A DNA stretch of 64,000 nt from Planctomycetia bacterium. GTDB taxonomy: Bacteria > Planctomycetota > Planctomycetia > Pirellulales > UBA1268. The position numbers were made by a program, and so were the translations under genes. The stretch covers positions 36,381 to 100,380 of the forward strand of contig BJHK01000012.1 of assembly GCA_014192425.1 (NCBI GenBank). Direction: 5' to 3'. This document shows, piece by piece, positions 1-64,000 of this stretch. Positions within the stretch are counted from its first letter, which is position 1. Every line of letters begins with the position of its first letter. The notes below the pieces were generated by a model. It searched no databases. It was not told the origin of the DNA and saw only the letters and a list, made by a program, of their open reading frames with translations.

Positions 1-559
1 GGGGTTGGTGCGCCAGCAGGAGCGGATGACGCGCCGTCAGGATGGGGGTGAGTTTCGCTACCGCTCGCTGCGCTCGATCCAGCACGCTCGCCATCCTCAC
101 ACCGACCCGGGCCTTCGGGGGTTGGTGCGCCAGCAGGAGCGGATGACGCGCCGGCGGGATGGGGGTGAGTTTCGCTACCGCTCGCTGCGCTCGATCCAGC
201 ACGCTCGCCATCCTCACACCGACCCGGGCCTTCGGGGGTTGGTGCGCCAGCAGGAGCGGATGACGCGCCGTCAGGATGGGGGTGAGTTTCGCTACCGCTC
301 GCTGCGCTCGATCCAGCACGCTCGCCATCCTCACACCGACCCGGGCCTTCGGGGGTTGGTGCGCCAGCAGGAGCGGATGACGCGCCGGCGGGATGGGGGT
401 GAGTTTCGCTACCGCTCGCTGCGCTCGATCCAGCACGCTCGCCATCCTCATGCCGACCCGGGCCTTCCGGGGTTGGTGCGCCAGCAGGAGCGGATGACGC
501 GCCGTCGGAATGGGGGTGAGTTTCGCTACCGCTCGCTGCGCTCGATCCAGCACGCTCGC
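1..559. repeat. 117-bp tandem repeat array (four full units plus a partial)
   Basis: Units start at 5, 122, 239 and 356, with a partial unit at 473-559, each beginning TTGGTGCGCCAGCAGGAGCG. The period is exactly 117 bp (39 codons). Units 1 and 3 share CGTCAGGAT and units 2 and 4 share CGGCGGGAT, so the array looks like a duplicated 234-bp dimer. The core CTCGCTGCGCTCGATCC followed by AGCACGCTCGCCATCCTCAC recurs in the intergenic array at 56725-56954. The array lies inside the open frame of the methyltransferase on the minus strand and continues past the left edge. Confidence 0.95.
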
Positions 560-1805
560 GATCGGCACGCGGCCGGATCGTGACTTCCAACAGCCGGCAG
601 GGAATCGAACCGTTGGCCAGCGGGACACGCTGCTCGGGACGGAGGCCGAGATGCTGCGCCGCCGGGGTGTCGGCGGCGAGAATCGCCGCGCGCCAGCCGC
701 CGCAGTGCCGCACCAGCCAGTCACCGATCCGCCGAAAGAGAGCGCCAGCTCGGGGCAGCGGCAGCCGCTCGCCGTACGGAGGATTCATCACGACGAGCCC
801 CGGCTCCGCCGGCGGCCGCACCTCCTCGAAGTGCCGCTTCGCGATCTGCACCACGCCCCCGACGCCCGCCGCCGCGGCGCAGGCCTGCGCCGCTTCCACC
901 GCCCGCGGGTCCAGGTCGCTCGCCACGAACGACCCGACCGGCATGCGGACGCAGGCCTCGAGTTCCGCCACCAGACGGGCGATCAGGTCGCGGTCGCGGT
1001 CACGGAACCGGCAGAAGCCGTGCGCCTGCCGCCGCGCCCGCCACAGGCCCGGTGCCATGCCCGCGGCGATCGTCGCCGCCTCGATGACGAGCGTGCCCGA
1101 GCCGCAGAACGGGTCGAGCACCGGCTCGCCGGTCGTGCCGGCATCGGGACTCCCCGGCCGCCACCAGCCGGCAATCGCCAGGATCCCCGCCGCGAGCACC
1201 TCCGAGAGCGGCGCCTCAACCTCGCCCATCCGCCAGCCGCGCTGGTGGAGCGAGCGGCCGGCCGCGTCGCGGAAGATCGTCGCCACGCCCCCCACGAGGT
1301 GCAGGGCCAGCCGCAGCGTCGCCCCGCGGAGCTGCACGCTCGGTCGCCGGCCCGACGGCGTCCGCAGTTGGTCGACGATCGCATCCTTCACGACCTGCGC
1401 GGCGTACAGCGAATGCGTCGTGAATGTGTCGTGGATCGCGGCATCGACGCGGAGCGTGTCCGACACCTTCAACTGTTCGGTCCAGTCCACCTCCTGCACC
1501 GCCCGGTAGAGCTCCTCGGGTGACGCGACCCGAAACCGGCCCAGCGGCTCGAGGACGCGGATCGCCGTCCGCGACTCGAGCACCGCCCGGTAGAGCGTCT
1601 CCTGCTCGGCGTTCGGGGCCGCCGAAAACTCGATCGTCCGCCGGCCGATCCGCAGGTCGCGGCCCCCAACGGCCTCCAGTTCTCGGGCCAGCACCCACTC
1701 CAGCCCCTCCAGCGTCCGCGCCGTCAGCCGCGCGGGCTCGTCGGCCACGGGCGCCGGCAGCGGCCGCGGCACCGGGGCCGGCGCTGGAAACATCGAATCA
1801 CTCAT
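1..1805 (-). CDS. rlmL: RlmL-like 23S rRNA guanine-N2 methyltransferase with C-terminal 39-residue repeat array (partial, runs off left edge)
   Basis: Translating the minus strand from the ATG at 1805 gives an open frame to base 1 with no stop (601 codons). Residues about 25-165 resemble the N-terminal and THUMP region of E. coli RlmL (TLEGLEWVLARELEAVGG, VKDAIVDQLR, HQRGWR). The class I methyltransferase core follows: DPFCGSGTL at 231-239 (SAM-binding loop) and NPPYGERL at 341-348 (catalytic motif of base N-methyltransferases). The recognisable domain ends near residue 410 (IPCRLLEVTIRP). From about residue 416 the frame enters the 117-bp DNA array and encodes a 39-residue Ser/Ala/Gly/Pro-rich repeat, probably disordered. 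In E. coli, RlmL is fused to a second methyltransferase, RlmK, just after this point, so the array could be an expanded linker or a read-through tail. Its start codon overlaps the stop of the decayed toxin upstream. The methyltransferase call is confident; the tail's role is unknown. Confidence 0.85.
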   Translation of the reverse strand, partial: MSDSMFPAPAPVPRPLPAPVADEPARLTARTLEGLEWVLARELEAVGGRDLRIGRRTIEFSAAPNAEQETLYRAVLESRTAIRVLEPLGRFRVASPEELYRAVQEVDWTEQLKVSDTLRVDAAIHDTFTTHSLYAAQVVKDAIVDQLRTPSGRRPSVQLRGATLRLALHLVGGVATIFRDAAGRSLHQRGWRMGEVEAPLSEVLAAGILAIAGWWRPGSPDAGTTGEPVLDPFCGSGTLVIEAATIAAGMAPGLWRARRQAHGFCRFRDRDRDLIARLVAELEACVRMPVGSFVASDLDPRAVEAAQACAAAAGVGGVVQIAKRHFEEVRPPAEPGLVVMNPPYGERLPLPRAGALFRRIGDWLVRHCGGWRAAILAADTPAAQHLGLRPEQRVPLANGSIPCRLLEVTIRPRADRERAGSSAASGSETHPHSDGASSAPAGAPTPEGPGRHEDGERAGSSAASGSETHPHPAGASSAPAGAPTPEGPGRCEDGERAGSSAASGSETHPHPDGASSAPAGAPTPEGPGRCEDGERAGSSAASGSETHPHPAGASSAPAGAPTPEGPGRCEDGERAGSSAASGSETHPHPDGASSAPAGAPT

Positions 1806-1959
1806 GTCCGGTTGATCCGCACCACGCCGTTCTCGACGATCGGACAGCTGGCCCAGCCCGACTGGTGGTTTCCCGACCAACAGGCGTGCGCCCGTTCGTG
1901 AAACGCATGCGCCTGATCGAGCAGCGCGACCAGCGTTTGACGGCGAACAGCGATCGCAT
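1802..1959 (-). pseudogene. VapC-like PIN toxin remnant
   Basis: Starting at the ATG at 1959 the frame reads MRSLFAVK. The PIN-like sequence then continues in another frame (TLVALLDQAHAFHERAH, GWASCPIVENGVVRI) to a stop at 1802. VapC toxins typically begin LFDVNxLVALLDxxH, so a one-base deletion after the VN codons would explain the shift. The first catalytic Asp of LFDVN is Ala here. The sequence stops at about residue 50 of a family usually 130-140 residues long. It lies just downstream of the antitoxin gene and abuts the methyltransferase start. It is most likely a dead toxin gene. The family assignment rests on my recall of the motif. Confidence 0.6.
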
Positions 1960-1982
1960 CGGAGGCACTTCCGGGCTTCAGG

Positions 1983-2213
1983 TCACGGAAGCTCGTCCTC
2001 GATGAGTTGCTGCACACGTTCGCTCGTCACGATGGCGCCGGCTGCGGGAAACACGGGCACGCCATTCCGCACCTGACCGGGCACGACCGTCGGTGCCTGA
2101 AGGGCCTGCCTCACCAGTCGCGCCAGTTTCTCGCCAGCCGTGACACCCTCTTTGTCAGCCAACTCCTTCACGGCGACCAAAACATCGTCTTCTATGGAAA
2201 GCGTCGTCCGCAT
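1983..2213 (-). CDS. VapB-like antitoxin
   Basis: This is a 76-residue protein. Its N-terminus (MRTTLSIEDDVLVAVKELA) has the alternating pattern of a ribbon-helix-helix beta strand followed by helices (TAGEKLARLVRQAL), as in VapB-type antitoxins that bind their own operator and neutralise a PIN toxin. The C-terminus (VQQLIEDELP) would be the toxin-binding tail. Two copies of an 11-bp palindrome lie directly upstream of the start codon. The cognate toxin next to it is broken, so this may be an orphan antitoxin. A truncated duplicate lies at 3325-3450. Confidence 0.65.
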   Translation of the reverse strand: MRTTLSIEDDVLVAVKELADKEGVTAGEKLARLVRQALQAPTVVPGQVRNGVPVFPAAGAIVTSERVQQLIEDELP

Positions 2214-2286
2214 GCATCGGATGCTACCGCATCAGATGCGGCGCGGCAATTCTCCGCCGTTCGGCGGGAAGCGGCCGTCCGGAGGC
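2113..2286. repeat. Copy A of a 174-bp direct repeat (antitoxin 5' half and upstream region)
   Basis: This stretch matches 3350-3523 at a constant offset of 1237 bp without indels and with roughly a dozen substitutions. It covers the first half of the antitoxin gene, the operator and about 50 bp further upstream. It is a segmental duplication flanking the eRF1-like gene. Confidence 0.85.
2214..2239 (-). promoter_or_regulatory. Candidate antitoxin operator (paired 11-bp palindromes)
   Basis: Two near-identical palindromes, GCATCGGATGC (2214-2224) and GCATCAGATGC (2229-2239), are separated by 4 bp and lie immediately upstream of the antitoxin ATG. Paired inverted repeats touching the start are typical of ribbon-helix-helix autoregulatory operators. 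The same arrangement, with one palindrome slightly altered, is found at 3451-3476 before the duplicate antitoxin. Confidence 0.5.
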
Positions 2287-2500
2287 TCGTTCAGTCGCGG
2301 GGGGGCAGCGGCAAGCCAGAGTATTACGACCGCGCCGCTGACGTCGGCGCGCAGACAGATCGTGCGGCAACCGAGCCGGTGCGGTTCGCTGAACTGCCGA
2401 AGCTCTTCGACGATTGGAATGCCGAGCAGGTAGAGCCGGGGCCCAACCCGAAGATCCTGACACACCTCGGCGACTGGCCGACGCGCCCCCTCGCCACCTG

Positions 2501-3007
2501 TCAGGCGCGGCGCGGGACTTCGATGTGGAAGTGGTGTTCGCCGAGGCGGAGCAACTGCCTGTCGGTGATGTCGTCGATGTCGGCCCGGACGTTGGCGACG
2601 ATTTTCGCCGCGACGTCGCGATGGTGCTTCTCGAGGAACGACTCGAAGTGATGGCTGAAGTTCGCCTTCCCCTTGCCATGCCCCACCAGGAGGAGGCCGC
2701 GGGCCGGGGCGAGGGCGTGGGCGAGCGCCTTGAAGTAGGCGCTGGTCTCCGCTCCATCGACGTCGAAGGCGCCGCTGGGATTGCCGTGGCGGTGGAAGAT
2801 GTTGTGGTTGACGTGCGACGGATCGGGGGCTGTGATCGTCTCCATGGCGGTGTTCGGCTCGGCTTCTATCGCATAGACGCGGGCGTGGCCGGCGTCGATC
2901 GCCACCACCGCGAGTTTGCCGGCGATATCGACCGGTGCTCCGCCGCCGCTGCCGACGGGATGGACGGTCGTGGTCGGTGCGTGGCGGTTGTGAGAGTCAC
3001 TCGTCAT
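2501..3007 (-). CDS. eRF1-domain-like (baeRF / 'translational machinery') protein
   Basis: A 168-residue soluble protein with a good ribosome binding site (GGAGGA about 7 bases before the ATG). Its second half resembles the family usually annotated 'translational machinery protein', related to the middle domain of eRF1 and archaeal release or rescue factors. The patterns are VNHNIFHRHGNPSG at about 86-99, LLLVGHGKGKANFSHHFE at about 120-137 and RADIDDITDRQLL near 155. Members are thought to act on ribosomes or tRNA, but the function is not well established. It lies between the two antitoxin copies, and this accessory setting suggests acquired DNA. An Asp- and Gly-rich N-terminal third is less conserved. 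The family call is from memory. Confidence 0.5.
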   Translation of the reverse strand: MTSDSHNRHAPTTTVHPVGSGGGAPVDIAGKLAVVAIDAGHARVYAIEAEPNTAMETITAPDPSHVNHNIFHRHGNPSGAFDVDGAETSAYFKALAHALAPARGLLLVGHGKGKANFSHHFESFLEKHHRDVAAKIVANVRADIDDITDRQLLRLGEHHFHIEVPRRA

Positions 3008-3324
3008 GGAAAATCCTCCGGGGTCTCGGCGGAGTCGATCGGATCTCGATTCCGCGCCTTCTCGCAGGCTACCAGTGCGGCGGCCCCGAGAACAGCAGCC
3101 GACGGCAATTGGGCCGGCGCGACGTAGCGACGGGTGTGGGGAGGATCGTGCCGGTGCTGGGTGCCGTGATCGCGAACGGGCCGACGCCAGTGGCGAGGAT
3201 CGAGTTTCTCAGCGAGCCGCGTCGCTGAAGTCCCCATTCAGGACACGAAGATCAGCGGCTTGCAGGGCTCGAAACCGTCAGCAGCAGGGCGGCAGGAACT
3301 TCAGGCACCGCCGGTCGTGCCCGG

Positions 3325-3450
3325 TCAGGTGCGGCATGGCGTGCCCCGCACCAGTCGCGCCAGTATCTCGCCAGCCGTGACACCCTCTTTGTCAGCCAAC
3401 TCCTGCACGGCGACCAAAACATCGTCTTCTATGGAAAGCGTCGTCCGCAT
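3325..3450 (-). pseudogene. Truncated duplicate of the VapB-like antitoxin
   Basis: From the ATG at 3450 the frame reads MRTTLSIEDDVLVAVQELA and TAGEILARLVR, nearly identical to the antitoxin at 1983-2213. It then changes abruptly and stops at 3325 after 41 residues. The change coincides with a 46-bp segment (3300-3345) that is the reverse complement of the corresponding part of the other gene (2056-2101). No toxin follows. This is a broken paralogue created by duplication and a small inversion. Confidence 0.75.
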
Positions 3451-3523
3451 GCATCTGACGCTACCGCATCAGATGCAGCGCGGCAATTTTCCGCCGTTCA
3501 GTGGCAAGCGGCCGTCCGGAGGC
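3350..3523. repeat. Copy B of the 174-bp direct repeat
   Basis: This is the partner of 2113-2286. It includes the duplicate palindrome pair GCATCTGACGC (3451-3461) and GCATCAGATGC (3466-3476) in front of the truncated antitoxin. Between 3008 and 3299 I see no convincing gene. From 3524 to 3665 lies the leader of the next gene. Confidence 0.85.
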
Positions 3524-3665
3524 GGTTCGCCGAGGTGCGTCTGAATCTTCCGGATTGGCGATCCCGTTCGCCGTTTCCCACCATCTGGACGCTTGCCGAA
3601 CTGCCATGGGCCGTTCTAACCTGTCCATACTGGAACGCATCGTGGAACACCTCATGGAACAGATC

Positions 3666-6600
3666 ATGATCACGTCCAACGACGTCGGCCATCGCTCAGC
3701 GTCCCGGTTCACCGCACTGGCGATTGCCCTGGGCGGCTTGCTCGTGCTTGCACACGCCGCGCAGGCAGCCGCCCCCGCCCCCGCCGGCGCTCGCTTCCGA
3801 GGCACCGGCAAGGCCGACCCGATCCGGATCGCAAACATCAAGGTCGCCGCCGGTTCGTCCGGGCAGGCCGTCGTCTCGTTCGACCTGGCGTGGGATCATT
3901 CGTGGCGCGCGGCCTGGGATGAGCCCGAACAGGCGCACGGCGGCAGCGGAACGCTCAAGCTCGAGAGCTGGGATGCCGCATGGGTGTTCGCCAAGTTCCG
4001 CAAGGCCGGATCGAAGGCCTGGTCGCCCGCCACGCTCTCGGCGAAGGCCGCGGATCACCTCGCCCCGCCGGCGGCGGAGCTCGACGTCGGGCTGACGGAT
4101 GACGGCACGAAAGCCGCCGGCGTGTTCGCCTTTCGCGCGGCAGCCGGCAGCGGCCCGAACGACTGGAAGGGTGTCGCCCTGCGATGGCTGAACGAGGCGG
4201 ACGGGGTCTCCGATCCCGCGGCCGCGGAGGTCAAGGTATTCGCCATCCAGATGGTCTACGTGCCCGAGTGCGCCTACTGGCTGGGCGATGGCTCGACCGC
4301 GCTGGTTGCCGCGCAGTTCTCCGCCGGCGACACCGCGGCGGCCATCCGCATCGAGAGCGAGGCCGCGATCACCCTCGGTGGCGAGAGTCCGCGGAACATC
4401 GGCAGCCGTGACGGCATCGGGGCGGAGCTCCGGGCCGACGACTTCACGAGCGGCGTCGAGCGCACGCTGCCGGCCCGGTTCCCGAAGGGGTTCGCGGCGT
4501 TTTACTGCATGCGGAACGAGCTCACGGAAGGCGCGTTCGTGGACTATCTCAACCACCTGCCGGCCGGCGATGAGCTGCCCGAGAAATTCGGCCACACTGG
4601 CCAGCCGGGCTGGCAGCTGCCCTTCCAGACCTCGGATCACCGCTACAACGGCATCACGGTCGTGACGCCCGCGACGCCGGAAGCGCACGCGGTGTACATG
4701 ACGGCCACGCCACACAGCCCGTGCCCGGGATTGGTGCGGTATGAGCACACCCGCTACGCCGCCTGGGCCGGCCTGCGGCCGATGACGGAACTGGAGTACG
4801 AGAAGTCGGCCCGCGGGCCGCTCCGTCCGATGGCAGACGAATTCGTCTGGGGCACGTCGGCGATCGCCGGCTCGAACGGCGGCGGCAAGCCCGCCACGCG
4901 GCCTGACGGCTACGTGGTGACCAATGCCGGGAAGACCGACGAAAGCATCTCGTGGCAGGGGGCGGACGGCCCCGATGCCTCGCGCGGCAACGCCGTCTGG
5001 GGTGGCGCGGTCCGCAGGGATGGGAAGGGAAGCGTTCTCGCCGACGCGCTGAAACTGATCCCGAACCCGCGGGCTGGTGCTTTCGCCACGCCGGACAGTG
5101 ACCGGGTCGCTTCGGGCGCATCCTACTGGGGCATCATGGACCTGAGCGGCAACCTCGCCGAGCGCGTCGTGACGGTCGGCAACATCGCCGGCCGGCGGTT
5201 CGCCGGCACGCACGGTGCCTGGCCCCCCGTGATTTGCACGGTGGGCACGCGGAATCCGCGGTTTCCGGAGGACTGGGGCTGGGGATTCGGCACGCGCGGC
5301 GGCTCCCTGTCGAGCGAAGCGTCGACTGACTTGCGGACCTCCGATCGCCAGGCCATGAACAACACCTCGTATCATGATCCGGCCCGGGGCCGGACCAGGC
5401 AGATCGGTGTCCGAGCCGTCCGCTCCGCGAGGATCATCCCTCACGCATCGAAGCCCGAGGAGCGGGTCAACGTGTTCGCCGCACAGGGCGCCATGGTGGG
5501 GATGCCGGCGAGCGGCTGGGACAACCAATGTGCCGTCGTGATCGAGAACATCGAACTGAAACCGCGGGACGCAAAGACCGCGACGATCTCGTTCGACGTT
5601 GCCTGGAAGGACTCGTGGCGGAACGAGCACAGTCACGACGCCGCCTGGGTGTTCTTCAAGGCGCGGACCGGCGCACCGGCGGCATGGCGGCACGTGAAAC
5701 TCGTCGCCGACCGGGTCGTGAACCCATCCGGATACGATCAGAAGCAGAAAGAGGATGGCACGAAAGTGGATCTCATCGTGCCGGAGGGCGCGGACGGCTT
5801 CACCGGCGCGTTCATCCGCCGTGCCGCCCCCGGCACCGGGCCGCTGAACGCCGGTCGCGTCACCTTCGTCTGTGACGCCGCGAGCGTCGCCGGCCTGCCG
5901 GCCGACGGCACGGACGGCATCCGCGGGATGGGCATCCAGATGGTGTACGTGCCCGAGGGGCCGTTCGCCCTCGGCGCAGGCGGCGCCGAGGTGGGCGGCT
6001 TCCACCAGTTCGTCGATGGCAGGAACACGAGCACGCCGTACCGCGTCACCGGCCCCGGCGCCATCCCCACGGGCAGGAAGCAGGGGCAGCTGTGGGCGCG
6101 GAACCACGGCGGTCCGCTCGTCGATGGCGGGGAGATTCCGGCCACGTATCCCAACGGCCATACGGCCTTCTACTGCATGAAGTTCCAGATCAGTCCCGCT
6201 CAATATGCCGAGTTTCTCAATGCCCTTCCCCCGGAACAAGCCGGCGAACGGTTCGGCGGGACCGTCTTCAACAAGGTGGTGTACTCGGGCAAGAACGGGC
6301 ACGTCTCCAAGGATGACAAGGGGCGGTTCATCGGACGTCCGGGAAGAGAGCGGGCCGGGGCGGGCTGCTTCGGCCTCTCCTGGGCCGACGGAGCCACGTT
6401 CGCCTCGTGGGCCGGACTGCGTCCGATGACCGAACTGGAGTTGGAGAAGGCCGTGCGCGGCCCGCGGGATCCGATCGCCGACGAGGTCGGGCCATCCTAT
6501 TGGGGCATCAGCGGGTTCGGCGGGCATGACTGGGATGCGTTCAAGGGCGATCCGCAGAGCGAACGTCCCGTCACGGCGACCGCACCGGGGCTGCGTTTCA

Positions 6601-6884
6601 AGGGCACCCACGGCCTCGGCACGACGTCCCTGCCGGCGGATTGGCCCCAGGCCGACGCCGTGGGCTCGGCGCTGCGATGCTCGCACTACTCGTCCACCAA
6701 TCTCGAACGGCTCCGCGGATTGGTGGAGCCGCCGGGATTCTTCCAGCCCACATCTATCACCTTCGTGGAACTGCCCCGCACGCGGCTGTCCGACCGGCTC
6801 TTCGCCGGAGTCGCCGATCCGGAGCGGCTCTGGTCGCACAAGTGGCGCGGCGTGCGAACCGCGCCGAACGGGGTGGGCCCGTGA
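3666..6884 (+). CDS. Secreted protein with two FGE/SUMF1-like domains
   Basis: About 1072 residues. The ATG at 3666 gives a clean signal peptide (LAIALGGLLVLAHAAQAAA); ATGs at 3654 and 3606 are also possible. The protein is an internal duplication. A beta domain (VSFDLAWDHSW, DAAWVFAKFR) precedes a first FGE-sulfatase-like domain from about residue 194 (IQMVYVPE, FYCMRNELTEG, GLRPMTELEYEK, YWGIMDLSGNLAER, RGGS). The same pair follows: ISFDVAWKDSW near 640, then IQMVYVPEGPF near 757, FYCMKFQIS and GLRPMTELELEK. Genuine formylglycine-generating enzymes carry active-site cysteines just after RGGSW. Here the first domain has RGGSLSSEAS with no Cys, so oxidase activity is unlikely and a structural or binding role is more plausible. 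It stands alone, without an adjacent sulfatase. Confidence 0.75.
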   Translation: MITSNDVGHRSASRFTALAIALGGLLVLAHAAQAAAPAPAGARFRGTGKADPIRIANIKVAAGSSGQAVVSFDLAWDHSWRAAWDEPEQAHGGSGTLKLESWDAAWVFAKFRKAGSKAWSPATLSAKAADHLAPPAAELDVGLTDDGTKAAGVFAFRAAAGSGPNDWKGVALRWLNEADGVSDPAAAEVKVFAIQMVYVPECAYWLGDGSTALVAAQFSAGDTAAAIRIESEAAITLGGESPRNIGSRDGIGAELRADDFTSGVERTLPARFPKGFAAFYCMRNELTEGAFVDYLNHLPAGDELPEKFGHTGQPGWQLPFQTSDHRYNGITVVTPATPEAHAVYMTATPHSPCPGLVRYEHTRYAAWAGLRPMTELEYEKSARGPLRPMADEFVWGTSAIAGSNGGGKPATRPDGYVVTNAGKTDESISWQGADGPDASRGNAVWGGAVRRDGKGSVLADALKLIPNPRAGAFATPDSDRVASGASYWGIMDLSGNLAERVVTVGNIAGRRFAGTHGAWPPVICTVGTRNPRFPEDWGWGFGTRGGSLSSEASTDLRTSDRQAMNNTSYHDPARGRTRQIGVRAVRSARIIPHASKPEERVNVFAAQGAMVGMPASGWDNQCAVVIENIELKPRDAKTATISFDVAWKDSWRNEHSHDAAWVFFKARTGAPAAWRHVKLVADRVVNPSGYDQKQKEDGTKVDLIVPEGADGFTGAFIRRAAPGTGPLNAGRVTFVCDAASVAGLPADGTDGIRGMGIQMVYVPEGPFALGAGGAEVGGFHQFVDGRNTSTPYRVTGPGAIPTGRKQGQLWARNHGGPLVDGGEIPATYPNGHTAFYCMKFQISPAQYAEFLNALPPEQAGERFGGTVFNKVVYSGKNGHVSKDDKGRFIGRPGRERAGAGCFGLSWADGATFASWAGLRPMTELELEKAVRGPRDPIADEVGPSYWGISGFGGHDWDAFKGDPQSERPVTATAPGLRFKGTHGLGTTSLPADWPQADAVGSALRCSHYSSTNLERLRGLVEPPGFFQPTSITFVELPRTRLSDRLFAGVADPERLWSHKWRGVRTAPNGVGP

Positions 6885-7213
6885 GCCGTCCGCGTGTGCG
6901 GGTGCTGACACGCATCACGGCTTCTCGAGGGATTGCGCGTTCCGCGTGAGCCGAGCGGCGCGGATCAGGTGTCCGTTTTTTCGAGCAGCCCCCGCGGGGC
7001 CACGCGCCCGCCCGCTGAGCCCGGGAGCGGGTGCGGCTGTCCCTTCGCCCACGCAGGCGGAATGTCCTGTCGCGTCTGAGAAGGGAGGCCCAGGGCCTGC
7101 CGGGCATTTCTTGCCGTCGCGGGGCCGCACGCCCTACCGTTGGCAGCCTTCGGGGAAAGCGGCCTGCGTCAGGTTCGCCTGGTTCTCCCGGAGTTCCTTG
7201 AGGGTCTACAACG
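6885..7213. other. Intergenic region upstream of the Cys-rich protein
   Basis: 329 bases with no convincing gene on either strand. It contains GC-rich palindromic stretches (for example CCCCCGCGGGG near 6990) and presumably holds the 3' end of the FGE-domain transcript and the promoter of the next gene. A GAGGG about 9 bases before the ATG at 7214 could be its ribosome binding site. I could not place a clear -35/-10 pair. Confidence 0.4.
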
Positions 7214-7627
7214 ATGAATAGCACCATGTTCAAGTGGGTAGTTGGGGCGGCCACCTGCATCGCAGTGGTCGCGACGGCCTGGGACGCCGAGGCCGGCTGG
7301 CGGCGTCGGAGTCGGAACTGCTGTGAGCCGTGTGAAACCTCGTGCTGTACGCCGGCGTACACGAGTTGTGCACCGATGTGCGAGACGAGTTGTGCTCCGG
7401 CATGCGGCACGGTGTGCGAGACGGTCGCCAGCTACGACCGCTGCGGCCGGATCGTCTACCGCCAGGCCTGCTACGCGACGGTCGCGTCGTCGTCGATCGT
7501 GCTGCCTGCGGCGAGTTGCTGCGGGGGCATCGCGAGCACGTCGACGCCGGCGAAGGCCGAGGCCCTCGTGAAGGCGGCTCCGGCGCAGGAGACGGTCCAG
7601 ACCCCGACCGTGGCGGCCACGCGATAG
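7214..7627 (+). CDS. Small secreted Cys-rich protein
   Basis: A 137-residue protein of unknown function. A signal peptide (FKWVVGAATCIAVVATA, cleavage after AEA near residue 27) is followed by a Gly-Trp-Arg-Arg segment. A Cys-dense block at about 36-75 is made of repeated CEPC, CETSC, SCAP and CGTVC motifs. A less complex tail follows (ASYDRCGRIVYRQACYATV, then Ala/Thr/Pro). Small Cys-rich exported proteins of this style are common in planctomycetes and are suspected to build disulfide-linked envelope structures. The gene has its own leader and a very strong terminator, which suggests an abundant independent transcript. That last point is inference. Confidence 0.7.
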   Translation: MNSTMFKWVVGAATCIAVVATAWDAEAGWRRRSRNCCEPCETSCCTPAYTSCAPMCETSCAPACGTVCETVASYDRCGRIVYRQACYATVASSSIVLPAASCCGGIASTSTPAKAEALVKAAPAQETVQTPTVAATR

Positions 7628-7669
7628 CCCGGCGGCCGTGTCGGCACTTCGGGCGAGAGAATTCGCCCA

Positions 7670-7708
7670 CTCCCGCGCGGAGGTGCGTCCTCCGCGCGGG
7701 AGTTTTTT
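7670..7708 (+). terminator. Strong intrinsic terminator
   Basis: A perfect 14-bp stem (CTCCCGCGCGGAGG at 7670-7683 with its complement at 7689-7702) has a 5-base loop and is followed by six T residues (7703-7708). It lies 43 bases after the stop of the Cys-rich protein gene. The remaining sequence to 7911 shows no gene. Confidence 0.92.
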
Positions 7709-7911
7709 CTGTCCCCGCCGACAGAAGGATGGTCCGGCCAATCGCACTTCCGCACCCATTTTCGAGTGGATGAGCGGCGCGTAAAGCGGCTCGGGAGTTG
7801 CGTCCCCCGTCTCCTGGCCCCCCTCTCCTGGTCCGGAACAAGCGGCAACCCGACGCCTGCCTTCTCCCTTGGAGTGGCGTTTTTCTGGCGTCGGCGCGGA
7901 GTCTCTCCGCG

Positions 7912-11205
<3,294 letters not shown>

Positions 11206-11390
11206 GGAAGGGTTCGCGGGGCGGAAAAAACAAATTTCCCGAAGGTAGCATCCTCCGGCCCGGACCGGCAACGAGCCGCTACAATCCGGCTGCGCCACGA
11301 TGGCGGGCGGCGGCGACGCTGCCCCCCATCCGCCCCGTGGCCTGCCCGCCGACAACAGCACCGGACCACGACCCCCAGGAGCCGCTCGCC

Positions 11391-11927
11391 ATGTCGTTCG
11401 CCACCCCCGCCCTCGACGCCCTGCGCGACACCCTGCCCGACGATCTCAAGGACATCCGGCTCAACGTCGGCGCCGTGCTCGGCGGCGAGACGCTCGCGCC
11501 GGCCCAGGCGCTGGGCGTGGCCCTGGCGGCGGCCCGGTTTCTTCGCCACCGGCCGCTCGCCGAGGCGATCGAGTCCGATGCCCGGGCGGCCCTGGGGGAG
11601 GCGGCCGGGCCGGTGCTGGCGGACGCCGTCGCGGCCGCGGGCCTGATGGCGATGAACACCGTCTACTACCGGTTTCGGCACATGGTTGGCAAGGAGTCGT
11701 ACTCCGCCCGGCCGCCGCGGCTGCGGATGGCCCGCATCGCCCAGCCGGCAACGAGCAAAATCGATTTCGAGCTCATGAGCCTCGGCTGCGCGGCGCTGGC
11801 CGGCTGCGAGGCCTGCATCAAGAACCACGAAGCGAGCCTCGTCCATCTCGGGGCCGGTGAGGAGGCTTGCCACGACGCGGTGCGGATCGCGGCGGTGATG
11901 AGCGCCGTCGCCGGCGGCCTCGGCTGA
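11391..11927 (+). CDS. ahpD: AhpD-like alkylhydroperoxidase
   Basis: 178 residues, the normal AhpD length. The chosen ATG at 11391 follows an AGGAG by 9 bases and gives the family N-terminus ([18 protein letters not shown]). The catalytic CxxC is present in [10 protein letters not shown] (Cys139 and Cys142, with a downstream His). AhpD reduces lipoylated E2 components and AhpC in peroxide defence. No ahpC or lipoyl gene is nearby, so the partner must be encoded elsewhere. A TACAAT hexamer at 11280-11285 could be the -10 box, though no good -35 is seen. Confidence 0.88.
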
Positions 11928-11995
11928 GGCGAAACGACCCATGCGCGCCACACAGGAGCACCCCAGCGTTGCGTTGCCATCGCAACCAACGGTTC

Positions 11996-12127
11996 GGGGT
12001 TGCCCATACCCCGATCGTCGGACGTTCGCTCCGGCCATCCTGGCCTTCGCTCACTCGATGCCGCCTGCGCTCTGCCCTCCGGGCGCCGCTGGCCGGCAAC
12101 GCCGTCTCCCGGGGCATGGGCAACCCC
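11996..12127 (+). repeat. Palindrome-ended dispersed element, copy 1
   Basis: A 132-bp element with inverted-repeat ends. The left end GGGGTTGCCCATACCCCG pairs with the right end CGGGGCATGGGCAACCCC at 17 of 18 bases. The interior carries CGTCGGACGTTCGCTCCGG and TCACTCGATGC, shared with copies at 14903, 36821 and 49096. It lies between ahpD and the phosphodiesterase-like gene. The size and structure resemble a REPIN or MITE, an unautonomous element mobilised in trans. No transposase is present in the window. Confidence 0.85.
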
Positions 12128-12186
12128 TCACGGAGAAATCGACGGTGGCTTCAACGAGAAAGCGATCCCGGTAATACCATGCCACC

Positions 12187-13569
12187 ATGAAGCCCCTGCT
12201 GGTTCTCAACGTCGTCGGGCTGACGCCCGCGCTCCTGCCCCACACGCCGCGGCTGGCGGCGCTCGGCCGGGCTGGCTTCCAGGCGACGCTCGGCACGGTG
12301 CTGCCGGCCGTCACCTGCTCCGCCCAGGCGACGATGCTCACCGGTCGGCTGCCACGCGACCACGGCATCGTGGGCAACGGCTGGTATTTCCGCGACCTTG
12401 CCGAGGTCATGCTCTGGCGGCAGTCGAACAACCTCGTCGGCTGCAAGCAGGAAAAACTCTGGCACACGGGCCGGCGCCGGTTCGGCCCCGGCTTCACCGT
12501 CGCCAAGATGTTCTGGTGGTACAACATGCACGCGGCCGTCGATCAGGCGGTCACGCCCCGGCCGGTCTACCCGGCCGACGGTCGCAAGATCCCCAGCATC
12601 TACACCGATCCGCCGGCGCTCAAAGGCGATCTGCAGGGGCGGCTGGGCCGGTTTCCGCTCTTCAACTTCTGGGGGCCGACCGCCGACATCCGCTCCTCGC
12701 GCTGGATCGCCGCCGCCACGCGGCGCGTGATGGAAGCCCACGCCCCGACCGTCACGCTCTGCTACCTGCCCCACCTCGACTACGACCTGCAGCGGTTCGG
12801 CCCCGACTCGCCCCAGGCCCTGCGGGCCTGCGCCGAGATCGACGCCGTGGCGGGCGACCTCGCCGAGTGGGCGGCCGGCACGGGCCACACGGTGGCCGTG
12901 GTCAGCGAATACGGCATCACGCCGGTGACGGCGGGCATCGACGTCAACCGCGTCCTGCGCCGCTCCGGCCTGCTGCGCGTGCAGGAGGTCGATCTCGGCT
13001 GGGAACTGCTCGACGCCGGCGCCAGCGAGGCCTTCGCCGTGGCCGATCATCAGCTGGCCCACGTCTACGTGAAGCGGCCGGAACGGATCGCCGAGGTCCG
13101 GGCCCTGCTGGAGGCGACCCCCGGAGTCGCCGAGGTGCTCGACCGCGAAGCCCAGGCGGCGCACGGCCTCGACCACCCGCGGTCGGGCGAACTCGTCGCC
13201 GTGGCCGCTCCCGACCGCTGGTTCACCTACTACTACTGGCTCGATGATGCCCGGATGCCCGACTTCGCCCGCACGGTGGACATCCACCGCAAGCCGGGCT
13301 ACGACCCGGTCGAACTGTTCGTCGATCCGACCCTCGCCCTGCCGCGGCTGCGGATCGCGGCGACGCTGGCCCGCAAGCTGCTCGGCTTCCGCTATCTGAT
13401 GAAGGTAATCGGCACCGATGCCTCGATCGTGCGCGGCTCGCACGGCCGGCTCCCCGACCGGCCAGAGGACGGCCCGGTCTTTCTCTGCACCGACGCCGCC
13501 GCCCGGCGCGAGTCGCTGCCGATGACCGACGTCCGCGACACGCTCCTCGACCTCGTCGCCCGCGGCTGA
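12187..13569 (+). CDS. Type I phosphodiesterase / nucleotide pyrophosphatase-like protein
   Basis: 460 residues of the alkaline-phosphatase superfamily (PF01663-like). Visible motifs are PAVTCSAQATMLTGRLPRDH with the presumed nucleophile Thr43, HGIVGN, LPHLDYDLQRFGPDSPQA and SEYGI. The usual N-terminal metal-binding Asp-Gly is Val-Gly here (LNVVGLTPALL), as I recall for the branch found in ebo gene clusters. The second metal site is SEYGI rather than SDHGM. The substrate is unknown and no ebo neighbours are present. There is no signal peptide, so it is probably cytoplasmic. Confidence 0.7.
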   Translation: MKPLLVLNVVGLTPALLPHTPRLAALGRAGFQATLGTVLPAVTCSAQATMLTGRLPRDHGIVGNGWYFRDLAEVMLWRQSNNLVGCKQEKLWHTGRRRFGPGFTVAKMFWWYNMHAAVDQAVTPRPVYPADGRKIPSIYTDPPALKGDLQGRLGRFPLFNFWGPTADIRSSRWIAAATRRVMEAHAPTVTLCYLPHLDYDLQRFGPDSPQALRACAEIDAVAGDLAEWAAGTGHTVAVVSEYGITPVTAGIDVNRVLRRSGLLRVQEVDLGWELLDAGASEAFAVADHQLAHVYVKRPERIAEVRALLEATPGVAEVLDREAQAAHGLDHPRSGELVAVAAPDRWFTYYYWLDDARMPDFARTVDIHRKPGYDPVELFVDPTLALPRLRIAATLARKLLGFRYLMKVIGTDASIVRGSHGRLPDRPEDGPVFLCTDAAARRESLPMTDVRDTLLDLVARG

Positions 13570-13758
13570 CGCGGCCGCTTTCCTCCGCCCTGCGGGCCGC
13601 ACCAGGCATCGTTCGCGCCGGGCTCAGGCCCCTGATTGCCCGCTGCCCGCGTAGTTGCCAACGCCGGCGCACCTCGCGCATAGTGACTGGCCGGCGGGAG
13701 TGCGGGGTATGTCCCGGAATCTGCCCGTCAACCACGCCACCACTTTGGAGGGCCAGCC

Positions 13759-14847
13759 ATGTCGAAGACCACGTTGCTCGCAGCCTGCTTCACGATCGTT
13801 TCCCTGGGCAGCGGCCTGGAACCACATGCGGCCCGCGGCGCCGAGCCGGCCACGGACCGGATCGCCGAACTGCGGGCCCGGTTCGCCAATGATCCCCGCG
13901 TGAAGGAGGCCAGCGCGGCACTCGCTGCCGCCGAGAAGGCACTGGAAAAGAAACTGACCGGCGATGCCGCGATCGCCGAGGCACGGCGGGCGGAGCAGGC
14001 CGCCCGCGACAACGTCGCCAAGGCGGAGCGGGTCGCGGCGGACGCCGACCCGCGGGTCCAGGAGCACCGCCGCGCACTGGAAACTGCCCGGGCCCGGGCA
14101 GCCGAACTCGAACTGCAGCGCCGGCTTGAGCAGACCCGGGCGGACCACCAGCGGAACGAGACCGCCCGCCGGCCCGATCTGCAGGCACTGCGCACGGCGG
14201 CCCGGTTCGAACCCCACTCCCGCGCGGTTGCCGAATCCGACCCCCGGCTGGCCGCCGCCCGGAGGAAGCTCGAAGAGGCCGATGCCGCGCTCGACAGGAA
14301 GACGAAGGAACTGCTCAAGGACCTGCCGGAGATCAAGGCCGCCCAGCGGGCCCGCAAGGATTTCGACGACGCCGTGGCCGCGAGCCCGGCATACAAGGCG
14401 GCCGAGGCCGCCCGCCGCGCGATCGCGGAGAAGGTCGCGGCCGACGAGAAGGTGCAGGCCCAGGCCGGGAAGCTGAAGGCGGCCGGCGACGCCCAGGCGC
14501 AGCATCGCGACCAGATCGAGGTGATCGAGAAGAAAATTCGCAATGCCGCCGAGCAGGCCGCCGCCAAGGATGCCGGCGTCCGCGAGGCCGTCAAGGCCGC
14601 CGAGGCGGCGCGGGCCCGCGTCGGCCAGACGGTCGAGGATCGGGCGGCCGTGGAGCGCAAGGCCCGGCAGGCGGCCCGGGCCGTCTGGGACGAGAAGGTG
14701 AAGGCAGTCATCGCCGAGAATCCCGAGGCGAAGGCGCTCCTCAAGGAGATGCAGTCGCTGGAGGAGAAGTTGCGGAAACTGCGCTCGCAGGTGGGAGAAC
14801 TCAGCCGCCTGGTCGTGCAGGAGCCATCGCCCAGCCGGATGCCGTGA
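13759..14847 (+). CDS. Secreted coiled-coil protein of unknown function
   Basis: 362 residues. An N-terminal signal peptide (TTLLAACFTIVSLGSG, cleavage near residue 28) is followed almost entirely by Ala/Arg/Glu/Lys-rich heptad-like sequence. The repeated pattern DPRVKEA / DPRVQEH / DPRLAAA appears at about 45, 95 and 155. A GGAGGG lies about 8 bases before the ATG. It was not matched to any named family. A periplasmic structural role is plausible from composition only. The gene is isolated, with its own promoter region (13570-13758) and a dispersed element just downstream. Confidence 0.65.
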   Translation: MSKTTLLAACFTIVSLGSGLEPHAARGAEPATDRIAELRARFANDPRVKEASAALAAAEKALEKKLTGDAAIAEARRAEQAARDNVAKAERVAADADPRVQEHRRALETARARAAELELQRRLEQTRADHQRNETARRPDLQALRTAARFEPHSRAVAESDPRLAAARRKLEEADAALDRKTKELLKDLPEIKAAQRARKDFDDAVAASPAYKAAEAARRAIAEKVAADEKVQAQAGKLKAAGDAQAQHRDQIEVIEKKIRNAAEQAAAKDAGVREAVKAAEAARARVGQTVEDRAAVERKARQAARAVWDEKVKAVIAENPEAKALLKEMQSLEEKLRKLRSQVGELSRLVVQEPSPSRMP

Positions 14848-14902
14848 ACGGATACTCCTGGGAGCACGTTCTTGTTGACATCTGTCGTCGATGCATCCGT
14901 GA

Positions 14903-15034
14903 GGGGCTGCCCATGCCCAGACAGGCGGCGTTGCTGGCAAGTGAAAGCAGGAAGCCGAAACGCCGCCAGCATCGAGTGAACGCAGGCCTGGAGGGCCGGA
15001 GTGAACGTCCGACGGTTCGGGGCATGGGCAGCCC
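14903..15034 (-). repeat. Palindrome-ended dispersed element, copy 2 (inverted)
   Basis: About 132 bp. The left end GGGGCTGCCCATGCCC pairs with the right end GGGCATGGGCAGCCC. Reverse-complemented, its interior matches copy 1 (CGTCGGACGTTCACTCCGG, TCACTCGATGC). It lies 56 bp after the coiled-coil gene in a region convergent with the DUF971 gene. The remainder up to 15283 has no recognised gene. Confidence 0.85.
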
Positions 15035-15283
15035 TGAACCATCGGCTCGTTGTGTCAACTATTGGATGCTCTCGGTAATGGCATGCTGCATCGTTCGTGC
15101 CGCTGCGAGCCTGAGCCGGTTCGACAGCGCGACGATCGACGCCCGGGTCGTGGCGGCCGGCCCGCTCTTCCCGGCCGCACCACATCCCTGACGGCCCTCG
15201 TTCTCGGCACCGGCACGTGGATGGGCCGGGCGGCCGCCCGCCGGGTGGACGCGAACCGCCGCCGACCGTGACCGTCCGCGGCG

Positions 15284-15613
15284 TCAGGTCCGGCCGCCGA
15301 GCTCGCGCAGGTAGTCGAGCGTGTAGATGCCGCTCGAGTGGCCGTCGGAAAAATCGATGCCGTAGGCATACTGCCCCACCGGCCGCATCGCCGTCACCGT
15401 CAGCGGCACGAGTTCCGCGGCCGCGAGCACCGGCAGGAGCGCCGCCGGCGCCGGCCGGCCGCGCTGCTCGCGGCAGGTGGCGCAGGGGCAGGCGTCGCGG
15501 AGCAGCCGCGGCGTGTACGTGGACCGCTCCCCGTCGCTCCACACGATCTCGATCGCCCCCGCCCCGCGCGGGTCGACGACGCGGCCGATGCTCGTCGGTA
15601 CTGGTTCACTCAT
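15284..15613 (-). CDS. DUF971 protein (GBBH-like N-terminal domain)
   Basis: 109 residues from the ATG at 15613; an in-frame ATG three codons upstream is possible. The pattern EIVWSDGERSTYTPRLLRDACPCATCREQ at about 22-50 and the terminal GIDFSDGHSSGIYTLDYLREL are typical of DUF971 (PF06155). This small fold is also found at the N-terminus of gamma-butyrobetaine hydroxylase, and its CPCATC cluster could bind a metal. The start overlaps the end of the upstream ligase gene by 8 bp, so the two are probably co-transcribed. Function is unknown. Confidence 0.85.
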   Translation of the reverse strand: MSEPVPTSIGRVVDPRGAGAIEIVWSDGERSTYTPRLLRDACPCATCREQRGRPAPAALLPVLAAAELVPLTVTAMRPVGQYAYGIDFSDGHSSGIYTLDYLRELGGRT

Positions 15614-16913
15614 GGCGTGCACTCCGCTGTCGGCGATCGACGATCCGCCGCGCCTTCCCCTCGAACCGCGGCAGGCTGCCGATCGGCACCCCCTCGACCG
15701 TCACCCGCAGGCCGAGACGCAGCTGCAGTTCACGGGCCACGCGGTCCGGCGCCGCGAGCCGGTCCTCGATCTCCAAATGCAGCTCGTCGAGGCTGTCCCG
15801 CGTGCCGACCGTGAGCCGGTGCTCGACGACCTCGGGGAAGCCGCGGACGATGTCGTCGATCGCCCCCGGAAAGATGTTGACCCCGCGGACCACGAGCATG
15901 TCGTCGGTGCGGCCGAGCACGCCCCCCTCGAGCCGGACCCACGGACAGGCGCCGGCGGCCACGTCGGCTGCCGCGGCCCACGTGGGGCGGACGACGTCGC
16001 CGGTGCGGTAGCGGATGAGCGGGGCGCCGGCCCGGCCGAGCGTCGTGAGGACGAGTTCCGACAACTCCCCCTCGGCCGCCGGCCGACCGCTCTCCAGCGC
16101 GAGGAACTCGGCGTGGAAGAAGGGCTCGATGACGTCGAGTCCTGGCCCGTGCAGGTCGCCCACGCCCCACGGCCCGACCTCGGTCGCCCCGGCATGATCG
16201 AGGACGTCGGCGGCCCAGGCCGCGGCGATCCGCGCCCGCACCGCCGGCACCGATCCCCCCGGCTCGCCCGCCACGACCACGAGCCGAACCGGCAGCGCGG
16301 CGACGTCGATCTTCGCCTGCTCGGCCACCTCGGCGAGATGCAGCGCATAGCTCGGCGTCGCCACCAGCACCGTGGCATCGAGCGACCGCAGCAGTTCCAG
16401 CCGGCCGCCGCTCGACACGCCGCCGCTCGGGATCGCCATGGCGCCGGCATGGACCGCCCCCTCGAACGCCGACCAGAAGCCGACGTAGGGACCGAACGAC
16501 GAGGCCACGAGCACGCGGTCGCCGGGCCCCACGCCCGCGCGTTCCATCACCAGCCGCCAGCAGTCCATCCACCACTTCCAGTCGTCCGCCGTGTCGAAGA
16601 CGAACAGCGGTCGGCCGTGGGTGCCGCTCGTCTGGTGGAAGCGGACATAGCGATCGACGGGCCAGGTGAGGTTCGCCGGCCGCCCGGCGGCCGCCGCCGC
16701 GGCGACGAGTTCCTCCTTGAACGTGAACGGGAGGCCGGCGAGGTCGGCGAGCGTGGCCAGGTCGTCGGGCTGCGGGAGGACGCGGCCGAGTTTCTCGGCA
16801 TAGAAGCGGTTGTGCGGCAGGATCGTCCGCAGCAGTTCCCGGAGGCGGGCGAGCTTGGCGGCTTCGAGGCTCGCGCGGCTCTCCGACAGGGTTGCTTTCG
16901 GCAGGGGATGCAT
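15606..16913 (-). CDS. Phenylacetate-CoA ligase-like adenylate-forming enzyme
   Basis: 435 residues, the usual PaaK size. Visible motifs are the P-loop-like FHQTSGTHGRPLFVFDT at about 93-109, HAGATEVGPWGVGD (active-site region), LIRYRTGDVV and LGRTDDMLVVRGVNIFPGAID. The last is the hinge to the small C-terminal domain. PaaK-type enzymes activate aromatic or other carboxylic acids to CoA thioesters through an acyl-AMP. No phenylacetate catabolic genes are nearby, so the substrate is unknown. It overlaps the DUF971 gene downstream and lies 10 bp before the PEGA lipoprotein gene. Confidence 0.85.
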   Translation of the reverse strand: MHPLPKATLSESRASLEAAKLARLRELLRTILPHNRFYAEKLGRVLPQPDDLATLADLAGLPFTFKEELVAAAAAAGRPANLTWPVDRYVRFHQTSGTHGRPLFVFDTADDWKWWMDCWRLVMERAGVGPGDRVLVASSFGPYVGFWSAFEGAVHAGAMAIPSGGVSSGGRLELLRSLDATVLVATPSYALHLAEVAEQAKIDVAALPVRLVVVAGEPGGSVPAVRARIAAAWAADVLDHAGATEVGPWGVGDLHGPGLDVIEPFFHAEFLALESGRPAAEGELSELVLTTLGRAGAPLIRYRTGDVVRPTWAAAADVAAGACPWVRLEGGVLGRTDDMLVVRGVNIFPGAIDDIVRGFPEVVEHRLTVGTRDSLDELHLEIEDRLAAPDRVARELQLRLGLRVTVEGVPIGSLPRFEGKARRIVDRRQRSARHE

Positions 16914-16923
16914 GGCGCGGCGA

Positions 16924-17511
16924 TTATGGCATGCCGAGCGACGGAATTCCCTGCGTCGGCTGGTTCGGCTGCGGCGGTGGCAGGGTCATGCCGGCCGGCG
17001 GCGGCAGGAACGGCCCCGGCCCTGCCGGCATCGGCAGCGGCTGGGCGACCGGAGGCGAGACGGGCTGCATCGGCATGCCGGCCGGGACAGGCACCACCGG
17101 CTGCTGGCCGGCCGCCAGGCGCACCTGCTCGGCACGGCTCACGACCTCGTCGGCCGGGATCGCCGCCGCCGGTGCCAGCGCGAGGTCGATCACGCGCTCG
17201 TCGCGAATCTCCCAGGGGATGAGATTCTCGCTCACGAAGTCGAGCGGGAAGTATTCGTACCACGGCGCCGGAATCGGCTGGCGGACGGTGAGCGTCTCGT
17301 AACCGTCCTTCACGAGCCGGATTTTGCGGGTTCCGTAGTAGACAAAGTCGTGCGACACGGGTGCGGTGCCGATCTGGTAGTCGTCGACGTACACGGCCGC
17401 CCCGGGGGGCGAACTGCGGATCGTCATGCGACGCTGCACGCATCCGCCCGTCGCGGCGACGACGGCCATGCAGCAGCAGAGGATCACGAGGCGTCGTGCA
17501 ACGCGGGGCAT
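16924..17511 (-). CDS. PEGA-domain lipoprotein
   Basis: 195 residues. A lipoprotein signal ends in ATGGC with the acylated Cys at residue 24. It is followed by a PEGA domain at about 30-75 (MTIRSSPPGAAVYVDDYQIG, GTRKIRLVKDGYETL), a small beta domain common in exported planctomycete proteins. The C-terminal third is Pro/Met/Gly-rich low complexity and probably extended. It is the first gene of the minus-strand group with the ligase and DUF971, and is divergent from the phosphatase gene across about 280 bp (17512-17791). Confidence 0.85.
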   Translation of the reverse strand: MPRVARRLVILCCCMAVVAATGGCVQRRMTIRSSPPGAAVYVDDYQIGTAPVSHDFVYYGTRKIRLVKDGYETLTVRQPIPAPWYEYFPLDFVSENLIPWEIRDERVIDLALAPAAAIPADEVVSRAEQVRLAAGQQPVVPVPAGMPMQPVSPPVAQPLPMPAGPGPFLPPPAGMTLPPPQPNQPTQGIPSLGMP

Positions 17512-17791
17512 GCGACATCCACATCCGGGTGAGGGGGCGGGACGATAGGGATGCCGCCGCCCCGCCGCCAGACCGGGAGGGCGTCGACCGGACGAGGAGT
17601 GCCCGCCCGCCTTGCCCAGCCTGCCGACCCCGGGGCGAAGGGGCCGTGCCGCGTCCCCGATCTTTTCCTGTCATTTCTCCCCGTTTGGCCGGATCGCGCC
17701 GGCAACGGAGGATTTTTCCCGCGGGGAGTTACAATCCCGGGCAGCCCCAAGCACGGGGGAGTTCGTTCCGCGATCCCGAGGCGACCGACGC

Positions 17792-19189
17792 GTGGTCTCA
17801 GAGAATTCCCTCGACTACTGCGACCTCACCGACATCGGCCGCCGCCGGGCGAACAATCAGGACTCCATGGCGGTGCTCCGCCCCTGGAACCGTGAGCAGA
17901 GCGAGCGGCACGGCTGGCTGTTCGTCGTCGCCGACGGCATGGGAGCCCACGCCGCCGGCGAGATGGCCAGCGCCATCGCCGCCGAGCACGTGCCGCTGAT
18001 CTACGAGAAGCTCGCCGCCCGCTCCCCGCCGCTCGCGTTGCGCACGAGCATCGAGCAAGCCAATGCCGAGATCAACGCCAAGGGGGGCAGCTCGCCGGAG
18101 CTCAAGGGCATGGGCACGACCTGCACGGCCCTGGCGATCGTGCCTCGCGGGGCCATCGTCGGCCACGTCGGCGACAGCCGGGCGTATCGCGTCCGCGAAC
18201 AGCGGATCGAGCAGCTGACGCGGGACCATTCGCTGGTCTGGGAGCTCGAGGAGATGCAGGCCGCCGGTGAGCTCGCCGCCGACGTGGCCGTCCGCGATGC
18301 CCCCAAGAACATCATCACGCGGTCGTTGGGGCCGCACCCGGGCGTGAAGGTCGACCTGGAGGGCCCGTTCCCCGTCCGCGTCGACGACGTGTTCGTGCTC
18401 TGCAGCGACGGCCTCTCCGGGCAGGTCGGCGACCGGGAGATCGGCGCGCTGGCCTGCACGCTGCCACCACGCGAGGCGGCCGAGGCCCTCGTCGGCCTGG
18501 CGCTGGTCCGGGGCGCACCGGACAACGTCACCGTCATTGTCGGCCAGGCCGGCATCCTCCAGGCCTCGCGGGAAGGGCGGGCAGACGCGCCGTGGCCGCT
18601 CTACGAAGACGCCGTCCCGGAGCCGAAGAAGGGGATCCCCTTGCGGATGCTGGCGATCGCGGCCGGCTGCCTGCTCGCCGGGTTGATCGTCAATCCGGCG
18701 AGCGACCTGATGACCGCCGACGGGCTGCTGGGGCGGCTGCTCGGCTCCCTGCGGACGCCGGTGAGCTGGGTCTGCTTCGTGTCGCTGATGATGCTGTTCG
18801 TCGGTGCGCTCTCCGCGGCCTGGCTCGGCTTCCTGATTCCGCCGCAGACGACGGCCCGCTTCCTGGCGCCGGGCGGCCGGCTCGGTGGCGGCCCGTATCG
18901 GAACCACGACTGCCTGCCGGACGCCACGATCGTCGAGGGCATCGTGGCGAGCGTCGCGGAGTCGGCCGCGGGCCTCGGTGGCGACGCCCGCGAGCGCAGC
19001 GACAGCCTCCTGGAGACGGCCCGCAGCGAGGCGGCGCGTGGCCGCTTCGACGCCGCGCTGCGGGCCGGAGCCGGGGCGATCGCGATTTACCGGCGGTCGC
19101 TCGAGGCCGCGCGGTCGGACGAGACCGTAGGCGGCCCCGCTTCGAAGGCCGGGCCTGCGCAGGCCGACCTCTCCGTCTGGGATCCGTGA
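17792..19189 (+). CDS. PP2C-type Ser/Thr protein phosphatase with C-terminal membrane segments
   Basis: 465 residues from a GTG at 17792; the open frame starts earlier but without conserved sequence. The PP2C core occupies about residues 1-250: DIGRRRANNQDSM, VADGMGAHAAGE, VGHVGDSRAYR, LCSDGLSGQV and DNVTVIV, covering the metal-binding Asp residues. Two transmembrane segments follow at about 283-300 (LAIAAGCLLAGLIV) and 328-352, then a roughly 100-residue cytoplasmic tail. It probably opposes Ser/Thr kinases, which are numerous in planctomycetes. A TACAAT at 17730-17735 could be the -10 box. Confidence 0.88.
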   Translation: MVSENSLDYCDLTDIGRRRANNQDSMAVLRPWNREQSERHGWLFVVADGMGAHAAGEMASAIAAEHVPLIYEKLAARSPPLALRTSIEQANAEINAKGGSSPELKGMGTTCTALAIVPRGAIVGHVGDSRAYRVREQRIEQLTRDHSLVWELEEMQAAGELAADVAVRDAPKNIITRSLGPHPGVKVDLEGPFPVRVDDVFVLCSDGLSGQVGDREIGALACTLPPREAAEALVGLALVRGAPDNVTVIVGQAGILQASREGRADAPWPLYEDAVPEPKKGIPLRMLAIAAGCLLAGLIVNPASDLMTADGLLGRLLGSLRTPVSWVCFVSLMMLFVGALSAAWLGFLIPPQTTARFLAPGGRLGGGPYRNHDCLPDATIVEGIVASVAESAAGLGGDARERSDSLLETARSEAARGRFDAALRAGAGAIAIYRRSLEAARSDETVGGPASKAGPAQADLSVWDP

Positions 19190-19277
19190 GTGGCCCCCGG
19201 CCCCGTTTCCCCGGGCGCTTCGCGCGCGGAAACCGCCATCGACTGGCTTTCGCAGGGATCGCTAGACTCCGCCCCCA

Positions 19278-20465
19278 ATGCGGATCCTCACCCGGTACGT
19301 GCTCGCCGAACTCCTCCAGGTGTTCTTCGTGACCCTGGCCGCGCTGACGTTCTTCATCCTCACCTTCGGGCTGGTGCAGACGGCCACCAAGGAGGGGCTG
19401 GGGCTCGTGCAGATCGCCCTCCTCGTCCCCTACGTGCTGCCGGACGCGCTCCGGTTCGCCGTCCCGGCCACGATGCTGTTCGCGGCCGCCAGCGTCTTCG
19501 GCCGGATGTCCTCCGGCAACGAGATCACGGCCCTCAAGGCGGCCGGCGTCTCGCCGCTGCAGGCGATCTGGCCGGCGATCACGGTCGCGCTGGTGGTCAG
19601 CTTCGTCTCCGTGTGGCTCAACGACGTCGCCGTCTCCTGGGGCCGCGACGGCGTCAAGCGGGTGATCATCGAGAGCGTCGAGCAGATCCTCTACGGCCGG
19701 CTGCGGACGGAGGGATCCTACAGCAGCCCGAAGCTCGAGATCGTCGTCAAGGCGGTCGATGGGCGGAAGCTCATCAAGCCGGTCCTGACCCTCAACAAGG
19801 ACCATCCCGGCAGGCTGACCACCGTCAAGGCCCGTGAGGCGGAGATCAGTGCCGACACGACCCAGAACGCGATCATCGTCACGTTCCGCGACTACGACGT
19901 GCTGCTGCCGGGGGGGGCGACGTATTCGGAGCGCGGGGAGCGCTCCCAGGAGGTGCCGCTCGACGCGGTCTCTGCCAAGGCCGCCGAGCAGCGCCGGCCG
20001 GCCGAACTCGCCATGAACGACTTCGCGGCGGCGCGGACCGCCCAACTCGAGCGGATCGACCAGTTCGAGCAGATGATGGCGGGGCGGACGGCGCTGGGCA
20101 TGCTCTCCGGCCGTATGGAACAGACAGCGCCGGCAGCCGTGGCCGGTGAGCGGCACGAGATCGCCTATGCGCGGGAGCGGCTCCGGGCGATCGCGGTCGA
20201 GCCCTGGCGGCGCTGGGCCGGCGGGTTCAGCTGTCTGTGCTTCGTCCTCGTCGGCGCGCCGATGGCGATCCGGATGCGCAACGCCGACTTCCTCACCAGC
20301 TTCTTCCTCTGCTTCCTGCCGATCCTCGTCGTCTACTACCCGCTGTTCATCCTCGGGATCGACCAGGCCAAGGACGGCAACGTCCCACCGGCCGCCGTCT
20401 GGCTCGGCAACGTGCTGGTCGCCCTCTGGGGCTGCTGGCTCCTGCGCCGCGTCATCCGCACCTGA
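19278..20465 (+). CDS. LptF/LptG-family permease
   Basis: 395 residues, the normal size for YjgP/YjgQ proteins. Three N-terminal membrane segments ([33 protein letters not shown] and [12 protein letters not shown]) are followed by a periplasmic region at about 125-300. Three more membrane segments end the protein ([45 protein letters not shown]). LptF/G with LptB extract lipopolysaccharide from the inner membrane and pass it to LptC/A/D. An LptD-like barrel lies elsewhere in this window. Only one such gene is present here; the other permease subunit must be elsewhere. Confidence 0.85.
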
Positions 20466-20516
20466 CGGCGTCGCGGCAGCCGCGGCCACTCGCGCCCCGG
20501 GCCGGCCGCTGGCCGG

Positions 20517-20545
20517 TTCCAAACCGGCCCGGAATCTGGCACAAT
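20517..20545 (+). promoter_or_regulatory. Candidate promoter for the sugar isomerase gene
   Basis: TTCCAA (20517-20522) and CACAAT (20540-20545) are separated by 17 bases, about 50 bases before the ATG at 20594. The match to the sigma-70 consensus is partial. Confidence 0.35.
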
Positions 20546-20593
20546 CGCCGGATCGATCCGGTTCCATTCCCGTTCGTCCGAGGAGGTCGCCGC

Positions 20594-21595
20594 ATGTCCC
20601 GTCCCGTCACGCTGTTCACCGGCCAGTGGGCCGACCTGCCGCTGGAGGCTCTGGCCCGCAAGGCTCGCGACTTCGGCTACCAGGGACTGGAACTCGCCTG
20701 CTGGGGGGACCATTTCGACGTCACCCGGGCTCTCGAGGAGGGCGGCTACTGCGCGGCCAAGCGCGACACGCTGGAGCGGCACGACCTTTCCGTGTACGCG
20801 ATCTCAACGCACCTCGTCGGCCAGGCGGTCTGCGACCGGATCGACGAGCGTCACAAGTCGATCCTCCCGCCGCACGTCTGGGGCGACGGCAACCCGGAGG
20901 GGGTCAATCGTCGAGCCGCCGAGGAACTGAAGCGCACGGCCCGCGCGGCGCAGAAGCTCGGCGTCTCCGTCGTCAACGGCTTCACCGGCTCGTCGATCTG
21001 GCCGCTGCTCTACTCCTTCCCGCCGGTGCCCGACTCGATGATCGACGCCGGCTACCGCGAGTTCGCCGACCGCTGGAACCCGATCCTCGACGTGTTCGCG
21101 GAGTGCGGCGTGCGGTTCGCGCTCGAGGTTCATCCCACCGAGATCGCCTTCGACATCTTCACGGCGGAGCGGGCCCTGGCGGCCCTCGGCCGCCGCGAGG
21201 AGTTCGGCTTCAACTTCGATCCCAGTCACCTCCACTGGCAGGGCGTGAGCTCGGTCGAGTTCATCCGCTCGTTCCCCGACCGGATCTACCACGTCCACAT
21301 CAAGGACGCGATCGTGACCCTCAACGGCCGGACCGGCATCCTCGGCAGCCACATCAACTTCGGCGACCCGCGCCGCGGCTGGGACTTCCGCTCGCCGGGC
21401 CGGGGGGGCGTGGACTTCGAGGAGATCATCCGTGCCCTCAACCAGATCGGCTACGAGGGCCCGCTGTCGGTCGAGTGGGAGGACTGCGGCATGGACCGCG
21501 AGCATGGCGCGGCCGAGGCGGCGAAGTTCGTCAAGAACCTCGACTTCGCCCCGAGCCGGCGGCAGTTCGACTCGGCATTCGCCGAGGAAGCCTGA
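20594..21595 (+). CDS. Sugar phosphate isomerase/epimerase (AP endonuclease 2-like TIM barrel)
   Basis: 333 residues. The start at 20594 follows AGGAGG by 7 bases. This is a typical xylose-isomerase-like TIM barrel: [15 protein letters not shown] near 28, VVNGFTGSS near 125, [13 protein letters not shown] near 177 (metal-binding Glu), [12 protein letters not shown] near 210, YHVHIKDA near 233 and PLSVEWED near 293. Such proteins isomerise or oxidise sugars and inositols; planctomycetes carry many. The substrate cannot be inferred. The frame extends upstream inside the permease gene, but that part is a shadow. Confidence 0.85.
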
Positions 21596-21617
21596 ACGGC
21601 GAGCGCTGGGCGTTGCC

Positions 21618-23129
21618 ATGATCCGTGCGTCAGCCGCCGTGGCCGCCTGCGCGACGCTGGCGCTCGCCACCTCGTGCCTCGCGGCCGGGCCGGCGCCGCG
21701 GCCACAGCCGCGACTCGACGAGGAGTTCGCCGCCGCGGCCCGGGACCTCGTCCGCCGAGCCCGCGATGAAGGCCTCGCGGCGCTGGCCGACGTGGTGGCG
21801 GGCTGGCAACTTCCCGCCGAGACAGACCGTCAGTTTGCCTTTGCGATTCCTTCCCGGCTGGAGCCGCCGCTCGCGATCGAGGGCCCGGCGGCGCGGTCGA
21901 TCTGGGACGACTTCGTGGCCGCCCGCCGGGCCCGGGCCGCGGGGCTCTACGATCTCGCCGTCGCCGCGGCCGCGGAGCACGACCGGCCGCCGACCCGGGA
22001 GGAGCAGGCCCGTCCCGATCCCGACCGGCCGCCGCTGCCGCAGCGGTCGTGCACCGTCGGGCGGCTCCTTGCAGCCACGTTGCGGGACGACCCCGAGCAC
22101 GAGCGGGCCCGGGCGGCCCTCGGCTGGGTGCGCCGCGGCGACGCCTGGGTCTGGCCCGAGGCCGCGGCCCGGCTCGACCGCCGGTCCGAACACGACCCGG
22201 CCTACGGCTGGCTCCCCGCCGGACGGCTGGCCCGCTACCGCGCCGGCGAGCGGTACGACCGGGGCCGGTGGATCACCGCGGCCGAGGACGCCGCCCGCGC
22301 GGTCACCGTCGACCGCGGCCGGCGGTTCGATTCCGACCACTGGGAGATCCTCTCGGCCGCGCCGTTGGAGGCGGCCGCGGCCCTGGCCGCGAGGCTCGAG
22401 GAGACGTATCTGGTCTGGGTGCAGGTCTTCGGCACGTTCGCCGTCGAGCCGGCCGACCTGGAGAAGCGGGTCCGCGGCCGCGGCCGGATCATGCCCCGCG
22501 ACGCCTTCGCAGCGGCGCTCTGCGCCGACCGCGACCAGTACGACGCGGAACTCGGCCGGCTCGAACCGCTCGCCCCGCGGACCGACGGACTCTACTGGGC
22601 CCCGACCCGCACCACCTGGTTCTTCGCGACGCCCCCGGGCGACGCGGCGGCCGTCATCCATCACGAGGCGACGCACCAACTGTTCCTCGAATCGGCGCCG
22701 ACGGGCCCGCGCCGTCAGCCGCTGCCGGCCGGCGAGCGGTCGGGCTTCTGGGCGATCGAGGCGGTCGCCTGCCACATGGAGTCGATCCGGCCGACGCCGT
22801 TCGGCTGGACGGTCGGCGGCCGCGACGCAGGCCGCGTCCCCGCCGCCCGTGCCCGCCTCGTCGAGGAGGGGCAGCACGTGCCGCTGGCGGAGCTCACGGC
22901 GTTGGGGCGGAGGGCGTTTCAGGCCGGCGACCGCCTGCCGGCGATCTACGACGAGGTCGCCGGCCTCGCCGACTTCTTCATGAACGGCCGCGGCGGCCGC
23001 TACCGCGAGGCGTTCCTCGAATACCTGGCGCGGGTCTACGCCGGCATCGACGAGCCCGACACGCTGCCGCGGCTCTGCCGCCAGAGCGCCGCGGAACTCG
23101 ACGCGGAGTACCGCCGGCACCTGGAGTAA
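21618..23129 (+). CDS. Secreted protein with a HEXXH metallopeptidase-like motif
   Basis: 503 residues, starting 22 bases after the isomerase stop. A signal peptide (SAAVAACATLALATSCLAA) is present. The C-terminal half carries HHEATHQLF (HEXXH at residues 349-353) and GFWAIEAVACHMES, whose Glu could be the third zinc ligand, as in gluzincin-like families such as DUF1570. The N-terminal half is Ala/Arg-rich with tetratricopeptide-like spacing and includes ARAALGWVRRGDAWVWPEA. It is probably an exported zinc protease or an inactive relative. Substrate is unknown. Confidence 0.6.
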   Translation: MIRASAAVAACATLALATSCLAAGPAPRPQPRLDEEFAAAARDLVRRARDEGLAALADVVAGWQLPAETDRQFAFAIPSRLEPPLAIEGPAARSIWDDFVAARRARAAGLYDLAVAAAAEHDRPPTREEQARPDPDRPPLPQRSCTVGRLLAATLRDDPEHERARAALGWVRRGDAWVWPEAAARLDRRSEHDPAYGWLPAGRLARYRAGERYDRGRWITAAEDAARAVTVDRGRRFDSDHWEILSAAPLEAAAALAARLEETYLVWVQVFGTFAVEPADLEKRVRGRGRIMPRDAFAAALCADRDQYDAELGRLEPLAPRTDGLYWAPTRTTWFFATPPGDAAAVIHHEATHQLFLESAPTGPRRQPLPAGERSGFWAIEAVACHMESIRPTPFGWTVGGRDAGRVPAARARLVEEGQHVPLAELTALGRRAFQAGDRLPAIYDEVAGLADFFMNGRGGRYREAFLEYLARVYAGIDEPDTLPRLCRQSAAELDAEYRRHLE

Positions 23130-23140
23130 AACGTGGGGGA

Positions 23141-23186
23141 ATTTGGGCTGGGAGCCGATTTTGAAATCCGCTCCCGTCCCCAATTT
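23141..23186. repeat. REP-like palindrome between two genes
   Basis: An imperfect hairpin whose main arms are GGGAGCCGATTT (23150-23161) and AAATCCGCTCCC (23064-equivalent position 23164-23175 on the right side), with outer TTGGG and CCCCAA, one C:C mismatch and a 2-base loop. It lies directly after the stop of the HEXXH protein gene and before transketolase. It may act as a transcript end or be a REP-type repeat. No run of T follows, so it is not a standard intrinsic terminator. Confidence 0.6.
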
Positions 23187-23233
23187 GCTTCGGCTAGAAT
23201 CCCGCCGTTTTCGATCCCGTCCCAGGAGCACCC

Positions 23234-25330
23234 ATGTCCGCCAGCACATCGACCACGCCACGGCCGACCGCCACCGACATCGACCGGCTGGCGATCGACA
23301 CGATCCGCACCCTCTCCATGGATGCCGTCGAGGCGGCGAAGAGCGGCCATCCCGGCACGCCGATGGCGCTGGCGCCGGTGGCGTACACGATCTGGAAGGA
23401 TTTCCTGCGCTACGACCCGGCCGATCCGTCGTGGCCCAACCGCGACCGGTTCGTCCTCTCCTGCGGCCACGCCTCGATGCTCCTCTACGCGCTGATCCAC
23501 CTCGCGGGCATCCGGCGCGGCGGCCCATCCTCCCCCGACCACGGCCTGCCGGCCGTGTCGCTCGACGAGATCCGGCGGTTCCGCCAGCTCGACAGCGTCT
23601 GCGCCGGCCATCCCGAGCACCACATGACCGCGGGCATCGAGACGACCACCGGGCCGCTCGGCCAGGGCTGCGGCAACTCGGTCGGCATGGCAATCGCATC
23701 GCGCTGGCTGGCCGCCCGGTACAACCGGCCGGGGCAGATGGTCTTCGATTACGACACCTACGTGCTCTGCAGCGACGGCGACCTGATGGAGGGCGTGGCC
23801 GCCGAGGCGGCCTCGATCGCCGGCCACCTCGGCCTGGCGAACCTGTGCTGGATCTACGACGACAACGCGATCACGATCGAGGGGGAGACGCACCTCGCCT
23901 TCAGCGAGAACGTGCCGCAGCGGTTCGCGGCCCTCGGCTGGCGGGTCGAGCAGGTCGCCGATGCCAACGACACGGCGGCCATCGCCCGGGCCTTGGCGGC
24001 CTTCAAGGCGGAGCGCGACCGGCCCACGCTGATCGTCGTCAAGAGCGTGATCGGCTACGGGGCGCCGAAGAAGGCCGGCTCGCACGAGGCCCACGGCGCG
24101 CCGCTCGGCGCGGAGGAGATCAAGGGGGCGAAGCTGGCTTACGGCTGGCCGGTCGAGCCGGCGTTCCACGTGCCGGCCGAGGTGCCCACCCGCTTCGCCG
24201 CCACGCTCGGCGGCCGCGGGGCCGCGGCCCACGCCGCCTGGCGGAAGACGGTGGCCGACCACGCCGCGGCGCATCCGCAGCCGGCCGCTGAACTGGCCGA
24301 CTTCCTCACCGGCCGGCTGCCCGCTGGCTGGGACGCGGCCATCCCCGCGTTCCCTGCCGATCCCAAGGGCTTGGCGAGCCGCGTGTCGAGCGGCAAGGTG
24401 ATTCAGGCCATCAGCGGCATTGTGCCCTGGTTCCTCGGCGGCTCGGCCGACCTCGCCCCCTCGACGATGACGCTCGTCCCCGGCGCCGGTGACTTCGCCG
24501 CCGCCACGCCGGCGGGACGCAACTTCCACTTCGGCATCCGCGAGCACGGCATGGCGGCGGCCTGCAACGGCATGGCGCTCTCCGGCCTGCGGCCCTACTG
24601 CGCGACCTTCTTCGTGTTCCTCGACTACCTCAAGCCGTCGCTGCGACTCTCGGCGATCGGCGGCCTGGGCGTGATCTACGTGCTCACGCACGACTCGATC
24701 GGCCTCGGCGAGGACGGCCCCACGCACCAGCCGATCGAGCAGCTCGCCAGCGCCCGGGCCGTGCCCGGGATCTCCGTGTTCCGCCCCGGCGACGCCAACG
24801 AGGTGGCGGAGACCTACCGGGCGATCATGCGCCGGCCCGACCGGCCGGCGGTGATCGTCCTGTCGCGGCAGAATATCCCCACGCTCGACCGCACCGGACT
24901 GGAGTCGGCGGCCCTGGGGTCGGCGGCGGGCACCGCCCGCGGCGCCTACGTCCTGCGCGAGGCGGCTGGCGGCCGGCCCGACTGCATCCTGATCGGCACC
25001 GGCAGCGAGGTGCAGGTCTGCCTCGACGCGGCGGCGAAGTTGGATCAGGAGGGCGTCCGCGCCCGGGTGGTGAGCATGCCCTGCTGGGACCTGTTCGAGG
25101 AGCAGGATGCGGACTACCGGGAGAGCGTGCTGCCGGCGGCGGTCACGGCCCGCGTCGCCTGCGAGGCAGCCTGCGGCTTCGGCTGGGATCGCTGGCTGGG
25201 AAGCCGCGGCCGGTTCGTCGGCATGCGCGGCTTCGGTGCCTCGGGACCGGCCCCCGCCCTGTACGCCCACTTCGGCATCACGGCCGACGGCGTCGCTGCC
25301 GCGGCACGCGGCTCGATCGCTGCGTCCTGA
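23234..25330 (+). CDS. tkt: Transketolase
   Basis: 698 residues, the standard length. It transfers two-carbon ketol units in the pentose phosphate pathway using thiamine diphosphate. Motifs in order are IDTIRTLSMDAVEAAKSGHPGTPMA cut into its usual parts (SGHPGTPMALAP), SCGHASMLLYALIHL, TTGPLGQGCGNSVGMAIA, CSDGDLMEGVAAEAAS (TPP-binding), GLGEDGPTHQPIEQLASARA and GSEVQVCLDA. A CAGGAG lies 7 bases before the ATG. A TAGAAT at 23195-23200 is a possible -10 box. Confidence 0.96.
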   Translation: MSASTSTTPRPTATDIDRLAIDTIRTLSMDAVEAAKSGHPGTPMALAPVAYTIWKDFLRYDPADPSWPNRDRFVLSCGHASMLLYALIHLAGIRRGGPSSPDHGLPAVSLDEIRRFRQLDSVCAGHPEHHMTAGIETTTGPLGQGCGNSVGMAIASRWLAARYNRPGQMVFDYDTYVLCSDGDLMEGVAAEAASIAGHLGLANLCWIYDDNAITIEGETHLAFSENVPQRFAALGWRVEQVADANDTAAIARALAAFKAERDRPTLIVVKSVIGYGAPKKAGSHEAHGAPLGAEEIKGAKLAYGWPVEPAFHVPAEVPTRFAATLGGRGAAAHAAWRKTVADHAAAHPQPAAELADFLTGRLPAGWDAAIPAFPADPKGLASRVSSGKVIQAISGIVPWFLGGSADLAPSTMTLVPGAGDFAAATPAGRNFHFGIREHGMAAACNGMALSGLRPYCATFFVFLDYLKPSLRLSAIGGLGVIYVLTHDSIGLGEDGPTHQPIEQLASARAVPGISVFRPGDANEVAETYRAIMRRPDRPAVIVLSRQNIPTLDRTGLESAALGSAAGTARGAYVLREAAGGRPDCILIGTGSEVQVCLDAAAKLDQEGVRARVVSMPCWDLFEEQDADYRESVLPAAVTARVACEAACGFGWDRWLGSRGRFVGMRGFGASGPAPALYAHFGITADGVAAAARGSIAAS

Positions 25331-25340
25331 GCAGGCCGCT

Positions 25341-26345
25341 TCAGGGCTGATCGTGCGAGTCGCCGATCACCGCATCATCGGGATCGGTGCCCGCCGCCAC
25401 CCGTCCCTCGTGGTTGCGATACAGATGGTCGTCCTCCACGTGCAGGGCGTGCGGCCGCAGCGTCCTGACGTGCCCGTCCTCGTAGAGCACATGGTGGGTT
25501 CCCTGCGGATGGTTGTCGCTGCGCTCGTCGCTGTGGTCGGGGGCGTCGGCCACGAGGGGATGGTGCCCGCGATACGCCGCACGATTCGGCTGCAGGAAGC
25601 CGGCGGCGTCGCGATGGCCGAGCGTGTAGCCGTAGTCGCCCCCCATGCTGCGAACCAGTTCGTCGAACCGGGGCGTGCCGACCGCCGCCTTGAGTTCCTC
25701 GAGCGAAGGCACCCGGAATCCACCCGCCCGGGAGAGGGACGTGCCGGGACAGAGGACGGTGCCGTCGTCGGCCACGAGCCGCTCCTCGGAGACGAGCGTC
25801 GGGGCGTAGAGGCCGGCCCGGGAGAGCGGGCCGCCGTGCGGCGGCGTCGGATAGATGCGGTGCGACTCGGCGTAGCCGTGCAGCGATCCCGACAGCCGCT
25901 GCAGGTTCCGCTCCGCACGCCGCTCCCGTGACTCGCCGATCGCGTCGAGGAGCAGCGGGGCCACGAGCACGCAGGCGGCGAGGGCCGTGGCCGCCATGAT
26001 CGCCCGGTCCACCCAGGCCCGCGGGCCGCGGACGGGCGCATCGTCGGCGGCGGGCGCGAGCCCGCGGGATGACGGCGTCGGCAGCGGCCCCACGTCCGCC
26101 CGCCGCCCGGCCGCAGGGGCGACGGGCGCCTGCTGACTGATGAACCGCAGCGTTCGGCCGGCGAGGCCGGGCGGGGCTACGAACGTCTCGCGGGCCCGGT
26201 CGAGGGGCTTGATTGCCAGCCGCAGCGTTTCCAGTTCCCGACGCAGCGTGGCCCCCTGTTCCGGCTGCGCCAGGGCGGCCTCCACCCGGCGCATGTCGGC
26301 GTCGTCGAGGGCCTCGAACAGGTAACCGATCAGGTCGTCTCGCAT
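25341..26345 (-). CDS. Membrane protein, probable anti-sigma partner
   Basis: 334 residues. The N-terminus (MRDDLIGYLFEALDDADMRRVEAALAQ) resembles the short helical zinc-finger-less anti-sigma domains of planctomycetes. One transmembrane segment lies near 115-137 (IMAATALAACVLVAPLLLDA). The extracytoplasmic part (ERNLQRLSGSLHGYAESH, GTHHVLYEDGHVRTL, HLYRNHEGRVAAG) resembles the pseudopilin-like DUF1559 tail found in many planctomycete proteins. The start is 33 bases after the stop of the ECF sigma gene, so a sigma/anti-sigma pair is the simplest reading. That role is inferred from position and topology. Confidence 0.6.
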   Translation of the reverse strand: MRDDLIGYLFEALDDADMRRVEAALAQPEQGATLRRELETLRLAIKPLDRARETFVAPPGLAGRTLRFISQQAPVAPAAGRRADVGPLPTPSSRGLAPAADDAPVRGPRAWVDRAIMAATALAACVLVAPLLLDAIGESRERRAERNLQRLSGSLHGYAESHRIYPTPPHGGPLSRAGLYAPTLVSEERLVADDGTVLCPGTSLSRAGGFRVPSLEELKAAVGTPRFDELVRSMGGDYGYTLGHRDAAGFLQPNRAAYRGHHPLVADAPDHSDERSDNHPQGTHHVLYEDGHVRTLRPHALHVEDDHLYRNHEGRVAAGTDPDDAVIGDSHDQP

Positions 26346-26378
26346 GCGCCTTCACTCACTCGGTTCGTGGCCATGGCA

Positions 26379-27041
26379 TCAGCGCGGGGTCGGGGCGTCA
26401 CGCCCGCCGCGTCCCCAGGACTCGTTCAATTTCAACAGTGCCGCGTGGAGGCGGCTCTTGACCGTGCCCACGGGGATCCCGAGCACGTCCGCCGCCTCGC
26501 GGTATTTCATTCCTTGATAGTAGACGAGCATCAACGTTCCCTTCAGCGGCTCGGGCAGGTCGTCCACCGCCGCCCGCACCCAGTCCCGCGATTCCTGGTC
26601 CTCCGCCATCACATCGGCCGTGCCCTCCGTGCCAGCGAGCATGTCAACGAGCGTCCCGACGTCGTCTCCCGATCGGCTGTCGAGGCTCACGATCCTGTGT
26701 CGCTTGTTGCGCCGCTGGGCATCGATGGCCTGATTGGTGGCGATCGTGTACAGCCAGGGGCGGAACCGGCGGCCAGCCTCGAAATGCTCCTGCTTCAGAT
26801 GGACCTGGAGAAACGTCGCCTGGAACACATCCTCCGCCATCTCGGCGCTGCCGAGATAGCGGCGGAGGTAACTGAACAGTTCTCCCTCGTAGCGTTGCAC
26901 GAGCGTCTCGAAGGCAAGCGCATCGCCGCCGACGCGACTGCGGCGCAGCAACTCCTCGTCGGACACCCCGCCGGCCCTGGACTCTCCAGGGGCGGACGCG
27001 GCATGCCGCTCCGAACCGCTGCTCGACTCGTGCACATCCAT
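26379..27041 (-). CDS. ECF-type RNA polymerase sigma factor
   Basis: 220 residues. Region 2 is clear at about 38-110: FETLVQRYEGELFSYLRRYL, AEDVFQATFLQVH and FRPWLYTIATNQAIDAQRR. Region 4 follows at about 160-205: LPEPLKGTLMLVYYQGMKYR, then EAADVLGIPVGTVKSRLHAA, the helix-turn-helix. An N-terminal 30-residue Ser/Gly-rich extension precedes it. It is co-directional with the putative membrane anti-sigma gene and divergent from the DUF1501 operon. It may therefore control its own operon and possibly that operon. Confidence 0.9.
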   Translation of the reverse strand: MDVHESSSGSERHAASAPGESRAGGVSDEELLRRSRVGGDALAFETLVQRYEGELFSYLRRYLGSAEMAEDVFQATFLQVHLKQEHFEAGRRFRPWLYTIATNQAIDAQRRNKRHRIVSLDSRSGDDVGTLVDMLAGTEGTADVMAEDQESRDWVRAAVDDLPEPLKGTLMLVYYQGMKYREAADVLGIPVGTVKSRLHAALLKLNESWGRGGRDAPTPR

Positions 27042-27288
27042 GCTCTGCTACGCCCCTCGGGGGCGGACGGTTCGACGGCTAGGAAAAACGTGGGAAAACC
27101 CCGGGCGGCACGCTCCCGCGGAGTATACCCCCAGCGGTCGCCGTGTTTGGGCCGGCCGCCGTTTCAGCGGCGTCGGCCCGTGACCGCGATCTGCGCCGGA
27201 CTGTGCCGGCCGAAGCAGCGCCGTTTTTGCCGGCGAAATCGGAAAAATCGAACTTCGAACGCGGGGAACCCGAAAACTGACTGATACG

Positions 27289-27318
27289 TTGTGGCGGCGG
27301 AGCGGGCTGGGATATAAT
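27289..27318 (+). promoter_or_regulatory. Sigma-70-like promoter of the DUF1501 operon
   Basis: TTGTGG (27289-27294) and a perfect TATAAT (27313-27318) are separated by 18 bases, about 95 bases upstream of the DUF1501 start. The 27042-27413 divergent region also contains an A-rich stretch near 27235-27255. No ECF-type -35 motif could be identified with confidence. Confidence 0.6.
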
Positions 27319-27413
27319 TTCCCTGTTCGGCGAAGTTTGGCGGCCGTGAGCCGCGGGCTGGGGCATTCACTCGCCGAACGGGCGACGTTCGTTCCGCTGC
27401 GGAGGAGTTCGCC

Positions 27414-28805
27414 ATGGCGAATCGATCGAGGTGTTCGGGACCAGTGACCAGGCGCATGGCGCTGCAGGTCGGGGCCATCGGTGCCACCGGACTGGGTGCT
27501 GCCGACCTGTTCCGGATGCGGGCCGAGGCCGCCCTGCCGGGCGTTCCCCAGGACACGGCCGTCATCTATCTCTGGCTTGGAGGCGGCTGCTCGCAACTGG
27601 AGACCTGGGACCTGAAGCCCGGTGCCAGCGACGAGGTCCGCGGGAAGTACAAGCCCATCAAGACCTCCGTTCCGGGCCTCGAGATCTGCGAACTGCTCCC
27701 CAAGCAGGCCGCGATCGCCGACAAGTTCACCCTCATCCGGACGATGAAGCACCGCTTTTCCGACCATGGCGGCGGATCGAAGCGGGTGATGACCGGCCGC
27801 GAGCCGCGCACGCCGACGGGCACCGTGAACGACGCCCCGGCGATCCCGTCCGTGGTCTCGAAGTTCATCGATCGGCACGGGCCGATGCCGCGGAACATCG
27901 TCCTCGGCGACCAGGGAGGCACGTCGGCGGACGGCGTCGCGCTCGGGTCGGCCTACCTCAGTGCGGCCCACAATCCTTTCGAAGTCGCCGGCGACCCGTC
28001 GGCCAAGAATTTCAAGGTCGACAATATCTCGCTCCGCGAGGGGATGAAGGGACGGCTCGAGGATCGGATGCAGCTCCTCGAGTCGATCGACGCCGTGCGG
28101 CGCGAGATCGACCGCACCGGCTCGATGGCGGCGATGGACAGGTTCAACGCCCAAGCCTGCGAGCTGTTCACCTCCAAGGAGATTCGCGACGCCTTCGACG
28201 TGTCGCTCGAGCCGCAGGCGGTCCGCGACGCGTACGGGATGCACCCCTGGGGCCAGCGCTGCCTGATGGCCCGCCGGCTCGTCGAGGCGGGGAGCAGTTT
28301 CGTCACGGTCCTGATGACCAAGCCCACCGCGGCCCTCCCCGAGAACACCCGGTACGACTGGGACTGCCACGCGATCAACTGCGACCTGTTCACCGACATG
28401 GAATACCGGGCCCCGTATTTCGACCAGGCCGTCTCCGCGCTGATCACCGACATCTTCTCCCGCGGTCTCGACAAGAAGATCCTCGTCGTCGTGACCGGTG
28501 AGTTCGGCCACACCCCACGGCTCGAATACAAGGACGTCAAGGGGCGGAAGCGGCCGGGGCGCGACCATTGGCCCCACACGTTCTCGCTGCTCGTCTCGGG
28601 CGGCGGCCTGAACATGGGGCAGGTCATCGGCGCCACCGATGAGCGGGCCGCCTACCCCAAGGACCGGCCGGTGCTGCCGGAGGAACTGTGGGCCACGGTC
28701 TACCGGCACCTCGGCATCGACACGTCGAAGTTCATGCAGGATTTGTCTGGCAGGCCGATCCCGATCCTGCCCGACGCCAGGCCCATCAAAGAACTCTACG
28801 GATGA
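27414..28805 (+). CDS. DUF1501 protein
   Basis: 463 residues with a twin-arginine-like N-terminus (VTRRMALQVGAIGATGLGAA). It is a sulfatase/alkaline-phosphatase-fold DUF1501 protein with the characteristic AVIYLWLGGGCSQLETWDLK near 46, FTLIRTMKHRFSDHGGGSKR near 105, VVVTGEFGHTPRLE near 360 and DHWPHTFSLLVSGGG near 383. DUF1501 genes almost always precede DUF1549/DUF1553 cytochrome genes in planctomycetes. They are presumed to act together at the cell envelope, but no biochemical function is firmly established. It is the first gene of a three-gene operon; the stop overlaps the next start (ATGA). Confidence 0.92.
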   Translation: MANRSRCSGPVTRRMALQVGAIGATGLGAADLFRMRAEAALPGVPQDTAVIYLWLGGGCSQLETWDLKPGASDEVRGKYKPIKTSVPGLEICELLPKQAAIADKFTLIRTMKHRFSDHGGGSKRVMTGREPRTPTGTVNDAPAIPSVVSKFIDRHGPMPRNIVLGDQGGTSADGVALGSAYLSAAHNPFEVAGDPSAKNFKVDNISLREGMKGRLEDRMQLLESIDAVRREIDRTGSMAAMDRFNAQACELFTSKEIRDAFDVSLEPQAVRDAYGMHPWGQRCLMARRLVEAGSSFVTVLMTKPTAALPENTRYDWDCHAINCDLFTDMEYRAPYFDQAVSALITDIFSRGLDKKILVVVTGEFGHTPRLEYKDVKGRKRPGRDHWPHTFSLLVSGGGLNMGQVIGATDERAAYPKDRPVLPEELWATVYRHLGIDTSKFMQDLSGRPIPILPDARPIKELYG

Positions 28806-31054
28806 CCCACATGGCCGCCCGACTGGTGCGCGTCGCAGGACTCGTGCTCGTCGCCGCCCTGACGGCGCCGGCGACGGCTGCGGATCCCAAGGCAGGTGCG
28901 GCGGATCGCGAGCTCGACTTCGCCGGCCGGATTCTTCCGATCCTCACCCGTCATGGCTGCAACGGTGGCGCCTGCCATGGCGCCGGCGGCGGTGCGGGGC
29001 AAAACGGCTTCTACCTGTCGCTGTTCGGCTTCGAGCCCGTCAAGGACCACGCCCGAATCACCGAGGCCGCCCGCGGCCGGTTCCTCGATTTCGCCGCCCC
29101 CGATGAGAGCCTGCTGCTGCAGAAGCCCAGCGGTGTCTACCCACATGGCGGCGGCATCCGGCTGGCGCGAGACTCGAAGGACTACGCGACGCTGCGGGCA
29201 TGGATCGCCGCCGGGGCACCGCTCGGCGATCCGCAGCGCTATCGGCTTGCGGCCATCGAAGTCGAGCCGGCCGCCTGCCGGCTTGCGACCGGGGCCGAAG
29301 CCCGGCTCACGGTCACGGCCGTGTACGCCGGCGGCCAGCGGGAGGACGTGACGGCGTGGGCCCGGTTCGAATCCAACGACGGCGGCATTGCCGAACTGGA
29401 GAAGGGGCATGGGGCCACCGTCAGGGCGGGCAGCCTGCCCGGCGACACGGCGATCGTCGTCCTGTACCGCGACAAGGTGGCGACGGTGCCGATCACGATT
29501 CCCCGCGTCGGCCCGGCGGCGCCGGCCTTCCCCGCCGAGTCGAACTTCGTCGATCGCCTCGCCTTCGCGAAGCTCAAGGCGATGAACATCGCCCCCTCGG
29601 AGCGCTGCGACGACCCGGCCTTCCTGCGCCGGCTCATGATCGACGTCGCCGGCCGGCTGCCGACCATCGACGAGGCAGCCACATTCCTTGCCGACACGAG
29701 CCCCGACAAGCGGGATCAGCTCATCGACCGCGTCCTCGACAGCGGCGACTATGCCACCACCTTCGCCGACAAGTGGGTCGTCCTCCTGCGCAGCAGTCGC
29801 GAGTCCGCCGGCCGCACGGCAACGTCCACGATGCACCAGTGGCTCCGCCAGGCGTTCCAGGACAACATGCCCTACGACCAGTTCGTCCGCGAAATCCTCA
29901 CCGCCACGGGCGCGCCCGGGGAGAGTCCGGCCGTCGGCTGGTGGAGATCGCAGGCGTCGCTCGTCAACGGTGACTTCGCGAACAATGCTGCCGAGCGGGT
30001 CAAGGACGCCGCCGAGGATTCCGCGATCCTGTTTCTCGGCCAGCGGTTGGCCTGCGCCAAGTGCCACCAGCATCCCTTCGACCGCTGGAGCCAGGCCGAC
30101 TACCACGGCTACGCCGCCTTCTTCACGCAGGTCGGCCTCAAGAAGCCGGCGGGCAATTCCCTGGCCCGGATCGTGCATCGCCGCGGCGAGGCGCGGCTCG
30201 CGCATCCCTCCACCGGCGAGCAACTCGGGCCGCGGCCCCTCGGCGGCGCGGAACTCCTGGTCACCGCCGACGAGGATCCGCGGGTCAGGCTCGCCGCATG
30301 GATGACCGCGGACACGAACCCGTTCTTCGCCAAGGCGATCGTCAACCGGATGTGGGCGCACTTCTTCGGCCGGGGCTTCGTCGATCCCGAGGACGACCTG
30401 CGCGAGACGAACCCGCCGTCGAATCCGCAACTCCTCGACGCCCTGGCCGCCGACTTCGTCCGCAGCGGCTACGACCTCAAGCACCTCGTGCGGACGATCT
30501 GCCGCTCGACGACCTACCAGCTCTCCTCGACGCCCAACGACTCCAACCGCGACGACACCCGAAACTTCTCCTCGCACCAGCCGCGCCGGCTCAAAGCGGA
30601 GATCCTCCTCGATGCGGTCGATACCGTGTGCGGCTCGACCACGGCCTTCCGAGACCAGCCCGCCGCCGCGCGGGCGCTGGAACTGGCCGACAACCTCTCG
30701 GGCACGCCGTTCCTCGAGGCCTTCGGCCGCCAACGCGGCGCCGCTGCCTGCGAATGCGGCCGGAATTCCGCCTCACCGAACCTCGGTCAAAGCCTGCAAC
30801 TGATCAACTCCGACGAGGTGCTGCGCAAGGTCGGGGCCGGCGGCGGCCGGGCGAAGCGGCTCGCCGACAGCAAGGGGCGGCCGGTGGGCGACCGGATCGA
30901 GGAGGTGTTTCTCGCCGCCTACGCGCGCCGGCCGACCGGAGCGGAAGCCGACAAGGTCCGCGGCTACCTGGAACGCAAGGAACTGTCCGTGGGCGCCTTC
31001 GAGGACCTGCTCTGGGCGGTCATCAACAGCAAGGAATTCCTCTTCACGCGCTGA
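28802..31054 (+). CDS. DUF1549/DUF1553 protein with cytochrome c-like motifs
   Basis: 750 residues from the ATG at 28802, which overlaps the DUF1501 stop. A signal peptide is followed by a heme-type motif near residues 53-59. It reads CNGGACH, spaced Cys-x4-Cys-His rather than the usual Cys-x2-Cys-His. A BIG2-like region (TAVYAGGQREDVTAWARFES) precedes DUF1549 (NFVDRLAFAKLKAMNI, LRRLMIDVAGRLPT). A canonical CAKCHQHPFDRW lies at 418-429, then DUF1553 (ANPFFAKAIVNRMWAHFFGRG-like NPFFAKAIVNRMWAHFFGRG, RSTTYQLSSTPNDSN, LNLGQSLQLINSDEV-like NLGQSLQLINSDEV). It is probably a periplasmic multiheme or metal protein acting with DUF1501. Substrate is unknown. Confidence 0.9.
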   Translation: MTHMAARLVRVAGLVLVAALTAPATAADPKAGAADRELDFAGRILPILTRHGCNGGACHGAGGGAGQNGFYLSLFGFEPVKDHARITEAARGRFLDFAAPDESLLLQKPSGVYPHGGGIRLARDSKDYATLRAWIAAGAPLGDPQRYRLAAIEVEPAACRLATGAEARLTVTAVYAGGQREDVTAWARFESNDGGIAELEKGHGATVRAGSLPGDTAIVVLYRDKVATVPITIPRVGPAAPAFPAESNFVDRLAFAKLKAMNIAPSERCDDPAFLRRLMIDVAGRLPTIDEAATFLADTSPDKRDQLIDRVLDSGDYATTFADKWVVLLRSSRESAGRTATSTMHQWLRQAFQDNMPYDQFVREILTATGAPGESPAVGWWRSQASLVNGDFANNAAERVKDAAEDSAILFLGQRLACAKCHQHPFDRWSQADYHGYAAFFTQVGLKKPAGNSLARIVHRRGEARLAHPSTGEQLGPRPLGGAELLVTADEDPRVRLAAWMTADTNPFFAKAIVNRMWAHFFGRGFVDPEDDLRETNPPSNPQLLDALAADFVRSGYDLKHLVRTICRSTTYQLSSTPNDSNRDDTRNFSSHQPRRLKAEILLDAVDTVCGSTTAFRDQPAAARALELADNLSGTPFLEAFGRQRGAAACECGRNSASPNLGQSLQLINSDEVLRKVGAGGGRAKRLADSKGRPVGDRIEEVFLAAYARRPTGAEADKVRGYLERKELSVGAFEDLLWAVINSKEFLFTR

Positions 31055-31110
31055 CCCGCGTCCTCCGCTCCCGCCGACTCGCCCCCGTCCCTCCCTTGGA
31101 AGCCAGGCCC

Positions 31111-34100
31111 ATGCTCCCGCAGCGGTCGTTCCGGATGTGCATCGCGGCCTGCGCCGCCGCGTGCTTGTTCTTCGCCACGCCCTGCTCCGCACAGCCCCCC
31201 AAGTCGCGGCTCCCCAATCCGCGCCTGTTCCGCGTACGTCCGTGCGGCGCCCAGCCCGGCACCACGCTGGACGTCGCCGTCGCCGGGGACGACCTCGACG
31301 GCGCCGAGTCGCTGCTCTTCTCCCACCCCGGCATCACGGCCCGGCTCAAGGCGGCCGACGCGCCGGACTGGGGGCGGTCGGCGAGCGGCCCGTTCACGGT
31401 CACGGTCGGGCCGGACGTGCCACCGGGCTCCTACGAGGCCCGCGTGGTCGGACGGCTGGGCCTCTCGACCTCCTGGCCCTTCGAGGTCTCGCAGGTCCCG
31501 GTCGTGGTCGAGGCAGAGGGCAACGAGTCCCGGGCAGCGGCGATGCCGATCGTCCCGGACACGCTCATCGACGGCGAGATGGCGAAGAACCTGCCAAACT
31601 TCTTCCGCTTCACCGCGGGCAAAGGGCAGCGGTTCGTGCTCGCCGTCGAGTCGCGGCTGCTCACCCCCAAGGGGAACCTGCTCGTCCACGTCTCGGGCCC
31701 GGGCGGAAAGTTGATCGCCAGCGGCTGCGCCACCCGGCAGCGCGACCCCGTGCTCCCGTTCGTGGCCCAGGATGGCGGAGAGCACCTGATCCAGGTCATC
31801 GATTCAGAACTCGATCGGTTCAGGGCCGACGGCCCGTACCGGATGGTACTGAGCACCCGGCCCCTGCTCCTCGGTGTTTGGCCCCCGATGGCCGCCCCGG
31901 CCACGTCGGGCAGTTTTCGACTGCTCGGGCACTTGCTGCCGAAGGGGGAGCCGCTGCTGCCGGATCGGCCGGGCCGCTGCCTGGAGGAGATGCCGTGGAA
32001 GATCACGGCGCCGTCCGCACCGGATCCGATTGGCCCGGGGACGCCCTTCTCTCCCCGGATGGTCGCGTTCGGCATCGATTCGTTCCCCGTCCGATTGCCC
32101 CGCCCCGCCCCGAGCGTTAACGCGGCAGCGGTCGCCTTCGCCGTCGCCACCCCCGTGCTGGAGGCGGAGCCGAACGACGCGCCTGACGCCGCCCAGAAAC
32201 TTCCCCTCCCCTGCGACGTGGCCGGCCGCTTCGATTCCCCCGGCGACCTGGACTGGTACACCGTCGCCGCCACGAAGGGGGACGTGTTCATGATCGAGGT
32301 GTTCGCGGAGCGCATCGGGCAGGTGGCCGACGTGGCCCTGCGGGTCGAGCATGTGTCCCGCGACGCGAAGGGCAAGGAACAGGTGCGGGTCGTGTTCGAG
32401 CAGGACGATCCCGTCTACCAATTTTACAATCCGCCGTTCGACGCCGTCTCGAACGATCCCACGGGCGCGTTCACCGCCGACCAGGAGGGCACCTATCGGA
32501 TCGTCGTGCGGAACCTCGCCGCCCGGACGTATGCCGACTCGGGCGCGATGTATCGGCTCGTGGTCCGGCGGCCGACGCCCGACTTCCGCCTCCTCGCGAC
32601 CTGCCTCGACCTCTATCCTCACACCGGCGACCGCAACGAACTGGGGCTGTCGGCGCCCGGCATCCCCAGGCTGCGGCGCGGTGGACGGTTTCCGCTGACC
32701 GTGCAGTTGTTCCGAAAGGATGGCTTCGACAAGGCGGTCGAGGTCGCCATCGAGGGGCTGCCGGCGGGCGTCTCCTGCCGGCCGGTGACGATCCCGCCGG
32801 GCATGTCCCAGACTGCGCTCGTGCTCGAGGCCACCGACAAGGCGGCGCCATCGCAGGGGCCGCTCCGGGTGGTGGGGACCGTGGTCGACGGCGGCACGAG
32901 GACACGCCGCGTCGCCGGCTGGGCGACGTCGATCGCCAACAAGCCGACACCGCAAGAAGTCACCCTCGGCCGCATCGTCGACGACATGCCGCTCGACGTG
33001 CGGCCGGAAGCGGTGCCGCTGACGATCGCGATGGACGGTGTCCCCCCCGCGACCGCCAGCGTCGGCGCGAAGCTGAAGCTGCCGTTCGTCGTCGAAGCGT
33101 CGGGGCCGATCAAGGGCGAGGTCCGGGCCGAACTCCGCGGCCTGTTTCGGATTGCCGACACGATCAGGCCCCCCTTGAAGATGCTCGCCGAGGGGAAGCA
33201 GAAGGGGGAACTGGAAATCGCGCTGGACGGGCTGGCGCCGGGAGAATACCAGCTCTATCTCGTCGCCCAGGCGGCGATGATGCAGGTCCGGGATCCGCGC
33301 GCCGTCGCCGGGGCGACCGCGGCGAAGGAGGCGGCGGACCAGCGCCTCGCCAAACTGGAAAAGGCCGTCGAGGCGGCCCGCCCGGCCGGGGCCGCCGCCC
33401 TGTCGAAGGCCAGTGCGGACCTGGAGGCGCACCGCAAGGGGGAGAAGCAGTTCATGCAGCAGGTCACGGGCGTGCTCAAGGCCAACGAGCCGCAGGCCAC
33501 CGAGGTGTTCGCCGTCTCGGCCCCCTTCCGCCTCGTCGTCACCAAGGCGGCTCCCCCCGCCAAGGCAGCGGTCCCGGGCCGTCTGCTGCCCATGCTCGCC
33601 CAGGCGGCGCTGGCGCTCGCCGTGGCCGACGACAAGCAGCCCGCGGCGGCCGGCAAGGGGGTCGATTACAACCGCGACGTGAAGCCGATCCTCCTCGCCA
33701 ACTGCGTTGCCTGTCACAACACGTCCGAAAATGAGGCCGGCATCCTGCTCGACAGCCCCGAGGCGATGCTGCGCAAGGGGGACAACGGCCCGGCGATCGT
33801 GCCGGGGAAGGCGGAGGAGAGCCTCGCCTTCCTCCTCGCCGCCCACACGCGCGAGCCGGTAATGCCGCCGGACGACAACGACCGGGGGGCCAAGCGGCTC
33901 ACGCCCCGGGAGCTGGGTCTTCTCCGTGCCTGGATCGACGCCGGTGCCAAGGGCACGGTCGACGGACCGCGGCCCATCGTCTTCCAGCCGCTGCCGGCCC
34001 ACATCAAACCGGTCTATGCGGCCGCGGTGTCGGCCGACGGCAGGTTCGCGGCCGCCGGGATCGGCAACCGGGTCGTGGTCTACGACGTCATGGCCAAAAA

Positions 34101-35001
34101 GCCGGTGGCCCGTCTCGTTGATCCCGACCTGCCGCCCCCTCCGGGTGGCTCCCGGTCGGCGGCCCATCGCGATGCAGTTCGCTCCCTGGCGTTCAGCCCC
34201 GATGGCACACTGTTGGCCTCCGGTGCAATGCGGACGGTCACGCTCTGGAAGCGATCGGACGCCGCCAAAGGTGGCGATCCGGAGTGGACCGTTGCCCAGC
34301 GGATCGGCGGGCCGGCGCGAACCGAGCCGTTCGTTGATCGGGTGCAGGCGCTGGCCTTCAGCCCGGACGGCACGTTGCTCGCAGCCGGGGGCGGCATGCC
34401 GACGCAGAGCGGTGAGATCGTGCTCCTGACCGCCGCCACCGGGAGCACGGTGCGCCGGTTCCCCGTGCCGGTCGCTGGCCAGGCCCCGGTGCTCAAGGAC
34501 GTCGTCCTCTGCCTCGCCTTCTCCCCCGATGGCACGCTGCTGGCGACCGGCGGCGCCGACCGGACGGTCGCGGCCTTTACCGTCTCCAGCGGCGCGAAGG
34601 TGCACGCCTTCGACGATCACGCCGGCCGTGTGCTGGGCATCGCCTGGCGCGGCGACGGCAAGCTGCTCGCCTCCGTCGGCGTCGACAGCCAGTGCCGGTT
34701 CTGGAAGGTTGGCGACACCTGGGAGCGCGGCGAGACCGTCGGGCTCGCCGGGCGGGAGTCGGTCGGCATCCACGCTCTCGGCGGCGACACGTTCGTCGTG
34801 GCCGAGGGTGACGGCAACGTGCGCGGCCGGGGCCTCGGCGAGCAGAAGAACCTGCCCACGTTCAACGGCAAGGTGGAACGCAGCCAGTGCCTCGCCGCGG
34901 ACCCCACGGGCAAGGTCGTCGCCGTCGGCGGCGCCGACGGCTCGCTGACCATCTGGAACGGCGGCGGCGGCCCGACGAAGCTGGCCGACCCGGGCCCGTG
35001 A
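31111..35001 (+). CDS. Secreted PPC-domain / cytochrome c / WD40 protein
   Basis: About 1296 residues. The ATG at 31111 gives a signal peptide (MCIAACAAACLFFATPCSA); the frame is open much further upstream inside the previous gene, but that part is a shadow. Several beta-sandwich pre-peptidase domains follow (EAEPNDAPDAAQKLPLPCDV, FDSPGDLDWYTVAATKGD near 370-390). Then come a short helical segment at about 730-800 and a planctomycete cytochrome domain with CVACH at 865-869 and EPVMPPDDN. A WD40 propeller occupies about 965-1290 (LAFSPDGTLLASGAMRTVTL, LAFSPDGTLLATGGADRTV). It is the last gene of the DUF1501 operon. Confidence 0.88.
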   Translation: MLPQRSFRMCIAACAAACLFFATPCSAQPPKSRLPNPRLFRVRPCGAQPGTTLDVAVAGDDLDGAESLLFSHPGITARLKAADAPDWGRSASGPFTVTVGPDVPPGSYEARVVGRLGLSTSWPFEVSQVPVVVEAEGNESRAAAMPIVPDTLIDGEMAKNLPNFFRFTAGKGQRFVLAVESRLLTPKGNLLVHVSGPGGKLIASGCATRQRDPVLPFVAQDGGEHLIQVIDSELDRFRADGPYRMVLSTRPLLLGVWPPMAAPATSGSFRLLGHLLPKGEPLLPDRPGRCLEEMPWKITAPSAPDPIGPGTPFSPRMVAFGIDSFPVRLPRPAPSVNAAAVAFAVATPVLEAEPNDAPDAAQKLPLPCDVAGRFDSPGDLDWYTVAATKGDVFMIEVFAERIGQVADVALRVEHVSRDAKGKEQVRVVFEQDDPVYQFYNPPFDAVSNDPTGAFTADQEGTYRIVVRNLAARTYADSGAMYRLVVRRPTPDFRLLATCLDLYPHTGDRNELGLSAPGIPRLRRGGRFPLTVQLFRKDGFDKAVEVAIEGLPAGVSCRPVTIPPGMSQTALVLEATDKAAPSQGPLRVVGTVVDGGTRTRRVAGWATSIANKPTPQEVTLGRIVDDMPLDVRPEAVPLTIAMDGVPPATASVGAKLKLPFVVEASGPIKGEVRAELRGLFRIADTIRPPLKMLAEGKQKGELEIALDGLAPGEYQLYLVAQAAMMQVRDPRAVAGATAAKEAADQRLAKLEKAVEAARPAGAAALSKASADLEAHRKGEKQFMQQVTGVLKANEPQATEVFAVSAPFRLVVTKAAPPAKAAVPGRLLPMLAQAALALAVADDKQPAAAGKGVDYNRDVKPILLANCVACHNTSENEAGILLDSPEAMLRKGDNGPAIVPGKAEESLAFLLAAHTREPVMPPDDNDRGAKRLTPRELGLLRAWIDAGAKGTVDGPRPIVFQPLPAHIKPVYAAAVSADGRFAAAGIGNRVVVYDVMAKKPVARLVDPDLPPPPGGSRSAAHRDAVRSLAFSPDGTLLASGAMRTVTLWKRSDAAKGGDPEWTVAQRIGGPARTEPFVDRVQALAFSPDGTLLAAGGGMPTQSGEIVLLTAATGSTVRRFPVPVAGQAPVLKDVVLCLAFSPDGTLLATGGADRTVAAFTVSSGAKVHAFDDHAGRVLGIAWRGDGKLLASVGVDSQCRFWKVGDTWERGETVGLAGRESVGIHALGGDTFVVAEGDGNVRGRGLGEQKNLPTFNGKVERSQCLAADPTGKVVAVGGADGSLTIWNGGGGPTKLADPGP

Positions 35002-35146
35002 GCTGGATGTGGCGGTTGCGGCGCGCCGGGGACGCTTCCGCCACACGACGCTGCACCGAGTTGGGCCCGATCGTGTACCGTCTCCCGGATGAAGACGGTC
35101 ATTTCGACGTCTCCGCCACGGACCACGGGGTTCCTTTTCCGCAGGC

Positions 35147-36784
35147 ATGGAACGCTCTTCTCGCTACCGCTGGGCCGCGCCGGGCGACGTCAACGCCTTC
35201 TTCGGACTGGCGCTCGACAACCTCGCCGACCTCGTTCTCGCCGTCTCGCTGCTGGCGACCGTCTTCGACTATCCGCTGCAGTTCGCCCTCTCCCACTTCG
35301 TGCCGGGCACGGCGGTCGGCGTCGTCGTCGGTGACCTGCTCTTCACCTGGATGGCGTTCCGTCTCGCCCGACGGACCGGCCGCAGCGACGTCACCGCCAT
35401 GCCGCTCGGCCTCGACACGCCGAGCACCTTTGGCATGGTGTTCTTCGTGCTCGGCCCCGCTTTCGTCGCCGCCCTCGGCCGTGGCCTGGAACGGGAGGCG
35501 GCCGCCCGCCATGCCTGGCACGTCGGCATGTGCGCCATCGTGGCCAGCGGGCTGTTCAAGCTCGCCTGCAGCGTCGCGGCCGGACCGGTCCGCCGGCTCG
35601 TTCCCCGCGCCGGCCTGCTCGGCAGCCTGACGGCGATCGCGCTGGTGCTGATCACGTTCCTGCCGCTCCTCAAGGTCTTCGGTTCGCCGCTGGTCGGGGT
35701 CGTCGCCCTCGGCGTCACGCTGGCGGCGCTGACCGCACGGATCCCGTTGCCGCTGCGCATCCCCGGGGCTCTCGCCGCCCTGCTCCTCGGCGGGCTGATC
35801 CAGGCCGTCGGCACGGCCACGGGCTGGATACCCGTCGGCACCGGGCACGCGGCCTTCGACCCGGCCGCCGCCCTCTGGCCGACCGCTTGGCTCGCGGCCG
35901 GTTCGTTCGCCTGGCTGGAGGCGTGGAAGGAGTCGCTCGTCTACCTGCCGATCGTGATCCCGTTCGCGCTCGGCACGGTCGTCGGCGGCATCGACTGCAC
36001 CGAGAGTGCCGCGGCTGCGGGAGACGAGTACGACACGGGGCGGATCATCGCCGTCGAGGGACTCGCCACGGTCGTCGCCGGCTGCTGCGGCGGTGTGATC
36101 CAGACCACGCCCTACATCGGCCATCCGGCCTACAAGGCGATGGGGGGCCGGGCCGCCTACACGCTGGCCACGGCGCTGTTCATCGGCGCGGCCGGACTGA
36201 CCGGCAGCTTCGCCTACCTGTTCCAGGTGATCCCCGAGCCGGCCATCCTCCCGATCCTCGTGTTCATCGGCCTGGAGATCACGGCGCAGAGTTTTCATGC
36301 GACCCCGCAGCGCCACTATCCCGCCGTGGCAATCGCCTGTGTGCCGGCGCTGGCGGCGCTGGTGACGATCCAGGCCGACGAGCTCGTCGCCGCCGGCGCC
36401 ACGCCCGGGCCGGAACTCGCCGCCAAGCTGCTCACGCTCCGCCAGCTCTCCGGCGGCTTCATCGTCACGAGCCTCGTCTGGGCGGGCATGGTGGCGGCGC
36501 TCGTCGACCGGCGGCTCCTGCAGGCCGCCGGCTGGTGCCTGGCCGCAGCCGGGCTCGCCCTGTGCGGCGTGATCCATTCCCCGTTCCCCGACGGCCGGAT
36601 GTTCCTCCCCTGGTCGATCGGCCCGCTGCCGGCCAACGCCGCGGGCCGCGGCCCGGTCGAGATTGCCGCCGCCTACGCGGTCCTCGCCCTGCTCTTCGCC
36701 GGCTGGCAGGTGTGGCTGCGCGGTCGCGCGCGAAACAGCGACGTCACAGGGGATACGCGGTACGTGCCTGAACATCGAACGTGA
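35147..36784 (+). CDS. NCS2-type (xanthine/uracil-like) permease
   Basis: 545 residues with about 13 hydrophobic segments. Family features include GDVNAFFGLALDNLADLVL at 13-31, SDVTAMPLGLDTPS near 82, GGIDCTESAAAAGDEYDT near 283, TTPYIGHPAYKAMGGRAAYT near 324 and PEPAILPILVFIGLEI near 362. It resembles the planctomycete and proteobacterial branch annotated as xanthine/uracil/vitamin C permease. Transported substrate cannot be read from sequence. A dispersed element follows at 36821. Confidence 0.8.
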   Translation: MERSSRYRWAAPGDVNAFFGLALDNLADLVLAVSLLATVFDYPLQFALSHFVPGTAVGVVVGDLLFTWMAFRLARRTGRSDVTAMPLGLDTPSTFGMVFFVLGPAFVAALGRGLEREAAARHAWHVGMCAIVASGLFKLACSVAAGPVRRLVPRAGLLGSLTAIALVLITFLPLLKVFGSPLVGVVALGVTLAALTARIPLPLRIPGALAALLLGGLIQAVGTATGWIPVGTGHAAFDPAAALWPTAWLAAGSFAWLEAWKESLVYLPIVIPFALGTVVGGIDCTESAAAAGDEYDTGRIIAVEGLATVVAGCCGGVIQTTPYIGHPAYKAMGGRAAYTLATALFIGAAGLTGSFAYLFQVIPEPAILPILVFIGLEITAQSFHATPQRHYPAVAIACVPALAALVTIQADELVAAGATPGPELAAKLLTLRQLSGGFIVTSLVWAGMVAALVDRRLLQAAGWCLAAAGLALCGVIHSPFPDGRMFLPWSIGPLPANAAGRGPVEIAAAYAVLALLFAGWQVWLRGRARNSDVTGDTRYVPEHRT

Positions 36785-36820
36785 TGCGACTTTGACATGA
36801 CCTTCCAAGGCTCGCAGGTC

Positions 36821-36954
36821 GGGGTTACCCATGCCCCATCGCCGGACGTTCGCTCCGGGCATCCATGCCCTTCGCTCGCTCGGACCTGCCTGCGCTTCGG
36901 CCTCCAGCCTTCGCTTGTCAGCTCACGCCGGCTCCCGGGGCACGGGCAACCTCT
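36821..36954 (+). repeat. Palindrome-ended dispersed element, copy 3
   Basis: About 134 bp in the same orientation as copy 1: GGGGTTACCCATGCCCC at the left end, CGGGGCACGGGCAACC at the right end, interior CGCCGGACGTTCGCTCCGG. It lies between the NCS2 permease and the altered lactate permease. Some of the right-hand interior has diverged. Confidence 0.8.
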
Positions 36955-37037
36955 CCCAGTGCCTGGATCGTCATATCGCTGGTGTGATCCTGTATCCGCA
37001 TGAAACCGCATACGCCCTCTCTGGGATCGTCATAACC

Positions 37038-38234
37038 ATGCCCGTCTGGTCGCAGGTGTATGACCCGCTCGGGTCGCAGGTTCTCTCGACCCTCGTGGCC
37101 CTGCTGCCGCTGGTGGTGCTGCTCGGGCTGCTCGCCGGTGCCGGCTTTCCCGCGCTCGAAGCCGCCTGCATCGCCCTGATCGCCAACACCGCACCCGTCG
37201 CCTTTGGCGCCCTCGGCACGCCGATCCTCACCCTCGCCAGGGTGACGGGGCTCGACGAGCAGGCGATCTCATCGCTGGCGGGGAGGCAGTTGCCGTTCTT
37301 CTCGCTCGTCATCCCCGCCTGGATGGTGGTGGTCATGGCGGGCTGGCAGGGGCTGGCGGGCGTCTGGCCCGCGGTTCTCGTCTGCGGCCTGTCGTTCGCC
37401 ACGGTGCAGTTCGCGATGGCGAACTTCGTCGGGCCGGCGCTCGTGGACGTCGTTGGCGGCGTCGCCAGCCTCGTCGTCACGGCGGTGTTCCTCCGCATCT
37501 GGCGGCCGCGTGAAATCTGGCGGCACGCTGCCATTGCCGAGAACCGGACCATGGCGGCCGACCACGGCGCGGCCGCCGATCACGACCGCGCGCCCGTCGA
37601 TTCACCGGGGCGGATCGCCTGGGCGTGGATGCCGTGGACATTCCTCTCGATCGCCGTCTTCTTCTGGGGTCTGCCGCCGGTGAAGGCTCGTCTCGATGCC
37701 GTGGCGACGCCGGCCGAGATCCGCGTTCCCCGGCTCGACGGCCGGGTGGCGAAGGTGCCGCCGGCGAGCCGCGCGTTGCGGGAAATCGAGCCCGCCGTCT
37801 ACCGTTTCAACTGGCTCTCGGCGGCCGGCAGCGGAATCCTCGCGGCCGCGCTCGTGTCGATACCCTGGCTCGGCGTCTCCTGGCGCCGGGCGGCGGCGAT
37901 CGGCCTGGCCACGCTCGTCCGGCTCGGGGAATCACTGGCCACGGTCGCGCTGATGCTGGCCTTGGCGTTCGTCACCCGCTACTCGGGCACCGACGTCACG
38001 CTCGGTCTCGCCCTGACACGGACCGGCGCCGCCTACGCATTCTTCGCGCCGCTCCTCGGCTGGCTGGGCGTGGCCCTCACCGGCAGCGACACCTCCAGCA
38101 ACGCCATGTTCGGCAGCCTGCAGCGGGTCACCGCCGAGCAGCTCGGGCTCGATCCGCTCCTCACCTGCACCGCCAACAGCACCGGTGCCATAGCCCCGGG
38201 CCGGCTTCGCGCCCGGCCCCGGCTTGGGCTATGA
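37038..38234 (+). pseudogene. Lactate permease (LctP/LldP) with internal deletion and replaced C-terminus
   Basis: 398 residues against about 550 for the family. The first 33 residues (VYDPLGSQVLSTLVALLPLV) match the LctP N-terminus. The sequence then jumps directly to FPALEAACIALIANTAPVAF, which is near residue 151 of E. coli LldP, so about 115 residues are missing in frame. The middle and later parts are well conserved (LAGRQLPFFSLVIPAWMV, GWLGVALTGSDTSSNAMFGS). After LLTCTANSTG the expected GGVMGKMISPQS segment and last helices (about 70 residues) are replaced by APGRLRARPRLGL from a hairpin-forming sequence. Transport activity is unlikely. The stop overlaps the next start. Confidence 0.8.
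38190..38232. repeat. Hairpin-forming sequence at the broken end of the lactate permease
   Basis: ATAGCCC (38190-38196) pairs with GGGCTAT (38226-38232), and an inner GGGCCGG pairs with CCGGCCC across CTTCGCGC. The element encodes the non-homologous tail of the permease and ends exactly at the start codon of the next gene. GGGC-rich hairpins of similar flavour occur in the 47-49 kb arrays (GCCGGGCTCTGCCCGGC). Confidence 0.75.
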
Positions 38235-39631
38235 CATGGGGTATGCCGGGGCATGTCTCATTTCGCAAGGGCCTCCACGAGGACGCCGCCGCCACGCTGC
38301 TCGGCCTGGCGATCATCGCCCTGGCGCTCGCCGTCACCTGGTCGGCCCGCCCCGCGACCGGCGCGGCCGACCGCGCCGCCCATCCGAAGGGCTGGCCGAC
38401 GCCGCTGGCCACCACGATCGACCGTCCGCAGACGTGGGCCGATTCGCCCCTCGAGTCGCTGCGCGACAAGCAGGGCCGGAGCGTCGCCGCCGCCGTCGTC
38501 ATGGGCATGGGCTGGGTGGTGGCGCTGGCGGCCGCCGGCAGCGCCCTCGGGGGGCGGTCCGCGGTCCGCGACCTGCCCGGCCTGTGCGTCGTCGCCGGCC
38601 TGACCCTCGTCGCCTGGGGGCTCGCGGCGCACAAGGTGATCCATTACTACAACCTCGAATATCCTCTCTGGGCGCTCGCCTTCGGCCTGCTCGTGAGCAA
38701 CGTCTTCGGCCTGCCGGGCTGGTTGTCGCGATCGCTGGACGGCGAGTTCCTCATCAAGACCGGTCTCGTCATCTTCGGCGCCGAGGTGCTCTTCTCCCGG
38801 CTCCTCGAGCTCGGCCTGCCGGGCATGATGACGTCGTGGCTCGTCACGCCGGTCGTGCTCGTGCTCACCTACCTGGCCGGCGTCCATCTGCTCCGCATCC
38901 CGTCGCGTGCGCTGTGCATGGTGATCTCCGCCGACATGTCGGTGTGCGGTGTGTCGGCGGCGATCGCCACCGGCGCCGCCTGCCGGGCGCGGAAGGAGGA
39001 ACTGTCGCTGGCGATCGGCCTGTCGCTGCTGTTTACCGTGCTGATGATGGTGGCGATGCCGCCGCTGATCCGGCTGCTGGGACTCGATCCGATCGTGGCG
39101 GGCGCCTGGATCGGCGGCACGATCGACGCCACCGGCGCGGTGGTGGCGGCGGGCGAGGCGCTCGGCAAGGAGGCCGGCGCGGTGGCCGCCACCGTCAAGA
39201 TGATCCAGAACTCGATGATCGGCATCATCGCCTTCGCCGTCGCCGTCTACTGGTCTGGCTGGGTCGAGCGGGATTCGAGCGGGCCGCGGACGTCACTGGC
39301 GGCGGAGGCCTGGCGCCGGTTCCCGAAGTTCATCCTCGGGTTCCTCGGGGCGTCGCTCGTCTGCTCCTGGCTGTTCTCACGGTCGCCCGAGAGCGGCCTG
39401 TGGGTCGACGGCACGATCACCGGGTTCACGTCGCGGCTGCGAGGCTGGCTGTTCTGCGCGGGCTTCGTCTGCATGGGCCTACAGACCAACGTCCGTGAAC
39501 TGGCCCCGCTGCTGGCCAGCGGCCGGCCGCTCGTGCTCTACGTCGGCGGGCAGCTGCTCAACCTTGCCCTCTCGCTGGCCATGGCGAGCCTGACGTTCGG
39601 CTGGCTGTTCCGCAGGGCGCTCGAGCCATGA
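38231..39631 (+). CDS. YeiH/UPF0324-family putative sulfate exporter
   Basis: 466 residues from the ATG at 38231, with an alternative ATG at 38243. The conserved core of UPF0324 (PF03601) is visible: LEYPLWALAFGLLVSNVFGL, LIKTGLVIFGAEVLFSRLLE, SADMSVCGVSAAIATGAAC, GAWIGGTIDATGAVVAAGEA and KMIQNSMIGIIAFAVAVYW. About ten membrane segments are predicted by eye. The family is annotated as a putative sulfate exporter on limited evidence. It may be translationally coupled to the broken permease gene upstream (ATGA overlap) and to the 95-residue gene downstream (ATGA overlap). Confidence 0.85.
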   Translation: MTWGMPGHVSFRKGLHEDAAATLLGLAIIALALAVTWSARPATGAADRAAHPKGWPTPLATTIDRPQTWADSPLESLRDKQGRSVAAAVVMGMGWVVALAAAGSALGGRSAVRDLPGLCVVAGLTLVAWGLAAHKVIHYYNLEYPLWALAFGLLVSNVFGLPGWLSRSLDGEFLIKTGLVIFGAEVLFSRLLELGLPGMMTSWLVTPVVLVLTYLAGVHLLRIPSRALCMVISADMSVCGVSAAIATGAACRARKEELSLAIGLSLLFTVLMMVAMPPLIRLLGLDPIVAGAWIGGTIDATGAVVAAGEALGKEAGAVAATVKMIQNSMIGIIAFAVAVYWSGWVERDSSGPRTSLAAEAWRRFPKFILGFLGASLVCSWLFSRSPESGLWVDGTITGFTSRLRGWLFCAGFVCMGLQTNVRELAPLLASGRPLVLYVGGQLLNLALSLAMASLTFGWLFRRALEP

Positions 39632-39915
39632 GCAAGGCCGTCGACAGCCTCGGCCGGCCGCTCGCGGGGGCGGCACTGATCGTGGCCGTGTGGGGCTGGC
39701 TGCTGCCGGCGGCGCTGCGCTGCGGTCCGCTGGCCCGCCACGTGGCCAGACTGGAGGCCGGCAGCGTCAACCCGGCAGCCATTTTCTACACCGAACTGGA
39801 ACGGATCCCCGTGCGGCCGCAATGGCTCGACGAGCGGATCGTCCGCTGGCCGCAAACCACCCGGCAGCCTCGGGACACGGCGGCACCCGAGCGCGGGCGT
39901 CACTCCAGTCCGTAG
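39628..39915 (+). CDS. Small membrane protein coupled to the YeiH-like gene
   Basis: 95 residues whose ATG overlaps the previous stop (ATGA). One N-terminal membrane segment (LAGAALIVAVWGWLLPAAL) is followed by a charged domain with AAIFYTELERIPVRPQWLDE. No family recognised. The overlap and sensible composition favour a real gene that works with the transporter. Its 3' end overlaps the convergent LptD-like gene by 16 bp. Confidence 0.55.
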   Translation: MSKAVDSLGRPLAGAALIVAVWGWLLPAALRCGPLARHVARLEAGSVNPAAIFYTELERIPVRPQWLDERIVRWPQTTRQPRDTAAPERGRHSSP

Positions 39916-42900
39916 GCGCCGGCCACCGGGATGTCGACGCCCGAGCGGCTGGCGAACTGGGTCCGCGACAGGAACCGCGGCTCCAGGTTGAAGGTCACGC
40001 CGACGTTGTTGCGGCTGTAGTCGACGTTGAACCCGAACGTCATCAGGAACGACTCGCCGATCCGCACGAGCTGGAGGTTCTGGCCGATGTTCATCCCCTT
40101 GAGGTTCAGGGCCGTGCCGAAGGAGCTCGCCCACTTGGGGCTCATCCGGTAGGTGTAGGAGCCGGCCAGCACGCTGGCATCGATCGGCCCGCCGAACTCG
40201 TTGAGGCCGATGAAGAAGCTGCCCCGCGGGGTGCGGTTGAGGAGCGCGCCCACGGTGTACAGCTGCTGCCCGCCGCTGAAGAAATCGACGTCGGCCGTGG
40301 ACAGGATCGTCGTCCGGTCGCCGACGTGCCAGCGGAAGTCGTACTGCCAGAGGCCGAGCGTCTGGCCGAAGTTCTGCCCCGCGGTGGGGAAGATCTCGCC
40401 GTCGATGTCGAGCGTGATCCAGTCGATGATCCGCCGGTTGCCGGCCGGGCCGCGCTTCGTCTGCCAGCGCTGCCGGGCCGCGAGCCGGAAGGCGGTGAGG
40501 TCGGCGGCGATCTCGGTCGGTCCGGTCACCCAGCTCGCCATGCCGCGCCGCACGGCGTACGTCCGCGGGTCGTACTTGTTGTCGGGGCCGAAGATGAACG
40601 GGGCGGCCAGCGGCGTCGGCTGGCCGGGAATGGCCCCGAAGTCCCAGTAGGGGATGTTCCGCCGGTACTGGTTGATCGCGTCGTCGTCGATCTGGTCGTA
40701 GAGCGGGAACTGGTCGATGCTCTGCGTGGCGTTGGCATAGGAGAACTCGGCCTCCCAGACCACCTTGTGGGCCAGGCCGTGCAGGTTCCAGAGCTGGCTC
40801 TCGACCGCGTTGTCGGCGGTCCACATCGGCAGGCTCGTGCGGATGCCGACCTGGCCGTAGGCCCGGTCGATCGGGGAGCCGGTGATGTCGGCGCCCCAGT
40901 GAGCGAGCTCGCCGAGGGCGTAGGGGACGAGCTTCACCGGCCCGGCCTGGAACGGGAGGTCGAGCTCCTGCCGCGTCGCCAGCCGCTCGCCGATGACGTT
41001 GTTTTCGTAGGGGAGCGTCGTCCAGAAGCCGTTGGTCTGGCCCAGCGTCGGGGTCTGCGGCAGGTTCTGGCGGACGTAGGAGATGCCCGAGTGTTCGTAC
41101 CAGGTGACGGCGTCGCGGAGCAGCGGCTGGCCGAGCCAGTAGTGGTCGAGCCGTGGCCACCACTCGCTCTGCGTGAAGAACGGATCGAGCCGCACGCTCG
41201 TCAGCAGCCGCAGTTCCCGATTCTCCACTGGCCGGCGCAGGTCGACCCATGTCCGCTGCTCGTAGCCCTCCTCCCACTCCGCCTCGTAGTACTGTTCGAG
41301 GAAGTTCATGTCGCTGATCCAGCCCGCCGTGCCCCGGGCCTGCCAGCCGCCGAAGAAACTCTCGGTCGTGCCGCCGAGATCCTGGCGGTGACGCCAGAAC
41401 GACCGGCCGCGGAACGTCCGGTCCGGGAAGCCCGGATAGGTCAGGTCCCGCCGATAGAGGCCGACGTTGTCACGGCCCACGTCGCCGACGAACCAGGCGT
41501 CGAGGTCGCCGCTCGCCGGCGTGCCGAGGCCGAGGAAGTCAGGCCTGTTGTAGAGCAGCGACGTACCCCCGCCGGGGCCGCGCAGGCTCAGGTAATCGAC
41601 GTCGAAGTCCCAGTCGACGCCCCGCGGCGGCCGGCGCCAGCCGAAGACCTGGAAGGCGTCCCAGCTCGTCAGCAGCTGCGTGCCGAAGATCCGGTCGTTC
41701 TTTACCTGGGCGTTGTTGAGGTAGAAGGTCGGCTTCTGGGCGTTGGTGGCCAGCACCGGCCACCACAGCACCGGCACGCCGCCGAGCGTGACGGTGTTGC
41801 CGCGGCTGGTGATCATCTGCTCGTGCTCGATCCGCGGCTCGCCGGTGGCGGGGTCGATCTCCGGCTGGCCGAACGGTCCCGGCACGGGCACCTGCACGTC
41901 GGTGAAGTCCATCTCCCGCGAGCGGATCTCCCAGCTCGGCACGCCGAGCCGGCTCGTCGTGGCCCCGGTCTGCGTGGCCACGAACCGGTTGCGGTCGACC
42001 TGACGAATGAAGTCGGCCCGCAGCCGGGCCGCGCCGGCGTAGTTGGGAACGGGGGTCAGCACGGTGCCCCCGGTGATCACACCGCGTTCCCCCTGCACGT
42101 CGTAGAACATGCTCGCCGCCTCGACGACCCGCTGCCCCTGGCGGAAGATGACGTTGCCTTCCATGTACAGCTCGAGCGGCACCCGCCCATCCTGGGCGCT
42201 GCCTCCCGCCAGGTCGGGCTGGGCCGACCCGCGGGTCCAGATCACGAGCCGGTCGGTGGAGATATCGAGCGTGCCCACCGGCTGGTCGGCGACGGCGACG
42301 CCGTCGACGACGAGGTTCACGCCCGACGTGATGACGCCGATCCAGCCATCGCCTGCCGGGCTCGGATACCACTTCAGGTCGAGCGGCACGCTCGACCGCG
42401 GAAAGGCGCGGAGCCGGCGGCCGCCGCCCGGGGCCGCGACGGCGGGACCGGGCGCTGCCCCGAACTCGCTGAACTGCATCCGTTCGATCGCCGGATCGCC
42501 GCCGGCGCCGATCTCCCGGGCCGGAAGCTCGGCCGGTGTCTCGTAGATCGCCGGCCGGCCCGCGGCGGCCACGACGCTCGCGAAGGCAAGCTCCGGATCG
42601 TGGCGGATCCAGAACCGTCCGGTCCAGCGCGGCCCGCGCACGACGGCCTCCCCCTGCCCGGCCCCGGTCTTCACGCGCACGTCGCCGGCCATGCGCACGA
42701 GCACGGTCCGCGGCGGCGGCGCGCCACCGTCGTCGGCACCGGCCATGCGTCCCGCCGCCTCCTCGACCCAGATGACGGCCTCGTGGCTGGTGGCCTCCGT
42801 CGCCCCCTGGACGATGCGCACGCCGCCGGTCAGATGCCAGACGTCGTAGGCGCCCTCGGTCCAGCGGGCGGCCTGCGTCGCCTTCACGACGAGCCGCGCA

Positions 42901-43166
42901 CCGGGATCGGTGGCCGGCACCTCGATCCTTCCCGCCTCGGCGATCGCGGCCGCGATGCCGCGGGCGGGATCCTCGGCGAGGACGCCCTCCGGGCCGGCGG
43001 CGCGCAGCGCAGGCGCGACGAGGGCCAGGATGGGGACGAGGACGCACGGCCAAGGACACGATGCCGGTCCAGACCGCCGCCGAGCCGGCGGATCGTGCCG
43101 CGACGGCCTGCGCAGCGTCGGTGGGAGGCGGGGGCGGTCGGGCACGCGAAGTCTCGGGCCGAACAT
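39900..43166 (-). CDS. LptD/OstA-like outer membrane barrel protein
   Basis: About 1088 residues. A signal-like hydrophobic stretch lies at about 38-58 (WPCVLVPILALVAPALRAA), so the true start could be slightly downstream. The OstA-like periplasmic part includes YDVWHLTGGVRIVQGATEA, ELYMEGNVIFRQGQRVVEA and PVLWWPVLATNAQKPTF. A long C-terminal barrel rich in alternating aromatic strands ends in DIPVAGAYGLE. LptD inserts lipopolysaccharide into the outer membrane. Planctomycete homologues are divergent, and the lipoprotein partner LptE is not seen here. Convergent with the small membrane protein gene; divergent from the MMPL gene. Confidence 0.75.
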   Translation of the reverse strand: MFGPRLRVPDRPRLPPTLRRPSRHDPPARRRSGPASCPWPCVLVPILALVAPALRAAGPEGVLAEDPARGIAAAIAEAGRIEVPATDPGARLVVKATQAARWTEGAYDVWHLTGGVRIVQGATEATSHEAVIWVEEAAGRMAGADDGGAPPPRTVLVRMAGDVRVKTGAGQGEAVVRGPRWTGRFWIRHDPELAFASVVAAAGRPAIYETPAELPAREIGAGGDPAIERMQFSEFGAAPGPAVAAPGGGRRLRAFPRSSVPLDLKWYPSPAGDGWIGVITSGVNLVVDGVAVADQPVGTLDISTDRLVIWTRGSAQPDLAGGSAQDGRVPLELYMEGNVIFRQGQRVVEAASMFYDVQGERGVITGGTVLTPVPNYAGAARLRADFIRQVDRNRFVATQTGATTSRLGVPSWEIRSREMDFTDVQVPVPGPFGQPEIDPATGEPRIEHEQMITSRGNTVTLGGVPVLWWPVLATNAQKPTFYLNNAQVKNDRIFGTQLLTSWDAFQVFGWRRPPRGVDWDFDVDYLSLRGPGGGTSLLYNRPDFLGLGTPASGDLDAWFVGDVGRDNVGLYRRDLTYPGFPDRTFRGRSFWRHRQDLGGTTESFFGGWQARGTAGWISDMNFLEQYYEAEWEEGYEQRTWVDLRRPVENRELRLLTSVRLDPFFTQSEWWPRLDHYWLGQPLLRDAVTWYEHSGISYVRQNLPQTPTLGQTNGFWTTLPYENNVIGERLATRQELDLPFQAGPVKLVPYALGELAHWGADITGSPIDRAYGQVGIRTSLPMWTADNAVESQLWNLHGLAHKVVWEAEFSYANATQSIDQFPLYDQIDDDAINQYRRNIPYWDFGAIPGQPTPLAAPFIFGPDNKYDPRTYAVRRGMASWVTGPTEIAADLTAFRLAARQRWQTKRGPAGNRRIIDWITLDIDGEIFPTAGQNFGQTLGLWQYDFRWHVGDRTTILSTADVDFFSGGQQLYTVGALLNRTPRGSFFIGLNEFGGPIDASVLAGSYTYRMSPKWASSFGTALNLKGMNIGQNLQLVRIGESFLMTFGFNVDYSRNNVGVTFNLEPRFLSRTQFASRSGVDIPVAGAYGLE

Positions 43167-43362
43167 GCCGGCGGGCGACCGGCGGGACGAAAGGCGCGGG
43201 ACTATAGGAGTGGCCGCGCAGGGGGGTCAAGCCGTCACGGCAGCGACGCCAATGGCCGACGGGCACCGGTTCGAGGCCACTTCGGTTAGAATTGCGGCCG
43301 ACGCGGAGAGTGGGCCGCGCCGATCGATTGCCCTGGTTGCCTGCCCCGAGCGAGTCGCCGCC

Positions 43363-45756
43363 GTGCCCGGCCTGCCCTCCGATTCCCCGTCCCCCGCGGT
43401 CCCGCAGCTTGCCAGCACCCGCCCGTTCGCCCGCCGGGCCTCCGCCTGGCTGATCCGCTGGCGGGTGCCGCTCGCAGCCGTCGCCCTGCTGCTCTGCGTG
43501 GCCGCCGTTGAGCGATCGCGGCACCTGCAATTCTCACGGTCGGTCGATGCGATGTTCGACCGCTCCGACCCGGCCCTCGTACCCTACCGACGCCTGGCAC
43601 GGGCCTTCGGCTCGAACGAGGTCGTGCTGGCGGCCTATGACGATCCGCAGCTGTTCACGGCGCAGGGCATAGCCCGGCTCCGCGGCCTGACCGCGCGGCT
43701 CGAGTCGCTACCGGGGGTGGCATCGGCGACCAGTCTGGCGACGCTCATCGGCAACCGGGCCATCGATCTCGAGAACAACCAGCTGGCCCGCAGGTTCGTC
43801 GGGCTGATGGAGGGCTATGCCGTGGGAGCGGACCGGCGCACGGCCGGCGTGGTCTGCGTCCTCGAGCCCCCGGCCGCGAACGCGCCGACGCCCCGCGCCC
43901 GGGCCGTGTCCCGCGCCGACACGATCGACCGCCTGCGCGACGTCATGGCGGAACTGCCCTCGGGCATGGTGGCCGGAGAGCCGGTGATGCTCCGCGACGG
44001 GTTCGCGATGCTTGAGCGCGACGGAAATCTCCTCGGCACCACGAGCGGCCTGCTGGCCGGAGCGGTCCTCCTGCTCGCCTTCCGTAGCCTGCGCTGGCTG
44101 GTCATTCCGTTGGCGGTCGTGCTCCTCGCCCTGTGGATGACCCGGGGCGTGCTGGCGGTCGTCGGGCTCCAGTTGACCATGGTTTCCACGATGCTCTCCG
44201 CAATGGTGACGGTCGTCGGCATCGCCACCGTGACCCACGTGATCGTGGAGTTCCGCCGGCAGCGCGGGCTCGGCCGCGCCCCCCGCGAGGCGCTGGAGGA
44301 AGCGTTGACACTCCTCTTCTGGCCGGTGGTCGGCGCCATCGCCACCGACGTCATCGGCTTCGGCTCGCTGCTCGCCAGCCGCGTCGGGCCGGTGCACGAC
44401 TTCGGCGTGATGACGGCGATCGGCGCCCTGGCGGTGCTCGCGGCCGCGGTGCTCGTCCTCCCCTGTCTCGCGCTCGCCGGCCGTCGCGACGCCGACCCGC
44501 GGATGGCATGGGGAGAGGGGCTGCTCGAGTCCGCGCTCGACCGGCTCGTGGAGCGGATCGTGGCCCGGCCGCTGCCGATCCTCCTCGCCACAACCGCTCT
44601 GGTCGGCGTCGCGGTGGCCGGCATGGGGCGGCTCGAGGTGGAGACCGACTTCACGCGCAACTTCCGGGCCTCGAGCCCGATCGTGGCCGCCTACGACATG
44701 ATCGAGTCACGGCTCGGCGGGGCCGGCGTCTGGGACGTCCTCGTGCCGGTGCCCGCCGAGGGCCGGATCGACGCCCGGGCGCTCGCCAGACTGCTGCGGC
44801 TGGAGCAGCGGCTGCGAACCGAGGTGACGACGCCCGCCGACCCGGGGGCCGGACAGCCGGCGCTCGCGCAGCCGGCCCTCACCAAGGTCATGAGCCTCGC
44901 CGACGTCCTCGAAGCCGTCTCGCCGGTGCCGGTCGAGCAGCTCGGCGGCAGCGGCATCGGCAACTGGGTCGTGGCCCGCGCGGTCGCGGAGATGCAGGAG
45001 CGGATGCCGCAGATGGTCCGGGCCCTGCTCGGCGTGGACCCGGAGGACGGCTCGACCTGGCTCCGGGTGACGCTGCGATCCCGGGAGCGGCAGCCGGCGG
45101 CGGCCAAGCGGGCGATCATCGGGCAGGTGCAACGGATCGTGGCCGAGGAGTATCCGGCCGCGGACGGCCAGCCCGGCGGGGAGGTCACCGGCTTCTTCGT
45201 GCTCCTCGCCCAGCTCGTCGACCGGATGCTCGCCGACCAGTGGCTGACGTTCGTGATCGCGGCCGTCGGCATCTTCGTCCTCCTCGCCGTCGGCTTTCGC
45301 AGCCTGCTCCTCGCCGCCATCGCGCTCGTCCCGAACGCCCTGCCGATCTTCGTCGTCCTCGGGCTGCTCGGATGGACCAGGACCCCGGTGAACATGGGCA
45401 CGGCGATGATCGCCGCGGTATCGATGGGGCTTTCGGTGGACAGCTCGATCCACTACATCACCGCCTTCCGGCGCCGGCTGGCCGCTGGGGGCACGGCCAC
45501 CGCCCTCGGGGATGCCCACCAGACGGCGGGGCGGGCGATGGTCTTCTCGACGCTGGCGCTCGTCGTCGGCTTCCTCGCCCTGACGACCAGCGGCTTCATG
45601 CCGACCGTCTCCTTTGGCTGGCTCTCCTGCCTGACGCTGGCCGGCGGCCTCCTCGGCAACCTCGTCGTGCTCCCCGTGCTGCTCGCCCTGCTGGCCCGGT
45701 GGATCGCCCCACCCTCCTCCTCGGCCGCCCCGGCGGCTACAACATCGCCGTCGTGA
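43363..45756 (+). CDS. MMPL/RND-family transporter
   Basis: About 797 residues from a GTG at 43363, about 65 bases after a TAGAAT-like -10 (43288-43293). In-frame starts at 43252 and 43210 would add non-conserved sequence. The architecture is that of the hydrophobe/hopanoid-exporter RND-like family. One membrane segment (VPLAAVALLLCVAAV) is followed by a periplasmic domain (QFSRSVDAMFDRSDPALVPY), a five-helix block with VTVVGIATVTHVIVEFRRQR, a second periplasmic domain (VETDFTRNFRASSPIVAAYD) and a second helix block with VSMGLSVDSSIHYITAFRRR. The substrate is unknown; lipids are likely. It ends 34 bases before pepA. Confidence 0.8.
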   Translation: MPGLPSDSPSPAVPQLASTRPFARRASAWLIRWRVPLAAVALLLCVAAVERSRHLQFSRSVDAMFDRSDPALVPYRRLARAFGSNEVVLAAYDDPQLFTAQGIARLRGLTARLESLPGVASATSLATLIGNRAIDLENNQLARRFVGLMEGYAVGADRRTAGVVCVLEPPAANAPTPRARAVSRADTIDRLRDVMAELPSGMVAGEPVMLRDGFAMLERDGNLLGTTSGLLAGAVLLLAFRSLRWLVIPLAVVLLALWMTRGVLAVVGLQLTMVSTMLSAMVTVVGIATVTHVIVEFRRQRGLGRAPREALEEALTLLFWPVVGAIATDVIGFGSLLASRVGPVHDFGVMTAIGALAVLAAAVLVLPCLALAGRRDADPRMAWGEGLLESALDRLVERIVARPLPILLATTALVGVAVAGMGRLEVETDFTRNFRASSPIVAAYDMIESRLGGAGVWDVLVPVPAEGRIDARALARLLRLEQRLRTEVTTPADPGAGQPALAQPALTKVMSLADVLEAVSPVPVEQLGGSGIGNWVVARAVAEMQERMPQMVRALLGVDPEDGSTWLRVTLRSRERQPAAAKRAIIGQVQRIVAEEYPAADGQPGGEVTGFFVLLAQLVDRMLADQWLTFVIAAVGIFVLLAVGFRSLLLAAIALVPNALPIFVVLGLLGWTRTPVNMGTAMIAAVSMGLSVDSSIHYITAFRRRLAAGGTATALGDAHQTAGRAMVFSTLALVVGFLALTTSGFMPTVSFGWLSCLTLAGGLLGNLVVLPVLLALLARWIAPPSSSAAPAATTSPS

Positions 45757-45790
45757 GCCTCGTCTTCGTGTCCCCTTCGGAGCCCGTTCC

Positions 45791-47299
45791 ATGAGCCAGG
45801 AATTCGCCAAGGCCGGCCGCAGTGCAGGGATCGTCGCTGAACCCGCCGTCCCGCCCCAGGCGGTCGATGCCGAGGCATTGGTCGTGTTCGTGACGGAAGG
45901 GGGCACCGGCGCAGGCGTGGCGGCGGCCGTCGACAAGGCGACCGGCGGCCTCGTGTCGCGGGTCGCGGCAAGTGGGGAATTTTCCGGGAAGCGGTACGAG
46001 TGCGTGCCGCTGCTGGCGCCCCCCGGCCTCGCGGCCGGCCAGGTGCTGCTCGTGGGGCTCGGCAAACGCGAGCAGGTCGATGCCGGCATCCTCTACCGGG
46101 CCGCGGCCATGGCGGCCCGGCACTTGGCAGGGCGGCCCCGGGGCCGGGTCGCGTTCCTCGGTGATGCCGGCTGGTCGGCAACGCTCGCCGAGCAGGCCGT
46201 GGCCGGGGCGGCGGTGGGAATGACCGGGCAAGACCTGTATCGTGCCGAGCGGCGCCGGACACCGTTCGGCACGACCGCCTGGGTCGGCCTGGCGCCGACG
46301 CTGGTGGCCTCGGGTACGGCGATCGCCGACGGAGTGAACCTCGCTCGCCGGCTGGTCAACATGCCCCCCGACGATCTGTATCCGGAGACGTTCGCCGCCG
46401 AGGCGGCGACGATCGCCGGCCGCACCGGCCTGGAGATCGAGATCTGGGACGAGGACCGGCTCCTCGCCGAGCGTTGCCGGGCGATCCTCGCCGTCGGCCG
46501 CGGGAGCTCCCGGCCGCCGCGGCTCGTGATCCTCAGGTACCAGGGGAATCGCCAGTCGGCCGCCGCGCTCGACCTCGCCCTCGTCGGCAAGGGGGTGACG
46601 TTCGATTCCGGCGGCCTGTCGCTCAAGCCTTCCGAGTCGATGCTGACGATGAAGTGCGATATGGCGGGGGGTGCGGCGGCCCTGGCCGCGGCGGCGACGA
46701 TCGCCTCCCTCGGGCTGCCGATCAACCTCGTGGCGGCGATCGGGCTGGTGGAGAACATGACCGGTCCGGCGGCCTACAAGCTCGGCGATGTGATCACGGC
46801 CCGCAGCGGGACGACGATCGAGGTTCACAACACGGATGCCGAGGGGCGGGTGGTGCTGGCCGACGTCCTCGACGTGGTCCGTGGCTTGCAGCCGCGGCGG
46901 ATCATCGATGTGGCGACGTTGACGGGCGCCTGCATGGTGGCGCTCGGCCACGACGTTGCGGGGTTGTTCACGAATGACCAGCCGTGGTGTGACGCGGTGG
47001 CGGCAGCGGCACGGTCGGTGGGGGAGCCGGTCTGGCAGCTGCCGATGTACGAGGAGTACGACGAGCAGATCAAGAGCGACGTGGCGGACATCAAGAACGT
47101 GGGCGACGGCCGGTGGGGGGGTGCGATCACGGCGGCGAAGTTCCTCGAGCGGTTCGTGGGCAAGATTCCCTGGACGCACATCGACATCGCCGGCCCCTCC
47201 TTCGCCGAGAAGCCGAAGCCCTGGACGGATGGGGGTGGGACGGGCGCGATGGTGCGCGCGTTCGTGGAACTCGCCCGGAATGCGACCACGAAAGCATGA
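45791..47299 (+). CDS. pepA: Leucyl aminopeptidase (M17)
   Basis: 502 residues, the normal size. A dizinc or dimanganese cytosolic exopeptidase that releases N-terminal residues. Active-site segments are present: GKGVTFDSGGLSLKPSESM near 264, KCDMAGGAAALAAA near 287, NTDAEGRVVLADVLD near 346 and ATLTGACMVALGHDVAG near 376. The last 24 codons lie inside the first unit of a 261-bp tandem repeat, so three more copies of the gene's 3' end follow downstream without the rest of the gene. It is probably co-transcribed with the MMPL gene. Confidence 0.95.
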   Translation: MSQEFAKAGRSAGIVAEPAVPPQAVDAEALVVFVTEGGTGAGVAAAVDKATGGLVSRVAASGEFSGKRYECVPLLAPPGLAAGQVLLVGLGKREQVDAGILYRAAAMAARHLAGRPRGRVAFLGDAGWSATLAEQAVAGAAVGMTGQDLYRAERRRTPFGTTAWVGLAPTLVASGTAIADGVNLARRLVNMPPDDLYPETFAAEAATIAGRTGLEIEIWDEDRLLAERCRAILAVGRGSSRPPRLVILRYQGNRQSAAALDLALVGKGVTFDSGGLSLKPSESMLTMKCDMAGGAAALAAAATIASLGLPINLVAAIGLVENMTGPAAYKLGDVITARSGTTIEVHNTDAEGRVVLADVLDVVRGLQPRRIIDVATLTGACMVALGHDVAGLFTNDQPWCDAVAAAARSVGEPVWQLPMYEEYDEQIKSDVADIKNVGDGRWGGAITAAKFLERFVGKIPWTHIDIAGPSFAEKPKPWTDGGGTGAMVRAFVELARNATTKA

Positions 47300-48258
47300 C
47301 AGCAAGCAGGAAGTCGGGCGCCGGCGTGGGGGCGGCAAAAGTCTCGTCGCTGAGGCAGGATAGCCTCACGCTCCTCGACCGTTTGCCGACCCCCTCGCCT
47401 CCTCAGCACCACCGGGAGCCGGGCTCTGCCCGGCGACCGAAAACCGGAGCAGACGCTATGTCGGCTGCGACGGCGCGAAAATCAGCCGGATGGGGGTGGG
47501 ACGGGCGCGATGGTGCGCGCGTTCGTGGAACTCGCCCGGAATGCGACCACAAAAGCATGACAGCAAGCAGGAAGTCGGGCGCCGGCGTGGGGGCGGCAAA
47601 AGTCTCGTCGCTGAGGCAGGATAGCCTCACGCTCCTCGACCGTTTGCCGACCCCCTCGCCTCCTCAGCACCACCGGGAGCCGGGCTCTGCCCGGCGACCG
47701 AAAACCGGAGCAGACGCTATGTCGGCTGCGACGGCGCGAAAATCAGCCGGATGGGGGTGGGACGGGCGCGATGGTGCGCGCGTTCGTGGAACTCGCCCGG
47801 AATGCGACCACAAAAGCATGACAGCAAGCAGGAAGTCGGGCGCCGGCGTGGGGGCGGCAAAAGTCTCGTCGCTGAGGCAGGATAGCCTCACGCTCCTCGA
47901 CCGTTTGCCGACCCCCTCGCCTCCTCAGCACCACCGGGAGCCGGGCTCTGCCCGGCGACCGAAAACCGGAGCAGACGCTATGTCGGCTGCGACGGCGCGA
48001 AAATCAGCCGGATGGGGGTGGGACGGGCGCGATGGTGCGCGCGTTCGTGGAACTCGCCCGGAATGCGACCACAAAAGCATGACAGCAAGCAGGAAGTCGG
48101 GCGCCGGCGTGGGGGCGGCAAAAGTCTCGTCGCTGAGGCAGGATAGCCTCACGCTCCTCGACCGTTTGCCGACCCCCTCGCCTCCTCAGCACCACCGGGA
48201 GCCGGGCTCTGCCCGGCGACCGAAAACCGGAGCAGACGCTATGTCGGCTGCGACGGCG
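47228..48258. repeat. 261-bp tandem repeat, four units, including the pepA 3' end
   Basis: Units begin GATGGGGGTGGGACGGGCGC at 47228, 47489, 47750 and 48011, an exact 261-bp period (87 codons). Each contains the last 72 bases of pepA including its stop. It also contains a GC-rich spacer (TCGCTGAGGCAGGATAGCC, GAGCCGGGCTCTGCCCGGCG) and the module GCAGACGCTATGTCGGCTGC. Copies 2-4 are virtually identical; copy 1 differs at an A/G in the pepA tail (ACGAAAGC against ACAAAAGC). No new gene is evident in the array. Open frames on both strands arise because the period is a multiple of three. Confidence 0.95.
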
Positions 48259-49040
48259 CGACAGCCAGCCAATCGCCCAAGCCGCCGGAAGACGGCAGAA
48301 GTCGCGTCGCTGAGGCGAGGATACGCCTCACGCTCCGCGTCCTTCCGCCGATCTCCCGGCTTCGTCAGAGCGCACGTGCAGCACCCCAAGCCGGGCGGTA
48401 GCCCGGCGCCGGAGCCGGGCTCCGCCCGGCGACCGCAAGCCGGAGCAGACGCTGTGTCGGCTGCGACGGCGCGAAAGGCAGACGCTGTGTGGGCTGCGAC
48501 GGCGCGACAGCCAGCCAATCGCCCAAGCCGCCGGAAGACGGCAGAAGTCGCGTCGCTGAGGCGAGTATACGCCTCACGCTCCGCGTCCTTCCGCCGATCT
48601 CCCGGCTTCGTCATATCACGCGTGCAGCACCCCAAGCCGGGCGGTAGCCCGGCACCGGAGCCGGGCTCCGCCCGGCGACCGCAAGCCGGAGCAGACGCTG
48701 TGTCGGCTGCGACGGCGCGAAAGTCAGACGCTATGTCGGCTGCGACGGCGCGACAGCCAGCCAATCGCCCAAGCCGCCGGAAGACGGCAGAAGTCGCGTC
48801 GCTGAGGCGAGGATACGCCTCACGCTCCGCGTCCTTCCGCCGATCTCCCGGCTTCGTCAGAGCGCACGTGCAGCACCCCAAGCCGGGCGGTAGCCCGGCG
48901 CCGGAGCCGGGCTCCGCCCGGCGACCGCAAGCCGGAGCAGACGCTGTGTCGGCTGCGACGGCGCGAAAGTCAGACGCTGTGTCGGCTGCGACGGCGCGAC
49001 AGCCAACGCGCCAGCCAACGCGACAGCCAACGCCATGGCG
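48259..49040. repeat. 246-bp tandem repeat, three units, plus short terminal repeats
   Basis: Units start CGACAGCCAGCCAATCGCCC near 48259, 48505 and 48751, a period of 246 bp (82 codons). Each unit includes hairpins such as CCGGGCGGTAGCCCGG and GCCGGGCTCCGCCCGGC. It ends with the same GCAGACGCTGTGTCGGCTGC module as the 261-bp array, which is duplicated at each unit end. After the third unit a short repeat (CAGCCAACGCG) follows to about 49033. No gene is supported here. Confidence 0.92.
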
Positions 49041-49095
49041 GAGACGCAATCGCTGCGATGGAAGGATTCCTTCGCTCTCAGTTGCGTCCCGATAA

Positions 49096-49227
49096 GGGGT
49101 TGCCCGTGCCCTGGGAGCCGGCGTTGCTGGCCAGCGCAGCCAGGATGGCGTAGCGCAGCCAGCATCGAGTGAGCGGAGGGCATGAGGCCCGCAGCGAACG
49201 TCCGGCGAGCGGGGCACGGGCAGCCCC
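49096..49227 (-). repeat. Palindrome-ended dispersed element, copy 4 (inverted), with an extra partial end
   Basis: 132 bp: GGGGTTGCCCGTGCCC at the left and GGGGCACGGGCAGCCCC at the right. The interior is CAGCATCGAGTGAGCG and GCAGCGAACGTCCGGCGAGCG, in the orientation of copy 2. A further partial right end (CGGCGAACGTCGGGCGACGG then GGCTTGGCAGGCCCG) lies at about 49241-49281. It is located between the tandem arrays and the convergent pepF gene. Confidence 0.85.
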
Positions 49228-49304
49228 GTTTCGTCAACGAAGCGCGGCGAACGTCGGGCGACGGGGCTTGGCAGGCCCGAACCGACGCCAGAGCGCCCTT
49301 CAGG

Positions 49305-51122
49305 TCACAAGAGCGTGCCCAGCTCGTCCACGAGCGCGCCGAACCGCGTGAGCGCGATTGCGACTGGCTCCGGCCGCTCCAGATCCACGCCCGCATCGCG
49401 GAGCAGGTCGAGCGGCCACTTCGACGAGCCGCCGCGCAGGAAGCCGAGGTAGGCGTCGAGGGCGCCAGGTTCGCCGTCCGCCACCTTCGTCGCCAGCGTG
49501 ATCGCAGCCGCTAGTCCCGTGGCGTACTTGTAGACGTAGAACGCGTTGTAAAAGTGCGGAATCCGCAGGCACTCGAGCTCCAGTTGCGGATCGACGATGA
49601 ACCGGGGGCCAAAGTAGGCGTCGAGCAGCTCGCGATACAGGCCGCGGAGCCGCTCCAGAGTCAGCGGCTCCCCCGCCTCCGCCGAGGCGTGGCTGCGCCG
49701 CTCGAACTCCGCGAACATCGTCTGCCGGACGATCGTCGCCCGGATCGAATCGATCTCGCGGGAAAGGATCGCCGCCCGGGCCTGGGGCGACTCGGCCCGC
49801 CGCAGCAAGAGCCGGGCGAGCAATTGCTCGTTGAACGTGCTCGCCACCTCGGCCACGAAGATCGTATAGCCCGAATACTGGTAGGGCTGCGCCTCGGCCG
49901 AGTAGCGGGTGTGCATCGAATGCCCCGCCTCGTGGGCCAGGGTAAAGACGTGCTCAATCACCTCCGGCTGGAAGTTCATGAGGATGTAGGGGTCGGAATC
50001 GTAGGTGCCGGAGCTGAACGCCCCCGACTGCTTGCCGGCGTTCGGATAGCGGTCGCACCACCGGCCGCGGAGCCCCTGCTCCAGCCTCCGGCAGTAGTCG
50101 CCGCCGAGCGGCGCCAGCGACTCGACCACCACGGCCACCGCCTCGTCCCAGGTGTACCGCTGCTCGAGCTCCGGTACGAGGGGCACGTAGCAGTCGTAGT
50201 GGTGGATCTCATCGAGGCCGAGGATCCGCCGCCGCAGGTCGTAGTAGCGGTGCACCGTCGGCAGGTGGGCGCGGACGGCCGCGGTGAGCTGGTCGTAGAC
50301 CGCCAGCGGCACGTTGTCCTGGAACAGCGCCGCCTCGGCGGCGGTGGGGTAGTTTCGCACCCGGGCGGAGTAGACGTCGCGCTCGACGGAGCCCGAAAGC
50401 GTGGCGGCCAGCGTGTTGGCATGGGCCTCGTACTGGGCGTAAAACTGGTGGAACGCGTCCCGGCGCACGGCCGGCACCGTGTCGTGGAGAAGCGTCGTGA
50501 ACGTGGCGTTGGAGAGCTCGACCGTCTCCCCCTTCCCCGTGGCGATGCTGCCGAACTTCAGGTCGGCGTCGGTGAGCTGGCGAAACACCTTGCCCGCCGT
50601 GCCGGCGAACGTCCCCTGCATCGCCAGCAGCCGCTCCTCCGGCTCGGAGAGCGTGTGGGCCCGGGTGCGGACGAGCCGCTCGATGAGCAGCCGGTAGGGG
50701 GCGAGCACCGGCAGTTCCACCCAGGCGGCGAGCGCGGCCGGCGGGATCGTCATGATCTCGGGCCGGATGAAGCTTGCCGCCTCGCCGGCCCGCGTGGCGA
50801 CGTGCTGGAACCGGCCCGCCATCCGCTGCGCCTCGGGGGCGGCCTGGTCCTCGCTGGCCCGGAGGTGGGCGTAGGTGCCGATCCGGTCCCCCGCACGATC
50901 GACGGCGAGGTCGTAGGCCAGGCATTCGGCGAGCCGTTCGGCCGACGAGCCGAGCGTGCCGGCAAAGGGGGCGAAGCCGGGTATCAGCTTTTCCCATGCC
51001 GCGAGGGCGGATTCCCACTCTGTATCGCCGGCGAACAGGCTCGCCAGGTCCCAGGTGTCGCCGACCGGCACCTCGCTGCGGGCGGGCAGTCTCCTCGTCG
51101 TCGCCGTCTCGCCGTCGCTCAT
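49305..51122 (-). CDS. pepF: Oligoendopeptidase F (M3 family)
   Basis: 605 residues, typical for PepF. A zinc endopeptidase of the cytosol that cleaves short peptides. The active site HEAGHSMH is at residues 397-404, preceded by FQPEVIEHVFTLA. The third ligand region FVAEVASTFNEQLL follows near 424. An N-terminal helical domain has TWDLASLFAGDTEWESAL near 25. The C-terminal DAYLGFLRGGSSKWPLDLL is also conserved. Its start is 20 bases after the stop of the fabH-like gene, so they may be co-transcribed. Confidence 0.95.
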   Translation of the reverse strand: MSDGETATTRRLPARSEVPVGDTWDLASLFAGDTEWESALAAWEKLIPGFAPFAGTLGSSAERLAECLAYDLAVDRAGDRIGTYAHLRASEDQAAPEAQRMAGRFQHVATRAGEAASFIRPEIMTIPPAALAAWVELPVLAPYRLLIERLVRTRAHTLSEPEERLLAMQGTFAGTAGKVFRQLTDADLKFGSIATGKGETVELSNATFTTLLHDTVPAVRRDAFHQFYAQYEAHANTLAATLSGSVERDVYSARVRNYPTAAEAALFQDNVPLAVYDQLTAAVRAHLPTVHRYYDLRRRILGLDEIHHYDCYVPLVPELEQRYTWDEAVAVVVESLAPLGGDYCRRLEQGLRGRWCDRYPNAGKQSGAFSSGTYDSDPYILMNFQPEVIEHVFTLAHEAGHSMHTRYSAEAQPYQYSGYTIFVAEVASTFNEQLLARLLLRRAESPQARAAILSREIDSIRATIVRQTMFAEFERRSHASAEAGEPLTLERLRGLYRELLDAYFGPRFIVDPQLELECLRIPHFYNAFYVYKYATGLAAAITLATKVADGEPGALDAYLGFLRGGSSKWPLDLLRDAGVDLERPEPVAIALTRFGALVDELGTLL

Positions 51123-51141
51123 CCGTCTCGTCTCCGCAGGC

Positions 51142-52176
51142 TCACAATCTCCACAGGGCGGTCCCCCAGGCGAGCCCGCCGCCGAATCCGCAGACCACGA
51201 CCGTGCTGCCGGGCCCGATCAGGCCGCTGCGCCAGGCCTCGTCCATGGCCAGCGGGATCGAGCCACTCGACGTGTTGCCGTAGCGGTCGAGGTTCATGAA
51301 CACCTTCTCCGGCGCCAGGCCGATCGCCTCCCGCACGCCGTCGACGATCCGGGCGTTGGCCTGGTGCAGGAAGAACATGTCGACGTGCTCGAGCGAAACG
51401 CCCGCCCGGTCGACGACCGCGCGGATGTTCTCCTCTGCGAGACGGATCGCCCACTTGAACACTGCCCGGCCGTCCATCTTCAGAAACTGCTCGCGTCGGG
51501 AGATGCCCGCCACGGTCACCGGCTGCCGGGAACCGCTCATCGGGCAGTGAAGCAGGCCCGCACCGCGGCCGTCGGAGCCGAGCGCATACGCGAGCAGGCC
51601 CCGCTCCCGCCCCGTGGCATCCGCCCCAGCCGGCTCGAGCAGCACCGCGCCGGCGCCGTCGCCGAACAGCGGCCAGGTCTTGACGTCCTCCGGATCGACA
51701 ATCCGCGAGTTGGTGTCGGCTCCGATCACCAGCGGCCGGCGGCTCGTGCCAGCGGCGAGAAAGTTGGCCGCCGTGACGAGCGCGTAGGCGAAGCCGGCAC
51801 AGGCGGCAGTCACATCCATCGCCGGAGCGTCGAGGCCGAGCTTCTCCTGCACGATGCAGGCCGTGGACGGGATCGACATGTCGGGCGTGAACGTGCCGAG
51901 GATGAGCAGGTCGACGTCGGCCGCCGCCGCTCCGGCCTGCTCGATCGCCCCCCGGCCCGCCGCGGCCGCCAGGTCGCTCGTCGCCACGTCCGGGGCCGCA
52001 TGCCGCCGTTCGTGGATCCCGGACCGGGCCACGATCCATTCCGGGTCGCAGCCGAGCCGGGCCAGATCGGCGTTGGTCACCACCTGCGGCGGAACGGCCG
52101 ACCCGATGCCGACCAGGCGAAATCCCACGGCGCGGCCGAATCGAGACGGCCGCGGCATCGTGAGGATTTCGGACAT
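51142..52176 (-). CDS. fabH: 3-oxoacyl-ACP synthase III (FabH-like)
   Basis: 344 residues. It would condense an acyl-CoA starter with malonyl-ACP to begin fatty acid synthesis. Active-site residues are visible: Cys126 in TAACAGFAYAL, His271 in FFLHQANARI and Asn about 301 in GNTSSGSIPLAM. The C-terminal GFGGGLAWGTAL is standard. The other fab genes are not nearby, so it may be a second initiator or serve another acyl pathway. Family membership is secure; the exact role is less so. Confidence 0.9.
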   Translation of the reverse strand: MSEILTMPRPSRFGRAVGFRLVGIGSAVPPQVVTNADLARLGCDPEWIVARSGIHERRHAAPDVATSDLAAAAGRGAIEQAGAAAADVDLLILGTFTPDMSIPSTACIVQEKLGLDAPAMDVTAACAGFAYALVTAANFLAAGTSRRPLVIGADTNSRIVDPEDVKTWPLFGDGAGAVLLEPAGADATGRERGLLAYALGSDGRGAGLLHCPMSGSRQPVTVAGISRREQFLKMDGRAVFKWAIRLAEENIRAVVDRAGVSLEHVDMFFLHQANARIVDGVREAIGLAPEKVFMNLDRYGNTSSGSIPLAMDEAWRSGLIGPGSTVVVCGFGGGLAWGTALWRL

Positions 52177-52263
52177 CGGGGACGGCCGGGGAACGAGCCT
52201 GTTGACCCGAGCATGGTACGCGTCACGGGCCGGGGCGCGAAGTGAACAGGCATCATGCGGCGG

Positions 52264-53922
52264 CTACTTCGCCGCCTCCGGCGCGGCGGAGGCGTCGGGC
52301 TTCCCGGCGTCGGGCTTCTTCGTCACCACGCCCGCACGGCCGATATGCATCTTCGCGTACTCGGCATCGGAGACGATGTAATACCAGTCTGCGAACCGGC
52401 CGTTCAGTTCCTTGACCCGTTTCTGGGCGGCCTTTACCTTGCCGTCGTAATCCTCCTCGCGGCGCCGATTCTCCCGCTCCACGCGGCGCCGCTCCTCGAG
52501 CGCCGCCTGGGCCTTGGCCTCGGCCTCGTCGGCCGCCTTCAGTTTGTCGGCGCCGTCCCCTTCCTTCTTCGCGCCGTCCTCCGCGGCCGACTTCTCGTCG
52601 GGCTTCGGCTCAGCAGCCACCGCGGGCACCTCCGGCAGCGGATCGAGCTTCGGCTTCTCGATCAGCCCCTCGTTGAACCGGGCGCTGACGAACAGGAAGC
52701 GGCCGGTCTTTTCCGCCGGCGCGGTGCCCGCGTCTCCGTCCTGCTTGTCCTTCGCATCGTCGCCGTCCACGCTCGTGCCGTTGCCGAAGCGGAGGACGTA
52801 TTCCACGCCGTCGTCGAGGCCGACGATCGTCTCGCCGCCGCTGGAGAGGATGTCTGCATTCCCCTGGATGGCGTAGAAGCCGCGCTGGGCGAGCGACCGC
52901 ACCGCGGCCCTGTCGCCGATGAAGGACTCGGCGGCCTTGAGGTCGCCGCTCAGGCCGGCCGGCTTCCTGCGCACGTCGATGATCTTCAGGTCACCGAGCG
53001 CGTTCCGTAGGTCGGTGAGCTTGTTCGATGCCAGCTCCTCATCCGCGGCCAGCGCGTCGTCGACCGGTTTTCCCTGCTTGTCAAAGCCCTGCATCTTCAG
53101 GACCGACCACTTCGACTCCTTGGTGTCGAAGGCCAGGTCGATCAGGCTTTTGCGATCCGGTTCGAGCACCGGCTGGCCACTCTGCTCGTCGAACGCGAGG
53201 TTGTAGTTCGAGTCGTCGAGCGTCAGGCGTCGGATCGCCCACGGCGTGAGCTTGAGCAGGTCTTTCTCGATCCAGTCCCCGAAGCTGGTGGAGAACTTGC
53301 CGAGGTCCAACTCCATCCGGTACACGGGATCCTGCCCCGAGCGGCGCACGTAGCGGAGCGCCTTACCGCCTCCGGCAGGCCGCCCCGGCTGGGCGATCTC
53401 TTTGCCCACGATCAGCCGGGCGAGCTTGTTGCCCGAGGCATCACGAATTTCGACCAGCCGGCCGACGCCGGTGCTGCCGACCCGCACCTTCTCGGGATCG
53501 GGCTCGAGCACGCCATACAGTTCGTGGTCACCCGGACTGTTGCTGACCACGTCGAGCACCGGACGGTCGATGAGCTCGGTGGCGGCGGCAGCGAGTTGGT
53601 CCTTGGCGTCAGCGGGATAGTTCTCGTTCGCCGGCAAGACCCACACGCCGTCGGTCTGGGCGACCTTGAACGACTTGAGGGTCGCCAAAGCGTCGTCGAA
53701 CGAGACGATCTCCAGGCTCGCCGCCTTGGCGGCGTCGGTCATCTCGGGGAACAGGATCCTGTCCTTCTCCTCCTTCACCTGCACCACCGGCGGCCGCGGC
53801 TGCACGGCCGCGCCGAGGAGCAGGACGCCCACGCCACCGAGCAGGAACAGGGCCGTCCTGGCGATCGCCGCCGACGACCGGCTCGCGCCGCGGTCTGCGG
53901 AGTGATGTGACTGCGCGTTCAT
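52264..53922 (-). CDS. DUF4340 protein (gliding/ABC-associated)
   Basis: 552 residues from the ATG at 53922; a longer open frame upstream is a shadow. One N-terminal membrane segment (TALFLLGGVGVLLLGAAV) is followed by repeated DUF4340-type units (YGVLEPDPEKVRVGSTGVGR, LIVGKEIAQ, KSLIDLAFDTKESKWSV). A Glu/Arg/Ala-rich coiled coil occupies about 445-510. The C-terminus is low complexity (Lys/Pro/Asp/Ala). DUF4340 genes accompany GldF-GldG-type ABC transporters in planctomycetes. It starts 16 bases after the GldF-GldG gene, so the two are one operon. Function is unknown. Confidence 0.82.
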   Translation of the reverse strand: MNAQSHHSADRGASRSSAAIARTALFLLGGVGVLLLGAAVQPRPPVVQVKEEKDRILFPEMTDAAKAASLEIVSFDDALATLKSFKVAQTDGVWVLPANENYPADAKDQLAAAATELIDRPVLDVVSNSPGDHELYGVLEPDPEKVRVGSTGVGRLVEIRDASGNKLARLIVGKEIAQPGRPAGGGKALRYVRRSGQDPVYRMELDLGKFSTSFGDWIEKDLLKLTPWAIRRLTLDDSNYNLAFDEQSGQPVLEPDRKSLIDLAFDTKESKWSVLKMQGFDKQGKPVDDALAADEELASNKLTDLRNALGDLKIIDVRRKPAGLSGDLKAAESFIGDRAAVRSLAQRGFYAIQGNADILSSGGETIVGLDDGVEYVLRFGNGTSVDGDDAKDKQDGDAGTAPAEKTGRFLFVSARFNEGLIEKPKLDPLPEVPAVAAEPKPDEKSAAEDGAKKEGDGADKLKAADEAEAKAQAALEERRRVERENRRREEDYDGKVKAAQKRVKELNGRFADWYYIVSDAEYAKMHIGRAGVVTKKPDAGKPDASAAPEAAK

Positions 53923-53938
53923 GTCGCTTGACTCCCCT

Positions 53939-56665
53939 TCACCTGAGCCTGGATTTCGCCACGCCCTCGCGCTCCCGTGCGCGGCGGCGGAAGTAGACGA
54001 AGAAACCGACCACGAGCGGCGGGATCGGCGGCAGCAGCACGGCGAGCCACTTCTGCCTGTCCTGCTCGCGTCGCACCGTCGCCTCGAGCCCGCGCTCGAC
54101 CACGCCGACGTCCCGGTCGCGCTTGAGCCGCAACTGCTCGATCTTGGTGTCGAGCTTCCGCTGTTCGAGCCGCTGCTGGCTGGCGAGCTGCTGGACCGCC
54201 CGCATCGCCGCCTGCGGGTCGGCGTTCTCGGCGTTCCGCAGGTCATTGATCTTCTTCTCGAACTCGCCGATCTTCGCCTGCATCGCCGCACTGGCCTCCT
54301 GCTCCGCCTGCTCGGCGATCGACACGAACTTGTTCCGCTCCGCCTCGGCCTCCGCCCTGGCGGAAGCGACGGCCTCCTCGATCCGCTCCAGCGTCCGGTG
54401 CTTCGGCTTCCGCTTGCGGATCTCGACGAATTGGTCGTCGCCGGCGAGCGTGTCGAGGACGTTGAGCACGAACGTCACATTGTCGAAGTCGAACCCGAAC
54501 ATGTCGTCGCCCCGGGTCCGCAGCCCGAAGAACACGGCCGAGAGCAGGTCGATGTCGGCCACGACCACCGCCCGGACCGGCTTGGCGTCGGCGCCGCCGT
54601 CAGGCTTGCGGTCGACGGCCACCGCCAGCACGAACGGCTCCGTCCCCGGCTTCTCGAACGCCCGGAGCATGCGCGTGTCCTGCCGTTGCAGCGCCTGCTC
54701 CGCCTTGTCGAAGTCGATCGTGCCCGCCCTGGCGCCGGTGCGGACCAGCGGCGACCACGCCACCTCCGCCCCCCCCTCCTTCACCAGGCTGCCCGGGAAG
54801 GGAAACAGCACCTCCTGCAGCCCGGCCACGGCCGGCTGCTTGGCGTTGAAGCCCCCCTGGCCGTCGGCGCCGAGGCTGGCGTCGATGAACACGAACTCGT
54901 TCTCGAGCGTCAGTTTCGGGTGCGGGTTGTAGTCCTGGTAGACGATCGACGGTGCGGCGCCCATCTGACCCATCGCTGGCCGGCCGGCCCCGCTGGCCAG
55001 CCGCACGCCGAGGGCCTGCCAGAGCTGGCCCAGATCACCCTTGGGCTGCCCCTGCGGGCCGCCGAACATCGCCCCCATCGGCCCCATCGGGCTGCGGCGC
55101 GGCTGCGACGTCCCGGGCACGCCGGGCATCATCACCGGAAATGGATCCTCGAAGATCGCCACCGGCTGCCCCGCACGCACGGCGGCCACGAGGTTCGGCA
55201 TCTGCTCCGGACCGAGCGACGACGGCTGCACAACCAGGAGCACGTCATACGTCTCCTTGATCGGCGCCGAGGCGTCTACCTGGACCACGTCGTACTGCTT
55301 CTCCAACTCCTCCACGAGCGGCTGCCGGGGCCGGGGCTGGCCGCTCATCATGTCGAAGCCGCCGAACAGGTCGGCGTCGGTGGTCACGAGGCCGAGCCGC
55401 TTCCGCTTCTGCTGGGCCACCGTGCTGATCGAGCGGATGAGCTCGTATTCCACCGGGGTGCCGCGGTCGAAGAACGGCACCACGACCTTCTCCAGACCGC
55501 TCGTGAAGGCACAGCCGAGAAAGATCTCCTCGTCGTTGCGGTACGTGCCACGGACCCGTGACACCACCCGTTGCGGCTCGATGCCGAACTGGGTGCTCGC
55601 CAGCGCCGCCGCGTCGGTCCGCGGCTCGGTCTCGATCACCTCGACGTTCACCTTGCCCCGGCCGAGCTGCTTGAACTGCCGCAGCATCGACAGCAGGTTG
55701 AGGCGAACCTGGGCGTATTCCTCGGGGACGGTCGGGCTGACGTACGCCTTGATGTCGATCGGCCGCTCCAGCCGGGCGAGCAGCGTCCGCGTGTCGGGGG
55801 CGAGCGAACTGATCTGCTCCGCCGACAGGTCGGCCCGAAGGTCGAAGGCCCGGAAGAAGAGCACCGCTCCGATCGCCGCCGCGGCGATGCCGAGCGTGCG
55901 GGCGAGATAGTGCAGCCCCATGCCGCCGGCCTCGCGCCGGCCGGTCCAGTGCCGCCGGCCGATGAGAACCATCGCCGCATACAGACAGACAGCGACGATA
56001 CCGAGGAAGTAAGCGATCGACGACAGGCTGACCGCGCCGCGGCCGAAGTCCACGAAGTGCTCCACCAGGCTCCAGCCCCGGACCTTCTCCGCCAGCCGCG
56101 GCCCCATCACGGCGCTCGCCTGGTGGGCCAGCGCCAGCGGCGCGTTCAAGAGCAGACCGAGGACGAAGCCAACCGTGAGGTTGTTGGTGAGGAAGCTGGC
56201 CACCATGCCGACGGCGACCATCGCCAGGCCGGTGAACCAGTAGCCGAGATAGTTGGCGAGGAACAGGCCGCCGTCCGGCGAACCCCAGAGGAGCAGGAAG
56301 ATCAGGTTGCAGATCGCGGAAAACAAAAGCGCGACCGTAAAGATGCCGACGGCGGCCAGATACTTGCCGAACACCACCTCCCAATCACTCGCCGGGATCG
56401 TCAGCAGCAGCTCGTCGGTCCCCTGCCGGCGCTCCTCGGCCCAGACGCTCATCGTGATCGCGGGGATGAACACGAGGAGGATGTACGGCAGGTAACGGTT
56501 GAGCTGGTCGAGGTTGGCGAGGTTGGAGCTGAAGAACTCCGGCGGCCAGAAGGCGGCCAGCGACCCGAGCAGGACGAACACGCAGATGAAGACGTAGCCC
56601 GTCGGGTTGGAGAAATAGGCGACGAAATTCCGCTTGAACACGGCATCCAGAACGTGCCACTTCAT
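53939..56665 (-). CDS. GldF-GldG fusion: ABC-2 permease joined to a substrate-binding-like domain
   Basis: 908 residues. The first 240 residues form an ABC-2 permease with six membrane segments (GYVFICVFVLLGSLAAFW, YLPYILLVFIPAITMSVWAEE, VALLFSAICNLIFLLLWG). A further membrane segment near 262 begins the GldG-like part (LSSLAPDTRTLLARLERPID, VNVEVIETEPRTDAAA, YDVLLVVQPSSLGPEQMPNL), followed by a Gly/Met/Pro-rich insertion. A long coiled coil at about 785-870 and a C-terminal membrane helix (WLAVLLPPIPPLVVGFFVYF) end the protein. In Bacteroidetes GldF and GldG are separate. Here the fusion pairs with the ATPase encoded upstream. Confidence 0.85.
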   Translation of the reverse strand: MKWHVLDAVFKRNFVAYFSNPTGYVFICVFVLLGSLAAFWPPEFFSSNLANLDQLNRYLPYILLVFIPAITMSVWAEERRQGTDELLLTIPASDWEVVFGKYLAAVGIFTVALLFSAICNLIFLLLWGSPDGGLFLANYLGYWFTGLAMVAVGMVASFLTNNLTVGFVLGLLLNAPLALAHQASAVMGPRLAEKVRGWSLVEHFVDFGRGAVSLSSIAYFLGIVAVCLYAAMVLIGRRHWTGRREAGGMGLHYLARTLGIAAAAIGAVLFFRAFDLRADLSAEQISSLAPDTRTLLARLERPIDIKAYVSPTVPEEYAQVRLNLLSMLRQFKQLGRGKVNVEVIETEPRTDAAALASTQFGIEPQRVVSRVRGTYRNDEEIFLGCAFTSGLEKVVVPFFDRGTPVEYELIRSISTVAQQKRKRLGLVTTDADLFGGFDMMSGQPRPRQPLVEELEKQYDVVQVDASAPIKETYDVLLVVQPSSLGPEQMPNLVAAVRAGQPVAIFEDPFPVMMPGVPGTSQPRRSPMGPMGAMFGGPQGQPKGDLGQLWQALGVRLASGAGRPAMGQMGAAPSIVYQDYNPHPKLTLENEFVFIDASLGADGQGGFNAKQPAVAGLQEVLFPFPGSLVKEGGAEVAWSPLVRTGARAGTIDFDKAEQALQRQDTRMLRAFEKPGTEPFVLAVAVDRKPDGGADAKPVRAVVVADIDLLSAVFFGLRTRGDDMFGFDFDNVTFVLNVLDTLAGDDQFVEIRKRKPKHRTLERIEEAVASARAEAEAERNKFVSIAEQAEQEASAAMQAKIGEFEKKINDLRNAENADPQAAMRAVQQLASQQRLEQRKLDTKIEQLRLKRDRDVGVVERGLEATVRREQDRQKWLAVLLPPIPPLVVGFFVYFRRRAREREGVAKSRLR

Positions 56666-56724
56666 GCTTTCATGTCCTCCGTTGTCCGTGCCGCCGCCCT
56701 GCCACCGGGCTGCTGTCCTGCCCC

Positions 56725-56954
56725 GCTGCGGGACGGCATGAGTTGTCTCGCTGTGGCTCTCGCTGCGCTCGATCCAGCACGCTCGCCATCCTCACGCCGA
56801 TCCCTCCGCTGCGCAATCCGACAGACGCCTCCCCATGCCGCTGCGGGACGGCATGAGTCGCCTCGCTGTGTCTCTCGCTGCGCTCGATCCAGCACGCTCG
56901 CCATCCTCACGCCGATCCCTCCGCTGCGCGGTCCGTTCGCCGCGACCGTGTCAT
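56725..56954. repeat. 115-bp tandem repeat (two units) related to the left-edge array
   Basis: Two units, starting GCTGCGGGACGGCATGAGT at 56725 and 56840, each carry CTCGCTGCGCTCGATCC, then AGCACGCTCGCCATCCTCAC, the core of the 117-bp array at 1-559. Here the repeat is intergenic, between the ABC ATPase gene and the GldF-GldG gene, and the period (115 bp) is not a multiple of three. The 304-base gap 56666-56969 holds nothing else I can support. Confidence 0.9.
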
Positions 56955-56969
56955 GACTGTCGGTCATGA

Positions 56970-57710
56970 TCATGCCGACCGCGTCAGTTCGTGGAACCGG
57001 TCGTCGAGCGACCGCCCCTCACGACGCAGGTCGGCGGGCGGGCCGTCGAACCGCAGCCGGCCGTCGGCGATGAGGATCACGCGGTCGGCCAGCGCCTCGA
57101 CTTCTTGAAGGATGTGGGTCGAGAGCAAGATCGTCTTCTGTTCGCCGAGGCGGCGAATGGTCTCGCGAACCTCGCGGATCTGGTTGGGATCGAGGCCGCT
57201 CGTCGGCTCGTCGAGGATCAGCACGTCGGGTTCGTGGAGCAGCACCTGGGCCATGCCGACACGCTGCCGGTAGCCCTTGGAAAGCTTGCCGATGGCCTTG
57301 CCGATCACGCTCCCCAGTTCGCACTGCCGGATCACCTTCTCGACCCGCTCGCGCTTCCGCTCCCGCGACATCCCCCGGGCGTCGGCGAAGAACTCGAGCA
57401 GGCTGCGCGGCGTCATGTCGGGATAGAGCGGCCCGTTCTCCGGCAGGTAGCCGAGCCGCTCGGCACCCGCCAGCCGGTCCGTGGCCATGTCGTGGCCGGC
57501 GATCCTCGCCCGGCCCGACGACGGGGCGAGATACCCGGTGAGGATCTTCATCGTCGTGCTCTTGCCGGCGCCGTTGGGGCCGAGGAAGGCGACGATCTCG
57601 CCGCGGGGAATGCGAAACGACACGTCCTCGATGGCGATGAATTCGCCGTAATACTTGCAGAGCCGGTCAGCCTCGATCATGGCCGCGGACGGATGACTCA
57701 CTGCCGTCAT
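56970..57710 (-). CDS. ABC transporter ATP-binding protein (GldA-like)
   Basis: 246 residues from the ATG at 57710; upstream in-frame starts add unconserved sequence. Walker A GPNGAGKSTT at about 43-52, signature LSKGYRQRVGMAQ near 140, Walker B VLILDEPTSGLDP near 160 and switch His STHIL near 195 are all present. It would energise the GldF-GldG permease, forming an ABC-2 exporter. The two genes are separated by the 304-base repeat-bearing gap, yet still point the same way and may be transcribed together. Confidence 0.92.
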   Translation of the reverse strand: MTAVSHPSAAMIEADRLCKYYGEFIAIEDVSFRIPRGEIVAFLGPNGAGKSTTMKILTGYLAPSSGRARIAGHDMATDRLAGAERLGYLPENGPLYPDMTPRSLLEFFADARGMSRERKRERVEKVIRQCELGSVIGKAIGKLSKGYRQRVGMAQVLLHEPDVLILDEPTSGLDPNQIREVRETIRRLGEQKTILLSTHILQEVEALADRVILIADGRLRFDGPPADLRREGRSLDDRFHELTRSA

Positions 57711-57822
57711 GGTGTTCAGACGCTGGAGGGGAGGCGGGCGGGAAGCCGAACCGCTGAATGATAGCCGCGGCAGCGGCGACCATGCAAACCCCCCGGCCCG
57801 GTTGGCGCGAGGCCGCCGAACG

Positions 57823-59424
57823 CTATTCGCGGAACTCGGTATCCACGGCCTGCGTCCGGTAGAGCGGCGCATGGCGGTAGTAGACCTCGAGGATCAATGT
57901 CGCCAGCGACGTGGTGTAGAGCCGGCCGGCATGGCCAACGTGGCCGCCCGACACACCGACGTACCAACTGCCCGCCTCGTGGCCGTTCTTGGCCTGCGTG
58001 GAGAGCAGCAAGGCCTTCATCTTGTTGTTCCAGGCGATCCACGCATCCCCCTCCATGTGATGCATCACCTGCGTGGCGTAATAGTCGAAGTAAAGATCCG
58101 TGTTGGGGCCCTTGTCGGAGAGTGTCTTCACACCCCGCTGCAGCGACGGGTGGTCTTTCTTCCAGCCCAGATACATCCGGCAGAGCAGACCCACGGCCGT
58201 CGTCCCGGCGCCCGGGGCCGCGGGCGAGGTGTAGCCATAGCCCGCCCCGCTGTCCGACGACACCGAGTCGAGGAAATCGGAGGCCTTCTTGATCGTCAGC
58301 GGCCTGACCTGCAGGTAGCCCATGTGCCCGCTCTTCAGCGCCATGACCTGCCAGCCGACAGCCGACGTGTCGCCAGGCTGCTTGGGCTTATACCGCCAGC
58401 CTCCGCCGACCGGATCCTGGGCGTCCATGATGAAGTCGAGCGCGTACTGCGCAGGTTGCCTCAGAGCGTCGTCCTGCGACATGGCGAAGGCCTCCGCGAG
58501 CACGATGCCGCATAGCCCTTGCACGTAAAGGCCGTGGCCATCGATTTCGTACATCTGGCCTTGCTGCGCCATCGACTGCGCGGCGAGCACTTTCAGGCCG
58601 GCCTTGATCTGCGACTTGTACGGACCCTCCATGTGCGTGTAGCCACGGCCGAGAAACGGCAACAGGGCCAAGCCGGTGGCTCCGAACCGGTCCCCATAGT
58701 TGCCTGGATTCGCGCACTTCCCATTGCAGTTCGGACACTTGCCATGGTCGAAACTCCACGACCCATCGGGCATCTGGTGCTCGGCCAGCCACTTGAGCGC
58801 CGCATCCACGGCCGCTTCCGTGTCGGCACCGCCGCCGCCCCCCGCCGCCGCCTTGCCAGGATTCTTCCGCCCGCCGAGACCCGTGCTCGTGCCTCCTGCG
58901 GCGCCGATGCTCGAGAGGATGTCGCTCGCCGGAGCGGTCTGATCGCCGAAGTCGGTAACCTCGAGCGCCAGGGGCGCCGCCTCCAGGTCGCTCGCGTCAG
59001 ACGCTACCTCCACGTTCGGGATCACCACGTCCGTCGTCGCCACCTCCGTCGTCGTCTCCACGTCCTGCTCCGGATTCGGCGTCTCGTCCTTGAAATCCTC
59101 CACCGGCACATCCGACTCCGGACCCATCGACACAATCTCACGCGGCTTCGGCTTCTCGTCCGGCTTGTTCACGATCAACGCCAGCATCAACAGGAGCACG
59201 ATGTGGACCAGCATGCTCACCGCCCATGCCGGCGCCTGCTTGAGCATCGCCGACGTGTCGACGAAGCCCCCCCCCTCCTCCTCCTCGGCCGGCTCGGCAC
59301 CCCCCGCCGGTTTCAACGGCGGCTTCGCCAGCGGAACCCGCTGACCGGCCTGCGGCTGGCCGGCCGGGGGCTTCGGACGCGCACCGGGCTTCGGGTTCGG
59401 CACGGGGTCGGTCGTTTTCGACAT
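57823..59424 (-). CDS. Prenyltransferase/squalene-oxidase-repeat protein with TonB-like N-terminus
   Basis: 533 residues. The N-terminus is Pro/Lys-rich and is followed by one membrane helix (AWAVSMLVHIVLLLMLALI near 67-85) and an acidic Pro/Thr linker, as in TonB-like anchors. After a Gly-rich region, residues about 205-520 form alpha/alpha-barrel repeats with QxxxGSW-type signatures (QMPDGSWSFDHG, QDPVGGGWRYKPKQPGDTSA, GAGYGYTSPA) and a CPNCNGKC cluster near 230 that could bind metal. Planctomycetes encode many such proteins; none has a firmly known reaction. The C-terminus (LYRTQAVDTEFRE) is echoed by a fragment upstream at 59465. Confidence 0.8.
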   Translation of the reverse strand: MSKTTDPVPNPKPGARPKPPAGQPQAGQRVPLAKPPLKPAGGAEPAEEEEGGGFVDTSAMLKQAPAWAVSMLVHIVLLLMLALIVNKPDEKPKPREIVSMGPESDVPVEDFKDETPNPEQDVETTTEVATTDVVIPNVEVASDASDLEAAPLALEVTDFGDQTAPASDILSSIGAAGGTSTGLGGRKNPGKAAAGGGGGADTEAAVDAALKWLAEHQMPDGSWSFDHGKCPNCNGKCANPGNYGDRFGATGLALLPFLGRGYTHMEGPYKSQIKAGLKVLAAQSMAQQGQMYEIDGHGLYVQGLCGIVLAEAFAMSQDDALRQPAQYALDFIMDAQDPVGGGWRYKPKQPGDTSAVGWQVMALKSGHMGYLQVRPLTIKKASDFLDSVSSDSGAGYGYTSPAAPGAGTTAVGLLCRMYLGWKKDHPSLQRGVKTLSDKGPNTDLYFDYYATQVMHHMEGDAWIAWNNKMKALLLSTQAKNGHEAGSWYVGVSGGHVGHAGRLYTTSLATLILEVYYRHAPLYRTQAVDTEFRE

Positions 59425-59464
59425 CGGTCAATCCTCCTGGAAGCGCAAAGGCTCGGCTGCGGAA

Positions 59465-59520
59465 TCACCCGCGGAACTGGTCGTCCGCGGCCTGCGTGCG
59501 GTGGAGCGGGGCGTAACGAG
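59465..59520 (-). pseudogene. C-terminal remnant of a paralogous prenyltransferase-repeat gene
   Basis: On the minus strand about 18 codons read RYAPLHRTQAADDQFRG and stop at 59465. This is clearly related to the C-terminus of the gene immediately downstream (RHAPLYRTQAVDTEFRE). A stop codon lies in the same frame about 11 codons upstream of the match, and no further homology is visible. It appears to be the tail of a deleted tandem paralogue. Confidence 0.6.
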
Positions 59521-59582
59521 CGAGCGTATCAAAGCGAGTATATCAATAGGAGGCTCAACAGAGACCTCGGGAATCACACACA

Positions 59583-59600
59583 CCCCTCCCTAAGGAGGGG
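59583..59600. repeat. Short hairpin in an AT-richer intergenic stretch
   Basis: CCCCTCC and GGAGGGG pair across a CTAA loop. The surrounding 59520-59640 is unusually AT-rich for this genome and holds no gene. The whole 59425-59830 gap contains only this hairpin, the paralogue remnant and the rpmG leader. Confidence 0.6.
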
Positions 59601-59830
59601 CTACCTTAGGGTGTCGACCTCTCAATCATAACCGGGAACGTGAGATCGATCACCCGGCCTCTTTTCCTTCGTGCGCGGCCCGTCAGACTATTCCTGGCGT
59701 CGTTCGCCCCCGCTTTTTCGGCAGGGAAACGGGCCGTTCTGGCCTTGCCGTTCCCGGGCGGATAGGATCGCTCCGCCGTGGCCGGGTCACCGAAACGCTG
59801 CGGCCTCCGCAGCCTCAGGACGACAGGACG

Positions 59831-59995
59831 ATGGCCAAGGGCAAGAAGAAACTCGAAGTGGTTCACCTCGTGTGCGAGGAGACCGGTGATCAAAACTACA
59901 CGCTGCGCCGGAAGACCGGTGGCGAGAAGTTGAAGGTCAAGAAGTACTCGCCGCGGCTCCGTAAGCACACCGTGCACAACGAGAAGCGCAAGTAG
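59831..59995 (+). CDS. rpmG: 50S ribosomal protein L33
   Basis: 54 residues: MAKGKKKLEVVHLVCEETGD, then NYTLRRKTGGEKLKVKKYSP and RLRKHTVHNEKRK. Length, basic composition and the pattern YTxxxNKxNxxKLxxKKYxPxxRKHT-like ending identify bL33. It has one Cys only (Cys15), so it is not the four-Cys zinc-binding form. It is a stand-alone gene, not next to secE/nusG or a tRNA. It is convergent with the glycosyltransferase gene, 12 bases apart. It is short and easily missed. Confidence 0.93.
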   Translation: MAKGKKKLEVVHLVCEETGDQNYTLRRKTGGEKLKVKKYSPRLRKHTVHNEKRK

Positions 59996-60007
59996 CGAGC
60001 CGCGGCC

Positions 60008-61132
60008 TCAGCCCACCTCGGCAAGGATCGCGCCCAGGGCGGGATCATCGCCTGCAGCCACGCACGCCACCCGGTCGGCGCGGCGGCGGATCGCGGGCTC
60101 CACGTCGGCGGCATTTTCGACGAGCAGCAACCGGCAGTCCGCGGGCCGCGAGAACGTGGCCGTCCCGGGCCGGCAGACGATGTCGATCTCGCACGGCTGC
60201 CGCGGCCCGACCAGCGGACAGTCGGCGAGGAGGCGGGCCACGGCCCGCCCACCCGCGGTGGCGTCGACATCACCGGGCAGCCCCCAGGTCACGGCCCGGG
60301 CCGGCCGCTCTTCCAGCCCATGGCGACAGGCCGTTAACCGGCCGCGCCGGCCGAAGTACGCGACGTTCGGCCCGTCCCGCCAGCGCCGCGCCGCGGTCGG
60401 GTCGGTGGGATGCCAAATATGCAGCGAGCATGTCGCGTCGAGGATCGACTCCAGCCGCACGCCCGCGGCCCTGAGCCGGAGCCCGAGATCGTCGTCCTCC
60501 TGTCCCCAGCCCACGAACCGTTCGTCGAAGCCGTTGACGCGCACGAAGTCCTCCCGCCAGATGCCGAAGTCGCCCCCCGCCAGCCGCGGCTTCGTCGGGT
60601 GACGAGCCGCATTGTGCCACCAGGCCTTGCGGTGCCGCCGCGCCAGCGACCGCCGCTCCACCTCCGGCACGAGCGGCGCCAGGTCGGCCAGCGGCAGGTT
60701 CTCCGGCACGAGCAGATCGCTCGCCTGACGCGAGAGGCGGGCGCAGAAGCCGATGAGCGCGGTGCCATGCCGCCGCCGGGCGACGTGTGCGGCCACGTGC
60801 CCCGGCGGCAGCATGCAGTCCCCGTCGAGAAACAGCAGATACCGGCCGCGGGCCAGCCGCGCCGCGGCGTTGCGGAGCCGGGCCACGCGGAAGCCGTCGT
60901 GCGGCTGCGAGGTGAACCGCACCGACAGCGGCAGCGTGGCCGCCAGCCGGTCGACCAGTTCCGCCGTCCCGTCGTCTGATCCGTCGTCCGCAACCACCAC
61001 CTCCAGCGACTGCCCGGCGGGCTGCTGGAGCGCGATCGACTCCAGCACGAGCGCCAGGTGCCGCGGCTTGCGATACGTATTGACCAGCACCGAGACGTCG
61101 ACGTCGATGCCGGTCGGCCCGGGCTCGATCAT
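60008..61132 (-). CDS. Family 2 glycosyltransferase
   Basis: 374 residues. A GT-A fold is shown by VSVLVNTYRKPRHLALVLES at 13-32, VVVADDGSDDGTAEL near 46, RYLLFLDGDCMLPPGH near 97 (the DxD motif) and GGDFGIWREDFVRVNGFDE near 187. The catalytic acid region is GWGQEDDDLGLRLRAAG near 209. It transfers a sugar from a nucleotide sugar; galactosyltransferase-like C-terminal sequence suggests surface glycan synthesis. The start overlaps the end of the preceding glycosyltransferase gene by 4 bases. Confidence 0.88.
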   Translation of the reverse strand: MIEPGPTGIDVDVSVLVNTYRKPRHLALVLESIALQQPAGQSLEVVVADDGSDDGTAELVDRLAATLPLSVRFTSQPHDGFRVARLRNAAARLARGRYLLFLDGDCMLPPGHVAAHVARRRHGTALIGFCARLSRQASDLLVPENLPLADLAPLVPEVERRSLARRHRKAWWHNAARHPTKPRLAGGDFGIWREDFVRVNGFDERFVGWGQEDDDLGLRLRAAGVRLESILDATCSLHIWHPTDPTAARRWRDGPNVAYFGRRGRLTACRHGLEERPARAVTWGLPGDVDATAGGRAVARLLADCPLVGPRQPCEIDIVCRPGTATFSRPADCRLLLVENAADVEPAIRRRADRVACVAAGDDPALGAILAEVG

Positions 61133-62820
61133 GGCAGCAGCCTCCGCACCACGGCATCGCCGCTGGCCGCCGCGCGGACCGTCGCGGCATGCCGCATGGC
61201 GGACTCACGATAATGGGGGAAGTGGCGAACGACCTCGCTCAGCGCGGCCGCCGCGTCGTCGGCGGCGGCGATCACGGCCCCGACAGCCCCCGCCGGTACG
61301 GGTCCGGCGGCGGCCAGCCGGCGGACGACGATCGCCTCCACGGCGGCCGAGCCCCCCCCGACCTCGACCCGACAACGCGCACGCGGCGGAGCGGCGCGCG
61401 GAAAGATCGCGCAGGCCGCCTCCCCGCTGCCATCGGCTGCGAGCATCGTCGCCGGCAGCCGGTCGGACGACGCGACGGCCACGCGAACGGGCGGCTCCTC
61501 GCTGCCAGCGCCCGCCCGCCAGTGGATCGCCACCGCGATGATCTCCTGCCGCCCCGCGTCCGCGGCCCGCGGGGCCGCGGCCGACATGTCGATGGCGAGC
61601 GACCGTCCGCCGCCGAGCCGCGGCCCGGCGATCAGTCGCTCGTCGAGGACCTCGGCCCGCGCGGCCGCTGCGCCGGCATGCCGGCGCAGCGGCTCCGCGA
61701 ACTGGCGGGCCATCCAGCCCCCACCGGTGACGATCGGCACCACGCCGCCGGCCAGCGACTCGAGCACGATGCCGGAACAGCGCACGCGATACCGCTCCTG
61801 ATCGTAGGGCAGCAGCATGATATCGGTGTCCGCGAGGGCCCGGGCGTAGGCCGCCTCGTCGAGCGGACCGGGCAGGAGATCGACCGGCCCGCCGGCCGCG
61901 GCCTGTCGCGTCAGCACCGCCAGAGCGCGGCTCACCGCGCGGTGCTCCGCCGCCCGCGAGCGGACGTCGAAGCCGAGGTTCGTCTGCACCGCGAACCGCA
62001 CGCCGGCGAGGAGCGGATCGGCGAGCGCCGCCGACACGATCGCGGGCAGCGCCTGCGAACCCTTCTCCGGCCGCGCATCGCCGAGGCAGGAGACACGCAG
62101 TCCGCCCCGGTGCCGGTGGTCACCGCCGGCACCGACCAGCGCTGACTGGATCGGATAGGGCAGCACGCCGACCGGCCCGCCGACGAGCCGCGCGTGCTGC
62201 GCGGCGAGTTCCTCGGTGGTCGCGTGGAGCTGCAGCTCCGGTACCGTCGCCCGGGCGGCGCGGAGCAGATCCCGGGCCCAGGCCAGCCGGCTGTCCTGCC
62301 GGTCGTAGTCGGCCACGAAGCCGCGGTAGACCGGAAAGTGGACGAGCGCGTGCCAGCCGATTCCGGGCGCCGGCCGGGCGCCGGCGATGGCCCGGGCGAG
62401 CCCCGCGATCTCCAGTTCCGACGCGGTGGCAAGAAGGACAACATCCCCGGACCGCAGTTCCGCCAGCGCCGGCGCCAGGTCGCGGGCGAACGTCGCGATC
62501 CGCTCCTCGCGCCGGCGGGCGCGGTGCCGCGACTCCCATGGCGGCCGCGGCAGCCAGCCGCTCCGGCCGCGCCCGTCGAGCCGGTCGAGGCTGCCCGCGA
62601 TCGTGTACTTGGAGTAGCCGCTGTTGGTGAACGTCGGCCGCACGGGGCAATCCGCGGCCTCCAGCCCGGCCGCGCAGGCTCGATTGCCGAGCAGGCGGCA
62701 GTCGCAGTCGGCCCGCCGCGCCGCTGCCAGCACTTCCGCCGCGTAGTGCAGCGGATGCGACCCGGCCGACATCAGGCAGGGGTCGACGAGCATGAACTGG
62801 CGCCGGCCCGCCGCGGTCAT
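61129..62820 (-). CDS. GT-B type glycosyltransferase-like protein
   Basis: 563 residues. The N-terminal half begins FMLVDPCLMSAGSHPLHYA. The C-terminal Rossmann half has LRVSCLGDARPEKGSQALPA near 246, LLPYDQERYRVRCSGIVLES near 351 and a following Gly-rich acceptor loop, all typical of GT4-like enzymes. The last 170 residues are Ala/Arg-rich and less conserved. It is encoded between lpxK and the GT2 gene with overlapping stops and starts, so it is probably part of a lipopolysaccharide core or surface glycan operon. Sugar specificity is unknown. Confidence 0.7.
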   Translation of the reverse strand: MTAAGRRQFMLVDPCLMSAGSHPLHYAAEVLAAARRADCDCRLLGNRACAAGLEAADCPVRPTFTNSGYSKYTIAGSLDRLDGRGRSGWLPRPPWESRHRARRREERIATFARDLAPALAELRSGDVVLLATASELEIAGLARAIAGARPAPGIGWHALVHFPVYRGFVADYDRQDSRLAWARDLLRAARATVPELQLHATTEELAAQHARLVGGPVGVLPYPIQSALVGAGGDHRHRGGLRVSCLGDARPEKGSQALPAIVSAALADPLLAGVRFAVQTNLGFDVRSRAAEHRAVSRALAVLTRQAAAGGPVDLLPGPLDEAAYARALADTDIMLLPYDQERYRVRCSGIVLESLAGGVVPIVTGGGWMARQFAEPLRRHAGAAAARAEVLDERLIAGPRLGGGRSLAIDMSAAAPRAADAGRQEIIAVAIHWRAGAGSEEPPVRVAVASSDRLPATMLAADGSGEAACAIFPRAAPPRARCRVEVGGGSAAVEAIVVRRLAAAGPVPAGAVGAVIAAADDAAAALSEVVRHFPHYRESAMRHAATVRAAASGDAVVRRLLP

Positions 62821-63899
62821 CGGTGCACCCCGACATCACCGGCGATCGCGCGATCGATGGCCGCGCCGATGTCGTCGCCGCCGCTGATCATCTCGAGCGC
62901 GATCTCGAGGGCCACCACGGGCAGTCCCGCCAGTTCGTCGCACCGAATTTTGACGAGGTCCTTGAGCGTGGTCACGATCAGGTCGCAGCCCGCATCGCGG
63001 CCGGCCGCGGCCACCTCCTCCAGATCCTGGTCGGCGTAGGCGTGGTGGTCGGCGAACCAGCGGCACCCCGCGATTGACGGTCCGAGCGTGCCCAGCGTCC
63101 GGCGGAACGCGGCGGGATTGCCGATGCCCGCGGCGGCGAAGACCCGCTGCCCGCGCAGGTCCGCCAGGGGCAGCGTCGGCCCGGAGAACCGGCGCAGCCG
63201 TGCCGGCCTGTGCACGGCCTCCGCCCACGCCGGCGGCGGCGCCCCGCAGGCCCGCTCCACCGTCGCACGGATCTGCCGGCGGCGGTCCTCGTCCACGGCA
63301 TCGGCTCGGGTGAGCACGACGACGCCGGCCCGCGCGAGCCCGGCGACCGGCTCGCGCAGCAGGCCGCGGGGAAAGAGCAAGTCGCACCCGAACGGATCGG
63401 TGGCGTCGATGGCGACGATGTCGAGATCGCGGGCCAACCGCCGATGCTGGAAGCCGTCGTCGAGCACGACGACGTCGGCGCCGCGGGCGACCGCCCGGGC
63501 CGCGGCCGCGGGCCGGTCGCGGTCGGCCTGATGCATGACGTCGGGGAGCAGGACCGCGAGTTCGGCCGCCTCGTCGCTGGTCTCACCGGGCCGGGCCGCG
63601 TAGCCGCGGCTGACGATCGCCGGCCGGCGGCCGGCGGCCCGCATCCGGGCGGCGATCCAGGCGACGATGGGCGTCTTGCCCGTGCCCCCGAGCGTCAGGT
63701 TGCCCACCGACACCACCGGCACGCCGGCGGCGACCGACCGCAGCAGTCCGTGATCGTAGGCGGCATTGCGGGCCAGCACGGCGAGGCCGTACGGCACGGC
63801 CAGGCCGCCGAGCAGCAGCCGGCCCGCGGCGGGAAAGAGGCCGCTGGACGAACCGTCGACGAGACGGCGAAAGGTCGCGGCGTCGGGAAGAATCGCCAT
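62817..63899 (-). CDS. lpxK: Tetraacyldisaccharide 4'-kinase
   Basis: 360 residues, a little longer than the usual 310-340. It phosphorylates the 4' position of the lipid A disaccharide at the inner membrane. An N-terminal membrane-associated segment is followed by the P-loop SVGNLTLGGTGKTPIVAWIA at about 64-83, SRGYAARPGETSDEA near 96, VVLDDGFQHRRLARDLDIV near 145 and FADHHAYADQDLEEV near 284. It is the first gene visible of the lpxK-GT-GT2 operon. The stop overlaps the next start by 4 bases. Bases 63900-64000 upstream show no gene I can identify. Confidence 0.93.
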   Translation of the reverse strand: MAILPDAATFRRLVDGSSSGLFPAAGRLLLGGLAVPYGLAVLARNAAYDHGLLRSVAAGVPVVSVGNLTLGGTGKTPIVAWIAARMRAAGRRPAIVSRGYAARPGETSDEAAELAVLLPDVMHQADRDRPAAAARAVARGADVVVLDDGFQHRRLARDLDIVAIDATDPFGCDLLFPRGLLREPVAGLARAGVVVLTRADAVDEDRRRQIRATVERACGAPPPAWAEAVHRPARLRRFSGPTLPLADLRGQRVFAAAGIGNPAAFRRTLGTLGPSIAGCRWFADHHAYADQDLEEVAAAGRDAGCDLIVTTLKDLVKIRCDELAGLPVVALEIALEMISGGDDIGAAIDRAIAGDVGVHR

Positions 63900-64000
63900 G
63901 CCACACCGGTCCGGAGACGAGTCGCGCCGACCCGGCGGGCCGGGCGGACTGCTCCGCGGAGCATGGGGGAAACGCCCCTGTTTTCCAAGTGGGCTTTCGG

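Follow-up and report, generated by a model that had tools for sequence, protein, structure and literature searches.

The window, i.e., the whole stretch of 64,000 nucleotides analyzed here (G000:C12:36381-100380, where G000 denotes the source genome, a 3.98-Mb assembly of 70 contigs), contains four copies of a short repeat with inverted ends, all of them located between genes predicted by a codon-based gene model (Table 1). The initial annotation had described four elements of about 132 bp, two in each orientation and all intergenic. We aligned the four copies end to end over their full length, with a mean column identity of 82%, and both orientation and intergenic placement were borne out by the gene model and by a covariance model built from 25 copies of the source genome. 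This covariance model gave exactly four matches in the window and no further ones (E-values of 1e-21 to 1e-26). With up to three mismatches allowed, the end motif occurs nine times in the window versus 0.5 expected, and eight of these occurrences are the paired ends of the four copies. The partial copy previously placed at about position 49241 also proved to be real: it is a left-end segment and a member of a recurrent class of extra ends. The length of about 132 bp holds for the core, but the element is slightly longer, with GGNTC (commonly ACGGTTC) before the terminal GGGG and TCNCGG (commonly TCACGGAT) after the terminal CCCC among 248 copies. The hairpin potential noted earlier is present on both strands in three copies, which fold as DNA far better than shuffled sequences, whereas copy 3 is clearly better only on the reverse-complement strand (z of -3.96 versus -1.20).

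Table 1. Features of the repeat family in the window. The strand is that of the structured strand, which is the reverse complement of the orientation used in the initial annotation.
Feature	Position	Strand	Length or sequence	Remark
Core copy 1	11996..12127	-	132 bp	
Extended ends of copy 1	11989-11995 and 12128-12134		ACGGTTC and TCACGGA	
Composite 2, outer arm before copy 2	14853..14902		TACTCCTGGGAGCACG...TTGTTGACA...	boundaries approximate
Core copy 2	14903..15035	+	133 bp	
Composite 2, opposite outer arm	15036..15078		...TGTGTCAACTATTGGATGCTCTCGGTA	boundaries approximate
Core copy 3	36821..36953	-	133 bp	
Core copy 4	49096..49227	+	132 bp	
Isolated extra end beside copy 4	49245..49284	+	~34 nt of core left end plus GAACCG flank	

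No Rfam match was obtained in the window at the gathering threshold, nor over the copies in four loci at an E-value of 10, and a known structured RNA family was ruled out on this basis. Apart from the repeats, the stretch at about 48000-49000 that precedes copy 4 (L004 ~637-1410, G000:C12) aligns to itself at a shift of 246 bases with 97% identity, which suggests a tandem repeat of long period with many GTGTCGGCTGCGACGGCGC motifs.

A covariance-model search over the source genome, a check suggested by the initial annotation, revealed a multicopy family that extends beyond the window, with 64 copies or one per ~62 kb; six additional model hits correspond to these copies in antisense and were not counted. 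The density expected earlier (one copy per about 16 kb, i.e., hundreds genome-wide) is therefore too high for this genome, while the relative G009 carries at least 144 copies (144 of 150 candidates scored) and G018 carries 30. Within the same family, 34 of 37 genomes gave matches to the model, and none was obtained in the 23 genomes searched that belong to other families of the order. Moreover, a pattern combining the left end with the first inner block hit planctomycete metagenome-assembled genomes, largely lake-derived, among the matches listed in a public genome collection, one record of which is titled only 'bacterium'. As far as searched, this is a high-copy element family confined to one planctomycete lineage. 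A viral carrier was also considered and rejected, the end pattern being absent from the viral contig collection searched.

Almost all copies (232 of 236) are intergenic. They lie between convergent genes in 48% of cases, compared with 21% of intergenic gaps, and between divergent genes in 9%, compared with 27%. Among co-directional genes, no significant orientation bias was observed (47 versus 33 by strand). REPs, too, favor positions downstream of genes and are able to provide the stop codon (PMC3733652).

Positions turn over between close relatives. In the sister pair G009/G018, whose flanking DNA is ~82-90% identical, none of the element sites of G009 is occupied in G018 (0 of 20 comparable orthologous intergenic sites), most of these stretches having diverged too far for a clean empty site to be recognized. 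The empty sites in relatives that the initial annotation proposed to look for were found as unoccupied positions, but not as a clean virgin site. Copies 1 and 2 of the window show no synteny with the nearest relatives. The cleanest filled/unfilled pair, L226/L231, may represent a deletion scar rather than a virgin site because one element end remains at the unfilled site, and a similar remnant, a shell with one end whose core interior is missing, was seen in the source genome (L438). At L223/L227, which are orthologous and share the site by descent, the flanks and ends are near-identical and the interiors have diverged. The nearest neighbor of a copy comes from the same genome in 62% of cases, compared with 15% after permutation. 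Identical locations in distant relatives, which would have pointed to a conserved regulatory RNA, were searched for and not obtained. At one of three window loci examined, an element lies downstream of the same gene in three congeners; for copy 3, the congeners G009 and G017 carry one just downstream of the same gene and in the same orientation.

Further evidence of mobility comes from larger units. Nine copies of the source genome are embedded in a unit of 227 or 254 bp that is near-identical from ATACGGGTCACACTTGACCC to GGATCAAGTGGGCGCCGTAT and surrounded by unrelated sequence. When the unit ends are taken as TACGG...CCGTA, the flanking triplets are identical in eight of the nine cases (TGA/TGA, TCA/TCA, TCA/TCA, TTA/TTC, TCA/TCA, TCA/TCA, TGA/TGA, TGA/TGA, and TAA/TAA), and in at least four units this triplet doubles as the stop codon for a frame of 182-498 codons. 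The 254-bp form holds a 27-nt internal insertion, which accounts for most of the 158-159-bp variants among copies of this genome. Duplication of a TNA target is stated to be typical of the IS1031 group within the IS5 family (PMC12016507), and for this one subfamily we infer with good reason that the unit was mobilized by an IS5/IS1031-type enzyme. A target site duplication (TSD) is evident for the 227/254-bp unit only: no duplication belonging to the core itself was detected in 42 copies with class A flanks, and no convincing signal was obtained over 248 copies. Taken together, MITE-like mobility in trans is well supported by the non-coding, multicopy nature of the element, its positional turnover, its lineage-specific bursts, and the larger unit with terminal inverted repeats (TIRs) and TSD.

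Other copies have other surroundings. Copy 2 of the window lies in a second larger unit, composite 2, whose first outer arm comes just past the stop codon at 14845-14847 that terminates the predicted gene upstream; similar arms (TACTCCTGGGAGCACG.../...GATGCTCTCGGTA) occur at three further loci of the source genome (L019, L026, and L029) and in another genus (G028: L464, L466, and L467). G009 shows a third arrangement, which often begins directly after a TAG and is followed by another hairpin repeat. This second repeat, GGAAGCCCGGAGCGCGAGCGACGGG...CCCCGCGCTCGCGCTTGGGGCTTCC, often stands directly after the element (L348-L367; e.g., right flanks L086:5343 and L360:14121), and similar sequence is also present in intergenic regions of G018. 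Further lineage-specific flanks were observed in G028, G032, and G008; the repeated unit of G028 is apparently only ~150 bp long, without an evident TSD. In G032 (L469-L479), a small hairpin, GGGACAGGCTTCAGCCTGTC, often occupies the left flank of the element. Inverted outer arms exceeded the 99% null in only 15 of 245 copies and are therefore a property of some subfamilies. Since only the GGNTC and TCNCGG adjoining the core are general, the core is what stays constant in this family while the outer parts vary.

This constant part has a conserved fold. For the structure test, we used 77 copies less than 88% identical, aligned on the structured strand. The fold comprises 41 pairs arranged in an outer stem, a short second stem, and two inner hairpins, and 94.8% of the cells are paired. 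Changes on both sides were seen in 32 of the 41 pairs, with 361 such cells compared with 92.5 in shuffled alignments and at most 73 when the fold was slid, although this last control somewhat favors the fold, which was refined on the same alignment. RNAalifold independently gave a similar fold, and the 25 copies of the source genome alone show double-sided change in 15 of 39 pairs. On the folded strand, GU exceeds AC by 125 to 29 (26 pairs versus 6; sign test, p 0.0005), and by 217 to 83 over 230 copies. A palindrome preserved solely as duplex DNA should lack this bias, which marks one strand as the folded one; the bias may reflect either selection on that strand or strand-biased mutation of an exposed strand. 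The unpaired positions are conserved as well. The first apical loop carries a near-invariant GGA (G, G, and A in 76, 76, and 77 of the 77 copies), the G and A of the second are found in 77 and 76 copies, and an unpaired AGNGA joins the two inner hairpins. The strand-specific covarying fold is the unusual part of the element.

The two ends of the core do not behave alike. An extra left end was found outside the left end in 20 of 238 copies and an extra right end outside the right end in one of 238, and, at the threshold applied, 12 inverted doublets are right-to-right and none is left-to-left. Extra ends typically break off near position 34, where an inner hairpin has its base, and the truncated unit L441 is cut close to this point. 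As the presumed mechanism, slippage or an interruption of copying that always runs in one direction would fit this polarity. Separately, L006:1324-1559 (G000:C21:22410-22620) contains an array of 59-bp units, each consisting of the element left end plus 25 nt of other sequence, with a full copy at its end.

Based on these observations, our preferred reading, held with a confidence of 0.68, is that the core is the structured center of a non-autonomous MITE-like family whose youngest form is the 227/254-bp IS5/IS1031-type unit and whose fold is read as a single strand. The family would have been amplified separately in each lineage by movement in trans. In the source genome, the youngest form would consist of the core and outer inverted arms with TACGG...CCGTA ends, which would have entered its target as double-stranded DNA and left a 3-bp TNA duplication of the kind produced by IS5/IS1031-type DDE transposases, and the moving would probably be done by a DDE enzyme encoded elsewhere. 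Insertions would persist chiefly at the 3' ends of genes and at stop codons. The folded core strand, with its branched fold, GGA loops, and AGNGA joint, may be recognized in single-stranded form, either as ssDNA or as a transcript, by a factor that favors persistence of the element, and the extra ends and one-ended remnants probably arise from strand slippage at the inner hairpins. Against this reading, an autonomous partner with matching ends was not found: the three DDE_Tnp_1 genes of the draft source assembly lack TACGG-type ends, its Y1 transposase gene lacks matching ends as well, and a TIR-pattern scan of the same genome revealed no transposase locus. An autonomous long version was rejected too, as the end scan of the loci covered gave isolated or tandem ends only and no gene-bearing unit.

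The conserved loops raise the question of a dispersed structured RNA, transcribed copies of which would bind or titrate CsrA or another RNA-binding protein through the two GGA loops and thereby be kept. GGA loops are the Csr/Rsm target type (PMC4005645), and near-invariant GGA in both apical loops above covarying stems, along with the wobble asymmetry on one strand, would suit such a role. We consider it unlikely: csrA (PF02599) was detected in all 60 genomes searched, with four in the source genome, but it is equally present in genomes without the element and hence uninformative as a discriminator; the lack of significant orientation bias relative to neighboring genes implies that many copies would be antisense; and positions are not conserved. 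Among the relatives (G001-G059), genomes of the same family typically have four csrA genes, and those of other families of the order have 4 to 14.

A SINE-like interpretation, in which the folded non-coding RNA or ssDNA would itself be the replicating entity, appears rather improbable. Selection would then act on each individual copy through its strand-specific structure and its GGA loops, and the entity would ride different DNA transposon shells and leave one-end extras, for which the base of one and the same inner hairpin is the usual cutting point.

We likewise give little credence to a passive DNA repeat, whose hairpins would be kept by template-switch correction of quasi-palindromes as the DNA is replicated and which would spread by recombination or gene conversion without a selected structure. 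Template switching can create and maintain hairpins and thereby mimic compensatory change (PMC8794818), slippage is apparent from the extra ends, one-ended remnants, and tandem copies, and the L223/L227 pair, with diverged interiors between near-identical ends, agrees with it. Nevertheless, such correction should be strand-symmetric, which the excess of GU over AC is not, the loop GGA and joint AGNGA are conserved though unpaired, and a common unit bearing TIR and TSD surrounds nine of the copies.

Finally, a REPIN-type palindrome doublet, moved in trans in its single-stranded DNA form through a REP-associated Y1 transposase (RAYT), would share with REP/REPIN biology the hairpin size, intergenic gene-3'-end location, strand-specific wobble, and inverted doublets (PMC3116915, PMC3733652), and the core alone has no TSD. 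The initial annotation had suggested looking for such an enzyme, but the sole Y1_Tnp gene of the source genome (G000:C4:110161) has different ends, GGTGCCAGCCACC, unlike the repeat, and at an E-value of 0.001 no Y1_Tnp was detected in the draft assemblies of G009 (95% complete) and eight more genomes with at least 30 copies each (G012, G013, G014, G018, G020, G026, G032, and G035). RAYT was rejected as the mobilizer on account of these unrelated ends and of the copy-rich genomes without a Y1_Tnp hit, and, as a 3-bp TSD like that of the 227/254-bp unit is not expected of Y1 transposition, the REPIN-type alternative is largely refuted and improbable. Of the two types proposed initially, REPIN-like or MITE-like, only the latter is supported. 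The Y1_Tnp gene itself (L031:1137-1945, G000:C4) is flanked by 34-nt inverted repeats (GAAAAGGTGCCAGCCACCAAATCTGG...). Because its GGTGCCAGCCACC palindromes recur near G000:C30:28305 (L439), the source genome may harbor a separate REP/RAYT-type family, apart from the 132-bp element.

In summary, the 132-bp repeat is a previously uncatalogued, non-coding, high-copy mobile element of one lake planctomycete family. Descriptions of bacterial MITEs and REPs often present them as simple hairpins, whereas here strongly diverged copies keep, through compensatory change on one strand, a branched fold with its unpaired motifs fixed. Selection on a folded strand (ssDNA or RNA) in a bacterial miniature element thereby becomes testable, as does the identity of a host factor that may read the fold. 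The element can also serve to follow how the genomes of this uncultured lake lineage turn over.

With respect to known systems, the GGA in the hairpin loops recalls Csr/Rsm-type sponge RNAs. REP/REPIN sequences with RAYT share the hairpin formation, gene 3' ends, GT wobble, inverted doublets, and tandem clusters (PMC3733652), but the present family has no cognate Y1 transposase, its core is much longer and branched, and the GTAG/CGTC tag that defines them (PMC3733652) is absent at the consensus ends GGNTC and TCNCGG. ERIC, a 127-bp enterobacterial intergenic repeat, is similar in length and is also an imperfect, intergenic, high-copy palindrome (PMC2229807); it differs in sequence and host phylum, and TA termini and a TSD are listed for it in a published table (PMC2229807), whereas the present core is bounded by GGGG/CCCC and shows no TSD. 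The Correia/NEMIS elements of Neisseria are hairpin MITEs of ~107/155 bp near genes, with variants produced by internal insertion (PMC2229807), to which the 132- and 159-bp forms with the 27-nt internal insertion are the counterpart; their termini are 5'TA3' (PMC2229807), while the unit described here duplicates TNA. Both the 132-bp core and the 227/254-bp unit have the generic features of MITEs, being short, non-coding, and multicopy with inverted terminal repeats. IS5-family (IS1031 group) MITEs share the short inverted ends, the absence of coding capacity, and the 3-bp TNA duplication (TGA/TCA/TAA). The present family differs from them in that no matching autonomous IS was found in the source genome, and in that its center is a covarying branched fold, which is found in many units with other outer arms.

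Follow-up and report, generated by a model that had tools for sequence, protein, structure and literature searches.

The repeat inside the rlmKL gene of this planctomycete and the repeat between two of its ABC transporter genes contain copies of one palindromic element, and this element is dispersed through the intergenic spacers of related genomes. It is probably a REP-like palindromic family, without a RAYT, that has been captured in one permissive protein linker. The starting point was the window (the whole stretch of 64,000 nucleotides that was analysed), in which the original prediction had proposed a core of about 40 bp common to an array at 1-559 (array 1) and another at 56725-56954 (array 2). 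Both arrays are real.

The history that fits best can be sketched as follows. The element would be a REP-like palindrome of one planctomycete family, the single strand of which folds to a long hairpin whose irregularities are conserved and whose inner hairpin is exchangeable. It would have spread through intergenic spacers, often just past stop codons, presumably as a folded single-stranded DNA intermediate, and would have piled up in tandem at some places. A single entry, in an ancestor of much of the group, would have placed it in an open frame in the flexible linker between RlmL and RlmK. There it would have been tolerated and inherited, and would have decayed in some lineages. In the window genome the rlmKL element would then have multiplied in tandem as 39-codon units. 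The rlmKL copy may stay palindromic by exchange or conversion with intergenic copies, or by selection on the structure, rather than through any importance of the peptide, which could well be functionless.

Arrays of the window and the palindrome around their core

The features are given by window position:

1..563, minus strand: array 1, in the rlmKL linker; Tandem Repeats Finder period 117 bp (39 codons), 4.8 copies
31-116, 148-233, 265-350 and 385-463: matches of array 1 to the covariance model, 27-33 bits
3..1880, minus strand: rlmKL, comprising the RlmL half (ferredoxin-like, THUMP, UPF0020 methyltransferase) and the start of the repeat linker
47322..48181, minus strand: array 3a, four intergenic element copies with period 261 (47322-47398, 47583-47659, 47844-47920, 48105-48181), 48.6 bits each
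48282..48852, minus strand: array 3b, three intergenic element copies with period 246 (48282-48360, 48528-48606, 48774-48852), 57.9-58.4 bits
53939..56665, minus strand: ABC permease/auxiliary gene downstream of array 2 (Pfam ABC_transp_aux, ABC2_membrane)
56666..56969, no strand: non-coding spacer between the ABC ATPase and permease genes, which holds array 2
56723..56929, minus strand: array 2, between the ABC genes; Tandem Repeats Finder period 115, 1.8 copies
56723..56809, minus strand (the sense strand): full element copy of array 2, scoring 85.9 bits with covariance model R1, partly by construction because the copy belongs to the training set of R1
56838..56924, minus strand: second full element copy of array 2, 81.8 bits, outside the training set
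56970..57872, minus strand: ABC ATPase gene upstream of array 2 (Pfam ABC_tran)

A 28-nt core (CTCGCTGCGCTCGATCCAGCACGCTCGC, three mismatches or fewer) occurs at seven sites in the window, five in 1-563 and two in 56723-56929, and the count expected from 100 dinucleotide shuffles is 0. Across the genome the core (27 nt, three mismatches or fewer) is found at nine places, all of them on contig C12 and only in arrays 1 and 2. A 36-nt version has no exact match in the genome-contig collection, which possibly does not hold this genome's own records. Could the two arrays, which are 57 kb apart, then have arisen without any mobile family, through plain tandem duplication and gene conversion between them? 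Confinement of the exact core to these arrays speaks for it. However, family-wide dispersal, covarying stems and a 5' tag (see below) already contradict it as a sufficient account, and it is hardly credible. The core makes up one half of an imperfect palindrome of 64-128 bp, which forms a long hairpin. The dispersed family of the original prediction therefore exists as far as the whole palindrome is concerned, but the two arrays are the only places with the core of about 40 bp; a whole-genome search with it finds nothing elsewhere, yet the palindrome that encloses it is widespread. The larger element came to light when BLAST with array 2 gave further short matches in two blocks, which, read out, proved to be whole imperfect palindromes that differ in their inner part. 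BLAST with both arrays recovered only the nearest copies, and a loose pattern search returned mostly chance matches (41 rows vs 13 in a control).

Array 1 occupies the short linker that joins the RlmL and RlmK enzyme domains. The RlmK half of the gene lies to the left of the window. Both halves match the one bifunctional family NF008748 (23S rRNA methyltransferases RlmL and RlmK), one over profile positions 5-377 and the other over 408-701 of its 704, although each half, as a fragment, scores under the whole-protein cut-off. In relatives rlmKL is a single open reading frame. The array continues leftward past the window start, from C12:36186 onward, over an assembly gap of ten Ns, and the sequence there contains further units and one full-form copy (C12:36186-36267). 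The run of ten Ns (C12:36371-36380) is just left of window base 1 and inside the rlmKL array. The reading frames that flank the gap both encode the identical 39-residue repeat. It is likely that rlmKL of the window genome is one open reading frame across the gap, whose letters are N and whose array copies are therefore uncounted. The units of array 1 are diverged, partial copies of the element in which the hairpin is mostly gone; folding of a single unit gives a z-score of +0.62, a non-significant hairpin.

Array 2 contains full copies. One of them, folded as single-stranded DNA, has a z-score of -0.17, and a short element copy has -1.83. The site in the ABC operon is common to the window genome and two relatives, G008 and G011; the spacer holds one copy in each relative and two in the window genome. 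A 103-aa open reading frame built from array 2 (56662-56973, minus strand) meets both ABC genes through ATGA overlaps. Nevertheless, array 2 was rejected as coding sequence. The frame has a codon-usage score of -25 vs about +53 for an equal length of permease, and stop codons interrupt it in both G008 and G011, in the spacers orthologous to this one.

A third tandem array in the window (47226-49005) consists of seven more copies of the same hairpin element. It lies between convergent genes, those around array 3b being 45791-47299 (plus strand) and 49305-51122 (minus strand). The array periods are thus 117 in coding sequence and 115, 261 and 246 in non-coding sequence. Period length had been proposed as a means of telling coding from non-coding copies, and the periods do not separate the two because 261 and 246 are also multiples of three. 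The length of the element serves better (see below).

On the rlmKL-sense strand the hairpin folds in a fixed order. Inward from an outer stem lies a bulged T, then a second stem that contains a G.T pair, then a GA/A internal loop. A further short stem leads to tandem mismatches (GA/GA) and a closing GC/GC, beyond which the inner part is variable and often a hairpin of its own. Sheared tandem GA mismatches are stable in both DNA and RNA. Covariation was assessed in 14 copies, namely seven loci of the window genome reduced to six rows and eight rlmKL linkers of relatives. Sliding one arm by 1-3 columns leaves 32-41% of the cells paired, compared with 93.2% in the structure itself; the latter figure is partly by construction since the structure was read off the same sequences. 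This does not apply to double changes, and 12 of the 22 stem pairs show changes on both sides. None of 500 shuffles reaches the main covariation measures. The identity among copies is not one of shape only, as it extends to the loops and internal loops. An Rfam scan of ten loci at E <= 5 gave three weak, unrelated matches, none of them at the element.

The element also has a tag. Once duplicate flanks are removed, 90 of 126 copies have NNAG at the 5' foot of their sense strand; for comparison, 6 of 126 have it at the opposite foot, and the remaining offsets give 3-13 of 126. The GNAG form accounts for 68 copies (GGAG 41, GCAG 15, GTAG 8) and CGAG for another 13. In addition, the sense strand folds better than the antisense strand in 87 of 91 distinct copies (from 110 rows) as RNA and in 82 of 91 as DNA, a comparison in which 71 of the 94 G.T cells come from one single column pair and in which R1 had been trained on the same copies and strands.

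Dispersal between genes and the transposase search

Covariance model R1 was run over 60 genomes with 59 candidates scored per genome, which makes the resulting counts lower bounds. The element is present in at least 28 of the 60, and all of these belong to the same family (28 of its 37 genomes). At least 19 of the 22 genomes of the genus carry it, the window genome included, as do at least 9 of the 15 from other genera of the family. The same search found it in none of the 23 genomes from other families of the order. Copies can be numerous: G012 has 81 matches at E <= 1e-4 when 150 candidates are scored, and the window genome has 36 matches at E <= 1, five in array 1 and 31 places elsewhere. 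A degenerate pattern of the element found 56 stretches in the genome-contig collection and none in viral contigs. The stretches come from records titled as planctomycete MAGs or from the same contigs as in the family search, with one set titled Candidatus Kuenenia and two titled bacterium. Several MAG records titled Candidatus Kuenenia stuttgartiensis carry the element together with the same contigs as genomes of the window's genus, and these titles look wrong. Elsewhere in the window genome two or three copies lie close together at C2:238042-238581, C10:11378-11974 and C4:30318-30623. Perhaps these are dimers or the result of tandem growth, as in REP clusters.

Where do the copies lie relative to genes? 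Genes were predicted from open reading frames scored by a codon usage trained on 25 long frames of the window. In the window genome 29 of 30 element loci are outside predicted genes, and the sole exception is rlmKL. In relatives, 70 of 70 copies from eight genomes and 30 of 30 from five more overlap predicted genes by 20 nt or less, in samples that favour high-scoring copies. The 70 are taken from 110 rows and leave out rlmKL copies, rows of the window and matches below about 33 bits. As a positive control, the same gene finder places nine of nine rlmKL copies inside the gene. Other predicted genes contain no copy (0 of 100 in relatives, 0 of 29 in the window genome). Mapping the copies against genes, as had been suggested, thus confirms that the family is essentially intergenic (29 of 30 loci in the window genome and all 100 copies in relatives).

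Stop codons lie just upstream of many copies, which raises the possibility that the copies are hairpins of an attenuator or terminator type, placed at the ends of genes and alike in shape through convergence. The spacers of the first sample are in keeping with it, as co-directional (46) and convergent (15) ones dominate the 70; 4 are divergent and 5 are at contig edges. However, the second sample of 30 has 7 divergent spacers (7 co-directional, 12 convergent, 4 contig edges). Both orientations occur, and relative to co-directional genes they are mixed (25 same and 21 opposite in the first set, 3 and 4 in the second). No T run is visible after the element foot, and the sequence identity in loops and internal loops goes beyond mere shape. 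Convergent terminators are therefore a very unlikely explanation. Taken with the foot tag and the strand-specific hairpin, the lack of a favoured direction of transcription is what would be expected as the trace of a folded single-stranded DNA intermediate, and the element may have moved in this form.

Does the element have a transposase? Among the 60 genomes, 36 carry at least one Y1_Tnp gene. The element is near none of the 19 Y1_Tnp loci that were fetched (49.3 kb searched, in MAGs that are incomplete), and Y1_Tnp has no match in element-rich genomes such as G012 and G026. On present data a RAYT link of the element is rejected, given both the 19 loci and the rich genomes without Y1_Tnp. In the window genome and in G030 a Y1_Tnp gene is flanked instead by inverted copies of an unrelated palindrome with GGTGCCAGCCACCAAATCTGGG arms:

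C4:109796-110605 in the window genome (G000): Y1_Tnp locus flanked by this palindrome
C143:16543-17348 in G030: Y1_Tnp locus flanked by this palindrome

The Y1_Tnp gene of the window genome scores 73.7 bits with the model for REP-associated tyrosine transposases, just under the cut-off of 80. Pieces of the Y1_Tnp-linked palindrome at E <= 0.001 number 37 in G030, 67 in the window genome and 3 in G022, counts that include both arms and both strands and so are not copy numbers.

A comparison of orthologous spacers gave no clean empty site. The element is absent from G015 at two of the four loci compared, and there the whole spacer differs. Spacers with and without the element are otherwise unalignable.

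Copies in the rlmKL linker

Thirty rlmKL loci were fetched, and L121, L111 and L112 were left out for want of a complete linker. This leaves 27, each with a linker that is complete or, in the window genome, gapped. Ten of the 27 have a confident element; its place and frame never vary, and the strand is always the sense strand. In G010 there is an additional copy on the contig that carries the end of the RlmL part. The copies of nine relatives are 80, 89, 119 or 122 nt long, all 2 modulo 3, a length class to which 27 of 75 dispersed copies belong. The 17 genes without a confident element have linkers of 24-70 codons, and therefore the element supplies extra coding sequence. To this extent the suggestion that the repeat created new coding sequence was borne out, since the rlmKL copy is in frame and missing from relatives without the element. 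The invasion, though, is no recent event in the window genome. Capture in rlmKL appears to be old, since the element recurs at one position, strand and frame in 10 of the 27 rlmKL genes from related species, and only the tandem expansion in 117-bp units is a trait of the window genome itself.

Was there one capture or several? On a tree of the two rlmKL domains the presence of the element is patchy. This is one of three observations that would suit a linker serving as a permissive landing site, with several independent REP-like insertions each surviving in the sole tolerable frame. The others are that inner hairpins vary among rlmKL copies and that the same linker of G030 (L116), which belongs to another genus, contains a different palindrome. 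This linker lacks the main element and is an inverted repeat of the Y1_Tnp-linked family, in frame and with a folding z-score of -7.07. Judged by sequence, the rlmKL linker is thus a place that holds two unrelated palindromes in different lineages. However, the strand and frame of the main element are always the same, although most dispersed copies have more than one open frame (among 86, sense +1 is open in 77 and sense +0 in 71). Flanking residues (ASRDR.., NSYRPGADGA) are common to relatives. There are also remnant-like residues in the linkers of G009 and G018 and a weak covariance-model match in L108, and the remnants would speak for an old capture followed by decay. Repeated insertion therefore seems unlikely, and the element probably entered rlmKL once. 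Folding z-scores of whole linkers, from +0.92 to -3.85, separate those with the element poorly.

The captured copies appear to have gone on behaving as nucleic acid. In the ten rlmKL copies alone 94.5% of cells are paired and 9 of 22 pairs have changed on both sides, which 0 of 500 shuffles reach. In eight of eight pairs the enzyme domains diverge more at third codon positions than the element does (0.21-0.46 vs 0.00-0.30), the pairs being overlapping ones from nine sequences and the stretches 27-41 codons long. For G017 and G005 the values are 0.00 in the element vs 0.21 in the domains, and the rest of the linker is also under the domains here (0.11 vs 0.21). First and second positions in the element differ equally or more, so that the usual excess of silent changes is missing.

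One way to read this is that the hairpin in the rlmKL message is a functional RNA or DNA element, which controls rlmKL itself or serves the RlmKL enzyme as a target for binding or modification, with the dispersed copies as offshoots. Compensatory change inside rlmKL and conserved third positions speak for it. It is also suggestive that the sole coding site found is a gene for an RNA-modifying enzyme that acts on rRNA, and Rfam gives no match that favours any known element. Against this, 17 of the 27 rlmKL genes lack a confident copy, intergenic copies are far more numerous and lie in either orientation, and the tandem units of the window genome have mostly lost the hairpin. A functional hairpin is thus improbable, more so than repeated insertion.

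The preferred reading of a captured, formerly intergenic palindrome would accommodate the missing silent excess if sequence is exchanged with intergenic copies. The inner hairpins offer a clue. The coding copies of G017 and G005 have a long one, and that of G015 has a short one, with 42 nt less and nearly unchanged flanking stems. Intergenic copies of G017 have CGGCTATCCTGCCG loops, which the short hairpin of G015 (GGGGCTATCCTGCCCC) resembles. Likewise, the inner loop of array 2 matches that of the window genome's own rlmKL copy, and the orthologous ABC-spacer copies of G008 and G011 carry a different one. Exchange of inner hairpins between loci would explain both the swap in G015 and the loop that array 2 and rlmKL share; independent change to a similar inner sequence is the weaker alternative. 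Perhaps the linker is even a live resident of a mobile palindrome family, partly rewritten again and again by exchange with non-coding intergenic copies. It would then be a segment under nucleic-acid rules within the gene of an essential-type enzyme and a recurrent docking site for unrelated palindromes. This larger picture is a tentative one that we consider possible rather than probable.

Many linkers (L095-L099, L102 and L105) have, upstream of the element, a proline-rich stretch that ends in QVEGR-like residues. On the other strand it reads CCxTTCGACCTGG and is possibly the remnant of another repeat.

Relation to known palindromic elements

The element works like a REP and, where it is coding, like a Rickettsia palindromic element (RPE). 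In the parts of Di Nocera et al. (2013; PMC3733652) drawn on here, REPs are short, dispersed palindromes tagged with GTAG or CGTC, mostly intergenic and arranged in tandem or in pairs. They are occasionally found inside genes, including those of RNA-modifying enzymes, and members are reported in Planctomycetes (PMC3733652). The element is likewise a short, mainly intergenic, dispersed palindrome with many copies, some of them in tandem, and with a tetranucleotide at its foot that resembles such a tag. However, the corresponding sections on REP structure give a stem of 7-20 nt with a small loop and an optional second stem across a short bulge (PMC6006769), and tags that are mainly GTAG (PMC3733652, PMC6006769), with GGAG and GTGG as variants. 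The element does not follow the stem rule, with its 64-128 nt, its stem of 22 pairs that several internal loops interrupt, and its variable inner hairpin. Its tag is mainly GGAG, GCAG or CGAG, with the canonical GTAG in 8 of 126. No transposase gene is flanked by it among the 19 Y1_Tnp loci, and it has one identical coding site in many species. It is set apart from classical REPs because it departs from their stem rules, shows no RAYT link at the loci searched and has a tag that is only GTAG-like.

RPEs, as far as described in the portions of PMC10969869 and PMC3733652 used here, are palindromes of about 100-150 bp that lie in frame in protein genes and also between genes. By this description they resemble the element, which is in frame in a protein gene (rlmKL, 10 of 27) and also intergenic. 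RPEs occupy many unrelated genes (PMC10969869, PMC3733652). The element is set apart from them because it was found in one gene only (130 dispersed loci plus rlmKL); the phylum differs too. Enterobacterial intergenic units of the RU/ERIC type also supply in-frame coding sequence according to the sections of Delihas (2007; PMC2759123) drawn on here. They differ in sequence and host, and those sections describe no conserved insertion in an interdomain linker with continued hairpin covariation.

The literature searched contains no paper on the element or on repeats in the rlmKL linker. REPs inside genes and RPEs are known already, and what the rlmKL locus bears on is whether such a copy is a fossil or is still connected to its dispersed family. 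It is useful here that one locus provides aligned coding copies, aligned intergenic copies and element-free sister genes, which allows capture to be traced along with retention of the frame, compensatory change and exchange. The family also adds a well-covarying, tagged hairpin, for which no transposase of its own kind was found, to a bacterial group with few known repeat families.

Palindromes linked to RAYTs, as set out in the relevant part of PMC6006769, form a strand-specific hairpin that has a guide tetranucleotide on its 5' side. The element appears to share both the strand-specific hairpin and the 5' tag. However, the RAYT-like gene of the window genome and that of G030 are flanked by the other, unrelated palindrome.
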